Source: Aurantiochytrium sp. KH105
Lineage: Eukaryota > Sar > Bigyra > Thraustochytrida > Thraustochytriidae
Direction of reading: 5' to 3'
Assembly (NCBI GenBank): GCA_003116975.1
Contig: BGKB01000003.1
Coordinates: 124,001-188,000, forward strand
Length of the DNA: 64,000 nt
In this document: positions 1-64,000 of the stretch, one piece after another
Layout: every line of letters begins with the position of its first letter
Position numbering within the stretch: the stretch's first letter is position 1
The notes under the pieces: generated by a model
Seen by the model: the letters and a program-made list of their open reading frames with translations, nothing else
Database searches by the model: none
Told to the model about the DNA's origin: nothing
Position numbers and translations under genes: made by a program

Positions 1-1670
1 CGGCAAACCCAAGCCGCAATTTCTTCTGCGAGGCTCTCAGGGAGCACATCAGCGCGTATGATGATCTTCCCGAGCTTGCTCGAGAACGCTCCATCGGACC
101 TCGGCTCGAGAATCTTCGCGTCCTCGACATCGTCTTTGAGTATGAAGCTTACTACGATCCCATCTCCTGCGTCCTCTTAGCGGAACCTGAAGACTGCGAG
201 AGCGTCTTCACCCTCTTCGGCATCCTCGCAGGCGCCTATGTACACAAGGACACGGTCGAATTTTCGCAAGGGGACGCAGCTGCAGCGAGCGAAAGGCGCA
301 AAGAAGGCCCCGTCGTCTTGCCCGCGTGCATTAGTGTGCCGCTCAAGAAACTGGCTGAACATCTTGGGCGCCAGCCGATTCTCGATTATGCTGGATGTGT
401 TCTTTCCAACTGGACGTTAATCGACGCCGACAAACCCATGACTCCAAGCAATGTCCGTGTACTGCGCACCTTTACCAGAACCGTCTCGGAAGAGTGGTTT
501 TACAAGATCCATGCCGTGATCGAACATTGCGGCGCAGAGGCAATCACATCTTCGGTGGCCATCATTGACACGCTCGACTCTTTGTTCGAAACCAGGGCAG
601 ATGTGGCCTCGTACGATGCACGTATTCCACCCATGGTACTTCGCCTTCGCGCCATCGAAAACGCGCTCAAACAGATGAACATTATGTTGGGCCGCATGCG
701 CGAGCGCTGTCGTGAGGTGGACTTTTTCAATATTGTTCGGCCCTGGCTTAGTGCCTGGCCGGAGCCAGGCGTCGTCTACAGCACCAGAGACTCGAGCGAT
801 CTCGAGCCTGAAAAGTATACGGGTGGGTCCGGCGCGCAGAGTTCAATCATGCCGTGCATCGATGCACTTTTTGGCGTTGGTCATGGCGCAAAGCAAGTTG
901 CGCAGCAGCAAAGTCGGGTAGAGGGTGCTCGTGTCGCGATCAAGCAGACCGAAACCGTAGCAAAACACGCCGCGGATCGCGAAATGTTTCTTGCTGCGCT
1001 AAAGCGTTACCGGAAATACATGCCACCGCCGCACCGCCGGCTTATTGAGCGTCTCGAAAACTCGAAAAATCTTCGAGATCTCATCTGCGAAATGGAAGTC
1101 CTTGAACGCGAAATTTTAAAGCAATCGCGCGATCGAAACCTGCCCGTGGCCGTGCACGAGCCAGTTTTGCGAGACGCAATTCATCTTGGCCAGAATATTG
1201 TGCACTTGAAGGAGGCATACAACGGCGCAATGAACGAGATTATCAAGTTTCGTCAAAAGCATGTCGGCATCACCGTCTCATACATTACAAGTCAGGCCAA
1301 GATCCGTGCCGACAGTCTTCAAGCCTCCGGTAGTGCGTCGACCGGACAGGAGCTCTTGAAAAAGTCTTCCAAAGGAACGGGCGGGAGCAACTTCAAGTAT
1401 CATCTGACACAACACATTCGTGACAGTCGAAGTTGCCTCTACGAGTTGCCCGAGAATCTCAGCCCGGCTCCTCGGCCGCCCGAGTCTCACGTCATGCCGA
1501 GTCTTGGCTCACGATTGCCGATATCTAGTCCATTTGCTCGAGCTCCTCGCCAAGTCTCCATGTCTCCTTTGACCTCACCATCTGCTTTGAATCGAACTGC
1601 CCTTGATCGATCGCGATTATCTGCAAAACTGCCCGCAGCTCCCAGCTCTCCCCCAGATCCCGAACCTTGA
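1..1670 (+). CDS. IDO: Indoleamine 2,3-dioxygenase, 5' end missing
   Basis: The reading frame is already open at base 3 and runs 555 codons to TGA, so the N-terminus lies outside the window. Family: heme dioxygenase opening the indole ring of tryptophan to N-formylkynurenine, first step of the kynurenine/NAD route. Seen: a block ILDYAGCVLSNW (about residue 120), a Gly-rich GGSGAQSS stretch (about 270), RYRKYMPPPHR (about 335), and FRQKHVGITVSYI in which His420 (visible numbering) matches the proximal heme ligand; a late KGTGGSNF block follows. Compared with animal IDO (about 400 residues) it has an insertion of roughly 30 residues after the GHG motif (about 885-985) and a Pro/Ser-rich tail of about 90 residues after the catalytic domain. 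No intron is needed in the visible part. Confident family call; cellular location unknown. Confidence 0.9.
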   Translation, partial: ANPSRNFFCEALREHISAYDDLPELARERSIGPRLENLRVLDIVFEYEAYYDPISCVLLAEPEDCESVFTLFGILAGAYVHKDTVEFSQGDAAAASERRKEGPVVLPACISVPLKKLAEHLGRQPILDYAGCVLSNWTLIDADKPMTPSNVRVLRTFTRTVSEEWFYKIHAVIEHCGAEAITSSVAIIDTLDSLFETRADVASYDARIPPMVLRLRAIENALKQMNIMLGRMRERCREVDFFNIVRPWLSAWPEPGVVYSTRDSSDLEPEKYTGGSGAQSSIMPCIDALFGVGHGAKQVAQQQSRVEGARVAIKQTETVAKHAADREMFLAALKRYRKYMPPPHRRLIERLENSKNLRDLICEMEVLEREILKQSRDRNLPVAVHEPVLRDAIHLGQNIVHLKEAYNGAMNEIIKFRQKHVGITVSYITSQAKIRADSLQASGSASTGQELLKKSSKGTGGSNFKYHLTQHIRDSRSCLYELPENLSPAPRPPESHVMPSLGSRLPISSPFARAPRQVSMSPLTSPSALNRTALDRSRLSAKLPAAPSSPPDPEP

Positions 1671-2692
1671 TCTCCTTTTCCGGCTGCTGCTTCTCCTCAT
1701 TCTTCATCTGCACCAAGTAGCGAGGAATTCCCCATTAGCCCAAGGTTTGGGTATGCCAAGCTCCTCCTCATAGGCACCGAATACGAGCTCTAGGCCTACC
1801 TTGCATTTCTCCCGACCCTTCCAGAACTCGTTAAATTGACATTTTCGTACTTTACTGCCAGAGATACAAAGAAATCGCATCAGTGGAACTAGGCATCTTT
1901 AGCTTTTACGCATGTGCAAGCGTGAAACGTTGTGGTTGAATGCAAGTAAGAAATTCGTGAGGATGTTTATCTTTCAAAGTATCCATTTGGAGTTGTAGTA
2001 GACGCCAAAGAACGACTTCTGTGTATGCAAGAAAACGAAACGGTGCACAACACTCAAATGACATACCTTTCATGTTGATGACAGCAAGTAATCTTCTGTA
2101 GCCTGCTGCATCTTTCCTTGCGCCTGCACTTCTGCAACTGCCATTGCGATGTGTGAAGCGTTCCCAAAGGTTGGTCCCGCGCGTACAAATCAAGGTTCAT
2201 GTATGAATGAGAACGAACGAGCATTGCTCGTGTGATGAAGAATGGCGATCATTCATTTGGCTTTGAAGGAGGCCTCTCCGCCAAAGGAAGACAGACCTTA
2301 GCAAGAATCGTGAATCGACATGAGTGAACGAATGATGTGTACTATTCTGAGGTTGACAGCGATGCGTCTTTGTTCGTGAGACGCGGGTGAGCCTATCCGC
2401 CCCACGCACACCCGTTCTCCAAGGTAGCCATCCATCCATCCATCCATCGTGGGAACCATGAAGAGTCGCTGGATCGAAGAGAAAGGTGACCTGCTAACCG
2501 TGTCTATCTTGCCTTGACAAAACCAAAAGCCGACCGCGCTGCACCGTCTGCGGGCGGTGCGTGCGTCGTGGGCCGGTGGTGGCGGCGGCGGCGGGGACAG
2601 CGGGAGCAGCGGCTACGAGCGGCGCGTAGACTGGCGCGATTCGACGAGCACGGACGCGCAAAACTGCGCCCGGCACGTCGGGAGGCGAGACG
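1671..2692. other. Intergenic, no gene recognised
   Basis: Lower GC than the flanking genes. Holds the 3' flank of the dioxygenase gene and the upstream region of the sulfotransferase. A (CATC)n microsatellite lies at 2428-2448. Short ORFs on both strands show no recognisable motif. Confidence 0.6.
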
Positions 2693-4693
2693 ATGCGGCG
2701 AGCTTTGCCGGCAGCTCGTGCTGCCGAGTCCTCGGAGCCCTCAACGGCGAGCCCATGGGCGCATACTGAGCTCAACGCCTCGCACGAGGGACCCGCACGG
2801 AAAAGGGTCTGGCAGCAAGCGCTCATGCGCGCCATGGTGGTCGTGATGGTACTTGCGATGATCATGTCCGTCGCGTACACTATGTCAGATGTCCTTGCAT
2901 CACAAGACGTGGGCGTCCTCGAGCAGGACGCATCCGAGCTGGAAAATATAGCAAACCAGATGAAAGCAGCCGTGACAATGCCGGCGGGAGTCTCTCCATT
3001 GTCAGAGTCAGTGAGCGAGACTCCTCGACCCCATCTCGAGCATAAGAAGATTGACGTGGTGCAGCAACGGCCGCGAGGACCACGAGAATTTCGCATGCGC
3101 CACTCGTATCTCGAATCTTTATCACGCGCCTACAAGGCAAGCGGCTGCCAGGCGCGGCCTGTCAAGGGTATCTTACGACCAGACTATAATCAGGTGTGCT
3201 GCTTCATCACCGAGGGGCAACAGAAAGTCTCAACATGCCTACCCTCCTTGGTAGTGATGGGTGCGCAAAAGGGTGGCACCACGGCTTTGCACTCCTATTT
3301 AATGTTGCATCCCCAGCTGAACCCTCCACGCAAGAAGGAGTTGCACATTTTCGATATCGACCGAAACTTTAATTCGTGGCCCAATCAACTCAAGGTGGCC
3401 TTCCGCGTCCCAAAGCAGCCCATCTTGAAGAAGCAGCACGAGTCGATCAGCTTCGAGTCTACACCGTCTTACATTGCGTCGACCCTTGCGTGCGAACGCA
3501 TGTCCACGTTTTTGTCCCCTTGGACTGTGTACGTTCTCATATTGCGCGACCCAGTGAAGCGACTCTGGTCAGAGTATAACATGAAGGCAAGGCGTATCCA
3601 GAACCAAGACACGACTCTTCAATCACTTTTCGACCACGCCGACGACTTGGCAGTATGCTGGACGCCGACCGAAGATGATGATGACGCGGCATATGAAGCA
3701 AAGTCTAAGGACCGCAGCGGTGATAACGTGCCTCCAGCCGAGAAAATGCGTCGCGAGCAATGCCAAGAAGCACTTGACAAGCATCTGGATGGCAGTCGCG
3801 TCAAGGCTTCGCAGGTGTCTCGGCGAATGGTGAACCTCAAATTTGCGATGGATTTCAAGCGAAAGTGCGTGGATATGGCCAAGCTGGGCGCCAGCATTGA
3901 AGAATCCCGCGAGTGCGCGCGCAAACTTGGCGTTCTTCGCGAAACTCTACCCGATATTCGCCAAGACATCATCCAGGAGACCAAGTCCCTGCAACCTTGC
4001 GTGGACATGGCGGCAGGGAAACAGTTTTCCGAGGCCAAGGTTCCCGTATCTGCCTTACCGTGGACAGCGAGAGAGCAGGAATGCCAAGGTAAGCTCAAAA
4101 CGCGCATCTGTCCCCAGTGTGTCCGTGAGGCAGACTCGGAAGGCTGTGTCGCAAAGTGCTTCTCGGCGAGTAATGGAACGGCCCAGGAATTGGCAATCCA
4201 GATGGGTTGCACGCCGCCAGACGTAGGACCATATCCCTCTCACAAACTTCGTTCTCCTTCTGCCTGCAGTGGTGATCTCTGCACATGCTACCCGAAGTCA
4301 GTAAACATGGCGGATATTTCCAAAAACTTTTTATGGCGTGGTCTCTACTATCCACAGATCCAGCAGTGCCTCCGTTACATTCCGCGGTCGCAGCTGCTTA
4401 TTGTCGACAATGACGATCTACGGCGCGATCCAGCTAGCGTCTTGGGAAAGATCACCAATGAGCTTGGTCTTCGTGATGCACCGTACGGAGGTCCTGGCTT
4501 CACCTATGCAGATGCTTCGAATGAATTCAGCCGCAAGTATCCGGAGTTTGCTTCGACGACGGGCTGGTCAGAGGACGGAAGCTCGTCAGTGCCCATGCCA
4601 GAGGACATCGAGCTCATGCTTCGTTCCTTTTATGCGACTCCGAACAAGATGCTTTTTGACCTCATTGGCAAGAAGTTCGATCACTGGTTATGA
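2693..4693 (+). CDS. Type II membrane sulfotransferase (Sulfotransfer_1 / heparan-sulfate type) with Cys-rich insert
   Basis: A 666-codon ORF from ATG 2693. Family role: transfers sulfate from PAPS to a glycan, normally in the Golgi lumen. Seen: a short N-terminal tail, one hydrophobic segment at about residues 45-64 (signal anchor), then the 5'-phosphosulfate loop GAQKGGTTAL at about 190-199 with the catalytic Lys. The 3'-phosphate site LRDPVKRLWSEYN lies at about 284-296. A Lys/Glu-rich linker plus a Cys-rich stretch (about 460-550, many CxxC-like pairs) separates this from the C-terminal part of the fold (NFLWRGLYYPQIQQ and onward), so the catalytic domain is split by roughly 240 residues of insert. 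A later ATG at 2825 would start just before the membrane segment and is an alternative. Substrate cannot be told; a sulfated wall polysaccharide is a plausible inference. Confidence 0.85.
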   Translation: MRRALPAARAAESSEPSTASPWAHTELNASHEGPARKRVWQQALMRAMVVVMVLAMIMSVAYTMSDVLASQDVGVLEQDASELENIANQMKAAVTMPAGVSPLSESVSETPRPHLEHKKIDVVQQRPRGPREFRMRHSYLESLSRAYKASGCQARPVKGILRPDYNQVCCFITEGQQKVSTCLPSLVVMGAQKGGTTALHSYLMLHPQLNPPRKKELHIFDIDRNFNSWPNQLKVAFRVPKQPILKKQHESISFESTPSYIASTLACERMSTFLSPWTVYVLILRDPVKRLWSEYNMKARRIQNQDTTLQSLFDHADDLAVCWTPTEDDDDAAYEAKSKDRSGDNVPPAEKMRREQCQEALDKHLDGSRVKASQVSRRMVNLKFAMDFKRKCVDMAKLGASIEESRECARKLGVLRETLPDIRQDIIQETKSLQPCVDMAAGKQFSEAKVPVSALPWTAREQECQGKLKTRICPQCVREADSEGCVAKCFSASNGTAQELAIQMGCTPPDVGPYPSHKLRSPSACSGDLCTCYPKSVNMADISKNFLWRGLYYPQIQQCLRYIPRSQLLIVDNDDLRRDPASVLGKITNELGLRDAPYGGPGFTYADASNEFSRKYPEFASTTGWSEDGSSSVPMPEDIELMLRSFYATPNKMLFDLIGKKFDHWL

Positions 4694-5231
4694 CGTCTGT
4701 CTGCACTATTTGCACTGTCTGGAAGCTTGGCCGCAAAATGCGTTAATATTCGCCTTCCTTGCAGGCATCAATCATTCATCCAAGTTCAAGATGTGTTTGC
4801 ATACCCGCCTAATTCACGTCTTTGGCACAAAGGACATTTCATTGACTACATGGGGTGCGAGAACTTTGTGCGGCAAATGTGATTGTCCAAGCAATTTTCG
4901 AACAGTCAAGAAATTTACGATCGTCCAAAAAGTACCTGTACGATGATTCACTGTCAACGTTCAGCGCACGGTCGAGCGTCTGCGAAACTAATTTTGCGAG
5001 AAGAGCAATCATTCAAGGAACTCTGCATCACCTAGCTAGTACTATCCACAAATTCATTCAAGGAGTGCAGGTGCAAATGTACTGAATAGTTTGAGTTGTT
5101 ATTGTGAAGCTGTGCGTTGCAAGTGTGTTGAACTGAATTTGCATTCCAACCCGGAAAAAGTTGCGCCGAATGATCTGGGATGAGGATCTTGATGCAAGTC
5201 ATCCTTTTGGTTGCTGCATTTACTTTTTGAT
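4694..5231. other. Intergenic, no gene recognised
   Basis: AT-richer 3' flank of the sulfotransferase gene. No ORF with recognisable features. Confidence 0.5.
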
Positions 5232-5402
5232 TTACTTGGGAACGTAGTGAGGCAGCACGTCGACGGCTTCCAGTCTCTGACGAAAGTCTCTCCTGATGTG
5301 TTCAACGTGACTCGCGGCGCCCTTGGTGTGCTCCCCTGCACGAATGAGCTTGTACGAGTTCATTGTGCACGTGGCGCATCTCACCGCGCCGTGCCGCGGC
5401 AT
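5232..5402 (-). CDS. Possible small protein related to the 27-33 kb microprotein family
   Basis: ORF of 56 codons from ATG at 5402; an in-frame ATG at 5363 would give 43 and one at 5528 would give 98. The protein contains SYKLIRAGEHTKG, then HIRRDFRQRLEAVDVLP, and stops shortly after HYVPK. Order and spacing match the small ORFs at 26.9, 28.3, 29.8, 31.2 and 32.7 kb: (H/Y/K)-(K/R)-L-(V/I)-R, 25-30 residues, then V-L-P-x-(Y/F). It is the most diverged member. The Y-K-L-I-R-A-G start and the basic HVEHIRRDF helix also recall LYR-motif mitochondrial proteins, a weaker alternative. The surrounding DNA lacks the AAGCAAG-rich leader seen at the other copies. Function unknown; coding status unproven. 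Confidence 0.4.
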   Translation of the reverse strand: MPRHGAVRCATCTMNSYKLIRAGEHTKGAASHVEHIRRDFRQRLEAVDVLPHYVPK

Positions 5403-6693
5403 CCTCGAGTTGACCCGATCTCGGCGAGTGCGTCGCTGGCGCCAGCCAAAGCAACTGACGAAGCAGCTTTCTCTCTCTCTCTCTGCGATCGATTCTGCTT
5501 TTGCCTGCCGCTCACCGGCCAGAGTCATCAACGGGGCAAGCGACCAAAATCTTGTCTTCGTCGTGTGCGGGGCGCGATGCCCCTCCCTCCATCTTATTCA
5601 ATACACTCACATCAAAAGCACCACCAGCCTCTCTGTCGACAGAAATGTCCCCGCGGCCGCAACCAGGCTACGAGACGCGAAATCCATAGAGTTTAATTTG
5701 GTTGCACGGGGCGCCAGGGCAAGCAAGGCGACTAGGCAGTTCCAAGGCTGTCTGAGGTTAGGTGGTATTTTCTTTGCTCCACAGAGCCTGGACCTGACCC
5801 CGTTCAACGGCTCGCTACCAGCTTGCTAGCTCGCCAGGTCCCCCCACCCCCCCCCACACACAGCCTAGGCCAGCTTTGGCGGCGGGCACTCTGCACTGCA
5901 CTGCAAAGACGAGAAAACATCCCGCCGTCGCCACCCCCCCCCCCCCCCCCCTTGCCATGCGTGCGTGCAAACTTGTAAAAAACGAACAATTTTGGCTCTG
6001 TAATGCTAGGCACCCGGCGAAGCTAGCCAGCTAAGCTAGCCAGCTTGTTGGCGGGCCGCCTTAGCAAGTTGATGTGAACATTGTTCAACTTCCGTACAGC
6101 CGTCCCGGACGTCTCGAAAACAGTTTCTCGGTTTTTGTAGCAGGCATTAAGCTTACGCATCAAGCTTTCGCATTTCGCCATTCATGGTAGGCGTCGAGAT
6201 CTGCAGGCCATGCAGCTGACTGCGACCAGCCAGACATTTCCTCCCACGCGTGAATCCATTCCATCGTTCGCTGTCGCAAGACGGAAAGGGTGGCAGTTGG
6301 TAAAAGTTGTGACTTGCATGGTAAAAAATCCGACACCAAAATGCGCACCCCTCCTAACTCTCTAGCACAAACGTGGGCCTCTGTTGATGGCTCATGGATT
6401 CCGCGCAAGACTGGCGTTTCGACGAGTGGCCGTCCGGGACGTCGAGAGGCGCGGATGTAACAAGTATGTCGCCAGAAACCACGACACGATGACCCAGCAG
6501 CCTTTTCCTCCCATCCACATGGCCGTGGGCGCTCTCCACAGAGAGGGGAAAAAATTAAAAGTCATCCAATCCATCATGGGTGATGATGGTTCTGCACTTT
6601 ACCAGACCTTGTCCAACCAGCCAAGGTGTCATTTTCATTATGAGTGACCTGGCTACTGGCTACTGCCATGGTCAATGAGAATAGAAATCTACA
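5403..6693. other. Intergenic with homopolymer and GCTAGC repeats
   Basis: Holds a CT-repeat at about 5468-5484, C-rich runs at about 5840-5856, an 18-base C run at 5934-5951, and a near-perfect tandem dimer of AAGCTAGCCAGCT at 6020-6047 that resembles the array at 31430-31533. No convincing gene. Confidence 0.6.
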
Positions 6694-7015
6694 TGTCAAG
6701 CAACAAGAGCAAGAGATAGGTTGTGGAGACACGAACAACTCGATGACGCATTGTATCAACAAAACGAAGAGGAGCACGGACGGGTTCGGGGTTCCGACGC
6801 TTGCGACTCCATTTTGAGTGGCTCACCAGCGCAAAAGCCAGTAAGTCACTGAAAATGGGGATTTGCGTGTCAAGCAACGAGAGCAAGAGATTGATTGGGG
6901 AAAACAAACAAACATATGACACGGACAAATCAATGACGCTTTGTATCAACAAGCCGAAGAGGGGCACGGACGGGTTCGGACGCTTGCGACTCCATTTTGA
7001 GAGGTTCACCAGCTC
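6694..7015 (+). repeat. Two-copy imperfect tandem repeat, period about 174-183 bp
   Basis: Blocks TGTCAAGCAAC (6694 and 6868), TTGTATCAACAA, GCACGGACGGGTTCGG and GCGACTCCATTTTGAG recur in the same order, with small indels between copies. No reading frame is shared convincingly. Probably a local duplication of noncoding DNA lying just 3' of the CYP51 gene. Confidence 0.75.
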
Positions 7016-7218
7016 CTTGCATGCAGCATGCGTCCCATCCGATGTTTTTTCGTTTTGTTTTTGGTTGTGTTTTTTATTCCTGTCCGTGCAGCCGTAGTCC
7101 AGTGAAGAATAGCTCGGCGCTCGGTCGTCTGTCTCACTCATCCTCTGGTCTATTTCAATGCAAAAAGAAACGTTGAAACGCAGCGCCACTGTCAAGTAGG
7201 TTGGTCAACACACGACGC

Positions 7219-9120
7219 CTACTTCTTGACATTGCCAATGTGGTAGCGCTCGAGGAGCGTGGGCACCGTGGAGGGATGCTGGGGTCCGGCAACGGCTTCG
7301 GTTGCGTCCCGTCCGCCAAAGTTGATGATGGCGTTGTCGCCACCCTGGTGAAGATCGAGGTACGTAGTGACATCAAAAACGCGGTCCTTGACAATGATCC
7401 AGAGATCCTCCTTGGTGTTGTGCTTGGCAATCTCCTCGAGAGTGAACTCTGCCTTGGACTCCTCGGCAGCGTTGGAGGGCTCATCGATCTTGGAGTCCGT
7501 GGCGGCAGCCTTGGGCGCCTTGGGGACCTTGGGCTCAACCTTGCGCGAGGCCGAAAGGGGAGTCTCGCGACGCTTGAAGCGCACCATGTTGGGACCCTTG
7601 GGCGGCACGACCATGGCCTCGTAGTCGGCCTCGGGAAAAGGCGTGACGAGATCGAGCTCATAGGTGGACAGAATGACCGTGAGGATGGTGCGGACCTGCA
7701 TGAAGGCAAAGCTCTCGCCCATGCAGGTGTGCAGACCTGCGCCGAAGCCGATAAAGCTGTACGGCTTGAGCTTGGCAATGTTAAAGTCGTCCCAGCGAGA
7801 AGGGTCGAACTCATCGGGGTTCTCAAAGACCTCGGGCAAGCGCTGCGCAATAGCGTTCGAGACCATGGCGCGGTGGCCGGCGGGGATGTAGGTACCGTCC
7901 GGCATGGTGATGGGCTTCATGACCTCGCGCATGAGCATGATGAGAGGTGGGTGCAGGCGGATGGCCTCCTTGACAACCTTGTAGAGCTCGACCTCCTCCT
8001 TGACGACGTCGTGCGGGACGTCTCCGCTGGCAAAGAGACCAGGCTTCTCCTCCAGCGAAGCGATCTCGTCGAGGATCTTCTCAAAGACCTTGGAGCCCTT
8101 GTTGCGCTTGTCCTCGAGCAGAAAGAGGAGCGACCACGTGCTGACGATGGACGAGGTGTGCTGGCCGGCAAAGAGGGCGGCAAGAATCATGCCGGCGATC
8201 TCATCGTCGGTGAACTTGGTGCCATCAGAGTAAGTGAACTCCATGAGTGTCTTGATCATATCGGAGCGCTTCTCGGCGGCCTCCGGGTCAGCGCGACGGC
8301 GCTCGAGAATGCGCGAGAAGAGAGCGGAGATCTCGATGCGGGCATGGTCGCGGGACTTGTGGGCGGCGGTGGGGGCGTTGGGGAAGAAGACGGAGATGGG
8401 CGTGAGGCCGTTGTCCAGGTGGGCATACAGGGTGGACATTTCCTGGAACATCTCGCCGCGGATCTCGGGGCCCAAAAGGGTGGCACTGGCGGTGTTGATG
8501 ATGAGCTCCGCAAAAGCCTTGTGCAGGTCGACGGTGCCGCTGTCGCCCCAGCGCGAGTCCAGGTAGCTCTTGACCTCGGCGGCGATCATGGGCGGGTAGG
8601 TCTTGATCACCGAGGGACGCAGCGAGCGTCCGAGGGCGCGCATCTGCTGGCGGCGCTTCTTGAGCGGGGAGTCGTACACGACGCCCTTGCCGAAGATGGG
8701 CTTCATGAAGCGGTACGGGCGGGCCTGGTCCATCTCCTCGTCGGTGGCCTCAAAGAAGACCTTGTGGGCATCGGCGCCGATGAGAAAGGTGCACTTTTCG
8801 GCCACCATGTCGATGGTGAAGATGTTGCCGCACTCCTTGTAGCCCTGGCGCACGAATCCGAGCGGGTCGGAGGCGAAGCCGATAAAGTTGCCGACCACGG
8901 GGATGTTGGAGCGGAACTCGGGCGGGAGCTTGTAGCCGGCGGGGGCCTTGTCCTTTTTGGCCATGCGGTACACGAAGATGAAGGCCACGAGGGCCACGAC
9001 GAGGGCCGCCACCACGGTCCCGATCCACCCGCCCACGGTCCACGCGAATCCGAGCGCGCCGGACGACTGCAGGGCGTTGGCCACATCGCCCGTGGCGCTC
9101 GCCGCGCATACCGTCACCAT
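7219..9120 (-). CDS. CYP51: CYP51 sterol 14-alpha-demethylase fused to a C-terminal cytochrome b5 domain
   Basis: 633 codons. Family: P450 that removes the 14-alpha methyl of lanosterol/obtusifoliol in sterol synthesis at the ER. Seen: N-terminal membrane anchor at about residues 28-52, the CYP51 signature FGKGVVYD (about 143), the I-helix motif AGQHTSS, the ExxR helix KEAIR, and the heme loop FGAGLHTCMGE with thiolate Cys466. After a Pro/Lys/Ala linker (about 530-560) comes a cytochrome b5 module with axial ligands His591 (in HQGG) and His615 (PQHP), 24 residues apart as in microsomal b5. The fusion would place an electron donor on the same chain. CYP51s are usually about 500 residues without b5, so this architecture is notable. 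The ATG context ACGATGG recurs at other genes here. Divergent from the ankyrin gene. Confidence 0.93.
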   Translation of the reverse strand: MVTVCAASATGDVANALQSSGALGFAWTVGGWIGTVVAALVVALVAFIFVYRMAKKDKAPAGYKLPPEFRSNIPVVGNFIGFASDPLGFVRQGYKECGNIFTIDMVAEKCTFLIGADAHKVFFEATDEEMDQARPYRFMKPIFGKGVVYDSPLKKRRQQMRALGRSLRPSVIKTYPPMIAAEVKSYLDSRWGDSGTVDLHKAFAELIINTASATLLGPEIRGEMFQEMSTLYAHLDNGLTPISVFFPNAPTAAHKSRDHARIEISALFSRILERRRADPEAAEKRSDMIKTLMEFTYSDGTKFTDDEIAGMILAALFAGQHTSSIVSTWSLLFLLEDKRNKGSKVFEKILDEIASLEEKPGLFASGDVPHDVVKEEVELYKVVKEAIRLHPPLIMLMREVMKPITMPDGTYIPAGHRAMVSNAIAQRLPEVFENPDEFDPSRWDDFNIAKLKPYSFIGFGAGLHTCMGESFAFMQVRTILTVILSTYELDLVTPFPEADYEAMVVPPKGPNMVRFKRRETPLSASRKVEPKVPKAPKAAATDSKIDEPSNAAEESKAEFTLEEIAKHNTKEDLWIIVKDRVFDVTTYLDLHQGGDNAIINFGGRDATEAVAGPQHPSTVPTLLERYHIGNVKK

Positions 9121-10484
9121 CGTGTTCTCTCTCCGCGTCTGCGCCGGGCTCCTGCCGCTTGCGCAAACGCCGCCGCCGCCGCCGACGACGACGAGGACGG
9201 ACGACGACGCCGCCGCCGCTCACCTCGCGTCACCTCGCGCTCACCTCGCGCGCGTGCTGCGTGCCCGCGTGCGTGCGTGCGTCCGCCGCGACTGCTCTGC
9301 TCCTGCGGCCTGCGCGTGCTGGCGTCCGCGGGCTCGGGCCGGGCGTCGGCGCTCTGCGCGTTGAGGGTCTGCCTGCCCGTCTGTCTGTCTGTCTGTCTGT
9401 CTGCCACGTCGTCGCGTCGAGTCGCGTCTATTGTGGCGCGTCTGTCTATTATCTATTGCGGCGGCGCTGTTGCGGCCACCGCGGCGGCGCTTCTGCGGCT
9501 AGCGAGGCAGCGAGCGCCCCTGCGCAGCGCGGTATCGTCGCTGCTCGCTCCTCTCGGGCGCGGGGCGAGCAGGGCGGCCGAAGGGGCGCGCGAGCGCGGG
9601 GCGAGGCGAGAAGAGGCGGGGGCGAGCGAGGGAGCGAGGCGAGGAGGCGGGGCGTCCGGGCTGGCGCGGCGCGTGGCGGCGATGATTGCGGCATCCCCCT
9701 CGCGGGGGCACGGGGGGAGAGTGGGGGGAGGGGGAGGTGAGGGCGAAGCGGAGGGAGGGGGGGAGGCGGCGACGGAGGCCGCGGGAACGCGCGCGGTGCC
9801 CCCCGCGCTCTCCTTACGCACACGCGCACGCGCGCACACAGGAAGGAGGTGCGCACAAACAACAGCGACAATGATATGAAGGTCCGGGCGCAAGCCGAGG
9901 CCGGACCCAGGCACGCACTGCGCGAAGCAACGCACCTGCCTGTGACGGGGACGCACGCGGCCCGGACGCGCCGCAGCCAGGTTGCCTGCGCAGGGCGGGC
10001 CGGCTGGGACCGCGGCGACTGCGCAGCGCCGCGGTCGACGCGAGGGTGGCCGTGATGACGCAGCCCCCCGGCCGCGGCGGCGAAAAAGGGTTGCGCAGGT
10101 CGGGGTCGAAAAGGGTTGCGCAGAGCGAGGGAGAAGGGGTTGCGCAGAACTCGAAGAAGGAGGAGGAGGAGGCGGCGGAGACCCCGAAGCCGCGCGGCAG
10201 AAGGCCGCGCGCGAGGCGACGTCCGCGGCGGGCGCGGCGGGCGCGGCGGGCGAGCGCTGGCTGCGTGTCGGGCCGGCCGGTCTTCTAGGCTGTTTGCTTG
10301 CAGCGAGGAGAGCGAGGAGCGGCTCGGAGTCGACGCGAAGAGAAGAGAAAAAAAGAAAAGAAAAGAAAAGAAAAGAAAAGAAAAGAAAAGAAAAGCGACG
10401 AAGAAAAGAGAGAAAGGATAGTAGACCTTAACGCGTCTCGTTGCAGCGAACAGAAGAGGGAGGGAGACAAGCAAGCAAGCAAAC
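9121..10484. promoter_or_regulatory. GC-rich divergent intergenic/promoter region
   Basis: Lies between the divergent CYP51 and ankyrin genes and probably holds both promoters. Contains a (GTCT)n tract at about 9379-9403 and an (AAAAG)n purine tract at about 10348-10395 just upstream of the ankyrin start. Long ORFs on both strands here are low-complexity Arg/Ala/Pro translations and were not called. Confidence 0.6.
10348..10395 (+). repeat. (AAAAG)n microsatellite
   Basis: About nine to ten AAAAG units in a 48-base purine tract, 90 bp before the ankyrin protein start codon, probably in its promoter or 5' leader. Confidence 0.9.
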
Positions 10485-12635
10485 ATGGATGAGAGCGGAG
10501 ATGCAGCAGAGAGCGGTGGCGATGCAGACGTGGGAATGAGCGACACCGAGCTAGAGTTTGACCTTGGCCCGACTCTAGATGCGCTCAGAGCTGAGCACCT
10601 TGGACCTGATGACGATCCCATTCTGCAAAGCAAAACCCGAGCAGATTCAAATGAGGACGAGCGCAGAGGTCAAGAGGGGTCTGCTTATAATAGCGAGACT
10701 CCAAAGGACACCATAACCTCTCTGGCGTCCAACGACAGCTTCCCCATCGACCTCGTGCAGGCCAAAGTTCGTTTTGCAAAACACCAAAGCGAAGACGATA
10801 TGAACATCATCAACAACAATCAAGCGATCTTGGAGAACGGCGGTGCTGACACCTTGTCGAGACGCCACGGAGTGGTCTCGTCAACCCAGCCACAACCTCA
10901 GTCTCGTACCTTTAGCATTTTTAGAAGGGGAGCTGCGAAACCGCAAGCGCAAAGCACCACCGCGCGCGGTCGCCGAACAACCAAAAGCACGCTCCTCGAC
11001 CGCAGAGATATTGTGGACGAAGCCGCAAGATTCGTCGCAAACAGAACCCAGCATGCCGCAAAAGATCATGCCTTTCGCTCTGCAGCTTTCGAAAACACCA
11101 CCACTGTTACGGCAGACGCCATGTTCAGGGCTTTGTACGAAGACGGAAATGGATACTTTGCTGGGAAAAATGATCAAAACAACATCGACGCTACGCTCGA
11201 TGCAAGGACAATAGATTTTTTGACGTCTCGTCCCAGGACTTTGCAAAATCTTGCAGCTGCATACGAACACGTCAATCGCAACTTTCGAGGCTTTTGCGTC
11301 GACGACAGCGCACCTCAGCGCCCCTCAGCCGTACGATTTTGCCGCTCGTGCGTTGCTGGAGATGTCGCTGCTGTCCAGGCAGCTCTCGAAGCGACGAGGG
11401 GCACAAATCGTGCCCGTCTCGTCAAGTGGAAAAATCGAATCGGCCAGACACCAGTACATCGCCTCGCGGCACTTGCGCGGAACGCTCTGAAGCCAGCACA
11501 CGAAAAGATCATGGATATCCTCTTTCGCGCCGGCGCCAGCGCAGACGAACGAGACTGCACAGGCTGGACTCCTCTCTTTTATGCTGTGCAGAACGACCAT
11601 CGCGCCATCATTGCCATTTTGTGCGATTACGGAGCGAGGCTTCGTGTGCGTGATGATCCGGCAACACTTCAGCAAGAGCTGAACAATATACAATCCGAAG
11701 TCGCCGAACTTTGCAAATTGCTCGATATGGCAAATCTTGCCGCTGAGGAAGATAAGCAACCGCGATCCATTTTCAAGTATTGCCGTGATCTTGGTCGTCC
11801 AGCGACCCTGAAATTTCTCGTGGACATCTCAGCGATTCGCATAGAGTCTCCGACCCGACGATTTGCAGGTTTTGCGCCTCTCTTTCGCAAAGCTTCCGTA
11901 TCCAACGGTCACGACGCAAAAGAGGACGATGAACTCGAACTTTTCGAGCGGGACAGCGATCCCTACGACGAGCAGCCAGAAACGGTCTTGATCGAGTGGA
12001 CGTCGGCAGCGCGCACTTGGGACTTTGACGTCTTCTTCCATGTAGTGCATACAGTCTCAGATATGCGAGACCACGATCCAGAGGTCAGTCTCAAGTCTGG
12101 GCCGGGCCAGGTACGAGAAGCCGTGCAGCTCGCCACAGAACTCATGCGCTCGCGAATCTGGGCTCTGAATCGCTTTCAAATTGCACCAGGCTATGATTTT
12201 GACGCCAAACGAGATCTTTTTAACGTTCTCGAAGATTCCATTGTTGAAGACGAGGAGGCGCTGAGCCGCCGCAGCTCCCTGCGCATCTCGCGGGACTTTT
12301 CGATGAGCAGGACCTTTTCCGGATCGTCTTCTCAAGGTCCCGCCTCACCAGAGGGACTGTCCAGCCCAATGACGTCCGCACGCTTTGGGCTCGAGCTGAT
12401 AGGTCGTGCTGTTTCATCTCGCACGATTGGTTCCGATCACGGCTCGTCTACTGTCCCATCGAGCTTCACTCTCCACGTTGGTCGCGTGGAGGGCGCCACG
12501 AAGCTCCGCTGGACCATGCCACCAAATTTGCGGGACACAATTGCTCCTGACAGTTTAGCCATTTTCGAGGTCCGTCATTGCAAGAACGACGACATTGCGG
12601 GCTATTCCGAGGTCTTTCCCGTCTTTATGTTATGA
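10485..12635 (+). CDS. Ankyrin-repeat protein, function unknown
   Basis: 716 codons from an ATG in an AAGCAAGCAAACATGG context. The N-terminal 280 residues are acidic, Ser/Gln-rich and probably disordered. Two to three ankyrin repeats follow at about residues 285-385, with GQTPVHRLA and GWTPLFYAVQNDHRAIIAIL as the clearest helices; these normally mediate protein-protein binding. A helical stretch (about 395-470) and a phospho-type Ser/Arg-rich segment with SRRSSLRISRDFS (about 585-600) come next, and a compact C-terminal segment ends in EVFPVFML. No catalytic motif, signal peptide or membrane segment was seen. Single exon. The ankyrin call is good; a role cannot be assigned. Confidence 0.8.
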   Translation: MDESGDAAESGGDADVGMSDTELEFDLGPTLDALRAEHLGPDDDPILQSKTRADSNEDERRGQEGSAYNSETPKDTITSLASNDSFPIDLVQAKVRFAKHQSEDDMNIINNNQAILENGGADTLSRRHGVVSSTQPQPQSRTFSIFRRGAAKPQAQSTTARGRRTTKSTLLDRRDIVDEAARFVANRTQHAAKDHAFRSAAFENTTTVTADAMFRALYEDGNGYFAGKNDQNNIDATLDARTIDFLTSRPRTLQNLAAAYEHVNRNFRGFCVDDSAPQRPSAVRFCRSCVAGDVAAVQAALEATRGTNRARLVKWKNRIGQTPVHRLAALARNALKPAHEKIMDILFRAGASADERDCTGWTPLFYAVQNDHRAIIAILCDYGARLRVRDDPATLQQELNNIQSEVAELCKLLDMANLAAEEDKQPRSIFKYCRDLGRPATLKFLVDISAIRIESPTRRFAGFAPLFRKASVSNGHDAKEDDELELFERDSDPYDEQPETVLIEWTSAARTWDFDVFFHVVHTVSDMRDHDPEVSLKSGPGQVREAVQLATELMRSRIWALNRFQIAPGYDFDAKRDLFNVLEDSIVEDEEALSRRSSLRISRDFSMSRTFSGSSSQGPASPEGLSSPMTSARFGLELIGRAVSSRTIGSDHGSSTVPSSFTLHVGRVEGATKLRWTMPPNLRDTIAPDSLAIFEVRHCKNDDIAGYSEVFPVFML

Positions 12636-13029
12636 CCGCGCCATCCGAAAGGAAGCTTGGCAAAATGGAAAAAAAAAAGTAAAAAAGAATCCGTTACGTT
12701 GAAAGAAAACTTGCACTTGAGATAGCAAGTTGAGGTCTTTCTATTACACACTTTCTGCCAGGTTATACTTGATTCGCGTCAGCTCATCGGCTCATCGCCA
12801 AGCAAGTAGGCTCATTATTCAGGAAGTAAAAGGGTTCTTTTCGTTTTATTGCTCTCCATTCTTCGAGAGCGCGGACCGTCCCGTCTTCTTCCCATGAGTC
12901 TGTGACAGGACACGAGTGGAGACTGAGTGGAAGAGTCCTTCTCGTCCTCCGCGCCGGAGAGAGCTCAGGAAGCTAGCTCTACGTACGTAGCAAATTCGTT
13001 TCAAGGTAGACGCGAAAGGAGCTTTGGCG
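12636..13029. other. Short intergenic, no gene
   Basis: AT-rich 3' flank of the ankyrin gene with an A-rich stretch (about 12668-12688), then upstream sequence of the ADAM-like gene. Nothing else seen. Confidence 0.5.
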
Positions 13030-15117
13030 ATGCGCACGATCACAATGCGAACAGCCGAGGCACTCAGCGTGCTCGTGCTGGCCACGAGCGTGATATCGAC
13101 GAATGCGCGCACCGTGCAAGTCGCCGTCGTCAATGATTTTGGGGCAGCGACATTCGCTGGCCAAGAGGCTGAGGCGGTACAGTGGAGACATGAAAGCGCG
13201 CGTAAAGTCGTGAACGAAGCGCAAAAGTGGTTTGATCGCCTCTCGTCAGCAAGTTCAGAGCTGCCCGACCTTGAGCTCACACTTGTCGATACGCTTTCTA
13301 TGCGAACACAGGCGCCGTGGGAAACTCGGCAGCTCACCCAAGAACAAACTCTGCAGGAATTCTCCCTCTGGGCCGCCGATGCACTTGAGCTGCGACGAAA
13401 TCCGGATACTTTTTATGTTCTTTTCTCAACTGCTTTCCAAGACACGAGCGGAACGAGTGCTCATGGTAGCATGGCATCTGAGGCGCCGTATGGCGTCATC
13501 AATGCTGGTAGCTCTTCGCTAGCAACTCTCGCGTTTCGCTTCGCACGCGTATTGGCCATCAGCATCGGAGCAAAGTCGGATGGAGAAGAAATCGATGACG
13601 CGGATGGCGCAAAATACTCGTGCGAACCTTTCTCTTCGCTTGAGAGAGGGATAATGCATCCCGACTTTGCTTCTGCCGCCACCGCGACCCCCACTCCATC
13701 CGATTGGACCTGGTCAGCCTGCACTATACACTGGATCGAGGAATGGTTTGCCATTAACCCAGAAACGCGGAACGTCGAGGATCCAGTTGCTTTCTCATCA
13801 TGTGGCAATGGCATTATTGATGAAGACGAAGAGTGCGATTGTATTGGCAACGATGAAGCCTGTGATCCTTGCTGCGACGCCAGCACTTGCAAACTTCATG
13901 CGTGGGCAAGTTGCAGCATTTTCGATGAATGCTGCAAGGATACCTGCACGTTCCGTTCACGTGGAACAACGTGTCGTTCAAGTACGTCATCATGCGACAA
14001 CTCAGAAGTGTGCAATGGCGTGAGCGCGCATTGCCCTGCAGACACCTTTCGCGATGACGGCGCTACGTGCACGGACACGCTTGGTCGTGGCGGCACTTGT
14101 TTCCAAGGCATTTGCGCTGCGACGCCAACCGCGCTTTGTCAGTCCGCTGGGTTCAAAGGAGCTTGCCCGAACGAGGGCGAGGAGTGCGGCTTGTTGTACT
14201 GCTATGCTACGGCACCCGCACGAAGCAGAAACCGGGCATGCTACGAAATTGATCAGCTCGTCTCCGACGGCACCAAATGCGACAGCGCTGATGTGTGTAG
14301 TGCAGGCGTCTGTGTGACCTCGTCATCTGTCCAAAAACTATCTATACATTGCTCCGATGATGTGGTCGATGGAGACGAAACCGATGTGGACTGTGGTGGA
14401 ACCGACTGCGACCCGTGCCAAGTTGACGAGAAATGTCTAGTCGACGATGATTGTGCACAGGAGGGCGACTCTGGTCTCGCGTGCGTCGAAGGCACGTGTG
14501 CCTACACGTCTTTTGATGGTTCAAACGCGAATGATGATGCCGTCGCCTCGGCCTCTTCGCAGGATACTGTCGTCCTAACGATCGGAGTCATCCTTGTGTC
14601 GATCATCCTGGCGGTGCTGTTGCTCATCTGCTTTGCACACATTATCTTGGCAATAAGAACTTCATCACGCAACGAAGACGACACGGAGAGTAACATTGAG
14701 TCCGCACCGTCGCGTCGAACAAATATCTATCCATTGGCGACAGATCGTCCCAAAGACAAAACACGTACTCGCGCCGCGGAGAATGAGCAACCCAATCTCA
14801 TGAGCCGCTGGAAATGCTCGCTATGTGCGTCAGTAAACACCGAGGCAGATCGTAAATGCGCAACCTGCAAAAGATCGAGCAAAGACAAGTCCATTGAGAG
14901 CACATCTCCACACACACAAATCAAATGGGGACGGACGAGTGCACCCCCTCCGCGCAAAAGCCGTTTCAGCTGGTTGTGGTCTTGGCGCAAAAATGAGCGC
15001 GATCAGACTAGCGAAGGAACAGAAAGCTCGATGATTGTCATGCGCCGCCAAGACGGAGTAATCACTACCACTCGTGTTTATTACAATGATGCCGAAAGTG
15101 ATGACGATGATCAGTGA
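13030..15117 (+). CDS. ADAM-like membrane protein: inactive metalloprotease region, disintegrin, TM, cytosolic RanBP2 zinc finger
   Basis: 695 codons; the first ATG is 13030 (the upstream in-frame TTG is ignored). Order seen: signal peptide (1-24); a reprolysin-like region to about 255 that keeps an IMHP Met-turn-like motif; a disintegrin domain from CGNGIIDEDEECDC (258) through SEVCNGVSAHCP (about 335); an ADAM-type Cys-rich region to about 470; one transmembrane helix at about 514-542; and a cytosolic RanBP2-type zinc finger starting at Trp594 (W-x-C-x2-C-x4-N-x6-C-x2-C). Where ADAMs carry HExxHxxGxxHD this protein has RVLAISIGAKSD: the Gly and Asp are kept but all three zinc His and the catalytic Glu are replaced, so it is predicted to be a pseudoprotease. 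ADAMs act in shedding and adhesion; here a binding or scaffold role is more likely. Its stop is 68 bp from the stop of the convergent EGF gene. Confidence 0.82.
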   Translation: MRTITMRTAEALSVLVLATSVISTNARTVQVAVVNDFGAATFAGQEAEAVQWRHESARKVVNEAQKWFDRLSSASSELPDLELTLVDTLSMRTQAPWETRQLTQEQTLQEFSLWAADALELRRNPDTFYVLFSTAFQDTSGTSAHGSMASEAPYGVINAGSSSLATLAFRFARVLAISIGAKSDGEEIDDADGAKYSCEPFSSLERGIMHPDFASAATATPTPSDWTWSACTIHWIEEWFAINPETRNVEDPVAFSSCGNGIIDEDEECDCIGNDEACDPCCDASTCKLHAWASCSIFDECCKDTCTFRSRGTTCRSSTSSCDNSEVCNGVSAHCPADTFRDDGATCTDTLGRGGTCFQGICAATPTALCQSAGFKGACPNEGEECGLLYCYATAPARSRNRACYEIDQLVSDGTKCDSADVCSAGVCVTSSSVQKLSIHCSDDVVDGDETDVDCGGTDCDPCQVDEKCLVDDDCAQEGDSGLACVEGTCAYTSFDGSNANDDAVASASSQDTVVLTIGVILVSIILAVLLLICFAHIILAIRTSSRNEDDTESNIESAPSRRTNIYPLATDRPKDKTRTRAAENEQPNLMSRWKCSLCASVNTEADRKCATCKRSSKDKSIESTSPHTQIKWGRTSAPPPRKSRFSWLWSWRKNERDQTSEGTESSMIVMRRQDGVITTTRVYYNDAESDDDDQ

Positions 15118-15185
15118 GAGGTCATTCTTATAAAATGTGTGTCAATTATCTTATCCTTAAAATTTGCTTTTGCGTACTCTATCTT

Positions 15186-17162
15186 TTACGCCTCAGCACC
15201 CACCCAGAGCGCGTTCTGGATGTCACAGCGCTCGCCAGTGTAGCCCTTGAAGCACGTGCACAGACCAGTTGTGTAATCACAGAGACCGCGACCACCGCAC
15301 TCATCAGCCTCCTTCGTACCCGTACCATCAGCGGTCAGAACCTGAGGAGCCGAAGTAACAGTCGCGGTCGTGTCTGCCAAGTTCTCCTGCAGAAGTAGGT
15401 AGGAGGTGCCAGCTGAGGCATCGAAGGTCGTCACAGATGAAACAACGCTGCTAATCGTCGTACCGCCCACATCAAAGCTGAGAGGATCAGTAGTGATGGT
15501 CGTGCCCGACCAGTCATGCTCGGTAGAAATGTAATCTGTCTTGAGTGTAGCAGTCGCGGCTTGGCCTGAGCAATAGCCCTTGGGATCGTTGATAGAACTC
15601 GTAAACGTAAGTTCAGAATTCGCTGAAAGATCGACTTCTGCGGCGAGAACATACTCTCCGATCGTGTTCCCACTGCACACCAGGATAACGGTAGCTCCTG
15701 CAGGCATAATGCCGGTTGGATTGCTTCCGAAATCGATGGTTCCAGCTGCAAGATCAACCGAAGCAGTTCCAGTAATGGTGATGTCGCTGCCCTGAATGAA
15801 GCCAATGTTACCATCCGCAGTAAGAGACCAGGTCTTATCAACGGAAGACCGAATGTCAACGGAAGAGTCTTGAGCATTGGTCTTGCCGTTTGCTTTGACG
15901 CTGGTGACATCGACAGAAAGCAAATTGAGAGGCCCAGAGTTTGCCGCGTCCGAGAACGTCACCTTCAACTCAATGCAGCGAATGTATTCAATCTCAGTGC
16001 AACCAGACAAAGTTCCAGACAAAGGCACTCCAGGTGCAGCTTTGACAATGCCTTCGACAGCTGAGCAAGTGCCTGGAGCCGCCGAATCCTCCAGAAGAAC
16101 CAAGGGACCAGTACCAACAATCTGATATTTGCAGTTGTCGCTCAATCCACAGCGCATCATGGTTTTCGCAAGACCACCGTTGGCACCATCACCATATGCA
16201 TTGTCGAGATCTTTTGCAATGAGGGACTCACAGTAGCCTGCGGTGACACTGACAGAAGGAACATGAGCATTCGGTAGAGCCTGGAGAGCTGCTTCGGTAT
16301 TAGAAGCGACAAGGTTTGCATTAGCAGAACCATCGTAATGCTGCACGGGAATGGGCGCAGTGGTGTAAGACTGTCCATGATGGTTCTTGTAAGTAAGCGT
16401 GAAGGTACCATCGAGACCGGCGTAAGTATCGGTACCGTCGGTACCGATAAACTCAGTGTTCATACCGTTTGAGTAGATTCGAACTCTCTGCGTTTCGGCA
16501 ATCTGATGAGTCTTGGTCATGGGATCATCACCCTTGGGGCAGATCATGTCTTCGCAACCAATGCCCCCGAATCCGGGGTCGCACTTGCAGGTGCGCATGT
16601 GATCCGCGTCCCAGAGGTCGTAGCGGAGCGAGCTGCCGGTTTCCTGGTTGTATTCAGCGACTTGCTGAGCGATGGTCATGCAACGGCCGTTGCCATTGCA
16701 GTAGTTTCCACCCGGGCAGGTGGAGCGGTCGCACGCGGAACCCTCGAAACCCTCGAAGCAGGTGCACTGACCAAGTTCGCGATCGCAGAGGCCAGCGTTG
16801 GAGCACTCCATGTCGAAGTGGCCCTCCTCATCCGAACCCCACGAAGGCCAGTACTCCCAGGAGCCGCCCATGTTCTCGACGGTGAGGACATGAGCACGAG
16901 AGGTGAATGCGGTACCGGGCTGGTAGACCGCCGCGTCATAGCGATCGCCATCGCCGTTGATGTCACCGTTCGGAGTGGTCGCCCATGCACGACCAAAAGG
17001 GCAAACACGCTGCTCGCACGAGTTGCCACGGAAACCCTGGTAGCAGATGCACTGATCGTTGTCGCTGCAGCGGCCACGTCCAGAGCAGCTGTTCGGGCAG
17101 GCTGCTTCAGCCTGGAGGACGGCGAGCGCCACTACGGCGCAAGCCAAGATGCCACGTTGCAT
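15186..17162 (-). CDS. Secreted EGF-like protein of the Sig1/mastigoneme type
   Basis: 658 codons from ATG 17162, chosen because a clean signal peptide follows (MQRGILACAVVALAVLQAEA); the frame stays open upstream but reads as non-protein. Three N-terminal EGF-like units are seen (CSGRGRC...CYQGFRGNSC, CSNAGLCDRELGQC...GFEGSAC, CNGNGRC...CDPGFGGIGC), with the linking motifs CPFGRAW, ECSNAG and CPKGDDPMT. These motifs are found together in stramenopile Sig1/mastigoneme-associated proteins. A long Thr/Ser/Val-rich beta-type region follows (about 215-615), and one more EGF unit (CGGRGLC...GYTGERC) lies near the C-terminus. Probably secreted or on flagellar hairs or the cell surface; family from memory, role inferred. 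Convergent with the ADAM-like gene. Confidence 0.83.
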   Translation of the reverse strand: MQRGILACAVVALAVLQAEAACPNSCSGRGRCSDNDQCICYQGFRGNSCEQRVCPFGRAWATTPNGDINGDGDRYDAAVYQPGTAFTSRAHVLTVENMGGSWEYWPSWGSDEEGHFDMECSNAGLCDRELGQCTCFEGFEGSACDRSTCPGGNYCNGNGRCMTIAQQVAEYNQETGSSLRYDLWDADHMRTCKCDPGFGGIGCEDMICPKGDDPMTKTHQIAETQRVRIYSNGMNTEFIGTDGTDTYAGLDGTFTLTYKNHHGQSYTTAPIPVQHYDGSANANLVASNTEAALQALPNAHVPSVSVTAGYCESLIAKDLDNAYGDGANGGLAKTMMRCGLSDNCKYQIVGTGPLVLLEDSAAPGTCSAVEGIVKAAPGVPLSGTLSGCTEIEYIRCIELKVTFSDAANSGPLNLLSVDVTSVKANGKTNAQDSSVDIRSSVDKTWSLTADGNIGFIQGSDITITGTASVDLAAGTIDFGSNPTGIMPAGATVILVCSGNTIGEYVLAAEVDLSANSELTFTSSINDPKGYCSGQAATATLKTDYISTEHDWSGTTITTDPLSFDVGGTTISSVVSSVTTFDASAGTSYLLLQENLADTTATVTSAPQVLTADGTGTKEADECGGRGLCDYTTGLCTCFKGYTGERCDIQNALWVGAEA

Positions 17163-18056
17163 CGCGACGGCTGTTTGCTTGCGGTTACGAATGGGTATCG
17201 CGCAGTTGTTGCTGCTATTGCGATGGGCAAAGCTCGTTGAGGTTTTGCTGGTCGGCAGGCGTCTTTGCCGCAGCATCTGGCGCGTCTGTTCACTCAACAC
17301 TTCTTGACCGTTGAGGTCTTTCACATCAAGAGGATTGGTATGTGCCAATAGGCTATTGGTATGCAATTCTCACTCGCACTCTCGCAGATCTCTCTCTGGT
17401 TTGACCCTTTCGGACACCCCGAAAGGTTACCGTTTTGCAGGGAAATAAGTTTACCGGATACATGAAAAGTCTCAGATTCAAAAATTTGAATGGAACTTGG
17501 TCTGGTAATAAAGAGCCTGAACGGAAACATGCTCTCCAGGATTGCTAGCATGTTATTGATGATGCGTGCGTTTGGAGTCCAACGGCTTAGAAATTTTTAA
17601 TCTATGGATGCAGGGATGATGGAAACGGTCCGAAGTTGTCGAAGGCGTTATTCAAGATAAGCTTTGACAGAGAAAGGGGGAAGAAAGAGACAGACAGAGA
17701 AGGCAAGAAATGTGTCGGTTGGGAGATTGAGAACATTTTACCGGAGATGTCGGTTGCCTTCAAGTTCAAGTTCCGAGCCAAGGTGAAGGTAAAAGTTAAA
17801 CTTGGGGGTCAGGCATCTTGGAGACGCGGTTCCATCAATGTCATCTTTTGGAGAATTCATGTAGCGCTCGCCTTGTAAGATCAACAAAAATTAGAGAGAA
17901 AACTATGCGTTGAAGAAGGAGTGACACTGCCACTGGTTGCAGCAGCAGCTGCAGGTTGCAATTTTTTCTTTACATTCAATTTTTATGAACAAGAACAAGA
18001 ATTTATTTTAGAAAGGCAGGGAGGGAGGAAGCTTACAATGTGGGTGCACGCAAAAG
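17163..18056. other. Intergenic, no gene recognised
   Basis: Upstream of the EGF protein and downstream of the RhoGAP gene. Relatively AT-rich. An ORF at 17636-17878 lacks an ATG and has Lys/Val repeats; not called. Confidence 0.5.
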
Positions 18057-19922
18057 CTAGGCAGTAGCAGCCTGCTCTACGGGTGGAAGTACAGCCAGCA
18101 TGTCCCGCGGAAAGACGATATCAGCATGAAGTATCATACATTTGACAGCCTTTACGGAACTTGGCAAGTCGGCGAGCGTCTGGAGCATATCCCCGTTGGA
18201 TGCGTGGTCGCCAGAAGAAGGATTCGAAGCGCGCTTACCGCGAGAGAGAATGTTGGGAGCCCAGACGATTGTGAGATTATCGATGGTCATTTTGCTGGTT
18301 GGGCACCATGCAATAGAAATATGACACAAAAAGTGCATGAGATAGCCCAGAGCGTCAAGGTTTGCTTGTGGCATGGAGATCATACGATCCCCCATTTGGT
18401 ATGCCAAGGTGGTCATGTCTGGGATACATTCAGCCAGACGAAGAACCTGGGCGTGCGCAGCTTGTGGTACAATGGGCTCCGGGAGATCTCGGAAGAAGGC
18501 CTTGAGCAAAGACGCGACAGCATGCACGGAAGGTTCTGCGAGACTTCGTGATGATTGTGAAACTAAAGTCGTCGCAGTTGCGGCGGCACTTTGATCAGAG
18601 TCTTTGGCCTTGGGGGCCGCAGGGCGACCGCCGCGATTATACTGAGACTTGAGATACTCGACAACGTTTTCATCCCCGGGTATGCGAAAGATACCCTCTT
18701 GACCAGCACCTCGCTCCAGAATGCTTTCAACGCAGTCTTGAAGGACAAGGGGAACCCCCGATGCGCTTTGGCAGGCAACCTGATGGAGCGGAGCGCCAAA
18801 AACAAGCGTAGATGTCCTTGGACTGCCGATACTGTCTGTGCGAAGGCGTGAATTGGCACTCGAGGAGCAAGCTTGCGTTAGCGTAGACGCCGATGCGGAG
18901 CGCGGCGACCCAAAGGATGACGAGATCGCCACAGAGCTCTCAATGCCCAAAATGGTTCGTGTGCTCGGCAAGCCAGAAGAAGCACAATCGAGGGAGTCAG
19001 AGGCTCCTCTGGTTTCGTGCAAAGTCCTTGCGCTTGACTGACGAGAAAACGAAGAGCGAATCTCCTTGTGTCGGATTCCTCTCTCTGTGAGCAAACGTGG
19101 CTTGACGCGATGACTCCGGGTGCGCAAGGCTGCGTCCTTGTCCTCTTCGCCTTGGTGGAGACTCAGATTGATTGGCGTTGAACCTGTTGCTGCGGCCTGG
19201 CAAAGAAGGTCGCGCATGCTCTGCCCACTTGCGATGGCGGCGGATACGCTTCCGGGGGAAGTTGGTGAATCTGGCGGTGAGGGCACAGCACCGCACGAGT
19301 CCACATCAGCGTCGGCGGGCGTCTCTGGTACGTTGAGCACGCACCCAAGGCGCTCCACGAGCTTGCTCGTAGAGTGGACGTATTCGATTTTCTTCCAGAG
19401 GCGACTGCTTGTAAAAGGTCGTGCTAGCCACATGCGGGATCGCAAACGGCGCGAGGAGGTAAGAACAAAGACGCATGCGATGCTGTGGAGATGCGCTCTC
19501 GGCAAGAGCTTGTAGAACTTTTGCAGCCATGAAAGATAGCGCGAGTTCACCTCGCGCATGCCGTCGTGCACGTGAACAATGACAAAGTCTTCTGCGGCCA
19601 GAGCTTGGACGAGATAAAGTGCGTACACAAGCGTACGGTCGAAGAGGTCGTGCTCTGCGGTATTGGCGAGTCCTTGCACAAGATTGAGGCCGTAAAGCGC
19701 TAGAATGCGTCGTCGTTTGCGGTCTCGTCTTGGGTGCACCAGGGCAAACTGGATCTCCTCCGCTGCGGCGAGACCGTCGAGCCCCTCTTCGCTGTCGCCC
19801 ATGATCTTCATCTGGTCGTGCGCGAGCTTGCTTTGCAGAGCGCCGCGGCCAGAGACGATGCGCGCGTCGAGCTGCAGCCGCGGGCGGTGCTCCGCGCCCT
19901 CGTCCTCGTCCTCGTTCGCCAT
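18057..19922 (-). CDS. BCH/CRAL-TRIO plus RhoGAP domain protein (ARHGAP1/8-like)
   Basis: 621 codons. Role of the family: accelerates GTP hydrolysis on Rho/Rac/Cdc42 GTPases; the N-terminal Sec14-like BCH domain binds lipids or the GTPase. Seen: CRAL-TRIO/BCH-like domain at about residues 70-196 (FVIVHVHDGM, LHSIACVFVLTSSRRLRSRMW); a Ser-rich low-complexity linker (about 210-370); and a RhoGAP domain at about 380-600 with the arginine-finger motif GIFRIPG (Arg413), LLKAFFRDLPEPIVP, and the helix MTIDNLTIVWAPNIL with the conserved N-x-A-x-x-x-xP-N pattern. Catalytic residues look intact. Domain order matches animal ARHGAP1, with a longer linker. ATG context ACCATGG is strong. Single exon. Confidence 0.88.
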   Translation of the reverse strand: MANEDEDEGAEHRPRLQLDARIVSGRGALQSKLAHDQMKIMGDSEEGLDGLAAAEEIQFALVHPRRDRKRRRILALYGLNLVQGLANTAEHDLFDRTLVYALYLVQALAAEDFVIVHVHDGMREVNSRYLSWLQKFYKLLPRAHLHSIACVFVLTSSRRLRSRMWLARPFTSSRLWKKIEYVHSTSKLVERLGCVLNVPETPADADVDSCGAVPSPPDSPTSPGSVSAAIASGQSMRDLLCQAAATGSTPINLSLHQGEEDKDAALRTRSHRVKPRLLTERGIRHKEIRSSFSRQSSARTLHETRGASDSLDCASSGLPSTRTILGIESSVAISSSFGSPRSASASTLTQACSSSANSRLRTDSIGSPRTSTLVFGAPLHQVACQSASGVPLVLQDCVESILERGAGQEGIFRIPGDENVVEYLKSQYNRGGRPAAPKAKDSDQSAAATATTLVSQSSRSLAEPSVHAVASLLKAFFRDLPEPIVPQAAHAQVLRLAECIPDMTTLAYQMGDRMISMPQANLDALGYLMHFLCHISIAWCPTSKMTIDNLTIVWAPNILSRGKRASNPSSGDHASNGDMLQTLADLPSSVKAVKCMILHADIVFPRDMLAVLPPVEQAATA

Positions 19923-20440
19923 GGTCTCCGCTTCCCGGCGCGTTCTCGCGTGCCGTGCTTTCGCGCTCTTTGCTCTCGCGGCTGCCGCTTAGGCCGGACG
20001 AGCGAGCGAGCGAGCGAGCGAGCGCGCAGACGATCGAGCGAGCGAGGGAGAGAGGGGCCTGCGAAGGGCCGCTGTCCGCCCGCGCCGCCCAGGTCCCGCG
20101 CGCGGTCCTTTTCGCGCGGGGTCTCGGCGCCCTCGCCCAGGTCCCGGCGGCTCGATCCCAGGCAATCAATCGATCCGCGCCCCGCCCGCCCGCCCGCCGG
20201 CCTCGCGCGCGCCGCGCGTCCGGCCCGGGCTCTGCACGCCCGCGCCCGCGCCGCAGGCGTCCGCGCGGCCGCCCGGGAGCGCGGCGGAGTCGGCGCCGGC
20301 GGTCCGCCCGACCGTGTCTCGTTGGAGCTCTGCCTTCTTTCTTTCTTTCCTTCTTTCTTTCTCTCTTTCTGCGCTCTCCGATGCTCTCTTTGCAGAGTGT
20401 TTTGCGGAGTTGGGCAAAGCCAGCGAGGGACGAAGACTCG

Positions 20441-20471
<31 letters not shown>

Positions 20472-21038
20472 CAGAGCTGAGCTGAGCTGCGTTGGGAGAG
20501 CTTTGAGGGGATGCAGGAGATGGAGATGGAGAAGTTGAAGAAGAAGAAGAAGAGGTTGAAGGAGAAGAAGAGTGGTCAGGAGGGTCGAGATGGAGTTGCG
20601 GGATGGGGAGAACGAGGATGGGAGGAGAACTCTGTGATGACGAAGATGAAGACGAAGACGAAGGTGGGATAGGGGGTGGTCGGGCGAGGGCCCTGAGCAG
20701 GAAGAGGTGAAATGATCTCGAGTCAATGGGCCGATTCAAGAGGATGGGACAGGAATAGATAACGGAACAAGTGGCAGGTCTGATGACTCTTATCTTCTAT
20801 TGCCGGTGCTGCAACTGCACATGGCCCTGGCACCAACTGTTGCTGCTGCGCTCAGGCTGGGGTGCCTTCGACGCGTTCAAGATGCACTTTTGAACAAAAG
20901 CGGGGACTTATTCCGCACATTTGCTGAGCGGGACAATTCATCGGGGAAGCTGAGCAGCCAGCAAGTCAGCATGATTGCAAGGTGGACAAGGAACAAAGTG
21001 TATAGTATGATAACAGCGCAAAATCAGTCCAGAAAAAA
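19923..21038. promoter_or_regulatory. GC-rich upstream region of RhoGAP gene with simple repeats
   Basis: Holds (GAGC)n at about 19998-20030, (TTTC)n at about 20331-20366, GGACGA-type repeats at about 20436-20471, and GAAGAA runs at 20535-20570. The promoter of the minus-strand RhoGAP gene is expected at its left side and the 3' flank of the heme oxygenase gene at its right. No gene seen. Confidence 0.55.
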
Positions 21039-23048
21039 TCAGTTCCCAAATGTAGCGCCCGAGGCAACAACTGCGCCAAGGACGCATACTGCTGCAGAGG
21101 AAAGGGTCAGCGGGGAGACAATGGAGCCAGGGGAAAAGGGACTCGAGGGAAGGCCAAACCAATAGGAAAAAGAACCAGCATCACCACCGCTCGAGGACGG
21201 CTCGCTCGTGCGAGGCGAAAACGGGCACCGGCTTGCACGATGCACGGGAGCAGGCGTCTTTTCCGCGTCAACGAGGCCACATACTTGGTCCAGTTCGAGA
21301 AAGAGGCCAATGTTGAGCCGAAACGCCAGCACGGCCTCTTCAGCGATCGTGGCTGCCTCGTCCTCTGAGAGATCCATGGCGTCGAGTCGTGCACGATACA
21401 TGTTCTTGAAGTCTTTGGCGCTTGAGATCTCGGGAAAGACGTAAAACGCGGTGCCTTCGTCGCCCTCGAGTTGCAGCGACTTGCGAGCCATGCGACGCAA
21501 GGTCTGGCCTCCGCTCAAATCGCCCAGATAGCGCGTGTAGGCGTGTCCCACGAGTAGCAGAGGGTTGCTCTCAGCAAGCTGCTTGAGACGACCCATGTAG
21601 CAGCGCGAGGCGCGCGAAGGCACAGCGACGGCCACGTCCTCACGCCAGTTGGGGCCCATGAAAAAAGCAAGGTCCTCCTCGAGCCTTTCCTTTCGGTCGA
21701 GCACCTCAGGAAACCAGATTAAACGAAGGGCCTCGCAATGTCTGGACAAGACGGGATCGTCTTTGGAGCATGCTTGCGCAAACGCCTCTTCAAGCGCAGT
21801 GTAAACGTGGTACATGCGCACGATAAAGGCACAGTAGTCGCTTTTGCTGAGCTTGCACTTGATAAATGCGCGAATGAAGGCCACATTCTCGGCCTCGCGG
21901 TGGACCTGGCGTGTCTCCTCCTTGAGCAGCGAGGAAAGAGACATGTCTTGGCGGTGAGGCAGGGTTCGTGGCAGGCCGTGATGCAGACCTGCGGCAGCTG
22001 CGGGCGTGGTATCTACAAAAGGGCAGCGCTTTACAGCGGGGACCGGTGCGCCAGAAGGCGTCGACGAAGCGGGCTCTCGGGCTACGAGGCCACAGATACG
22101 ATCGAGCTCGAGAAAGAGCCCAATGTTGAGCCGGAACGCCAGCACGGCCTCTTGCGCGATCGCAGCGGCTTCAATCTCCGTCAGATTCATGGCGTCGAGT
22201 TGAGCGCGGTACATGTTCTTGAACTCCTTGGCGCTCGAGATCTCGGGAAAGACGTAGAACGCGGTGCCTTCGTCGCCCTCGAGTTGCAGCGACTTGCGAG
22301 CCATGCGACGCAAGGTCTGGCCTCCGCTCAAGTCGCCCAGATAGCGCGTGTAAGCGTGTCCCACGAGAAGCAGAGGATTGTTCTCAGCCAGCTGCTTGAG
22401 TCGGCCCACGTAGCAGCGCGAGGCGCGAGAGAGAGTCTGCACATTCGGGTCCTCGCGCCAGTTGTCGCCGAGGAGGAACGCAAGATCCTCCGCGAGGCGT
22501 TCCTTGCGGGCGAGAACTTTCGGGAACCAGATGGAGCGCAGCGCCTCTTGATGAACGGAAGATGCGGGCTCGTCCTCGGTGCATGCGTGGTCAAAGGCCT
22601 CTTCGAGCGCGCAGTAGACATGGTACATGCGCACGATAAAGGCGCAGTAGTCGTCTTTGCCAAGTTTGCACTTGATGAATGCGCGGATAAAGGCCACATT
22701 CTCGGCCTCGCGGTGGACCTGTCGCGTCTCCTCCTTGAGCAGCGTCGAGAGTTTCACCTCTGCGCCGCCGTGCACGCTCTCGACCGCGTGGCCCGCGTCT
22801 TTCTCCTCGGTCTCTTCCCCGGCGCTATCTCCGATCCGCGCGAGCACGGCGTCCAGCGCGGCGCGCGCGGTCACGGGGTCTCCCGCCTTGGCGTGCTCGT
22901 CCGCCGCCGCGCGCAGCAGCTTCTTGAGCGCGTGTCGCGGGCTGGCGTGCACCAGGGTGCCGTCCACGGGCGCCTTGGCGAACGCGGGGCACACGGCCGC
23001 GGCCTGCGCCTTGACCTGCGCCAGCGCGTCCTCCGGCGCCGCCTGCAT
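21039..23048 (-). CDS. HMOX: Double-domain heme oxygenase with Cys-Pro heme-regulatory motifs and C-terminal hydrophobic tail
   Basis: 669 codons from ATG 23048; the frame is open further upstream but that part reads as Arg/Ala low-complexity sequence. Family: oxidises heme to biliverdin, CO and iron. Two complete heme oxygenase domains lie in tandem, each with a proximal His in KEETRQVHREAEN (His112 and His383) and the distal-helix signature GHAYTRYLGDLSGGQ. They are nearly identical through long stretches, pointing to a recent internal duplication. Each domain is followed by a basic-Cys-Pro-Phe motif (RCPF; Cys342 and Cys608), like the heme-regulatory motifs of mammalian HO-2. A third Cys-Pro (Cys20) lies in the N-terminal extension. 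The last 30 residues end in a short hydrophobic run (AAVCVLGAVVASGATF) that may be a tail anchor in the ER. Both active sites look intact. Confidence 0.92.
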   Translation of the reverse strand: MQAAPEDALAQVKAQAAAVCPAFAKAPVDGTLVHASPRHALKKLLRAAADEHAKAGDPVTARAALDAVLARIGDSAGEETEEKDAGHAVESVHGGAEVKLSTLLKEETRQVHREAENVAFIRAFIKCKLGKDDYCAFIVRMYHVYCALEEAFDHACTEDEPASSVHQEALRSIWFPKVLARKERLAEDLAFLLGDNWREDPNVQTLSRASRCYVGRLKQLAENNPLLLVGHAYTRYLGDLSGGQTLRRMARKSLQLEGDEGTAFYVFPEISSAKEFKNMYRAQLDAMNLTEIEAAAIAQEAVLAFRLNIGLFLELDRICGLVAREPASSTPSGAPVPAVKRCPFVDTTPAAAAGLHHGLPRTLPHRQDMSLSSLLKEETRQVHREAENVAFIRAFIKCKLSKSDYCAFIVRMYHVYTALEEAFAQACSKDDPVLSRHCEALRLIWFPEVLDRKERLEEDLAFFMGPNWREDVAVAVPSRASRCYMGRLKQLAESNPLLLVGHAYTRYLGDLSGGQTLRRMARKSLQLEGDEGTAFYVFPEISSAKDFKNMYRARLDAMDLSEDEAATIAEEAVLAFRLNIGLFLELDQVCGLVDAEKTPAPVHRASRCPFSPRTSEPSSSGGDAGSFSYWFGLPSSPFSPGSIVSPLTLSSAAVCVLGAVVASGATFGN

Positions 23049-24553
23049 CTCCTCCTCCGCGCGCTCTCGCCGGCGGCCTCGGCGGCCGAGTCCTGCGCGT
23101 GCAGCTCCGAATCCAATCTGCACGAGCAGGTGCTCGACTCCGCGTCCTCCGCCGCCCTGACGCTTAGCCCGCGCGTGCGGCGCCCCGCGAGGCCCGCGCG
23201 CTCTCGCTGCGCTCCGCGCGCCCGCCGTGCAGGCTCGCGCGCTGGCGAGGGCTCGTCGGTTGGCCAGTTGCGGTTCTGCTGCTGCTGCTGCTCGCCCGTG
23301 CTCTCGTCTCGACGCCTTCTTGCGGCCGCGCTGTGCGCGCATTCGGTCTTTTGTGCTTGGCCTTTTCGCTGTCTTTTCTGGCTTTTCGTTTCTTTTTCTT
23401 CCGTTGTCTTTTCCTTTTTCCAGTTGTCTATTTGCATTCTTCACTTCCGTTTACGGTTGTGATGCAGTTAGGTCTTGCACTTTCACGCGCGGTACTGGAG
23501 CGTTCAAGCTTGACCCTCGCCGACGTCGCCCGCCCGCTTCTTCCTGCTGCATGACCACCCCCCCCCTCTTCCGTTCCACCCCCCCCTCCCACTGTGCACC
23601 CTCCCGCTCCGGAAACCCGGCCGCGAGGCCTCCCTCTCCGCCCCCTCCTCGCCCTCCCGCGCCGCGGACCCTCGCTCCGCCCTCGCGCGCGGACCTCGCG
23701 GGCTCGCGGCGCGGGCGCCCAGAATGGAATGGAATGCAAAGTGGAGCGAGGGAGGCGGTGCCGGCCTTGCGGCGCAGGACACCGCCGCGGCGCACGGGGA
23801 CGCTGGCGGTGGGTCCCTCACAGGTTTTTCACTGAGCTGCGGGACCGCAGCAATCCGTTGACGCGGGGCCGCGATTCCTCGTCCATCGAATTCGAGACAA
23901 CACGAGGAGCCGCGGCGAGGAGCGCGAGTCGCGCGCGCAGCGGAGACGGGGAATGCGCCGCGGTTGTGATCTTGGGCTCGGTCCCGGGCGCGTGCGGGCG
24001 CGTGCGAGGGAAGCGACGCACGCGCAGGGAGGGGGGGCGGAGAAAAGGGCGAAAGCTCCAGGAAGACGCGTGCGAGCACGTGCGAGGAGGCCTGCGCACG
24101 AGCCCGCCTCTGCAGGCTGCGGAGATAGTCTGATCTTGGCGGGAGGAGCTCGAAGGCGAGGGAGACAAGGGATGCACGTGCGAAGGTCAGGACGCACGCG
24201 CACGCACACGCACACACATAGAGACACACGCGTGATCGACCATGGCGAGGCTCGAGATGCCAGAAGACGGTCCGCCAGGCCCAAAAAGACCGTGCGTGCG
24301 ATGCCACCTTTCGTCGGCGGGCTGCAGGTAGGAAAAGAAAGAAAGCTCAGCAAACGACTGAGAAAAGAACTTTTAGGAGTCCACGATGACGCGACAGCCA
24401 AAGATCTTCTTGCCGTCGGCCAGGGGACGGCAGCGGCGGCAGCACGATCAACCTCAGACTGTGAACTATAACTTATACTAGTACGTTATCTCAATGGTTA
24501 GAAGGGAAGAAAGGAAGAAAGGGTTCTTCGCGGTGTGCTAGGAATCTTTTAGC
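23049..24553. other. Intergenic, GC-rich, no gene recognised
   Basis: Upstream of heme oxygenase and 3' of the CoA-transferase gene. Contains C-rich and CA/CG dinucleotide-rich tracts (about 23556-23590 and 24185-24235). Long ORFs on both strands are compositionally biased and were not called. Confidence 0.5.
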
Positions 24554-26119
24554 TTAGGCCTGGTCCATGGAAGGAAGATTGTCCACGACGGTGAAGTCGC
24601 AGCCCGTGGCAGCACGGATGTCCTCGAGCGAATGCTCCGGAGAGATCTCAATGAGGACGAGCGAGCCGGTGACCTTGTCAACGTCAAAGACACCCATCTC
24701 GGTGATGATGCGATCCACGACGCTGCGACCGGTGAGCGGCAGCGAGCAAGCCTTGAGCAGCTTGTGCGCACCACCCTTGGCCGTGTGCTCCATTGTGACG
24801 ACAACGCGCGTGCCGGAGGAGACAAGATCCATGGCGCCGCCCATGCCCTTGACCATCTTACCTGGAATAATCCAGTTGGCCAGATCGCCGTTCTCAGCCA
24901 CCTGGAGCGCACCGAGCACAGTGAGATCCACGTGAGCGCCACGGATCATGCCAAAGGACTCCGAGCTGCTAAAGGTGCTCGAGCCCGGAATCATCGTCAC
25001 AGTCTCCTTGCCGGCATTAATGAGGTCCGGGTCGACCTCTTCCTCCGTGGGGTAGGGTCCAAAGCCGAGAAGGCCATTCTCAGACTGCATCTCGATCTTG
25101 ATGCCCTCCGGCAAATAGTTGCTCGCCATTGTGGGCAGACCAATGCCCAAGTTCACATACATGCCGTCGCGGAATTCTTTGGCGGCGCGGCGAATGATGC
25201 GCTCGCGTGCGGGGTTCAAAGACTTGGAGGCGGCCTCCGAAGGCGGACGATAGATTGTGCGCTTTTCGATGCGCTTCTCGTACGAGTCGCCAAGAATAAG
25301 ACGGTCCACATAGATGCCCGGTACATGCACGCTGTCAGGGTCGAGTGAGCCTGCAGGAACGATTTCCTCAACCTCTGCGATGGTGACGCGCGCGGCCTTG
25401 GCGCACTCGGGGTTAAAGTTGCGCGCGGTCTTGCGAAAGATGAGGTTACCACGGTCATCGGCCTTCCATGCCTTGACGAGTGCGAAATCGCCCGTAATGG
25501 CCTCCTCCATGATGTACTGGCGTCCATTGAACTCGCGGGCCTCCCGCGGGTTGGCGCGGATGACCTCGGGTCCTTCCATTGCGCCTCCCGGGCCGAATTT
25601 AATGGGGAAACCGCCTTCCTGGATTAGCGTTCCCGCGGCCGTTGGGGTGTAAAAGGCAGGAATGCCGGCGCCTCCGGCGCGAAGGCGCTCCGCAAGGGTG
25701 CCCTGGGGCGTGAGTTCGACTTCGAGCTCTCCGGAGAGGTAAAGCTCCTCGAATTTTTTGTTCTCGCCCACGTACGAGGAGATCATGCGCTTGATCTGGC
25801 CGGTCTGCAGCAGGAGGCCGAGACCAAAGTCGTCCACGCCAGCATTGTTCGAGACGGCAGTCAGCCCGCGCGGGCCAGACTTGACGAGCGCATGAATAAG
25901 GTTCTCCGGGATGCCGCAGAGCCCGAAACCGCCCACGAGGAGCTTGGCGCCGTCCGGAATATCCGCGACGGCCTCGTCTGCGTTCGCGTAGATCTTGTCC
26001 GAGCGCACGCGTCCTGCCGTATCGCTCAGAGCTCGGGCGAAGGTCTTCGCGAGGGGCGTCGCCGCGACGCCGCGCCGCGCCACGGCGCCGCCGGTCCTCG
26101 TCCACGCGCGCAGAGCCAT
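24554..26119 (-). CDS. OXCT1: Succinyl-CoA:3-ketoacid CoA-transferase, mitochondrial
   Basis: 521 codons from ATG 26119 in an ACGATGG context; mammalian SCOT is about 520. Reaction: transfers CoA from succinyl-CoA to acetoacetate, the entry step of ketone-body use. Seen: N-terminal Arg/Ala-rich presequence without acidic residues for about 30 residues (mitochondrial targeting), then subunit-A-like half with [13 protein letters not shown] and [13 protein letters not shown] linker is followed by the subunit-B half with [13 protein letters not shown] and [12 protein letters not shown], in which Glu347 is the expected catalytic glutamate forming the CoA thioester, and later GGAMDLV. Single exon, minus strand like its neighbours. 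All family landmarks are intact. Very confident. Confidence 0.96.
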
Positions 26120-26870
26120 CGTCCTCGCGCGCCTCGTGCTCGCTCGCTCGCTCGCTCGCTCTTCAGGCAGTATCCAGGTCTGCCGCCGGTCGCGATTCCT
26201 CGCACGATCCCGCTCCGCGAAGACCGCGTGCCCGCCGGGCGCGCTTTGCGGGGACGCGACGCGCGGCGGCCGGGGCTCGTCTCTCGGCGCTGGGCCGCCG
26301 ACCGGGTATGCAACGCGTCCTCCGAGGTGAAGGTCGCGATCGCGAGGGCGGCGACGGCATTTGCACACGCGCACGCGAGACATCCGTCGTCTTCTCTCCA
26401 CCTTATTGCGCGCGATGCGAACCGGCGAGAGATTTTTCCCATTTGGGCCAGGCACAAAAGCGTCTTCGTGGCGGTGCCAAGAGCGACTCCTTTGGGCGGA
26501 CGCGGATGTCGCGAAGAGCGGCTCGAAGAGGAGTCGGCTCCGGGGGACGAGAGGAGGAAAGGTTTTGTGAGCTGGCGAGAGCGAGGGAAGAAGAAGGAGA
26601 GGAATAGCCCGGACGCTGGAGATGGGTGAATGGGAAGAGACGCCAAGATAGGACAGCCGCGGCGACCGATCCCTGGAGGGACGTACGAGCAATGAGGATT
26701 CCGTGGCAAAGATGGCACTCTCTAAAGCTGCAATCATCATAGTATACATGTTACATAATCAAAATGGAGGTGTATTCAGGCCGGCCGGCCGGCTGGCTGG
26801 CAGGTGGCAACTTCTTTCAGTGTCAAAAATAGCCGCCATAAAAGCGGTAATACGATCGCTGCGACCTGAT
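26120..26870. other. Upstream of CoA-transferase; GC-rich then AT-rich
   Basis: Begins with a (GCTC)n tract (about 26138-26162), probably within the promoter of the CoA-transferase gene. GGCCGGCCGGCTGGCTGGC repeats lie at about 26780-26802, just before the tandem duplication. No gene recognised. Confidence 0.5.
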
Positions 26871-28249
26871 TTACTGCGCCTTAGGCGTGAAGACCGGCAG
26901 GACATCGGCCGTTCCGAGACGTGCTCGCCCGCGAGGCCGTGGCTGCTGCGCGCGTGCGGATTTCGGGCTCATGTCGCTCGAGGACGAGCTCGATCGCACG
27001 AGCTTGTGCTGGGCTCCGCGCAAGTCGGTCATGGTTTTTCTTGGTCTTGCTTCTTTGCTTGCTCTTGCTTCTACGTTTGCTCTTGCTCTTGGTTTGGCTC
27101 TTTGGTTTTGCTTTGGGTGATCGTTTGGGGTTTGCTTCCGCCCGATACTTGGTCTTGCTTCCACAGCTCAAGCTACGTGGGCAGCTGAAGAAGCTGCCTG
27201 CTGTCGCGCCGTGTCCACTTGCAGTAGCCTGTAGATCGCATGCGACCGGTCAGGTTTCTCGTCTCGTCCAGAAAAATGCCTGACCTGCTCCCGCACTCGA
27301 AAGGAACAGCTTTCGAATTTTGTTCCATCCTTCCACAGCGCAAGCAACATGCTCCCCCCGGAAGAAGCAACCTGCTTCCGCGTCCCGTCCACTCGTGCAG
27401 AAAACTCCGCATGCGTCCTCCAGGCTAGCGGCCTCGCCGCCATTCGCTTCCATCGTTCTGCTCCTTGCCAGGCCTGGCTCCTGTGCCGACTAGCTTTCGG
27501 TTCAGATCCTTGCTTCCACAGCACAAGCTATCAGCTGTCCGCCAGACTGCAGAAGCACGAAGCAACGCTCTCGCGGCCACCGAGTAGCTGTCAATTCGTC
27601 AGAAAAGTCGCACGCCATCGCCAGCCAAGCAGGTCAGGCTTCTCGCCACCATCCATAGGATGCCTTGCTAGCATCGTTTTACCTTTAGCCTGGCCCCGCA
27701 CTCGCATTGAGCAGCTTTCAGCTGTGGGCGAGGTTTTGTCCGCGGCGCATTGGCCACGGAGAACGGACAGCTATGCAAGGAGGATCGCTTGGGGCCGGAG
27801 GCTTTCTGCAGCTCCATTACTCCGAACTGAGGTATGGGTATCACTAAGCGTGAGTCGTACAACGCGCGGAGGCCACCTATCTGGATTGGCTGGCGCGGAC
27901 AATCGCCGCTTAGCTACTCGTGACGGTTTTGGCTTAATTTACAGGACTCCGAAATCATCTGCTCTTGCTTCGCAGCTTCACAAAGACAGGGCTTCTAGCC
28001 GGCGCGATCGTCTCTAATGCACTGTATGCTCAGGGTCTTACCTTGCGTTGGTAACCGAAACGAGCTGCGTATCAGGCTGCATTGTGCTCAAAAGACAGCA
28101 AGCAAAGATCATCCAACTGAGAAGCCATGCAAAGAACGAAGGTCACAGAAACGAAACTTGGTTGTCAAAGAGTTTACATAGGTAAGAAAGTCAAAAACGA
28201 GAAGAGGATGCCAAGCGAAAAATCAGGCGTGTGTCTTGTCTCTCCAACG
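26823..28249 (+). repeat. Segmental tandem duplication, copy A (about 1.43 kb)
   Basis: First of three copies of a unit beginning TCAAAAATAGCCGCC. Next copies start at 28250 and 29730. Near-identity extends over almost the whole unit. Inside are three starts of a nested roughly 172-bp repeat marked by TTCCACAGCNCAAGC at 27159, 27331 and 27514. One 53-codon ORF lies at the left end on the minus strand. Confidence 0.9.
26871..27032 (-). CDS. Putative 53-residue basic microprotein, copy A
   Basis: ATG at 27032, TAA at 26871. Starts MTDLRGAQHKLVR, then a run of six Ser, then RPRGRARL, and ends VLPVFTPKAQ. Very basic, Ser/Arg-rich, no signal peptide or membrane segment. The same ORF recurs with unchanged protein sequence in copies B and C, whereas the DNA just upstream (AAGCAAGACCAAG-rich leader) differs by indels. 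Diverged relatives lie at 31.2 kb and 32.7 kb. I do not recognise the family. It could be a free small protein or the last exon of a larger gene; the shared ATG position near the start of similarity in all copies favours the former. Confidence 0.5.
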   Translation of the reverse strand: MTDLRGAQHKLVRSSSSSSDMSPKSARAQQPRPRGRARLGTADVLPVFTPKAQ

Positions 28250-28297
28250 TCAAAAATAGCCGCCGCAAAAGCGGTAATACGATCGCTGCGACCTGAT

Positions 28298-28459
28298 TTA
28301 CTGCGCCTTAGGCGTGAAGACCGGCAGGACATCGGCCGTTCCGAGACGTGCTCGCCCGCGAGGCCGTGGCTGCTGCGCGCGTGCGGATTTCGGGCTCATG
28401 TCGCTCGAGGACGAGCTCGATCGCACGAGCTTGTGCTGGGCTCCGCGCAAGTCGGTCAT
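28298..28459 (-). CDS. Putative 53-residue basic microprotein, copy B
   Basis: ATG at 28459, TAA at 28298. By eye the 162-base ORF is identical to copy A, including the HKLVR block, Ser run and VLPVF end. The leader immediately upstream has lost about 10 to 15 bases net and carries substitutions relative to copy A, so the ORF is better conserved than its flank. Family unknown. Confidence 0.5.
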   Translation of the reverse strand: MTDLRGAQHKLVRSSSSSSDMSPKSARAQQPRPRGRARLGTADVLPVFTPKAQ

Positions 28460-29348
28460 GGTTCTTCTTGGTCTTGCTTCTTTGTCTTGCTTCTTTGCTT
28501 GCTCTTGCTCTTGGTTTGGCTCTTGAGTTTTGCTTTGGTTGATCGTTTGGGGTTTGCTTCCGCCCGATGCCTGGTCTTGCTTCCACAGCTCAAGCTACGT
28601 GGGCAGCTGAAGAAGCTGCCTGCTGTCGCGCCGTGTCCACTTGCGATAGCCTGTAGATCGCATGCGACCGGTCAGGTTTCTCGTCTCGTCCAGAAGAGTG
28701 CCTGACCTGCTCCCGCACTCGAAAGGAGCAGCTTTCGAATTTTGTTCATCCTTCCACAGTACAAGCTACATGCTCCCCCCGGAGGAAGCAACCTGCTTCC
28801 GCGTCCCGTCCACTCGTGCAGAAAGCTCCGCATGCGTCGTCGAGGCTAGCGGCCCTGCAGGCCTGGCTCCTGTGCTGACTAGCTTTCGGTTCAGATCCTT
28901 GCTTCCACAGCACAAGCTATCAGCTGTCCGCCAGACTGCAGAAGCACGAAGCAACGCTCTCGCGGCCACCGAGTAGCTGTCAATTCGTCAGAAAAGTCGC
29001 ACGCCATCGCCAGCCAAGCAGGTCAGGCTTCTCGCCACCATCCATAGGATGCCTTGCTAGCATCGTTTTACCTTTAGCCTGGCCCCGCACTCGCATTGAG
29101 CAGCTTTCAGCTGTGGGCGAGGTTTTGTCCGCGGCGCATTGGCCACGGAGAACGGACAGCTATGCAAGGAGGATCGCTTGGGGCCGGAGGCTTTCTGCAG
29201 CTCCATTACTCCGAACTGAGGTATGGGTATCACTAGGCGTGAGTCGTACAACGCGCGGAGGCCACCTATCTGGATTGGCTGCGGACAATCGCCGCTTAGC
29301 TGCTCGTGACGGTATTGGCTTTATCTACAGGACTCCGAAATCATCTGC

Positions 29349-29444
29349 TCTTGCTTCGCCTTGCTTCGCCTAGCTTCGCCTAGCTTCGCCTAGCTTCGCC
29401 TTGCTTCGCCTTGCTTCGCTTTGCTTCGCCTTGCTTCGCCTTGC
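29349..29444 (+). repeat. 10-bp minisatellite (CTTGCTTCGC-like)
   Basis: About nine to ten units of CTTGCTTCGC with variants CTAGCTTCGC and TTTGCTTCGC. Copy A has only one unit at the equivalent place, so this array expanded after the segmental duplication. Confidence 0.9.
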
Positions 29445-29729
29445 TCAGCTAGCTCTGCAGCTTTACAAAGACAAGGTCTCTAACCGGCGCGTACGTCTGG
29501 AATGCACTACAGGGTCTTACCTTGCGTTAGTAACCGAAGCGAGCTACGTACCAGGCTGCATTGTGCTCAAAAGACAGCAATCAAAGGACATCCAATTGAG
29601 AAGCCATGCAAAGAACGAAGGTTAAAAAAACGAGAACTTGGTTGTCAAAGAGTTTACATGAATAAGAAAGTCAAAAACGAGAAGAGGATGCCAAGCGAAA
29701 AGTCAGGCTTGTGGCTTGTCTCTCCAATG

Positions 29730-30362
29730 TCAAAAATAGCCGCCATAAAAGCGGTAATACGATCGCTGCGACCTGATTTACTGCGCCTTAGGCGTGAAGA
29801 CCGGCAGGACGTCAGCGGTTCCGAGACGTGCTCGCCCGCGAGGCCGTGGCTGCTGCGCGCGTGCGGATTTCGGGCTCATGTCGCTCGAGGACGAGCTCGA
29901 TCGCACGAGCTTGTGCTGGGCTCCGCGCAAGTCGGTCATGGTTCTTCTTGGTCTTGCTTCTTTGCTTGGTCTTGCTTCTACGTTTGCTCTTGCTCTTGGT
30001 TTGGCTTTTTGGTTTTGCTGCTCTTGCTCTTGGTTTGGCTCTTGAGTTTTGCTTTGGGTGATCATTTGGGTGTTTGCTTCCGCCCGATCCCTGGTCTTGC
30101 TTCCACAGCTCAAGCTACGTGGGCAGCTGAAGAAGCTGCCTGCTGTCGCGCCGTGTCCACTTGCAGTAGCCTGTAGATCGCATGCGTCCGGTCAGGTTTC
30201 TCGTCTCGTCCAGAAGAATGCCTGACCTGCTCCCGCACTCGAAAGGAGCAGCTTTCGAATTTTGTTCCATCCTTCCACAGCGCAAGCTGCATGCTCCCCC
30301 CGGAAGAAGCAATCTGCTTTCGCGTCCCGTCCATTCGTGCGAAAAGATTCGCATGCGTCCCG
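29730..30362 (+). repeat. Segmental tandem duplication, copy C (partial, about 0.63 kb)
   Basis: Third copy, matching A and B until about 30362, after which sequence diverges (a weaker nested repeat continues at 30477). Nested TTCCACAG starts at 30101 and 30273. Confidence 0.88.
29778..29939 (-). CDS. Putative 53-residue basic microprotein, copy C
   Basis: ATG at 29939, TAA at 29778. Same predicted protein as copies A and B. The only nucleotide differences seen are three third-position changes in consecutive codons (ACG to ACC, GCC to GCT, GAT to GAC), all synonymous, in the T-A-D preceding VLPV. The leader upstream is longer, with an extra Leu/Ala-type CTCTTGGTTTGG block. This pattern suggests selection on the protein. 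Confidence 0.55.
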   Translation of the reverse strand: MTDLRGAQHKLVRSSSSSSDMSPKSARAQQPRPRGRARLGTADVLPVFTPKAQ

Positions 30363-31174
30363 GCTGCTATCTTGTCTGCTTCAAGAAGAATTCTTCTCGT
30401 TTACTTGTGGGCCCCAAGACCGGGTCTCCCATTCATCCGAGGTGGCTCTTGGCTTGTGCTTTCCCTTTCCACAGCAAAAGCTACTTGCTCTCCCTCATGA
30501 AGCCATCTGCTTTTGCATCGTGTCCATTTTGAGAGAAAAATCGCATGCATCCAGTCAGGTTTCCTGTCTGCATGCAAGTTGCTTGGCTTTCATCGTTTTA
30601 GATCCCAGGATGGACTCTGCTGCGGGGGACGGGAGATTGCTTGCAACGTTTGAGCAACGAAATAATAGCCTGATCCACTCCTTTGGGCCGGATAATTCGT
30701 CAAGGCCGAGCGCGGAATTCGCCGAGGCCGGGCTTAACCTTGAACCTGATAAAGCACAAGCCACCCGAACGCGAAAGCCAGTTACCTCCCGACCATTTTG
30801 TTTACTCACATTGTTTGCCCTGTACGGATGTCGTCCACTGAAGTTCACCGGTTTTGTCTGTTATGTGCGCACAAGACTCTCTCGCACCACGGCAGTAAGT
30901 GAGGAGCCGAAGCGCGAACAGTTCGAATCGCACGATAGCATGAAGCTTGATGCTTCGCACCGTCCCTTGATGGAAAAAAATGGACACAAAAATCAAGACA
31001 GTAAGCAACAGCAGGTAAGCAGGGAAGCAAGCAAGAAGCTGCTGCCAACAAGGTATTGCTTCACGCAGTCGCTTTAAGAGCGGCCCTCTCCTGCACTTTA
31101 GGGCCGTGGGCCGAGTGTAAATGGTTTCTATTTTACATACTTGAAAGTAATAAATAAATGTGGCTTGCTGTGCC
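30363..31174. other. Diverged repeat tail and intergenic DNA
   Basis: Begins with a degraded nested repeat (TTCCACAGCAAAAGCTAC at 30477, then GCATGCATCCAGTCAGGTTT near 30544). Beyond about 30620 I see no repeat and no convincing gene; ORFs on both strands lack recognisable motifs. Confidence 0.5.
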
Positions 31175-31354
31175 TCAGCCCTTGGCCTCAGCAGGCGACG
31201 GCTTGTATACGGGTAGAACGCCCGTCGTCTCCATTCGTGGTCGTGCTTGTCTCCGCGTCTGCTGAGGTTGCTTCTGGTCTTCCGGGCTACTAGCGCGTAC
31301 AAGCTTGTGCGTTGCAGGAGTAGACTCACGCTTGTATATTGCTGATGCTCCCAT
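31175..31354 (-). CDS. Putative 59-residue microprotein, diverged member
   Basis: ATG at 31354 in an AGCAAGATGG context, TGA at 31177-31175. Begins MGASAIYKRESTPATHKLVR, has a Gln/Arg-rich middle (QQTRRQARPRMETTG) and ends VLPVYKPSPAEAKG. It shares HKLVR, the basic middle and VLPV(Y/F) with the tandem copies, and KM-x-AS...(E)-x-TP-x-T plus ETT-x-VLPVY with the plus-strand ORF at 32718. The frame is open upstream through a Lys/Ser-rich stretch. About 76 bp upstream lies an array of GCTAGC palindromes that could be its promoter. Family not recognised. Confidence 0.5.
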   Translation of the reverse strand: MGASAIYKRESTPATHKLVRASSPEDQKQPQQTRRQARPRMETTGVLPVYKPSPAEAKG

Positions 31355-31429
31355 CTTGCTTAAGCTGCTGCGGCTGCTTCGTCTTGGGGTAATTCTATGG
31401 ATCTGAAGTTTTGGTTTTGCTTTGGCCTG

Positions 31430-31533
31430 AAAGCTAGCTAGCTTTCACGTCAATACAAGCCAGCTTTGACGTCAGTGCTAGCCAGCTTTCCTGTAATTGC
31501 TAGTTAGCTTTTTCATCAAAGCTAGGTAGCTTT
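31430..31533. promoter_or_regulatory. Array of five GCTAGC-type palindromes
   Basis: Units: AAAGCTAGCTAGCTTT (31430, a perfect palindrome), AAGCCAGCTTT (31457), GCTAGCCAGCTTT (31477), GCTAGTTAGCTTT (31499), AGCTAGGTAGCTTT (31520). Spacing is about 20-27 bp, roughly two helical turns. A CRE-like TGACGTCA lies at 31467-31474. Looks like a cluster of protein-binding sites upstream of the small ORF at 31175-31354; inferred, not proven. Confidence 0.5.
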
Positions 31534-32717
31534 GCCCTTTTGAGCTCAGAAGTAAAGTAATCCCCGCAGCCTCCCCTCATGCTGGAGAAGTCAAGTTTCC
31601 TCCGGAGCAGGATCCATTTTCGGAAAAAGGTCCTGGTCGCGGTAGTCGCCCTCGCCACGACGCAATGTCAACGGAAGTCAAACTTCCACAGCTAGCTATA
31701 TTTACCATTGTGCCTGCTCCCGCGCTCGTACGTTCGGCCCTGCTCGGCTTATACCGCGACTTGACTCCTCGCCCAGAGTTACTCGTTCACGCCTTTACGC
31801 ATGCTTTTGATCGTTGACACCGGATATGTGACAAGGGCGTTATGGAGAAATGAAACCGATCCAGGGGAAGCTTGTATAAGAGAGACACGCCCGACCAACA
31901 CACGCCAGGCGGTCGACCTTCTTCCGTTGATTAACGCGCGGGGCAGCAGGAGAACCACTAAACCGACGCGAGCGTCATTCATCCATTCGGCCGCCGCCGG
32001 CCGCTCTGTACAGTGCCTCGACCAGGCTTGCGGGACCTGCGCGGGAAAGCAAGACGGTCGCTGAACACCTGCCTGAGGGGAGCTCCTTGCTTTGCTTGCA
32101 TCTGCGTTGGGAATTGCCAAAGCTAAGCTACCCGACGCGAAAGCAGCGCCCTGCCCCAAGTAAAAGCACCTGCACCAGCGCTAGCATTAGCACCAGCACC
32201 CGCAAGAGAACAAAGAAGCGGCCGGGGTGCTGGCGCGAGCGAGTTCTTTCCCGCGCCAATTCCACCAAGCAAATTGAATGCAGCTAGCTTCTGCAGGTCG
32301 ACCTCTTGTCCGTTGACTGTGGTGCGGCGGCGTCCCCAATAAGCTCGCTCGAGGTCCTGGTCGTGCCAGCTTACGCGCGAGTGTCTCTCTCTTTCCATCA
32401 TTGAGCAGCAGTCAAGTGGCAGTGAAACGAGTGCGTCATGGCGAGTAGTAGCTCGAGCATACCGCAGCCCGAAGTCCATTTGGGCGACCTGTAGCTTGTC
32501 CAGAGCAGTGCTATACTCAGAAAACTCTTGCTGAACGCACGAGCGGGAGAAGCAGATTGCTTTGCTGTTGGGCATCATCTGGAGCTAGCAGCTTTCCGCA
32601 TACCAAGCTGGAGGGACGGCTAGAGCACGCAGGCGAAAGCAAACCTCAAACATCAAGCAAGAAAAGCAACCCCAAGCAAAAGCAACCCCAAGCAAGCAGC
32701 AATCCTACCAGCTAAAG
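31534..32717. other. Intergenic between oppositely oriented small ORFs
   Basis: Separates the minus-strand ORF at 31.2 kb from the plus-strand ORF at 32.7 kb and probably holds both promoters. More GCTAGC sites occur near 32283 and 32594. A 151-codon minus ORF at 32123-32578 has an ATG and a Gly/Ala-rich end but no recognisable domain; not called. From about 32637 the sequence turns AAGCAAA/CCCCAAGC-rich, matching the leaders of the tandem-copy ORFs. Confidence 0.5.
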
Positions 32718-32882
32718 ATGCCGGCAAGCAACGAGACTACTCCTTCCACGAAAAGACTTGTTCGCCGCAGCGAGTCTACATCTTCAGACAAGCAAGGGCA
32801 AGACCGTCAGCCCCGGCCTGGTGCCCGAGCCCGCCTCGAGACCACAGAGGTTCTCCCCGTCTACCCAGCGTCGCCCCAATGA
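32718..32882 (+). CDS. Putative 54-residue microprotein, plus-strand diverged member
   Basis: ATG at 32718, TGA at 32880-32882. Begins MPASNETTPSTKRLVR, has a Ser then Gln/Arg-rich middle (DKQGQDRQPRPGARARLETT) and ends EVLPVYPASPQ. It aligns over its length with the 31.2 kb ORF and, more weakly, with the three tandem copies, although it is on the opposite strand. The AAGCAAACC and AAGCAACCCC repeats upstream resemble the leaders of those copies. Family not recognised; basic, no signal or membrane segment. Confidence 0.5.
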   Translation: MPASNETTPSTKRLVRRSESTSSDKQGQDRQPRPGARARLETTEVLPVYPASPQ

Positions 32883-34001
32883 CGTAGCAAGGCAAGCAAC
32901 CCTGATGTGGATGCATGTAACTTATTGCCTTGCCCACAAGCTAGGTCGGTCCCACTGTAAACTATTCAAAGCTATGTACATAACGCACATGAACCAAGAC
33001 ACTCCTCTTGACACACGCCACTTCCTTCGCTCTGATCTTGCGTTATCTCTCCATGGGCTTCACTTTGGCTTCGAACCTCCCGTGGCGCCTTCTTGTGACC
33101 CCTTTTCGCTGCTTCATGATCTTCCTGACCATATGCGTACGCTTGCTTCAAAGTCGCACACAACCACCTTTCCTTCCCTTCTCTCTATTGAAAATGCATG
33201 TCGAAGCGGGCCATACCTGCGTGCTTCTCACATTCGGAGTAACGACGTCCTTGGGTTTGGGTGTGGACTGACACAAGCGACGCGCTTGTTGCTTCCGCAC
33301 ACTTTTTGCAAATGATCGATACTTGTGGAATGGCTTCAACGTGTCAGCGGTTGCACAGGAGATAGCAAAGACGCCGTGCTCGCTTTGTCGTGCACCTTTT
33401 GCAGACTATTATCGGACTGCTTCCAGAAGACAATTTGTAACTTCTCCATGTAGTCTTCAGTGCAGTTTCGGATTTCCGAAGGCCTATTGCGCGTTCTATT
33501 TTGCGCTCGCCGCATGACTGCGATCGCTAGTTGCTTCAGCAAAATCATTTTACCTTGCCCAAAGGAGCATGAAAGAAATTGTTGAGCCTTTTGTGTCCCG
33601 TCCCTCAGTCAGTCATCCAGCCCACCAGTCAACCAGCTAGCTTGCTTGCTGGCCTAGCTAGCTGGCCGCACCTGACCGACCATCATCTTTCATGGCAGGC
33701 AGGCAGGCAAGCAAGCAAGCTCCGAGCTTTTTAATTTCGAGGACTTCGGCTTTAGTCAGGCTTGATCGGGCGAGCGAGGGAAAAGGTCAATCCGAGTCAA
33801 TCCATGAACAACGCTTCTCGCGATCGTAGCGCGACCTTTATTGAGAACTTCTGCTGCAGCTTGGGCGTGAGAAGGGCGACGAAAGGGCGTCTGCCTCTGA
33901 AGAACCAAATCATTGCCGGTCAAGCTCGAGGCTGACGGCAACGCAGCTCTTGACGTGTGCGCGGCAAGTCGTGTTGTAAAGCAGCAGCATTAGCAGTCAA
34001 G
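32883..34001. other. Intergenic, no gene recognised
   Basis: Contains CAGCTAGC/GCTAGCTGG repeats at about 33632-33673 and GGCAGGCAAGCAAGC repeats at about 33697-33720. Short ORFs only. Confidence 0.5.
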
Positions 34002-34613
34002 ATGGACAACCTCAAGCGCGTGCTGGCCGAGCTGCTGACAGACTTTGACACCCTGCGGACTGCCCGCCGGGAGTACCAGCTAATGCTCGATGATGTCATT
34101 CACACAAGCAATGCAGAGTACGTGACAGAGGCGGTGTCTGGCTTCTTCCCGGACAATACCCAACCCGCGTATCGGTACCTTCGTGCAGCGGTCCGCCTCG
34201 TCAAGGCAGCCGAGGCAGCGGATCCGGCTGCGCGTCTCGGCATCCTCGAAGAAGCTCTCGACGACGCAGAAAGTGCTCGTTGGGATGGCGTTGATCAAAA
34301 TACCAAGCAAATCCACGACGACGTACCAACGTTGCGCCATGATGCCAACGCACGGAGTGCCGATGAGTACAATCACAAGTTGGCCGAGCTCTACAATCAG
34401 GCTGGAGACCTTTATAACCGCGCCTCGAATGCCAGGGAGCAGGCAGAGACCAACATGTTTGCGGCAATTGCTCAGATCGCCACGCTCTGCAGCTTTCCGG
34501 ACGCGGCGCCTTTTCAGCTCAGCAAGGACGAGCGCAATGCGGCGGTGCGCAAGATCGAGGAGATGATTAAGTTTGCTAGGCGTGTCACACAGACCAAGGT
34601 TCCCCGCAACTGA
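34002..34613 (+). CDS. Hypothetical helical protein
   Basis: 203 codons from an ATG in a GTCAAGATGG context; the frame extends 15 codons upstream without an ATG of better context. Predominantly helical, with a first helix MDNLKRVLAELLTDFDTLR and a later long amphipathic helix (DEYNHKLAELYNQAGDLYNR, then REQAETNMFAAIAQIATL). It ends in a basic segment (EEMIKFARRVTQTKVPRN). No catalytic motif, signal peptide or membrane segment. The KLAELYNQAGDLYNRA stretch is reminiscent of a TPR-like helix pair, but this is not enough to name a family. Single exon. Confidence 0.7.
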   Translation: MDNLKRVLAELLTDFDTLRTARREYQLMLDDVIHTSNAEYVTEAVSGFFPDNTQPAYRYLRAAVRLVKAAEAADPAARLGILEEALDDAESARWDGVDQNTKQIHDDVPTLRHDANARSADEYNHKLAELYNQAGDLYNRASNAREQAETNMFAAIAQIATLCSFPDAAPFQLSKDERNAAVRKIEEMIKFARRVTQTKVPRN

Positions 34614-35088
34614 GCAATATCCGGATGATTGTCTCCAGCTCGCTCTTGGGGCTGCGGTTTCTTTCTTTCTTTCTCTCGCATCTCTCAAAGATACGAGAAA
34701 ATTATAATGTCATTTGTTGTTCGTCCTTTGATCGGGCCATGAAAGCTGCATCGTTCCGCATCCTGTTTCCGCAGAAAAGGCGCTGATTCCGCTAAAAGAA
34801 ATGAACGGAAAGCCTCCGGCAAGGAAAGCCAGACTCTGGCAAAGGACCCAAGCAGCTATGTGAGACGTTGGGTCTCTGGACTCACGCTATCAACCCATGC
34901 CATCGTCTGCAAGTACACCTCCTCTTTCTGTTTTTGAAATTGCAAGTCTTGGCTTCACTCCGCGTCGTCCTCGTCCCCTTGTCTTCATTCACAGTCAAGG
35001 TGAATCACCGCCACTGGCCCTCCTTCACCAATACAACGAGGACCACGCAAATCGCGACAACAAAACCTCAAGTTGCAGAGCAAGCAAG
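34614..35088. other. Short intergenic
   Basis: 3' flank of the hypothetical gene with a TTTC run near 34661, then the upstream region and probable 5' leader of the methyltransferase gene. Nothing else seen. Confidence 0.5.
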
Positions 35089-36120
35089 ATGAGCTTCTCT
35101 TTCGGCTTCTTCGAGGAGCAGGCGACGGGGGCCGAGGGCGGCGTTGGGTCTGCTGCCGCCCCCCTCGCTGCTGACCCGCCGTCTTCTGCGCAGGGTCAAG
35201 GTCAGGGTCAAGGTCACGGTCAGAACCATGGACAGGAACAGCATGGACAAGGTTTGCAAGATGGCAGTGGCGGCGGCGGCCACGGCAGCGGCTCTGACCG
35301 TCAGTGGCTCCCGGCCGAGGACGTAACGAGCGCGGGCTTGGCCGCGGCGGAAAAGGACGTGGCCATGGTTCCCTCAAATGGGCAGGTCTTGTTGCAAAGT
35401 CCTCGAGCCCGTCGGTGGCATGCTTTTACTGTTCACGAGTCGCTCAAGCTCGAGGCCGTCCAGGATGAGGGCGAAGCCATGGTTCACGCCAAAGACGTGG
35501 AGCCTGGTCTCTACGAGGGCGGTCTCAAGCTTTGGGAGTGCACGTTGGACCTCTTGCGGTTCATGGGCACGAACACGGAACAATGGGTCGCACCGGGCAA
35601 GCTGGTGCTCGATCTTGGGTGCGGCCAAGGTCTCTTGGGCTGCTGGGCTCTGCAAAAGGGCTGCAACGTCGACTTTCAGGACCTCAACCGCGAAGTACTG
35701 GAGAAACAGACGCTGGCTAATGCCGCGCGTAATGCGAAAAGGTCGCCTCGCGATCTTGTCGATGCTGGCGCCGTGCGACTGTTGGCAGGTGACTGGCGCT
35801 CATTTTTAGCGCAGCATACGCATGGCGGTGAGGGATCGTCCTTGCTGCGGGCCGTCGATCTGGTGGTCTCGTCTGAAACTGTTTACTCTGACGAAATGTA
35901 TCCCGCTTTGCACGAGGTTTTGATCCGCGTGCTTCGTCCCGACCGCCAAAGCGTCGCGCTTCTCGCAGCCAAGCGCTTTTACTTTGGCGTAGGCGGCGGA
36001 TCCGAATCGTTTGCGCGCTTTTGCAGCGCGCGGGGTCAGCTCCATTGCGAGCGTGTTCATGCAGTCTCGGATGGTAGATCCAACGTGCGTGACATCCTCA
36101 AAATCTCTCGCCAAATCTGA
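35089..36120 (+). CDS. METTL18: METTL18/HPM1-like protein-histidine methyltransferase
   Basis: 343 codons from ATG 35089 (GCAAGCAAGATG context); the frame extends upstream but that part reads as leader. Family: class I SAM-dependent enzyme that methylates a histidine of ribosomal protein uL3. Seen: the family block GLYEGGLKLWECTLDLL, motif I LVLDLGCGQGLLG at about residues 173-185, the FQDLN acidic loop, VVSSETVYS, and the C-terminal KRFYFGVGGGSESF block, all in METTL18 order. The N-terminal 100 residues are low-complexity and include Gln/Gly/His repeats (GQGQGQGHGQ). Target is inferred from family membership only. Confidence 0.88.
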   Translation: MSFSFGFFEEQATGAEGGVGSAAAPLAADPPSSAQGQGQGQGHGQNHGQEQHGQGLQDGSGGGGHGSGSDRQWLPAEDVTSAGLAAAEKDVAMVPSNGQVLLQSPRARRWHAFTVHESLKLEAVQDEGEAMVHAKDVEPGLYEGGLKLWECTLDLLRFMGTNTEQWVAPGKLVLDLGCGQGLLGCWALQKGCNVDFQDLNREVLEKQTLANAARNAKRSPRDLVDAGAVRLLAGDWRSFLAQHTHGGEGSSLLRAVDLVVSSETVYSDEMYPALHEVLIRVLRPDRQSVALLAAKRFYFGVGGGSESFARFCSARGQLHCERVHAVSDGRSNVRDILKISRQI

Positions 36121-39100
36121 AGATGATTGGTCGGTCGCGGCAATGATCTTGAACCGTCCCTTGTCGGCCAGGAGGTGCGACTGCCTCGCCTGTCCTTTCG
36201 GACAAACTCACGCCTTGTGCACGCACACCCCTCGTGCACGCGCGCTCAACATGCAAGCAGCGAGTGAAGCCAAAAGTCCTCAAAGGTCGTCTCTGCCAAG
36301 CTTCCTTCTCATCTCGCTAACCAACCCGTCCTTCCGCCTCGGCCCGTCCCTGCCGCGAACTCCTCCTGCAGCTGATAATCCGTCTCCGTCGATGAATGAA
36401 TGGATGCGGGATGCCCCGCGATGCGATGCGATGCGATACGCGCGGTGCGATACCGTGCTGTGCCCAGCAACCAGCCTTTTGATCCTACGTCAGCACAGCA
36501 ATCCCAGCAGCAATAGGGCAGGCATTGCCCGCAGTCAAAAGGGCTCGCGGCGCCTTCCTGCTGCGGTCGGAAGGCCGCGAAAGAATGAAGCTGGCTAATC
36601 CGCGCCACCCATTCTCCTCGCGCGAGAGAGACTCCGCTCCATGCTCCACTCCTCCACGCGAAACCTTCGCGCGAAAAGAAAATAGACTCCCCGCGAAACT
36701 GCCGTGGCGGGAAGGCAGACGTCTCCGGAGAAAGCGCTCCTGCTCGGCCCGCGATGCAGCACGCGAGCGAGCTGTCTCCTGCGTCGAGCTCCAGTTGGCT
36801 GCTGCCGCTCCACTAATTTACATGGAAAGAAAGGAAGAAAAGAAGAAAGCGCGAGTTTATGAGCGAGCTCTGCTCTGCGCGTCCCGTCCCGTCCCGTGCC
36901 GACCCGTGCCGCCGTGGCCGCGAGCTCGGGGTCGAGCTCGAGCCCGAGCTCGAGCCCGAGGCGAGGCGAGGCCAGACCTGCCGGCCGGCCGGGACGCCCC
37001 GCGCGAGACGCCGCGCGATGCGGTCCGTGGCGGGCGGTGGGCGAGAAAACCGAAGGTCCTGGGGCCCGTCCAGCCCAGCCATCCCGCCGGCGTCGCGCGC
37101 CCCCGCTGCGTGCTCCGGACGAGAGGAGGCGAGCACGGCGAGGACGGCGTCGAGACGCGGGATGCGCGGCCGCGAAGATCGGGAAAGGCGCGCGCGCGCC
37201 GCGTGTAAACTCGCGCGGCCTCGCCGCTTTTACCCAGGCCTGACTTGGTACCACCACGTATTCTATAGTGTAGTAGTGTAGAGACAGAAGAAGAAGAAAA
37301 CCACCCACCGAGAGCGGGCTCGCGATCACTTTTTATGCGTACGTACGTACGTATACGTACATACGTATGTTATACGCCATTCAACCATCCGTCGTTCGTT
37401 CGTTCGATCGATCATCGTTGGCGTCATCACTCCGAGTCGCATCGCTCGCGCCTTGGCTCGCTCCCTCCGTCCGCGACTCGACCCGACTCGACTCGACTCG
37501 AGCGACTCCGTCCCGCACGTCTGGCGACTAGCGTCTACGATGACGTATAATAAACAAACCACTCGCTACGCGGGTAGTACCTTCCCAGCTGCGACTTCAC
37601 CTTTGTTAGAGACGCAGACATACCTTCGCATCGCGTGCAGCCTCGTGCTCGGCGGCCGGGCCCTCCCGAGCATCGCGAGCGAGCGTCCTGCCCAGGAGAA
37701 AAGCGCACGGGCCTCCGGGTTTCTTCTGGCTTCAGGCTCGGCTCGGCTCGGCTTGGCTCGGCTTGGCTTGGCTTGGCTGGACTCGACTCGGACTATGACT
37801 TGGCGAGGCGTGGCTCGGCTGGCGGCACTACGGAAGTGCCAGCCGAATTATGCCCCAGGATTCGCTGTTTCTTGCAGGCCGGCCGGGCCTAAGATTCCTA
37901 AATGATAGTAGTAAGTTAGTTGCTGCAGGGAGGGACCGAGGAAAGTTTGCGCTGCCCTCGGCTTGCGGTCGATGCTGCGTCTCGATACGCCGACGAATGG
38001 ATGGCAGTGGCAGTGTGTCAATATATAAGCGATCAACCCGAAATGGATGGAGCGCACGCGGTATGTACTACTATACACTACCGCCGCACTCTTGAGCGAA
38101 CTCGACCGTCTTTCCCATCTTCACCTTGAAACCACCCACCCACTTACTCTGGCCACTCACGCCTTCGAGTCCCCGTCACTCGGGCACTCCTGTCAGCCAG
38201 ACACTCTGGCTGCCCCGGCTGGCTGCTTTTGCGAGAAGTGAAATCGTGAAATGAGTGAGCCGGGTCTCGCCCGCGCCCGTCCCTCCCCACACCTCTCCCT
38301 CTCCCCCTCTAGCCTCCCCCTGCAGACGTAATTAACATAACCACCGCGCCAGGAGGAAGGTGTGCGCCCCACAGCGGCAGAGGGCGCGCGACTGTCTTCC
38401 TTCTGTGCCGCGGCGGGACGAGCGAGTCCATCTTGGGCAGCCACGCCAAGCCAAGCCAAGCCAAGGCCAAGCACGTCGCGCTAAACTAAAGTGAAGCGAG
38501 CGCCCTCCGTTCGTTCTCTGCGGATCGCGGTCTCGACGCGAGCAGACCCTGATCGACTCGACGCCGCGCGGCTCGAGCGAGGTACGTGCGGACCCGGAGC
38601 GAGCGAGGCATGCATATGCGTGCGCGCAGCCGCGCTCGGGCGAGAGCGCTGCGAAGCGAAGCGCTGCGCTGTACTGCGCAGCGCTGTCTTGGCGAGGCTG
38701 GACGTGGACGGCGTGGACGGCGTGGCGATGCACAGAGGCAACGGACGAGATGGCGGCGCGTGGCTAGCTTAGCTGGCGAGCGATGTCCGCGCATGACGAA
38801 GAAACGACGCGCGATGAGTCGTCGCTTGCTTACTTGCTCGCCTGCTTGCTGCTATTAGAGACTGAGAGAGAGAGATGCTGGCGGTGACGGACTTGCGGGA
38901 CGGACGCGGAGCCGCTGGCTTCTTCACCCATTCAGACGATGTCTACAGGGAGCGAGCAAGCGAGGCATGTGTCCCAGCGCTACACTTGCGGGCTCTGGGG
39001 CGCGGGAAGAGATTTGCTCCCGTTCGCCTGCCTGCTTGCTCGCTCAAGAGACGGGATCATGGTGCAATGAGATAAATGGTGTGGAACGGTGAGAATCATC

Positions 39101-39228
39101 GCAACAAACAGCCAACTGACGTCGAATGAACGAACGAACGAACGAACGAACGAATGGACGAAACGTGAACAGCGAGCTTGCCCGATACAACCACCTACCC
39201 CTCTCTCTCGAGAACCTGATTTAGCAAA
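36121..39228. other. 3.1-kb gene-poor region with simple repeats
   Basis: No convincing gene. Holds GCTCGAGCCCGAG repeats (about 36930-36965), an alternating TACGTACG tract (about 37338-37372), a GGCTC/GGCTT minisatellite (about 37738-37790), and (GAAC)n at about 39124-39152. A TTCGCGCGAAAA palindrome (36666-36677) and GGCGGGAA (36707-36714) look like E2F-type sites. The right-hand part may be 5' untranslated sequence of the pyrophosphatase gene (see the intron entry). Confidence 0.5.
38582..39224 (+). other. Possible 5'-UTR intron of the pyrophosphatase gene
   Basis: A strong donor (GAG then GTACGTGCGG) at 38582 and an acceptor TGATTTAG ending at 39224, four bases before the start codon. 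Ribosomal protein S6 shows the same donor core (GTACGTGCG) and a similar TTAG acceptor just upstream of its ATG. Inferred from sequence only. Confidence 0.35.
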
Positions 39229-41583
39229 ATGATCGAAGCTGCATCCATCACCGACAATGCCGGCGCCGAGGCGACGGCCATTGTGCTGATCGTGGCGTCG
39301 TCCATCATCGGCCTGCTCTTCGCTGGCCTCCAGTACTACAAGATCAAGTCCATCGACATGACGCTTAACCAGACCGAGGAGTCTCTCGTCAACTACGACG
39401 ACCAGCCAAGCGGCGGCGAGACCCACCAAGAAAAGCTCAAGAACATTTCGGAGGCCATCCAGCTCGGCGCCCGCTCTTTCCTCAAGGCCGAGTACTCCAT
39501 CTGCGCCGTCTTCCTCGCCGTCTTTGGCATCATCCTCCTTGTCCTTTTGGGCACCGCCGATAACTGCGGTCCCGTCCCAGTCTCCACCGGCGTGCCCCAG
39601 TCCGGCGACTGCTGGGCCGATGCTGGCTTCACGCTCCTCGCCTTCCTCATTGGTGGCGTCACCTCGATGGTCTGCGGCCTCGTTGGCATGCTCATCGCCG
39701 TCTACACCAACGTGCGCTGCACCGTCGAGGCCACCCGCGGCTGGACCGGCGCCTTTAACGCGGCCTTCCGCGGTGGCGCCGTCATGGGCTTTTGCCTTTC
39801 CAGCCTTGGCCTCCTCGTGCTCTACATTGTCATTGAGGTCTACCGCGTCTACTTTGTCTCGGGTCACGGCGAGGAGACCACCGAGGTCGATGGCGAGCAG
39901 CAGCCCGTCTTCATCTACCTCATCTTCTTCGAGGTTGTCGCCGGCTACGGTCTCGGTGGCAGCTCCATCGCCCTCTTTGGCCGCGTTGGTGGCGGTATCT
40001 ACACCAAGGCCGCCGATGTCGGTGCCGATCTCGTCGGCAAGGTCGAGAAGAACATCCCCGAGGACGACCCGCGCAACCCGGCCACCATTGCCGATAACGT
40101 CGGTGACAACGTCGGTGACATCGCCGGCATGGGTGCCGATCTCTTTGGCTCTTTTGCCGAGTCCACCAGCGCCGCACTCGTGCTCAGCGCCACCTCGACC
40201 CAGCTCCAGGAGAGCTACGCCACCATGCTCTTTCCCCTCGTCATCTCGGCCATGGGCATTCTCGCCTGCATTCTTACTTCCTTTGTCGCGACCAACATCC
40301 GCCCGGTCCGTGATGGCGCCCAGGTCGAGACGGTGCTCAAGACCCAGCTCGTGCTCTCCACCATCATCCTCACCCCGCTCCTCGCTCTCGTGTCCTGGTT
40401 CTTCTTGCCCGCGGACTTTACCTTTGGCGCCGACCCGAACGCGAACTCCATCCAGGGCACCGCCGAGGTGAGCCACTGGTGGGGTGCCTTCATCTGCCTT
40501 GCCTGCGGCCTGTGGGCGGGTCTCTTCACTGGCCTTATCACCGAGTACTACACCAGCTACTCGTACTCGCCTGTCAAGGAGGTCGCTGCCTCGTCCGAGA
40601 CCGGCGCTGCCACCGTCATCATTTACGGTCTCGCTCTTGGCTACAAGTCGGCCATCATTCCTGTCTTCCTCTTCGCGCTCACCATCTTTGCCAGCTTCTA
40701 CCTCTGCGGCCTCTACGGTGTCTCGCTCGCGGCCCTCGGTATGCTGTCCTCCTTCTCGATTGGCCTCACCATTGACGGCTACGGACCCATCACGGACAAC
40801 GCTGGCGGCCTCGCCGAGATGGCCGAGCTCGGCGAGAACGTGCGTCACATCACCGACACCCTCGATGCTGCCGGCAACACCACCGCCGCCATTGGCAAGG
40901 GCTTTGCCATCGGTTCCGCCGCCCTTGTCTCGCTCGCCCTCTTTGGCGCTTACGTGTCCCGCATTGGTGCCCTCGAGGAGGGCATCAACATTCTCTCGCC
41001 CATCACCTTTGCCTTCCTCCTCATTGGCGCCATGGTCCCCTACTGGTTCTCGGCCATGACCATGAAGTCCGTCGGCATTGCCGCCCAGGCCATGGTTATG
41101 GAGGTCCGCGAGCAGTTTAACACGATTGAGGGCATCATGGAGGGCACCGCCAAGCCGGACTACGCCCGCTGCGTCGAGATCTCCACGCGCGCCTCGCTCC
41201 GCGAGATGATCGCCCCCTCGGCGCTCGTTATCCTCGCCCCCATCCTCACGGGCTACCTCTTTGGCGTCTTTGCGCTTGCCGGCTACCTTGCGGGCTCTCT
41301 CGTGTCCGCCGTCCAGCTTGCCATCTCCGCTTCGAACACCGGCGGCGCCTGGGATAACTCCAAGAAGTTCATTGAGCAGGGTAACTTTAATGGCAAGGGC
41401 TCCGAGAACCACAAGGCCGCCGTCGTCGGTGATACCGTTGGTGATCCGCTCAAGGATACTTCTGGCCCGGCCCTCAACATCGTCATGAAGCTCCAGGCCA
41501 TCATCTCGCTTGTCTTTGCGGCCAGTTTCAGCCGCTTTGCCCTCCCTGACGGCCAGGCCTGGGCTGGATACCCGCAGAACTGA
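39229..41583 (+). CDS. K+-dependent H+-translocating inorganic pyrophosphatase (V-PPase type I)
   Basis: 784 codons. Membrane pump that uses pyrophosphate hydrolysis to move protons into vacuoles or acidocalcisomes. About 15-16 hydrophobic segments. Active-site motifs are intact: [11 protein letters not shown] from Asp263, then [18 protein letters not shown], and late [17 protein letters not shown]. The determinant position in [10 protein letters not shown] (Ala553/Ala554) has Ala where K+-independent enzymes carry Lys, so the K+-dependent class is predicted. Codons end almost always in C, unlike most neighbours, suggesting high expression. Single coding exon. ATG context GCAAAATGA. Confidence 0.96.
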
Positions 41584-42895
41584 TCAAAATTGCTCAAATT
41601 GATGATCGCTTGATTGATAAAGGGATTGCGCTCTCAAGTTATTTTTCATCATCTTCTTCTTCCTTTTTCTTGTTTCCATGGCAGGCTTTCCTGGCTCCTA
41701 TCATCTTGATGCCATCATTGGTCCTGTTGCTTGCTTGTGGGTGCATGGAATGGAAATCCATTCATCGCAATCATCTTCTTGCTGCGCTTCGGTCGATATT
41801 GGGCATTCCAACTATATATCTCGTATACCTTGAATATCGAGACAGGTGATTTGGGGACATGGTGAGGCTTGAGATGGTCTTTGTACATATCAAGGCTGCT
41901 TTGCTTGAACGATCATCTCCGGGATCACCACGCGCAAGATAAAGATCCTTTCTTTGACGTTTACTCGCATTCGCACGTAACCTGAACAGTCCTCGTTTGA
42001 TTTTAACCTCGAGATACTAACAGGCAAGTCAAAGGCGAAGGCAATTGCAAAGGCCGACCAATGAAAGCGTTGAGAGAGAACAAGCAGCTCTCACTTGAAG
42101 GGTATAGCTCTGGGCCAGATGGAGCAACGCCAAATAAACTTGCACAATGCCAAAGCTACATTTTTCAGTAAACGTTCAAGACACACAGCTGCATGGCCAT
42201 GCGCTCAAGGATGAGAGTTCGTCTTCCAGTTGCAATTTTTTGTGCGTTTTCTACTCTTTGTACGTCACTCACTTCTCCAAGTTTTCGTGTCCATCTAAAC
42301 GTGTGCCCAATCCATCGAAGCGACGCTTCTTCCTATCACCCGCTCGCTCGCTTGCTCGCGTGCCTGCTTGCTTGCTTGCTCACTAACTTGCTTGCTCGCG
42401 ATAGTTTCTTCGTCACTGTCAATCATTCACCTTGGAGCCCAACTTGTCCTCTCCTCTCCTCTGATTGACTGTGAACGTTACATCGACTTCACAGCCGAGT
42501 TCAAGCAGACCAAACACACAAACAAGCAAACGAAGAACTTTTCGCTGACTGGCTCGCGCTCGCTCGAAGGCGCGCCGAAGTGTTGCTAACCTGTCCGCGC
42601 GCGCGCGCCCGCCCGCACGTCCGCGCGCCCGCCTGTAGCTGTCGCCCGCACGTCGTCGTCGTGCTCTCACGCAGCCATCTGCGCGAGCGTAGTCGAGCAG
42701 GTGCGCGGAAGCCCAAGGACGAGGCGAAACAATGGTACGTGCCAGCCCTTTGGCCCGCCGCCCCAGCGACCCGGAAAACTGACGATGGTGCGACGCATTT
42801 TGCGCTGGGGGGATGAATTGCACGCTTACGCGTCCATTGCTCGCTCCGTGATGACCTTGCTGTCGATGGGTAAATAGGCGGACTCTGGCGCCGAT
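41584..42895. other. Intergenic, no gene recognised
   Basis: AT-richer 3' flank of the pyrophosphatase gene, then a GCTTGCTCGC repeat tract at about 42342-42402 and GC-rich DNA up to HSBP1. No gene seen. Confidence 0.5.
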
Positions 42896-43424
42896 ATGAC
42901 GGGCAAGAACCCGCCCATGGACGCAACCGACGGCAACACCGCGCCGCAGGAGGAGCCTGACCTCAGCGTCTTTGTAAGTTCAAGTCTCTCTTTGCTGTTT
43001 CTGGATCTACTTTGCGCATGCAGTGTGACGACTAACATCTCGCTTGTCATTCCATTATATGTGGTCGCGATTTGTCCGTCACAGGTGCAAAACCTGCTCA
43101 CGCAAATGGTACGTTCGATCGCTCGCGCCATTCGTCGCGAGTTGTACATGCGCCTTATGTGTACGTTATAACTGACAGCTGCCTTTTACATTCTCGTCCT
43201 CTGTTTTGTGCTGCGAATTACAGTCCTCAAGGTTCCAGCAAATGAGCGAGGCTATTGTGGGCCGCATCGACGAGATGGGAGATAGGATAGACGGCCTTGA
43301 AAAGTCCATTTCCGAGCTCATGGCCCAGGCTGGCGTCGATGAGACCGAAGAGAATGCCAACGTTGGCGCAGGCGGCTCGGGCGAGCTGCTCAATGATGAC
43401 CCCAATGCGCCCTCGGACGAATAA
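42896..43424 (+). CDS. HSBP1: Heat shock factor-binding protein 1, three exons
   Basis: Spliced: exons 42896-42973, 43085-43108 and 43224-43424 give 100 residues. Introns of 111 and 115 bases have GTAAGT and GTACGT donors and CACAG and TACAG acceptors. Family: small trimeric coiled-coil protein that binds heat shock factor 1 and the WASH complex. Seen: VQNLLTQM (all of exon 2, 24 nt, phase 0) followed by [19 protein letters not shown] and [15 protein letters not shown], matching HSBP1 without gaps across both junctions. N-terminal 25 residues and the acidic C-terminal tail are less conserved. Without splicing no continuous frame covers the domain. The stop lies 198 bp from the stop of the convergent coiled-coil gene. 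Confidence 0.93.
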
Positions 43425-43621
43425 AGAGCATCGTTCTCTCGCTTTTCTCTTTTTGGACTTACACTTCGTAGCCGAGACTTGCGCATGCACAAAATTGCTC
43501 GTAGCCCCAAAAAAGAAGAGAGAAAAGCAAAAAGCAACAAAGTATGAAAAAAAGACGAATGTTTGTTTACCAGAGATGTTCAGTGTTCATGTCAGCAGGG
43601 TTGCGCGCAAAGTGAATCAGG

Positions 43622-44530
43622 CTATTTCAATGGACTTTCGAGAAGAAAAGCGTCAAGATCACTTGCGAAGGCGTCAAGCTGTGCTTGTAGATTCATCACA
43701 CCCTCGAGTTCCTCTTGTGCCTGCGTACCAATCGAGCTCGTGTGAAGTTGTGCCGCCTCGGAGCGGCCAAAGTCTTGACCAAGCGCATCAATGTCTCGTC
43801 GCAGTGAAGCAAAATTGCGCTCTTTACTCGTCACCCCCTCGAGGACGCGTGCTCCTGCGCGATCTAACGCATCATTGGGCCGCTGCTGCGCAAGCTCTGC
43901 AAAACGTCGCTGCAACGCTTCCGTCTCGCGCATGCGTTCGTCTGCTTTTAAAGAAGACGACCCAAGATCATTTTCCACGCTTTCCTCTGCGAGGATTGCT
44001 AGTCTGTGCTCTTCCAGGGCGCGTTCTTGTGCGAGAGAGGCCTCGAGCTCTTGCATTTTACGTTGTCGTTCAAACTGCCATGTATCCAAGCCCACTAGAA
44101 CTTGGTCCATGGACGTCAGCAGGGCTCCTGATTTTTCAGCGTCGACGTCGTGCATCGATTGCTTTTCTTCATTGGACATGACGAGGGCTTCTCGTTGTGA
44201 TTCGTTCTGCAAGGCTTGCATGGCTTCACGCACTTGCACATCTTCATCATTGTTATTATCCTCCTCGATGTCCTGATTCGAGTCTTGCGTGCCGTCTTCT
44301 TCATCGTTTTCTTGCTGATTTCCAACGTTGGGCTGACTACGAACTGCAGCTAGCTTGTCGGGGTGACAGACATCTACCTCTTCACGCAACGACGCCATCG
44401 TTTCTGCCTTGTCATCGTGCGCAATCTCGTCGCTCTCGCAACGACCCTTTTCATTGTTGCTCGGTCCAGGATGCTCTTGCCTGCTTCGATTGCTTCGCAG
44501 CGCGAGCACATCCAGTTTTCGTGCGCGCAT
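43622..44530 (-). CDS. Hypothetical coiled-coil protein
   Basis: 302 codons from ATG 44530; an in-frame ATG at 44398 (MASLREEV) has an ACGATGG context like several neighbours and would give 258, so the true start is uncertain. An acidic Asn/Asp/Glu-rich segment (QENDEEDG...EEDNNNDEDV) is followed by a largely helical, coiled-coil-prone region with many Glu, Gln, Leu and Arg residues (FERQRKMQELEASLAQERAL and similar). The C-terminal helix ends in DAFASDLDAFLLESPLK. No recognised domain. Divergent from the retinoblastoma-family gene. Confidence 0.7.
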   Translation of the reverse strand: MRARKLDVLALRSNRSRQEHPGPSNNEKGRCESDEIAHDDKAETMASLREEVDVCHPDKLAAVRSQPNVGNQQENDEEDGTQDSNQDIEEDNNNDEDVQVREAMQALQNESQREALVMSNEEKQSMHDVDAEKSGALLTSMDQVLVGLDTWQFERQRKMQELEASLAQERALEEHRLAILAEESVENDLGSSSLKADERMRETEALQRRFAELAQQRPNDALDRAGARVLEGVTSKERNFASLRRDIDALGQDFGRSEAAQLHTSSIGTQAQEELEGVMNLQAQLDAFASDLDAFLLESPLK

Positions 44531-45521
44531 GGCGCCCAGAGTTTCGCGCTCACTCGGTCAGCACTGGAACGAGTTCCTTCGCATCGCCCAGTTCGCCTTT
44601 CGAGCAAACCCACGCTCAGCCTTCTGCGCCGTCGCAGCGTCGTTCTCGTCAACCTGATCAATTCAAGTCTCTTCCTGCAAACCCACCGAGCCCGTCCGTA
44701 TTTGATGTCATACAAGTCTTCACTCTGGAGGCTCGCTCGCTCGCTCGCTCTGCCTCAGCTTGCGCTTCGGCTGCCGCGTCCTCCTTCTGCAAAAACCCAA
44801 AGGCCGCCTCCTCGCCGCGCTCTTCTCCCTCCCCAAAGTCGCCACGACTCTCGCTGGCCTGCGCTGCGCTCGCCTCGCCTCGCCTCGCAAGCCGCGCCTT
44901 GCCTCGCTCGCAAGCCGCGCGTCCCAGCGCGCTCTCGCCTCGCGTGCTCGGCGCCGCGCCCCAGCCGTAACGGCCACACGCGCCCGCACCGGACGCCGCG
45001 ACCGTGCTTGCCTCTCCCCGCTGTGAATAGCGCCGATTCCGGTGCACGCGGATCCACGGGGCAGGACTCGCCCGGCGCCCCCGCGGGGCCGGCGGCCGAG
45101 CAGGCGCGAGGGGCGGCGCGGGGGCACCGCGCGCGCGGCGGGATCGCAGCCGCGTGAGCATACTTCGATCGATCGATCGATCGATCGATCGCAACCACCG
45201 CGCGGGAGCGAGCGAGCACGCGCGCGCGCGCAGAGCCCAGGCCGCCGCCGCGCAGCGTCCGCCTGCCCGCGTGCCTGCCTGCGTGCGTGCCTGCGTGCCT
45301 GCCTGCGTGCCTGCCTGCGGCGCCCCGCGGCGCGTTGGCTGGCCGGTCGGCCGGTCGGTCGTTCATCGCGCGCATCCATCGGGCTGGGCTCGACGCCCGC
45401 GCGCGACCCCGCGCCCGCGCCCGCGCGACCCCGCGCCCGCGCGAGCGCGACCCCGCGCGCGAGCCGCCTCCCCTCCGTCTCCCGCCCGGTCCCGCCGCGC
45501 GCCGCGCCGCCCGCGCCGAGG
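44531..45521. promoter_or_regulatory. Divergent promoter region between coiled-coil and RB-family genes
   Basis: GC-rich, with GCTC runs near 44731-44750, (GATC)n at about 45166-45190, and GCCTGCGT repeats at about 45262-45318. The open frame running into the RB-family gene here reads as Arg/Pro/Ala repeats and was not included. Confidence 0.55.
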
Positions 45522-48500
45522 ATGACGGCGCGGACCGCCGCGGAGAAGGAGCAGCAGCAGGCGCAGGAGCACGGCCAGGAGGACGCGGAGGGCGCGTACG
45601 CGGAGGCGACGATGGAGGGCGCGGAGGCGCGCGTGGAGCAGACGTGCGCGGATCTGGGCCTCGACGCCGCGGCGGCCCGCCGCGCCAGCGCGCTGCTGCG
45701 CAGGATCTGCGAGGAGAAGGACCTCGCCGGCGCGGACCTCGACGCCTGGCGCGCGAGCGTCGTCTTCGTCGTCGCGGCGCGGCTCCTCGAGGAGGAGGAG
45801 ATCCGCGCCGCCCAGCAGGGCAAGGGCGACGGAGCAAACGGAAACGCTGACGCCGCTTCTTCGGGCGAAGAGACCGCGCGGAAGAGGCAGAAGCGTCTCG
45901 ACGGAACCGCGGGCGGTTTTACAGTGCCTCAGGAGGCACTGAAGCGCATCCACCTGCGGAAGATCGGCCTCGAAAATATCCTCAAGGCCCATCACGATGC
46001 AACCGAATTCGGAGAAACCTTTGTAGATCAAGTGCATACTGCCGCGCGCGTCGAAGGCGGCATTCAGGAAGAATCCCTCAAGGCCCTCGAGGACTCGCTC
46101 AAGGCACACAAGCAGCTCGGCCTCTTGTATCAAAAATTCGTCGTAATCTGCAGGGATCAGGACCCTTTGCCCGTTTCAAGACGAGCCCTGGCCTGGTATC
46201 TCTTCCTCGTGGGCCGACGCTTGCTCGCGCACGACCAGGACATGGCATGGTCGTACGAACTCTTGCTCGACGCCGTGAGCCACGTGCGACAGGACAAAGC
46301 GAGCAGCGACCGCATGACCGGGCTCGTCGACCAGTTGACAAAACTTGGCGTTAACCCCACGGACGCCATGGACGTAGGTCGTCACTATGAAATCGCATAC
46401 TTGCAGGACATGGCTAGTCTCGACGAGCGCTCATTTCTCAAGCACGAGAATGTCGCATGCATACCAGCGCAAACCCCGCTCAAGGAACGCCGGGCGCCTC
46501 GTGCCGGCGAAAATCCAGCAGATGCTCCCGGCTCCGCATCTTCAGATGCTCAGCCGGAAAACAATCACATGCCTCCCCCCGTCCAAGCCCGCACGCGATT
46601 CAAGCGCAAAGCCGAGGAAATGGCTGCTGTTCGCACGCTTCTGCCGTCAAAAACTCTCTTCAGTGGCGACGCCGAGGAGGGTGCTCCTCGCGAAGTTCTC
46701 TTTGATATGTCCACCGCTCCTCATGCAACAAGTCCTCGCAACGGGTCCACGACGCGACGAGCGCAGTTTAGACGACCTGCAGAGACGCCGGTGTCGCTCG
46801 CCGTGGAGACGAGCAACTGGCTCAACCGCGAACTAGACGGCGCATCAGAATCACCGGAAGCAACACTGCTCCGCTTTTTCGCAGAGTGCGAGGAGGCGCA
46901 CAACCAACAACGTGAGCAACGCAGCGTCAGTGAACTTCCCCAGGACGAAGCTGAAAACGAGCAGCCTGTTACATTAGTGCAAGCTTTTGGTTGCCTCGCC
47001 TCTGATACGGAAGCACGGCTACGAGAAATGCGCGCCGCTCTCCTGCAAGACGGAACCGAGGATGGGCCCCAGCCGCACATTAGCAAAGAGCTCTTTCACG
47101 GCACACATGCTGCTGGTCAGGGGGCTGCTTGCTCATCCTCATCTTCCGTGGCCGCAATCAAAAAGCATACTGCCGCCGGCACCAAACTGTACTATCGCGT
47201 GCTCGAGTCCATCTTGCAAGGCGAGGCCACCCGTCTTCGCGTTGCCGATGTCGACTCTCGTGCTTCCAAGGGGAACTTGTATTCTCTTTTGAAGTCAGAC
47301 ATGTTTCACCGGGGTCTCTTTGCCTGCTGCATGGAGGTCATTTTTCGCGCAAAGGAGATTTTTCGCCTCATGCATCCAACTTTGACGGACCGCCTGGGCG
47401 TCCCGGGTCTCGAGCTGCTCAAGGTCCTCGAGAGCTTCATGAAGTATGTGCCCATGCTTCCCAAGATGCTGGTACAACACATGCACATGCTCGAGACGGA
47501 TATCCTCGAAGAGCACGTCTGGCGTAAAGGCTCGCCAATCTTTGACCTCTTGCACGAGCGCAAGCGGGTCGTTGAGATCGAACGCACCGACATCGCCACG
47601 GTGCCCAAGTTGCACCGCCTCGATGAATTCTTTACGCAGAAGCTTCTTGCTCACGCGCACGCCAAGGCGAAAAAGATCTTTATGCGCCTCGGATACCCGC
47701 AAAATGATACGGGCTTCTACAAGGATATTTGGCGTGTCTTCCGCGAGGCCATCAAGCATCACCCCGAGCTCTGCGAGGATCGGCACCTTGATTCGGTCAT
47801 CTTGTGTTCCATCTTTGCCGTGTCTAAGCTCCGGGCCGTGGAGCCGGTGCTGACCTTCAAGCGGCTCGTGGCCGTGTACAAGGAATCACGCGTGGAAAAC
47901 GCCGACACGTATGCTGCTTTAATCAGCAACATGAGCCGTTTTCGCACCCAAAACCTCGCGCGAACAGACAAAGTTGTTGATCGTATTTACATGCCCAACA
48001 ACGCAAACAAACGCACGACCCGAAGCGGCGCGTACAACCATACAGGCACCATCGTGGACTTTTACAACCAGATGTTCCTGCCGCGCATGAAACCCACCAT
48101 TCTCAATTTGCGCGCCCCGGCTGGTGCTGTAAGATCGCGGCCGCCCAGATCCTTTCTGCCCCCAGCGCCTAGAACTGCTGCCGTCCTCCCCCCTGTTTCT
48201 CCCTCGAACAGGGCGTCGGCCCCGGCATTTAGTAGCTTTGAGTCCCCTGGCAGATCGAGGGTTTCCATTTACGCGTCACCGGCTCCGAGCCTGCTGGCTC
48301 GCGCACAAATGTCAAATGTGGAAATGACGCCACAAACGCGGAGATTATACGCTCAGGCGGAGCCCGAAACGCACAATGTACAGCTCATCAATGCGCAGCA
48401 GGGCCGTCGGTCGCGCTTGCACATTAATCCCATGGCCGACGACGACGATGAGGATGAAGACGCCAACCACGGTGCCGGCCATCAGGCCTCTCGCCGTCAA

Positions 48501-48554
48501 CGCCTCGTTAATCGACGTCAGCATCGAGCCGCCCGAAGACGTCCTCCCTTGTGA
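45522..48554 (+). CDS. RBR: Retinoblastoma-family pocket protein
   Basis: 1010 codons from ATG 45522. Family: binds E2F/DP and LxCxE proteins to restrain S-phase entry. Seen: N-terminal RB domain at about residues 140-290; a disordered linker with TP/SP sites (for example APQTPLKE, PHATSPR) suited to CDK phosphorylation; pocket A from TPVSLAVETSNWLN (422) through SLLKSDMFHRGLFACCMEVI (about 590); a spacer; and pocket B from FFTQKLLAHAHAKAKKIFMR (about 704) with RHLDSVILCSIFAVSKL and a late FYNQMFLPRMKPTILNL (about 847). The C-terminal tail (about 870-1010) is Ser/Pro- then Asp/Arg-rich. Cyclin-fold landmarks of both pockets are present. Single exon, 1010 residues, similar to plant and animal members. 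Confidence 0.9.
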   Translation: MTARTAAEKEQQQAQEHGQEDAEGAYAEATMEGAEARVEQTCADLGLDAAAARRASALLRRICEEKDLAGADLDAWRASVVFVVAARLLEEEEIRAAQQGKGDGANGNADAASSGEETARKRQKRLDGTAGGFTVPQEALKRIHLRKIGLENILKAHHDATEFGETFVDQVHTAARVEGGIQEESLKALEDSLKAHKQLGLLYQKFVVICRDQDPLPVSRRALAWYLFLVGRRLLAHDQDMAWSYELLLDAVSHVRQDKASSDRMTGLVDQLTKLGVNPTDAMDVGRHYEIAYLQDMASLDERSFLKHENVACIPAQTPLKERRAPRAGENPADAPGSASSDAQPENNHMPPPVQARTRFKRKAEEMAAVRTLLPSKTLFSGDAEEGAPREVLFDMSTAPHATSPRNGSTTRRAQFRRPAETPVSLAVETSNWLNRELDGASESPEATLLRFFAECEEAHNQQREQRSVSELPQDEAENEQPVTLVQAFGCLASDTEARLREMRAALLQDGTEDGPQPHISKELFHGTHAAGQGAACSSSSSVAAIKKHTAAGTKLYYRVLESILQGEATRLRVADVDSRASKGNLYSLLKSDMFHRGLFACCMEVIFRAKEIFRLMHPTLTDRLGVPGLELLKVLESFMKYVPMLPKMLVQHMHMLETDILEEHVWRKGSPIFDLLHERKRVVEIERTDIATVPKLHRLDEFFTQKLLAHAHAKAKKIFMRLGYPQNDTGFYKDIWRVFREAIKHHPELCEDRHLDSVILCSIFAVSKLRAVEPVLTFKRLVAVYKESRVENADTYAALISNMSRFRTQNLARTDKVVDRIYMPNNANKRTTRSGAYNHTGTIVDFYNQMFLPRMKPTILNLRAPAGAVRSRPPRSFLPPAPRTAAVLPPVSPSNRASAPAFSSFESPGRSRVSIYASPAPSLLARAQMSNVEMTPQTRRLYAQAEPETHNVQLINAQQGRRSRLHINPMADDDDEDEDANHGAGHQASRRQRLVNRRQHRAARRRPPL

Positions 48555-48813
48555 TTAGACAGACCAAGAGAACGTGAGCCGTCTCATTTTACATTCTCTG
48601 GAGGGACTCGAACGTCATTTGCCCACGCGAGCCGCCGGGTGGTTTGTCCCCATCCCTTTGCTTTGCCTTTTTTCTGCTGCTGCTGCTTCTTCTCCTCCTC
48701 CTCTTTCTTCTTTTCTATCTTCTTTCCCCCTCATGAACGATCTTGCATGCTGTGTTGAATTGTGCTCTGATCTTTCCTAACCGACTCGCAATCTATCTAC
48801 CTACCCACCTACT
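48555..48813. other. Convergent 3' flanks
   Basis: Pyrimidine-rich DNA (CTTCTTCTCC repeats at about 48690-48730) between the stops of the RB-family and WDR91 genes. No gene. Confidence 0.5.
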
Positions 48814-50899
48814 TCATCCTCGTAAAGAACTCTTGTCACCAAAACTGAACGCTCGGACACTGCCCGACTCGTATGAGGCAACCAGCACACCTTGAGCCCA
48901 ATCGATTGATGTAGGAGCGTAGCGCGCGCCTGTCGCAGCAGCAGCATCGAGCCAAAAAGTATCATTTTGATTTTGACCAAACACTTTAACAGCGTTTCCA
49001 AAAACAGGCGAGCAAGCGGCGCATCTCTGCGGGCTGTCGCCCATCCATATAAGATCTCCGCGCGGTTTCCAGGCGCTAGACCACTCTGGAGTCTCTGCCG
49101 CTATTGCATTCGCACGACTCCCTTCAATCCTTAGTATCGGGGCCGCCACGCGATGAAGACTCCACTGCGAAAGGCCTCCGTCCGCAGCGATCACAACGAT
49201 AGCAGTCTCGTCAGAGGTAAGCATGAGCTTGGTCACCGAACATTGCGCCGCCTCAAACTCCATTATGCTTGTCATTTTCTGCACGTCGAACACGCGCACC
49301 TTGCCATCGCTTGCACCCGTGACGAGAAGAGAGCCATTGTGATTGAAACATATCGACGTGATCCAGTACCTTTCGCTCTCGGGTAGACTCGCCATGAGCT
49401 GGCTCGTCGTCGTGCTCCATAGTTGAACCGACGCCCTCCGTGTCACCTTGTGCGTATACAATGGCGCAGTGCCGGTGACCCCGGCCATGGCCTTGGGAGC
49501 AAAGAGCGCAGCATGGCGATCGCCGCTCTCCGACCCACGACGGACGGCCGCACTGCTTTGGCCCGTACATAGCGTAGCCAGCACTTGACGACGCGCACTG
49601 AGTCGAAGATCAGAAACGAAGGGAAGCGCCGGATCTCCTGTCACGATGAACTCGCTCGTCTGTGCGCGCGCCTGCACGTCCCAGAGCCGAACCGTACTGT
49701 TTGCGTGTCCGATTGCTAGCAGTTCAGGGCGCTCCGGATGCCAGTCCAGGGAAAGAGCCTCGCTCGCACAAAAGATGAGCTGCTCCTGGACGAGATCACT
49801 CCCTGGATCGCCGAGCCACGACCACACCCGCACAGTCCCATCCTGCGAGGCTGTCACCAGCGCACGATTTTCAGAGGCGCCCATAGGGGGCGTAAATCGG
49901 CACACATTGACACGCGACGCGTGGCGACTCTCCGCCACACAGGTTAGATGCTGGACGTCGGCTGCGCCATTCGCCTCGTTTCCTTCCATTGACTCTACTT
50001 TTGGAATGCTAGAGGCCTCATCAATCTCGGCAGTCTCGTTTTCTTGGGCCGAACCTTTGTCAAGCGCAGGATCCTGACGGTTTTCCAGCATTGTGCGAAG
50101 TCGACGCACTTCTTGCGCAAGACGCGCGCCTAAGGGAGCGAAGAAAACAAGAGATGCACACGCACAGAGCAGCAAGTAAGCAAAAGACGGTTAGTGTGAG
50201 GGAGCTCGACATCATCATTGCAGGGGAAGGAAGGAGGGTTAGATTCGACACAAAGCAAGACTTACACTCAAACTCCTTTGCCTGAAGGTCTGCACGTGCT
50301 GCGCGTAATTTGCGGCCATGGAGAGGAAAAGACAAAAGCTTGGGCGCCTCCTGCGAACGAAAGACATCGGCCAAAAAGTTGTGCAGCGACACCGCAAGCA
50401 AGTCGGCCCACGCTTTTTCAAAGTACGGGGCAAACGCCGGGTCGCGGCTCGGGTCGCGACAGTACGGGAGAGCATACCATGTATGCCACGACGACGACAA
50501 CGGAGCACGAGAGCCACCCGGGACGGCGGGATCAGCGACGCCCGGGCGGTCGAGCACATCTTTGTCAAAGATCTGCAAGAGCTGGTCCATACGATTCTGT
50601 CGCTTGGCGTTGACCATGTAGAACTTGAAGAGGCTCGCCTTGAGTCTGAGCGCATTTTCGGCAAGGATGGCGTCGAGGCCTGCGAAGCAGCGGCGGTCAA
50701 GGAAATCCCAGAGATCCACGAGCGCGTCGAGGTCAAATTCTTCAGCCAGCGTCAGCAGTTGCTGCGCCACGCGCTCGGCATTCAGGCTTTGAAGTCTATC
50801 TTCGCTGCGCTCCGCCACGAACGCGCGTGCGGCTTCTGTGAACCCGCGAAAGACAAGATACTCCAAGACGAGCTCGTCTGCCTCGGCCAGGTACTCCAT
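48814..50899 (-). CDS. WDR91: WDR91 homologue, two exons
   Basis: Exon 1 is 50899-50266 and exon 2 is 50129-48814; the 136-base intron has donor GTAAGT and acceptor CTTAG and splits a Cys codon (phase 1), giving 649 residues. Family: endosomal Rab7 effector that, with WDR81, lowers PI3P on early endosomes. Seen: N-terminal LisH-like/helical block (ELVLEYLVFRGFTEAARAF), DLWDFLDRRCF, SLFKFYMVNAKRQNR, WYALPYCRDPSRDPAFAPYF and VSLHNFLADVF. A coiled coil spans the splice junction (ECARLAQEVRRLRTML). A C-terminal WD40 propeller of about six to seven blades follows, with DGTVRVWSW, FNHNGSLLVTGASDGKVRVFD and DGGLSQWSL. Landmarks align in order with animal WDR91. ATG context ACGATGG. Confidence 0.88.
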
Positions 50900-51589
50900 C
50901 GTCGCAGATTGTTTACTACTCTCTATACCCACCCACCTGTTTTGCCGGCTTGCCTCTTTGCTCGCTGATCCGCGCGATGGACTCGCTGCTGCTCCGTGCA
51001 GCACGCACACACGCACGCACGCACGCACGCTGTGGCGCTGGCGACACGGGCCGCGCCCACGTGGACTCGGGCTGGATCGCGATTAACAATACAATCAATC
51101 AATCACGTTATGCTGTCATGGGGCCAAGATTTGCCCTTTTTGCGACGAGATGACAGTGAATGCATCATGGCTTATCCTTTTGATTTTCGTGAGCCCGGCG
51201 GATTCGACGCAGCGTCTATGATTCTTTACGCAAAGTGATATACATGCTCCTTTCCTGTGCCAAAAAGCAAGATCGCGGCAGTCGAGAAATAGCCGACGGT
51301 CTTGGCGTTATCGATCGATAGATAAAACAAGGTTGCCATGGTAGCATACCATAGTGCAACCAGAGTGAGGCAGGGAAGCAAATGCAACTCACAAAGTGGT
51401 CAACTGACATGTGAAACCAAGTAAAACGCAGCAGCGATCGAAATCAATTTAGGTGGCAAGCACAGAAAGAAGAGGAGAGGAAAAAGATAAGAAGAAAGAG
51501 CAACGAGCGAAACAGTGTCGAGATTGCTTAAGTTGTGTGTCAGGTCATTCATGTCCGGTTTGAGGTGGAGAAAGCAGGGCCGCGTGCGC
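50900..51589. other. Intergenic
   Basis: Upstream of WDR91 and 3' of the MYB gene. A CACG/CACA repeat lies at about 51001-51032. No gene recognised. Confidence 0.5.
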
Positions 51590-54500
51590 TCACATTGTCT
51601 GGAAAAGATCATCGAACTGATCCATCATGCTAGGCATCGCAGACGGCGCGCCGTCTCCGGCCATGCCGTCGTCCCTGTATTTGCGGCCGTCGCTGTAGTC
51701 GACAGTCATATTGAGGAAAGAGAGGTCTTCGAGAAGGTTGCTCGAGTCATCGCCGTGAACCGTAGCGCTGGGGTCCAATGCTCCGGTAGGATCGGCGCCG
51801 CCAAAGAGATCGTCAGCCTGGCCAAAAGTGTTCATAGTGAAGAGATCGAAGTCGATCGGCTGGTTCAAAGACTGGGCCTTGCTCTCCTGCGAGGCATTGG
51901 CAGCGTTGGCCTTTGGTGCGCGTGGCTTGCGGCCGGCCTTCTTCGTAGACCCCGCAGCTGCCTTCGTTGCCTTGGTCGTGCCATCCTTCTTCTTCTTTGC
52001 CTTGGTCTTGGTCGGGCCCTTGGTTCCACCGCGACCCGAAGAGGCCGACTTGTTCCCGCCCGGGGGCACAAGGTTACCACTGCGGGTGTTGGCGCCGCCG
52101 GCGTGCATCACCAGCGACGGCTGCGACATGTTGCCAAAGGGAAAGTCGAGCGAGGTGGAGAGCTCGGGCCAGAACGCATCGGCAGCGCTCATGTGCTGCG
52201 TCGGTGTATGCGCGGGGCCCTCGGTCTGCTCATTGCCGTGCGAAGAGAAGAACGACTGGCTTCCCGAGCCAGGAAAGCTCTCAAAATGAAAGTTTCCGTG
52301 CATGAATCCTTCGTCGTGCTTGTCGCTTGTGGCCTTGTTGTTTCGTGCGCTACGCGGGGCGCTCTGGTCTACATTCATTGTGAGCGGTTCGCTGGGCGAG
52401 GCGAGTGGAAGGTCGTGGTCCATGTCTTGCACAGAGCGACCCGAGTTTGCCTTCTCGTACTGGTGGTGGGCGAACCGCTGTGAGTCTCCTTCATCCTGCT
52501 CCTGGCGTTGGTGCTGAGCGTGCTGATGCTCCTGCATTTGCGGCATGTGTTGATGTTGATGCTGGTGGTGCTGCATGTGTTGGTGCTGACTGAAGTGCTG
52601 CTCATGCTGGTGTTGTCCATGGTGCTGGTGGTGATCACGGTAGCCGCGCTGCTGCTCGTGCTCATGCTCGTGCATTTGCTGATGCTGCTGCGATTGATGG
52701 TGATGATGATGAACAACATGATGCGGGTGCTGGTGCTGGTGCTGTTGCGAGTGGTCCATCCGCGGAGATACAGTATGAGAGGAGTCTGTATGGCGTGAAG
52801 GATGTTCCATGTGCTGTGATGCGTGCGGGTGAGGTGTGTAAAACGCAGACGGGGCAAATGAAGAAGATGTCGGATGCATAGCGCTGTCATCCATGTGGGA
52901 ATTGTTACCTGCGCTGCCGCTTGTCGCGATATCATGAGCAGAGTGAAGGTAAGCTTGTGGCTGCGAAGGCGGATGTCCCAATGGCGGCACCCCAAGTCCA
53001 GCCGCGCCGAGAAAGAAGGCGCCATCGGACATCATCATGGCGGTGCCAAAGCCAAAATCGGGATGCGTTTTCTTGGACTTTGACTTTGTCGCCGATGCCT
53101 TGGGCCTTTTCGGTCCTGCGGCTGTTGGTGCTGCTGCTGCTGCTGCTGTGGCGGATTTGGGTACTACTGACTTGGTCCGGGCCGGCGCCGTCGATCCAGC
53201 TGCAGTCGCTGCGGTGGGCTTGGAAGACGACGAGGATGTCATCGAAGAAGCGGCTGCGGTTGCAGCAGCAGCAGCAGCAGCAGCAGCTTGCGCAGCAGCT
53301 TGTTGCTTGCGCGCCGCGGCCTTGGAGGCCTTCTTCTCGGCTTGGATGCGTTTGCGCTCCGCTGCCTTTTCTTCGCGAAGACGTTTGGCCGCAGCCTGTT
53401 TTTCGCGCTTCTCGCGCTCCTTCCTCTCCTTCTTTTCCTTTTTCTTGGCGAGGGCAGCGGCCTTCTTGGCGGCCTTTTCAGCCTCCTTTTCTGGATCCGG
53501 TCCACGTTCGGCGCGATCCGACTGCAGCTTGCGGCGCATCGCGGAGTTCCATCGATTCTTGACGGCATTTTCACTACGCCCAGGGATGAGGCTCGCAATC
53601 TGGCACCAGCGGTTGCCAAGTGTGGACTGCGCTTCCATGAGAATGCGGTCTTCCTCGGCGCTCCAAGGCTCTTTCTTGAGAGACGGGTCAAGATGGTTGA
53701 ACCAACGCTCGCGGCACTGCTTGCCAAGGCGACCAGGCAGCTGATTCGCAATGACGGACCACTTGATATTGCCAAGGCCGTACTTTTCGACCATGCGCAT
53801 GACCACGGCATCTTCCTCCTTGGTCCAAGACCCCTTGACGAGACCCGGTTTGAGCACCTTTTGCCATCGGTGGAGACACTGTACATCTGTACGTCGACCG
53901 CCAAAGGCAACCTGCGAGATTTTCTTCCAGTTCTTGGCCCCCATTTCCGCGACGGTCTGTCGCAAAATATTGTCTTCTTCTGGTCCCCAGCGCCCGCCAA
54001 GCTTAGCGGCGTTGGACTTGAACTGGTTCTGAATCACGTCACTGGCCTTGCCAAGAAAGGAAGCTTGCGGAGGCGCTCCGTTGCTGTTTGCGTTGAGACC
54101 TGTGCCCAACACAGGCTGTCGAAGCGGCCCACCGGTGCTTGCTGTGACGACCATGGGCGCACTGCTGGCCACGGAAGCATTTTGCATTAACGAGTTGGTG
54201 GAGGAGGAGGACAACGACGACGACGACGACGACGACGGGACGGATGCCGGTGCGACGGCGCGTGCGGCACTCGAAGCCACGGTCATAATGTGAGGTGCCG
54301 TGGGAATCGATGCCGAGGGCAATCTGGCATCACCGGCCTGCCCTGCTTGCTGCGCGGCAAGCGTGGCAGGCGAGGGGTTATGATTGTGCTTTTTGAAACT
54401 GTTTCCCATCGCGCCATTGGTTCCGTGGGCAAGAGCTCCCGGACGTTCCGCGTTCATGCTATCGTTCGTTGAGGGCATCGCAGGTGACGGTGGCTCGCGC

Positions 54501-55024
54501 TTCTGTCTCATGGGCTGCTCTTTTGCAAATGCTGACGCAAGGTTACTTGATGCTGCGGATGTTTGGTCTGATTTCACAGCATTAGCGGTAGCAGGAGCAG
54601 GAGCAGGAGCAGGAGCAGCAGGAGCAGCAGCAACAACAGCTGCTTCAGATGTTGCAGTTGTAAATGTTGAAGCTGCTCCGGAAGAGCTTGATGCCATGTG
54701 CGGCATGATCTGTGCTGCAGTCGTGGTTGGCGTGCTTGAAAAGTTAGGATCCGCGTTTGCACGATGCGCTTGGGTAGTCGAAGCGATCATGACGTCACCC
54801 GAAAGCACTGACGAAGTTGGCGACGATGACGACGACGACGATGAAGTAGTAGCAGTAGAAGAAGTAGACGCCGCCGCAGACGCGGACGCGGACGCCGACG
54901 CAGACGCAGTCGCCGTCAGCACATTGTGGCCGGCTGTAGCTGAGTTTGCGTGGAAAGACACCGGGGCAGAAGGAGCAGATGCAGCGAGTGGTGGCGCTGC
55001 CTGCGCTGCTATCGGAGACGCCAT
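51590..55024 (-). CDS. MYB3R: Three-repeat (R1R2R3) MYB transcription factor
   Basis: 1144 codons from ATG 55024. Family: c-MYB/3R-MYB DNA-binding factors that control mitotic genes. The N-terminal 340 residues are Ser/Ala/Thr/Pro-rich and low-complexity. Three MYB repeats follow at about residues 343-498: R1 (GRWGPEEDNILRQTV...W), R2 (GSWTKEEDAVVMRMVEKYG...LPGRLGKQCRERWFNHLDP), R3 (EPWSAEEDRILMEAQ...IPGRSENAVKNRWNSAMRR), each with the expected tryptophans. A Lys/Arg/Ala-rich coiled segment (about 510-620) may be nuclear-localising. A His/Gln-rich stretch lies at about 755-843, and a basic AT-hook-like KKAGRKPRAPK sits near 1035. Homopeptide runs (Ser, Ala, His) are prone to length variation. 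Single exon. Confidence 0.92.
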   Translation of the reverse strand: MASPIAAQAAPPLAASAPSAPVSFHANSATAGHNVLTATASASASASASAAASTSSTATTSSSSSSSSPTSSVLSGDVMIASTTQAHRANADPNFSSTPTTTAAQIMPHMASSSSGAASTFTTATSEAAVVAAAPAAPAPAPAPATANAVKSDQTSAASSNLASAFAKEQPMRQKREPPSPAMPSTNDSMNAERPGALAHGTNGAMGNSFKKHNHNPSPATLAAQQAGQAGDARLPSASIPTAPHIMTVASSAARAVAPASVPSSSSSSSLSSSSTNSLMQNASVASSAPMVVTASTGGPLRQPVLGTGLNANSNGAPPQASFLGKASDVIQNQFKSNAAKLGGRWGPEEDNILRQTVAEMGAKNWKKISQVAFGGRRTDVQCLHRWQKVLKPGLVKGSWTKEEDAVVMRMVEKYGLGNIKWSVIANQLPGRLGKQCRERWFNHLDPSLKKEPWSAEEDRILMEAQSTLGNRWCQIASLIPGRSENAVKNRWNSAMRRKLQSDRAERGPDPEKEAEKAAKKAAALAKKKEKKERKEREKREKQAAAKRLREEKAAERKRIQAEKKASKAAARKQQAAAQAAAAAAAAATAAASSMTSSSSSKPTAATAAGSTAPARTKSVVPKSATAAAAAAPTAAGPKRPKASATKSKSKKTHPDFGFGTAMMMSDGAFFLGAAGLGVPPLGHPPSQPQAYLHSAHDIATSGSAGNNSHMDDSAMHPTSSSFAPSAFYTPHPHASQHMEHPSRHTDSSHTVSPRMDHSQQHQHQHPHHVVHHHHHQSQQHQQMHEHEHEQQRGYRDHHQHHGQHQHEQHFSQHQHMQHHQHQHQHMPQMQEHQHAQHQRQEQDEGDSQRFAHHQYEKANSGRSVQDMDHDLPLASPSEPLTMNVDQSAPRSARNNKATSDKHDEGFMHGNFHFESFPGSGSQSFFSSHGNEQTEGPAHTPTQHMSAADAFWPELSTSLDFPFGNMSQPSLVMHAGGANTRSGNLVPPGGNKSASSGRGGTKGPTKTKAKKKKDGTTKATKAAAGSTKKAGRKPRAPKANAANASQESKAQSLNQPIDFDLFTMNTFGQADDLFGGADPTGALDPSATVHGDDSSNLLEDLSFLNMTVDYSDGRKYRDDGMAGDGAPSAMPSMMDQFDDLFQTM

Positions 55025-56749
55025 GGAGTTTGATCAGCAAGTTCGCCGCGACAACAAGCGTGTGTATTGATTGCTTCGTTCGCGAAAAGTAGCGTCGTGG
55101 TGGTCGCGCTGATTTAGCTTGTTGTGCTTTGTGCTGTATGCACTCACTCACTCACTCGAGCGTCGCGTACCAAACAACGATGTCGCGGTCGTGGGCATAC
55201 AAGATTGATGACAACACGCACGCGAGGCTTTGTTTGGTCGCGCGCTGCGCTAGGTGCGGCGCGCGCGCCGACTGCCCGCCGGATGACCGTCCGGCTGAAG
55301 CGGTCGCAAGCAACGTCCACCGCGGCCGGCCTGGCGAGCGATCGCCTTTTGCCTGCTTATTTACTTTTCACCGGACCTCCGTAGCCTCGTCCTCTGCTCG
55401 TACGAAGGAGAAAAGGAAGGAAGGAAAGTCTTTCTATTTTTTTCGTCCTCCGCGCGTGCGAAGAGGCGCGACGCTCATCAATCAACCAAGCTCCTGTGCG
55501 AGCCGACCGAATAATGTACTACTCGAGGCGACTTGCAAGTGCAGCACACACCGCTCCCAAGTGCGCTTCACCGCTCTTTCCTCCTGGCCCCGCCCCCTTC
55601 ACCCTCTTCATCCTTGCTCTCTATACTTCCACATCATCATCAACCAACCCGAACCCTCCGCAGCGCTCTCGGCGGCGCCCGCCCCTACGGCCCCACTACG
55701 CCCTTCCCTACCACTCACCGGCACACACCTTTCAACGGATACCTCTTCAACGGACATTTTCATCCCCCCACCGCTCTCCGCAGGGTCTACTGCAAACCCA
55801 TACCCCCTCCTAGCAGGTCCGTTGGCCATCTCCCGCCTTAATTGCGCATTCCTTTCCCTTCTTATCACCAGTCTATTAAGGCGACCCTAATTTTAGGTCC
55901 ACCTTAACGACGCAGCGACGCGACCGCGAAAGTCTAGCAGCTCTTAGTGTCTATCTACCTCAAACCGTGCGGGCGGCGCGCGACGCGGGGAAAGCGGGGT
56001 TAAGGCGGCAAACGTGCGGCGGGGAGCGAGTGGAGGGGAAGGCGCGGGGAACGCGGGGAACGGCGGCGGGGCGGGCGGCTGTGCGCGGGCGGGGCGGGAA
56101 TAGCGCAGTTGCGGGCGGCGGGCGCAAGTGGGGCGGGCGGCGCGCAAGTGCGGAATGCGCGGCGCGCAAGTGGCGCAAACGGACGGCGGGCGCGCGGCGG
56201 GGCGGGCGCGCAGCAGAGAGCGAAAAGCAGCGAGACACGGCACGGCACGGCCAGGTACGTGCGCGCGGGCGGCGGCGGCGGGGCGGAGGACGCGCGCGGC
56301 GGCGGGGCGGAGGACGCGCGCGGCGCGGGCGGAGGACGCGGCGGACGCAGCCAGACTGCGCGACGCGCGCAGAGGTGCGGCCGGCGGCGCGGGATGCCGG
56401 GACGCGGGATGAGGATGAAGATGCGGGAGCTCGCTCGCACGCCCAGCCAGCCACTCAGCGAGCGAGCGAGCGGGCGGGCGGGCGGGCGAGTTAGTTGGCG
56501 CCGCGCGAGGTGGAGCTGCGCGGGAGAGAGCACGCTGTCTGCGATGCAGCGCGCCGAGATGCACGAGGAGATCGTAGGGAAAGGGACGGTGACCTTTTGA
56601 ACGAAGCCGCCACCCCTTTTCTTGCCTGGTCGATCTGGCCCAATCGTGCCCGCCTCGCATTCCATTCCAGGTTGGCTTGGTGAAACAGGATGACTAACGG
56701 AGAGACGCTGCATCGTTCATTCATGTGCGCAGAAACTTAGCTCGTCAAG
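55025..56749. promoter_or_regulatory. Divergent GC-rich region between MYB and RPS6 genes
   Basis: Contains promoters of both genes. Around 56130-56175 the motif GCGCAAGTG occurs three times, once as GCGCAAGTGCGGAATGCGC; similar motifs recur at 63290-63880. CGGCGGGG/ACGCGCGGC runs lie at about 56270-56345 and GCGGGCGG runs at 56470-56490. A possible 5'-UTR intron of RPS6 runs from a GTACGTGCGCG donor at 56255 to an AACTTAG acceptor ending 56740. Confidence 0.5.
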
Positions 56750-57659
56750 ATGAAGCTCAACATCGCATGCCCGGAGACGGGCAAGCAGAAGATGATCGAG
56801 ATCGACGTAAGTGATGAGCGCCTCTTCTGAGGAGAGAACGAACGGCTCGGCCCGCACCCATGACGTGGCCGGTCAATTCTGCCATGTCCCCTCTACAGGG
56901 AACTCAAGAGAAGAGAGATCATCAGACATGCAAACAGACGAACTGACCTTTTTGCCCGGTGATTAATTGTTGAATTGAACATCGTAGGATGAGCGTCGTC
57001 TCCGCGCTGTGTACGACAAGCGCATCGCCCAGGAGGTTGATGGCGGTGAGCTTGGCGACGAGTTCAAGGGCTACATCTTCCGCATCTCGGGCGGCAACGA
57101 CAAGCAGGGCTTCCCCATGAAGCAGGGTGTCCTCTCGACCAAGCGTGTCCGTCTCCTTCTCAACAAGGACGTGAGCTGCTACAGGCCGCGCAGGAAGGGT
57201 GAGCGCAAGCGCAAGTCCGTCCGCGGCTGCATCGTGGCCGGCGATATTTCCATCCTCAACCTCGTCATCGTCAAGATCGGCGACCAGGAGGTGGCCGGCC
57301 TCACCGACGGTGAGCCCCTCCCCAACCGCCTTGTGCCCAAGCGCGCCAACAACATCCGTAAGCTGTTCGGCCTCACCAAGGAGGACGACGTGACCAAGTA
57401 CGTCATCCGCCGCGAGTTCACCACCAAGACTGGCAAGGAGAAGTCCAAGGCGCCCAACGTTCAGCGCCTCATCACGCCGGCCCGCCTTCAGCGCAAGCGC
57501 CGCGCTTGGGCCAACAAGCTCAAGCAGCAGGAGAAGGTCCGCAAGGAGGAGCAGGCCTACCAGAAGCTGTACCAGCAGCGCATGAAGGAGGCCAAGGAGC
57601 GCCGCGCCTCGGAGGCCTCCAAGCGCCGCTCGCGCCTGTCCAAGGATGGCCAGAAGTAA
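56750..57659 (+). CDS. RPS6: 40S ribosomal protein S6, two exons
   Basis: Exon 1 is 56750-56806 (19 codons, [19 protein letters not shown]) and exon 2 is 56988-57659, joined in phase 0 across a 181-base intron with GTAAGT donor and CGTAG acceptor; 242 residues. Component of the small ribosomal subunit and target of S6 kinase. Seen: [70 protein letters not shown], and a Lys/Arg-rich C-terminal helix. The tail ends [11 protein letters not shown] and is shorter than the five-Ser tail of animal S6, so the classical phosphosites are mostly absent. Codon use is strongly C-ending, as expected for high expression. ATG context GTCAAGATGA. Confidence 0.97.
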
Positions 57660-58064
57660 AGCTTACTAATTTGACGCCAAAACCCCCACCCACCCCTTTT
57701 ATCTCTCGTTTGAGTTTTTCTTGTCCTGCTCTGCTGCTATCTCTTGCATGTTCTTGTTAGGAAAACAGGCTTTGCTCATCCGCTTTGGCTGGCTGGCTTA
57801 TTGACTGGCATGCGTCGCTCCGCTCATCATGATTTCACAGCAGCAATAGAGAAGGCCTAACTAAACTGTGAAAAGCGAGGGTGCCAATCATGGATTGACA
57901 GGGAGGGGAGGGGAAACTCTGCCCGTGGCTGCTGCTGTTCATGTCGAGCGAGGAAAACCAGCAACAGGCACCTCCTTCGAGGCGCATCTCTCTATTCGCT
58001 CTCCTCTCCGCAACAGAGGGTGTTAGTGAAAACAAAGCCCGACCTGGCAGCGCACGGAGACAAG
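57660..58064. other. Intergenic
   Basis: 3' flank of RPS6, then upstream of the second sulfotransferase. A non-ATG in-frame extension of that gene begins at 58020. No other gene. Confidence 0.5.
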
Positions 58065-59513
58065 ATGGAGAAACCAAGGAACGAGGATTGGTCGTCGCGG
58101 CGCTGGCAGTGGACTCGCCGCGCGCCGCGACTCAGGGTGGCGCTGGCGATCGTATGGCTGCTGGAGCTCCTCGTCCGTGTTCTCACCTTCGGAAAGCGGC
58201 CGTCCCAATGGACCGTGGACGCAGTCGAACGCCGAGGTAAAGAGCTGCACTTCAAGTCGAGGTGTCAACAGGGCCAGGCTGATGGCTCTGGCACGGCTTC
58301 GCCGAGTGGAGAAATCAAGAATGTCAATGAGACCAAGACAGCCCTCTTCCACCGCGTCGGGCTCAAGCATTTTTTGCGCGAGGTCCCCCAGACAGACTTT
58401 GCATTCATCGGCAAGTTCTTGCCCTTGGCTAAGATCATGCAAAAGAAACTTTGTATTGAAACTCTCCGAGCGCGGAGCCCAGCTGTGCGAAACTTTGAAT
58501 TGCCGCCCGTCATCTGGATTGTCAGTCTTCCTCGAACGGGCTCAACATGGTTGCATCAATTGTGCGCTTCGGAACCCTCGATCCGAACTGTCAAAGCTTG
58601 GGAGCTCAAGTACCCCATGGAATGCTCAGAAGATTGCGGCCCTTCCAAACTCGAGCGTCAACAATTCACCAAGCGAGCAATGGAAAAATTGTATGATATC
58701 GTGCCTCGCTTCAAGCAGATTCACCACGTGCGCTTCGATGATCCAGACGAATGTGTTGGGGGGTTTGTTGATGGGTGGAGTCCGGAACATTGGCTTTGGG
58801 GCATGCTAGACATGCCTGAAACTCGTGCTGCATATCTCAGAGAATCAATGCACGCTCAATATGAGAACTATAAGCATTTGTTGCAAGCCGTAATGGCAGC
58901 TGACGAGGACGGCGAGGTCCCGGTGCAAGTCCAAGGGGGCAGCAAGAAGTCTCCGTTTGCGCGTCTCGTGCTCAAGTCGCCTCATCACATCGTCAAGCTC
59001 AAGGATTTGGCAACTGTTTTTCCTGGATCCGCGGTGCTCTGGCTTGATCGCGACGTGACCGATGTAGTCGGATCCTGTTGCTCCATGAATCAGGCCGTGC
59101 TTGACACGCTCTGTCCCTGGTACGTTGACCCACACACGCTCGGAGCACGAACGCTCCGTTCACTGGCACAGGCGCACGCAAGAGGTTTGGCAGATCGCAG
59201 TTCACTTGAAGCTAGCGGGAAACTCCGTTTTGCGGATATCAGGTATGACGATCTCAAGTCAGATCCTGCAAAGACGTTGGCCAAGGCCATGCAGTCGATT
59301 GGCTTCACGATGAGTGAAGAGGCTCTTGCTAATATTCAATGTCAGCAAGCCGAGCGCCGTGCATCTGCTGCGGTCAGGAGGGGCAACAAGAAGCAAGCTC
59401 ACCAATACACCTTGGCTGATTTTGGTTTATCTCGAGCGGACGTAGAGGCAAGCTTCCGCAACGCGTGCAGTGCCACGGAGGTTTACCATACAAGACAAAA
59501 CCTTTCTTCGTAA
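58065..59513 (+). CDS. Sulfotransferase family protein (Sulfotransfer_3 type), membrane-anchored
   Basis: 482 codons from ATG 58065 (GACAAGATGG context); the frame extends upstream only with non-ATG codons. Seen: a hydrophobic segment at about residues 28-47 (LRVALAIVWLLELLVRVLTFG) with Arg on both sides, the PAPS loop IVSLPRTGSTWLHQLC (about 150-165), and the 3'-phosphate region VLWLDRDVTDVVGSCCSMN (about 325-343). A C-terminal Lys/Arg-rich tail includes a possible substrate-binding helix. Distinct from the sulfotransferase at 2.7 kb: different loop (PRTGSTW versus QKGGTTA), no Cys-rich insert. Substrate unknown. Proteins of this family in protists and bacteria act on diverse carbohydrate or lipid acceptors. 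Confidence 0.82.
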   Translation: MEKPRNEDWSSRRWQWTRRAPRLRVALAIVWLLELLVRVLTFGKRPSQWTVDAVERRGKELHFKSRCQQGQADGSGTASPSGEIKNVNETKTALFHRVGLKHFLREVPQTDFAFIGKFLPLAKIMQKKLCIETLRARSPAVRNFELPPVIWIVSLPRTGSTWLHQLCASEPSIRTVKAWELKYPMECSEDCGPSKLERQQFTKRAMEKLYDIVPRFKQIHHVRFDDPDECVGGFVDGWSPEHWLWGMLDMPETRAAYLRESMHAQYENYKHLLQAVMAADEDGEVPVQVQGGSKKSPFARLVLKSPHHIVKLKDLATVFPGSAVLWLDRDVTDVVGSCCSMNQAVLDTLCPWYVDPHTLGARTLRSLAQAHARGLADRSSLEASGKLRFADIRYDDLKSDPAKTLAKAMQSIGFTMSEEALANIQCQQAERRASAAVRRGNKKQAHQYTLADFGLSRADVEASFRNACSATEVYHTRQNLSS

Positions 59514-60327
59514 GTGAGAAGGGAGTGTGTTAACAATGGGAATAGGTAGGATATACGCAGCAAAAAACCGACCTTGACGCCTCAAAGAGCGAGCAACTCG
59601 GCAAGGATTAGTTTACAAAGGGGGATACGAGCGATTAGAAAAAGGAACAAAGAAAAGAGAGTGAATAGGGATCCGGTAGATGGAAGGGGAAAAGGGGGGG
59701 CAAAGCGGGCCGACACATCGACTAAAGCCTGCTACTCCAAACCAGCCCGACCAGCCCCGACCCGACCCGACCCGATCCGGTCCACCAAATCGTTCAGAGC
59801 GGACGCAAAGCTCGCTCAAAAGAAATCGAAGCCTACCCCATGGAGATGCCGCGCAACAGCCAAGCGTAATGTGGTAAAGAAATTGATCGTCTTCACGCGG
59901 CGTGCAGCAGGTCCACTCAAAGAGTCGGCGTCGCTCCGTTTCTTCACGCCCTATCCGAAAAAGTGGCGATGTGATAAAAGCGTTCGTGTCAATGTGAATG
60001 CCTTTTGTCAGTGCGCTCAAGTTGCACAAGCACACGAACAGATCGACAGACACATAGGCACAGAAAAGGAAAAGAACGGAAAGAGAGAGAAGAAAGGCAA
60101 AACACCCTATTCTCCTCCTCTCTCACCCCCCCCCTTTCCTCTCTCTCTCATCCCTCGAAGACCACTAGGCTACGCGCACACGCACGATTTGCATGGTAGC
60201 ATTGTGTGTGATTTTTTTGTAAGCGTGTATGCATGCAACCTGGGTAAGACGAAGAGGAGAGAATGAATGAATGAATGACGAGAATCGACCTTCGAGTGAG
60301 TAAAGTAAAGCCGAAGCACCCCGACAA
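59514..60327. other. Convergent intergenic region
   Basis: Lies between the stops of the sulfotransferase and bromodomain genes. A CCCGA-type minisatellite at about 59750-59780 and GAATGAATGAATGA at 60261-60277. No gene recognised. Confidence 0.5.
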
Positions 60328-62259
60328 TTAAAACCCGTCGATCTCGTCGCGACCCTGCTTCTTGCGCGCCTTTGTGAGGCAACGCTTGACATACTTTTGC
60401 AGCTTCTTCAAGGCCGGGGGGTCAAGGGCCTCAATGTCGAGCTCAACCTCGTCACCGTCTTCGCCCAGGGGCTGGCCAGACTCCTGAATGATCCTAATGA
60501 CGCCCTGAATCATGTCTCCGGGCAACTTGTTGATGTCCTGGCCAAGCTGACTCATCTCCTGGTAAGAGAGCCGACGGACGTCGTTGGGCGAGCGGTCGCG
60601 GCGAGCAGGACGCGGGGCCTCCATGACCGGCATGGGAGCCGGGGCCGGAGGGCCGCTGATAGCATGACTCGTGGTCTGGCCGTTCGCTTGGGTGTCGCGG
60701 ATCTGCTTCAGCTGCTGCTCCATCTTTTGCACCTGCTCGCGGAGAAATTGCACCTCGTCGCTCACCACCTCCTGGGGGGCCGCAGCGACTGGGGCAGGTG
60801 CGACGGGGACAGCAGCAGCAGGAGCAGCCGCCGGTTCCGGGGCGCGGCGAGAACCTCCCTTGGACCGCTTCTTGGCCGGTGCCGAAGTGACACCAGCAGT
60901 GATGTCGCCATCATCGCTCATGTCATCCTCATCGTTGTCCTCCTCATCGGAGGAAAAGAGATCGCTCATGGTCCTGCGGCCGGGGCCGGCCACACTGCCA
61001 CCGTTGGCCGATGACTCCTCGCTCTTTGAGCGCTTGAGCGAGCCCTTGGCGCCGGGTCCGCTCGGCGCTGCAGGCCCGTTGTTGCTGCTCGCAGCGGTGG
61101 ACTTGCGCTTGCGCGAGCGGGAACGCTCGAGCTTTTGCAGCTGGTTCTCAAAGAGGTTAAGCAGCCGCTTAGCGCTCTGGTGCACGCCATTTGCGGGAGG
61201 ATTAAAAGTCATCGAGTTGTTGAAGGTGAGTCGCACGTGGCGCACGACCTCTTGATACGACATATACATGCGAGCGTCAAGGTTCTTCATGATGGTCCCA
61301 AGATCCATGGGCTCTTTGATGATGTCGTGATAGGTGGTGAGACCCATCGCCTCGGCGTCGACGGGGGCGTGGAACCAGCCCTCCTTGTCGCTGCGCATGA
61401 GGTCCCGAACAATGCCCTTAATTTTGATCAGGTCCTGCTGCGTGCGATCGTCGAACGAGTCGTCGACGAGGTGGGAAGGTGCCCTGCGCATGCGAGGCGG
61501 GTTTTTAGCCAGACTGCTGACCGGGTCGGGTCCAGACACGGCACTGTCAAGGCTCGCGCGCGAGGGCTTGCGCTGCACGGGCCTCCGCGCGGCGGCAGGT
61601 TTGGGGGCGCTTGTGCGGCGGCCTGCGACGCGGCGGATGTCCGCGGATGGCTGGTCGTACTTGTACTCGCGGTACACGTTGAGAGCGCCTGTCGCCAAGA
61701 CGAGCGAACCCTCAAGACTGTACTTGCCGTACTGGTTGGTTCCCGAACCCACGACCTTGACGGTGCCTGCAGGCAGGCTTTCGTCGTGCATGAACTCAAA
61801 CAGAACGTTCTTCTCTGGGACCTTTTTCTTCTTTCCGTTGAGCACCATAAAAAAGTGACCCGAGAAGATGGCGTTGCTGACAAGATCGGCGTCCTCTGAT
61901 TGCGAGAGAGCCTTTGCCACGTCATTTGTGTCCTGGCTGTCGTGGACGTGGTCGCGGACGTAGCTAAAGTCGCTAACGATGCCTCCGTTGAAGGCGTTGT
62001 CGTCCATACCCCACTGTCCCTCCCACTTGACGACGTCTCCGGTACGCTTGAGGACTCCGCGCAGGGCGGGCCTCAGGATAGCGGGCTTTGGAGGCGTTGA
62101 CGCCGACAGCGTGTCTGGCGCCGCGACGGCTGCGGTCGTCGTCTGCGGGTTCACGCTGAGCGCGGCATCATCGGGGCCCATCACGGCGGCTGCTTTCCTC
62201 GCACTCGCCGTGTCTGGGCCTGCGTCTGCCGAGTTTATCATGGCGTTCTCGCTGGCCAT
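60328..62259 (-). CDS. Bromodomain plus ET/NET domain protein (BET-like) with an N-terminal novel module
   Basis: 643 codons from ATG 62259 (upstream in-frame start is TTG). Acetyl-lysine reader linking histone acetylation to transcription. Order: disordered N-terminus; an unidentified beta-type module at about residues 70-190 (WEGQWGMDD, FMVLNGKKKKVPEKNV, GTNQYGKYSLEGSLVL, ALNVYREY); one bromodomain at about 274-376 (ZA loop with WFHAPVDAEAMGL, then MTFNPP supplying the acetyl-lysine Asn); a Ser/Asp/Glu-rich linker; a coiled coil (about 490-520); and an ET domain at about 563-640 (LSYQEMSQLGQDINKLPGD...LDIEALDPPALKKLQKYV). One bromodomain rather than two resembles plant GTE proteins. Single exon. 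Confidence 0.9.
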   Translation of the reverse strand: MASENAMINSADAGPDTASARKAAAVMGPDDAALSVNPQTTTAAVAAPDTLSASTPPKPAILRPALRGVLKRTGDVVKWEGQWGMDDNAFNGGIVSDFSYVRDHVHDSQDTNDVAKALSQSEDADLVSNAIFSGHFFMVLNGKKKKVPEKNVLFEFMHDESLPAGTVKVVGSGTNQYGKYSLEGSLVLATGALNVYREYKYDQPSADIRRVAGRRTSAPKPAAARRPVQRKPSRASLDSAVSGPDPVSSLAKNPPRMRRAPSHLVDDSFDDRTQQDLIKIKGIVRDLMRSDKEGWFHAPVDAEAMGLTTYHDIIKEPMDLGTIMKNLDARMYMSYQEVVRHVRLTFNNSMTFNPPANGVHQSAKRLLNLFENQLQKLERSRSRKRKSTAASSNNGPAAPSGPGAKGSLKRSKSEESSANGGSVAGPGRRTMSDLFSSDEEDNDEDDMSDDGDITAGVTSAPAKKRSKGGSRRAPEPAAAPAAAVPVAPAPVAAAPQEVVSDEVQFLREQVQKMEQQLKQIRDTQANGQTTSHAISGPPAPAPMPVMEAPRPARRDRSPNDVRRLSYQEMSQLGQDINKLPGDMIQGVIRIIQESGQPLGEDGDEVELDIEALDPPALKKLQKYVKRCLTKARKKQGRDEIDGF

Positions 62260-64000
62260 CCCCCGCCTTTCTTTCGCCCCTGCCTTGAACGACAAGAACG
62301 CGGAGAAAATTCAATCAAACGATCCGATTCTCGGAGTGCTTGCTCGCTCGCTCGATCGATCACGACTCCACCAGCACGCCGCCAGACCAGCGCGCCCCGC
62401 TTCCCTCTCCTTTCCCGCCCAAGTCCCCCCAAAAAAATTCACACCCCTTTGGCGATCTTTTCCAAGTCGCCCAGCGCGTCCCCCTCGCGCGCCGTGACCG
62501 TGATGATCTTAATCAAACAACAGTCAATCACTCGCTCGCTCGCTCTTGGTGAAGAGGCGACCGGCTCGAAGGGGAGAGAGGGGAGTGCGGGAGTAGAACG
62601 GAGAAAAGAACGGAACGCCGCGAACAAAGAAGGCTTCCTCCAGGCCGACGGCGCGCAGGAGTTCCGGGTCTGCTTGGCGCGCCGGGGGAATTTCCCGCGC
62701 CCTCTGGAGCGCCGCGTCCACTTGAGCCACTGACCCCCGCAGCGGCTCCGGGGGGAGGCACGGCGTCAGTGCAGGTAGAGACGGCCGCTGATGGGGGCGG
62801 GACACTGCGAGGAGGGGCAGGCGGAAGCTAAGCGCGGCGAAAGGGCCGAAACCGCGAGAGTTTTTGTTAAGCGGGGAAACATGCCTCTGCGGCGCTAAAA
62901 CGGTCCAGGGAGGGGAAGGCAGGGAGACGGTTGCATATCGGGGAAACTAACGAGGCTTGTCCGGGACGGACGCAGCGGGAGCCGATGCCAGTGCCAAAGT
63001 TAACCCGAGTCGAGCGCCGACTGTAGTGGAAGTAGGAGGGGCGGGCCCGGAGCCAGCCATTCGCGCCAGCAGCCGACAGTGATCGTTAGACGGGGCCGGA
63101 CGAACCTAACGACCGCGTTACGAGTCCCTAGCGGCTAGCTATGAGCGGTCCGGTGGCGTGGTTGGTTGGTAACGCGCGGCGCGAGCCATGGCCGGCGAGC
63201 GGTCGCAGAGAGGACGGCCTCGCAGTGTCGGAGGGGTTCTCGTCCCAGGGGCGAGGCGCTGCAGGCCTTGCCGGGCGCGCGCAGCGGCGATAGCGCACTT
63301 GCCGGCGAGCGCGCACAAGTGCAGAATGAGCCGCCTTAAGTGCGCTAAAAGGTGCGGTAAGTGGAGAAAGGGAGAGCGAGGGCAGGTGGCCGTTTGCAGT
63401 CTCTGCCTGTTCGTGTCTCTCGTGTCTCTCGTTTCTTTCTTTCTTTCTTTCTTTCTTTCTTTTCCGCTTTCTTTCTCGAGTTTCCTTCTTCGGGTTTCTT
63501 TCCAGCACGGGCGACCAGAACCGAGCGTCTGTCGCCGCGTTGCGGCGGAGCGCATGCCCGAGACGAGGCCGCTTTTTTGCCACTAGTCCAGAACACGATC
63601 CAGCGTGCAGCAGCAGCACAAGACCGATGTCATCTGGCACCTGCAGCGGAGCACGGCCACGTGGCTGTTGTTCAAGTTGTTGAGGAGGAGAGCCACGTTC
63701 AAGTCTTTGTTGCTGTTTGGGTGGACGGGGCCGCCAGTGGCGGATGGCCAGCGCGGCGAAACCGCCGGCAGTGTAACGGAAGGAAATGATGTGGAGACCC
63801 GGCGGTTACAGCGCCGGCGAGGGGCCGCAAGTGGATAAAGGGCGGCAGGGAAGTGGAGAATGCGCGGATAGCGCACTTGCGGAGTTGTGGGAGAAATGAA
63901 GAATAAAGTATAGGCTAGGTTGCCAATGCGAAGACGGCCGGGCATAGATCGCGAAGGAGGACGCGAAGAGGGACGTGGAAAATGCCAGGCCGCTGGCGGC
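62260..64000. other. GC-rich region at the right edge, no gene recognised
   Basis: Upstream of the bromodomain gene; the right part may be upstream of a gene beyond the window. GCGCACTTGC/GCGCAAGTG-type motifs at about 63290, 63311, 63830 and 63873 match those upstream of RPS6. A (TTTC)n tract lies at about 63430-63462. Long ORFs on both strands are low-complexity. Confidence 0.5.
63430..63462 (+). repeat. (TTTC)n microsatellite
   Basis: About eight TTTC units in an intergenic, pyrimidine-rich stretch. Confidence 0.9.

Follow-up and report, generated by a model that had tools for sequence, protein, structure and literature searches.

A family of probable microprotein genes sharing a phosphosite-like motif in Aurantiochytrium sp. 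KH105

Results

The window, a 64,000-nucleotide stretch of contig BGKB01000003.1 (positions 124,001 to 188,000, forward strand) of Aurantiochytrium sp. KH105, contains five small ORFs of one family, all of which were found at the coordinates and on the strands given in an earlier, sequence-only reading. Three minus-strand ORFs, copies a (26871..27032, stop included), b (28298..28459), and c (29778..29939), encode the same 53-residue protein (MTDLRG...), referred to as type F1. They lie in a tandem array (26728..30360, minus strand) of three ~1.4- to 1.5-kb units with one F1 gene each, in which repeat families D1 and D2 are present in three copies and D4 in two. The array, described earlier as a tandem set of identical proteins, was borne out and is recent, with unit spacings of 1427 and 1480 bp. 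The ORF DNA of copies a and b is identical, and that of copy c shows three differences, all at third codon positions. An upstream in-frame ATG extends copy c into a mechanical ORF of 95 residues reaching position 30065; only the part from MTDLRG onward is common to copies a and b as an ATG-led ORF. The repeat also contains many other ORFs of similar size. The two remaining members are F2, a 59-residue ORF (MGASAIYK..., 31175..31354, minus strand), and F3, a 54-residue ORF (MPASNETT..., 32718..32882, plus strand). Their proposed kinship was confirmed by a six-frame search of the whole 76-Mb assembly, in which F3 as the query retrieved F2 at E = 9.2e-6. All five ORFs are confirmed, but their number is a weaker argument than had been supposed, since three of them stem from a single recent tandem triplication and the F1 proteins are not independent observations.

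The family is larger than these five ORFs. In the eukaryotic assembly to which the window belongs, eight types (F1 to F8) were found, amounting to ten genes for each presumed haplotype, spread over three pairs of contigs, with ORFs of 53 to 71 residues from ATG to stop. The 53-residue F1 protein as the query detected relatives on contigs C141 (E = 7.2e-10) and C44 (E = 1.8e-9). F8 first drew attention in the haplotype scan because its frame had no indels, and its motif was recognized only afterwards. Tandem overlap aside, DNA similarity between types was short: 66 bp of the coding motif in F1-F4, with two upstream stretches of 38 to 43 bp, and 65 bp of the coding motif in F6-F7. Paralogs on other contigs had little flanking DNA in common. 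The proteins are mostly basic (predicted pI of 8.4 to 11.9 across F1 to F7) and, judging from their composition, probably disordered. Inspection by eye revealed no signal peptide or hydrophobic segment in family members (GRAVY of -0.68 to -1.26 across F1 to F7).

Several additional matches were rejected as members. Those at C141:21051, C26:147046, C18:154781, C73:269414, and C9:463016 were weak and devoid of the motif, which was also missing from the matches on C41, C42, and C23. The match at C93:100423 (E = 0.057), which fitted a looser pattern (RSRPGSIDLLPFF) and not the strict one, was set aside without proof; its frame continues for 162 residues and is overlapped by a 483-residue open frame, and no partner contig gave a match. 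The membership check left out matches on partner contigs C16, C146, and C175 and those on C87, C46, C77, and C3:330476. Scanning ~9 kb of additional flanks on C242 disclosed no further member. Gene neighborhood was discarded as a clue, none of the eight neighbors scanned being common to the clusters. The window cluster is flanked by SCOT on one side and by a 203-residue ORF with no Pfam match followed by a methyltransferase; the C242 cluster by a protein kinase together with a PP2C at one end and by a PPR protein at the opposite end; and F4 by a metallophosphatase and a DNA polymerase. No shared promoter element was found, the top upstream 8-mers, counted without statistics, being low-complexity words of the AAGCAAAC type.

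Selection was assessed by comparing the family ORFs between paired contigs of the assembly that were presumed to be haplotypes, the partner of the window being C19. All 10 family ORFs were intact and indel-free. In the window, the numbers of synonymous and nonsynonymous differences relative to C19 were 7 and 2 for F1 copy a, 5 and 1 for copy b, 6 and 2 for copy c, 7 and 6 for F2, and 5 and 2 for F3. For the 10 ORFs combined (59 synonymous and 29 nonsynonymous differences), pN/pS was 0.17, whereas among the other ORFs of the same stretches only 6 of 60 were indel-free and pN/pS was 0.85. The few indel-free controls had ratios of 0.35 to 1.5. The deficit of nonsynonymous differences in the family gave P ~1e-16 by a Fisher test on sites, treated as independent, and counting the F1 triplet once (eight genes) gave a ratio of 0.19 with P ~2e-12. 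Considered individually, F2 (ratio of 0.28) and F8 (4 synonymous and 5 nonsynonymous differences, ratio of 0.48) gave a weaker signal than the other members. Because the family ORFs are indel-free with a low pN/pS and the controls as a set are not, they very probably represent coding genes whose products are under purifying selection and are very likely translated. This conclusion draws on presumed haplotypes within a single assembly and on one close relative, and not on deep conservation. Comparing partner contigs of a single assembly can tell real small genes from chance ORFs.

A single signature, R-[AP]-R-[LM]-x-[T/S]-x-x-[VLF]-L-P-[VIL]-[YF], is present in all eight types and all 10 genes (first contig of each pair), the same set from which the pattern was drawn. 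It ends 5 to 15 residues ahead of the stop codon in every type. In the window, the motif reads RARLGTADVLPVF in F1 copy a (26889..26927, minus strand), recurs in copies b (28316..28354, minus strand) and c (29796..29834, minus strand), and reads RPRMETTGVLPVY in F2 (31205..31243, minus strand) and RARLETTEVLPVY in F3 (32826..32864, plus strand). Between partner contigs, 2 of 104 motif residues differed (both V to I) versus 22 of 360 outside the motif, F1 being counted once. Relative to the acceptor position, which is Thr in seven types and Ser in F8, arginines at -5 and -3 are found in 8/8 types. The first half of the motif matches, again in all eight types, RxRxx[S/T], which is the Akt/SGK consensus according to excerpts of PMC3671793 and PMC6824681. 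Of the blocks originally proposed to be shared, HKLVR and "Arg-rich" do not constitute the signature. Five types, variants counted, carry a second basic block of the form [HK][KR]LVR with Ser or acidic residues after it; this block is missing or unclear in the other three (F6, F7, and F8).

Database searches identified one relative among public proteins, retrieved with F7 as the query (E <= 10): FCC1311_017872 of Hondaea fermentalgiana, a hypothetical protein of 83 residues. Over its C-terminal 62 residues, it matches the F7 protein of contig C242 except at one position. One of the refuting outcomes named in the earlier reading, a lack of homologues elsewhere that end at the same stop, therefore does not hold, although this homologue comes from a very close relative and belongs to a type encoded outside the window. 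The Hondaea match also supports a thraustochytrid origin of the window. Six family members used as queries at E <= 1 retrieved no homologue; F8 was left out of both protein searches. The database includes labyrinthulomycete entries, such as the SCOT of Aplanochytrium, and absence from it is weak evidence since protein sets of this kind commonly lack short genes. None of the eight types exceeded the profile cutoff in Pfam or NCBIfam, the best profile match being DUF2239 for one type (E = 0.16, 12.2 bits versus a cutoff of 25), and the PDB likewise gave no significant match. F7, the sole query in this case, had no match in viral or prokaryotic contigs. The family is not described in the titles and opening lines of abstracts of the thraustochytrid, Labyrinthulomycetes, Aurantiochytrium, and Hondaea literature listed. 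The initial proposal of an unnamed microprotein family is upheld by the conserved ATG and stop codons, the lack of any indel, purifying selection, the paralogs elsewhere, and the absence of a significant Pfam, NCBIfam, or PDB match.

Discussion

The phosphosite-like stretch common to all types suggests that the family may represent small signaling proteins missed by routine gene finding. Our best account of the mechanism, to which we give slightly less than even confidence, is that these proteins act as disordered phospho-switches, phosphorylated by an AGC kinase and recognized in that form by 14-3-3 or a comparable reader. An AGC kinase of the Akt/SGK/S6K class would phosphorylate the Thr or Ser of RxRxx[T/S], the phosphorylated site would be read most likely by 14-3-3, and ΦLPΦ[Y/F] would provide a docking surface for a regulated partner that phosphorylation hides or releases. 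The genome encodes 14-3-3 proteins at four places per presumed haplotype and the AGC kinase C-terminal domain at three pairs of places. The one AGC kinase examined is closest in the PDB to SGK1 (E = 5.6e-107) and S6K (E = 1.5e-103). Classic 14-3-3 sites often have Pro at +2; in the family, Pro occupies this position in F5 only. In the five types that have it, the additional basic block could supply another basophilic site, and both might then be clamped by a 14-3-3 dimer; such dimers bind pairs of phosphorylated residues (excerpt of PMC3914767). Such divalent binding would not be general, because this block is missing or unclear in F6, F7, and F8. Short patterns such as RxRxx[S/T] are common, and a basic docking or nucleic acid-binding motif would equally retain the two arginines.

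The motif might instead be a docking peptide, a reading that we consider doubtful though worth weighing. The basic RxR and hydrophobic ΦLPΦ[Y/F] parts would fit a groove of a MAP kinase (in the manner of a D motif), a cyclin, or a similar protein, the microproteins would be competitors or adaptors, and the Thr would be conserved as a contact or capping residue. The hydrophobic half, with its L and P in 8/8 types, is no less constant than the basic one, which a phosphosite alone does not explain, and in placing two basic residues ahead of a hydrophobic stretch, the motif resembles MAP kinase docking peptides. However, by eye, the motif does not fit familiar docking patterns in all members, and the Thr-to-Ser exchange in F8 is of the kind that a phosphosite tolerates and is better explained by phosphorylation. 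It is improbable that the proteins are simply basic microproteins binding RNA, DNA, or the ribosome through an Arg-rich stretch. Their high pI and a weak, nonsignificant similarity to the bL34 ribosomal protein profile (E = 0.082) would agree with such a role, but the number and position of arginines beyond R(-5) and R(-3) vary among types, and the hydrophobic ΦLPΦ[Y/F] is among the most conserved elements, which is unusual for pure nucleic acid binders.

Two further alternatives concern the ORFs themselves. It is quite unlikely that they represent the terminal exons of spliced genes encoding longer proteins. The Hondaea gene model carries 21 additional upstream residues (MGSSLSAAQLPVHNLGRIRSI) and seems to be spliced, since the first eight of these are not directly adjacent to the rest in the matching frame here. 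This model is, as far as can be seen, a prediction, and the partner contigs disagree at three of the 13 residues preceding F7 (QLPVHNLGRIRSI / YLPVHKPGRIRSI). Conservation starts at the ATG, with alignment gaps within 150 bp upstream of it in 7 of the 10 genes and none inside the ORFs, and in-frame stops are located 18 to 387 nt upstream in nine of the 10 genes per haplotype (F8 is not listed). A chance origin within noncoding repeats has a negligible probability despite the ORF-rich 1.4-kb repeat harboring F1, because most of the other ORFs there contain frameshifts and, taken together, these ORFs evolve nearly neutrally between partner contigs, whereas the family ORFs do not, and because paralogs on other contigs share so little flanking DNA.

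The result is a well-supported multigene microprotein family of which the protein collection searched yielded just one member, and it offers one conserved site open to direct testing. If the phospho-switch reading is true, thraustochytrids, which serve as industrial sources of omega-3 oils, possess small regulators tied to growth-control kinases. Rather unlikely in its entirety is an extension of this reading to lineage-restricted signaling, in which a tandem-amplified thraustochytrid phospho-switch set, with at least eight types kept apart, would combine an SGK/Akt-type site and a new ΦLPΦ[Y/F] docking element, act on a common partner, and be invisible to standard annotation.

The family can be compared with four known systems. 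MAP kinase D motifs resemble the family motif in having basic residues followed by hydrophobic ones; their spacing and residues, judged by eye, misfit some members, and the Thr/Ser and LP positions fall outside their usual consensus. FCC1311_017872 of Hondaea is an F7 homologue that differs by the 21 N-terminal residues of its gene model. FOXO proteins possess an N-terminal Akt site of the RPRxxT type that is read by 14-3-3, but, unlike the family members, in which no known domain was found, they are transcription factors with a DNA-binding domain. PRAS40 (AKT1S1) is a disordered protein with a role in 14-3-3 and mTORC1 signaling. It is far longer than the microproteins and has no LP-[VIL]-[YF] following its Akt site. 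In a resemblance that covers nine residues and does not imply homology, the sequence RPRLNTSDF with phospho-Thr246, contained in residues 238-256 of human PRAS40 (excerpt of PMC3671793), fits the first nine positions of the motif in the form taken by most members, R-[AP]-R-[LM]-x-[T/S]-x-[D/E]-Φ.

Microprotein genes in the window and the assembly

All five related ORFs of 53 to 59 residues noticed in the sequence-only reading were found in the window as described. The minus strand carries a tandem array (26871-29939) that encodes three identical 53-residue proteins (type F1), with spacings of 1427 and 1480 bp between units. The ORF DNA of the first two copies (26871-27032 and 28298-28459) is identical, and that of the third (29778-29939) has three differences, all at third codon positions. 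In this third copy, an upstream ATG that is absent from the other two window copies generates a mechanical ORF of 95 residues. A 10-bp minisatellite, (CTTGCTTCGC)n, with 9.6 copies (29350-29445), separates two of the units, and its word occurs once at the corresponding site of the adjacent unit (about 27964-27973). Two further relatives comprise 59 residues on the minus strand (F2, 31175-31354) and 54 residues on the plus strand (F3, 32718-32882). Elsewhere in the window, a 767-residue ORF (21039-23342, minus strand) encodes a predicted internally duplicated protein, the direct duplication having a spacing of 813 bp (21271-21570/22084-22383 and 21636-21935/22449-22748; 88% and 80% identical, respectively).

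Single-protein searches and a haplotype scan of the assembly (76,034,492 bases, 367 contigs) led to eight types. The counts from these searches are lower bounds, so additional members of greater divergence may be present. F1 (three copies), F2, and F3 are located on C3, whose positions 124001-188000 form the window, F4 on C141 (98106-98273), and F5, F6, F7, and F8 (71, 56, 62, and 53 residues) on C242 (147281-151891). Each member has a partner on a second contig, with the order kept (C3/C19, C141/C44, and C242/C48). From this collinearity and the 7-10% divergence between partner contigs, the assembly is probably diploid, each contig pair representing both haplotypes. The second cluster (F5 to F8) is adjoined by a protein kinase and a PP2C phosphatase (C242:143681-145795 and about C242:141299-142345); since no kinase was present among the neighbors scanned at the C3 and C141 loci, this proximity was taken as coincidence.

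Purifying selection on the family

Four partner stretches were aligned and all ORFs of at least 45 residues were scored. The family ORFs were all intact and free of indels (10/10 in both cases). Their changes, 59 synonymous against 29 nonsynonymous, correspond to a pN/pS of 0.17 (P about 1e-16, Fisher test on sites). Entering F1 once gave 8/8 ORFs without indel and a pN/pS of 0.19 (P about 2e-12). For the 60 control ORFs of the same stretches, which include ORFs overlapping family ORFs in other frames and omit, on account of a 203-residue ORF that looks like a real gene, six rows at or beyond window position 33900 that coincide with, overlap, or adjoin it, 6 had no indel, 9 retained start and frame, and pN/pS was 0.85 (P 0.017). 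Ratios for individual ORFs are noisy, with values of 0.48 (4 synonymous and 5 nonsynonymous changes) and 0.28 (5 amino acid changes) for F8 and F2, the weakest members, and of 0.18 for one frameshifted control ORF. The assignment of F8 to the family followed the scan and was based on its motif. Gaps in the alignment were found near the family genes, upstream (within 150 bp) for 7 of 10 and downstream for all 10. The F1 proteins contain VLPVF in all three C3 copies versus VLPIF in all three C19 copies, suggesting homogenization inside each array (window 26871-29939; 5605-8771 of the C19 stretch, L009). The 203-residue ORF (34002-34613, plus strand), which has no Pfam match, showed no indel between partner contigs and a pN/pS of 0.11; this mark of purifying selection makes it look like another real, unnamed gene.

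Relatives and signature motif

A profile of six members revealed no match at E <= 1 among 5.8 billion proteins. Addition of F7 to the protein search afforded one match (E 1.2e-15), the 83-residue FCC1311_017872 of the thraustochytrid Hondaea fermentalgiana, with one difference from F7 of C242 across the last 62 residues. Hondaea is a close relative, and the match provides no evidence of deep age. Pfam, NCBIfam, and PDB searches returned no significant match. We conclude that the microprotein family is real and, as far as the searches reach, undescribed.

The eight types share the signature R-[AP]-R-[LM]-x-[T/S]-x-x-[VLF]-L-P-[VIL]-[YF], located 5 to 15 residues ahead of the stop, the acceptor being Thr in all types but one, which has Ser, and with Asp or Glu at position +2 of this residue in 6/8 types. 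The HKLVR-like block initially proposed as a shared feature holds for F1, F2, and F4 (HKLVR), F3 (KRLVR), and F5 (HRLVR) but is missing or unclear in F6 to F8. Between partner contigs, the motif changed at 2 of 104 residues (both V to I) versus 22 of 360 elsewhere. A slightly looser pattern matched only the five family ORFs in the 64-kb window and, in 16 loci (83,712 bases), the known members plus one extra candidate on C93 (C93:100423-100536). This motif-like stretch, RSRPGSIDLLPFF, was set aside from the family; it lies within a 355-residue open frame that continues for 162 residues, and had no partner contig hit in the assembly search.

Putative phosphorylation site

14-3-3 proteins are encoded at four places per presumed haplotype, and the AGC kinase C-terminal domain at three pairs of places in the genome; the closest PDB entries to the one AGC kinase compared are SGK1 and S6K. 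These genes, the Thr/Ser acceptor, the Akt/SGK consensus, and the fit of PRAS40 lead us to favor a phospho-switch, in which, we infer, a kinase would write on the Thr/Ser of the motif, 14-3-3 or a similar reader would then bind the phosphorylated site, and the PhiLPPhi[Y/F] segment would serve a regulated partner. The main rival is a pure docking peptide, because the basic and hydrophobic halves of the motif are equally constant. The proposed mechanism includes one residue open to direct test. The consensus of Akt and SGK kinases is RxRxxS/T (PMC3671793, PMC6824681). The peptide DLPRPRLNTSDFQKLKRKY of PRAS40 (PMC3671793), a protein described as Akt-selective, with no phosphorylation by SGK (PMC6824681), fits the first nine positions of the family's motif.
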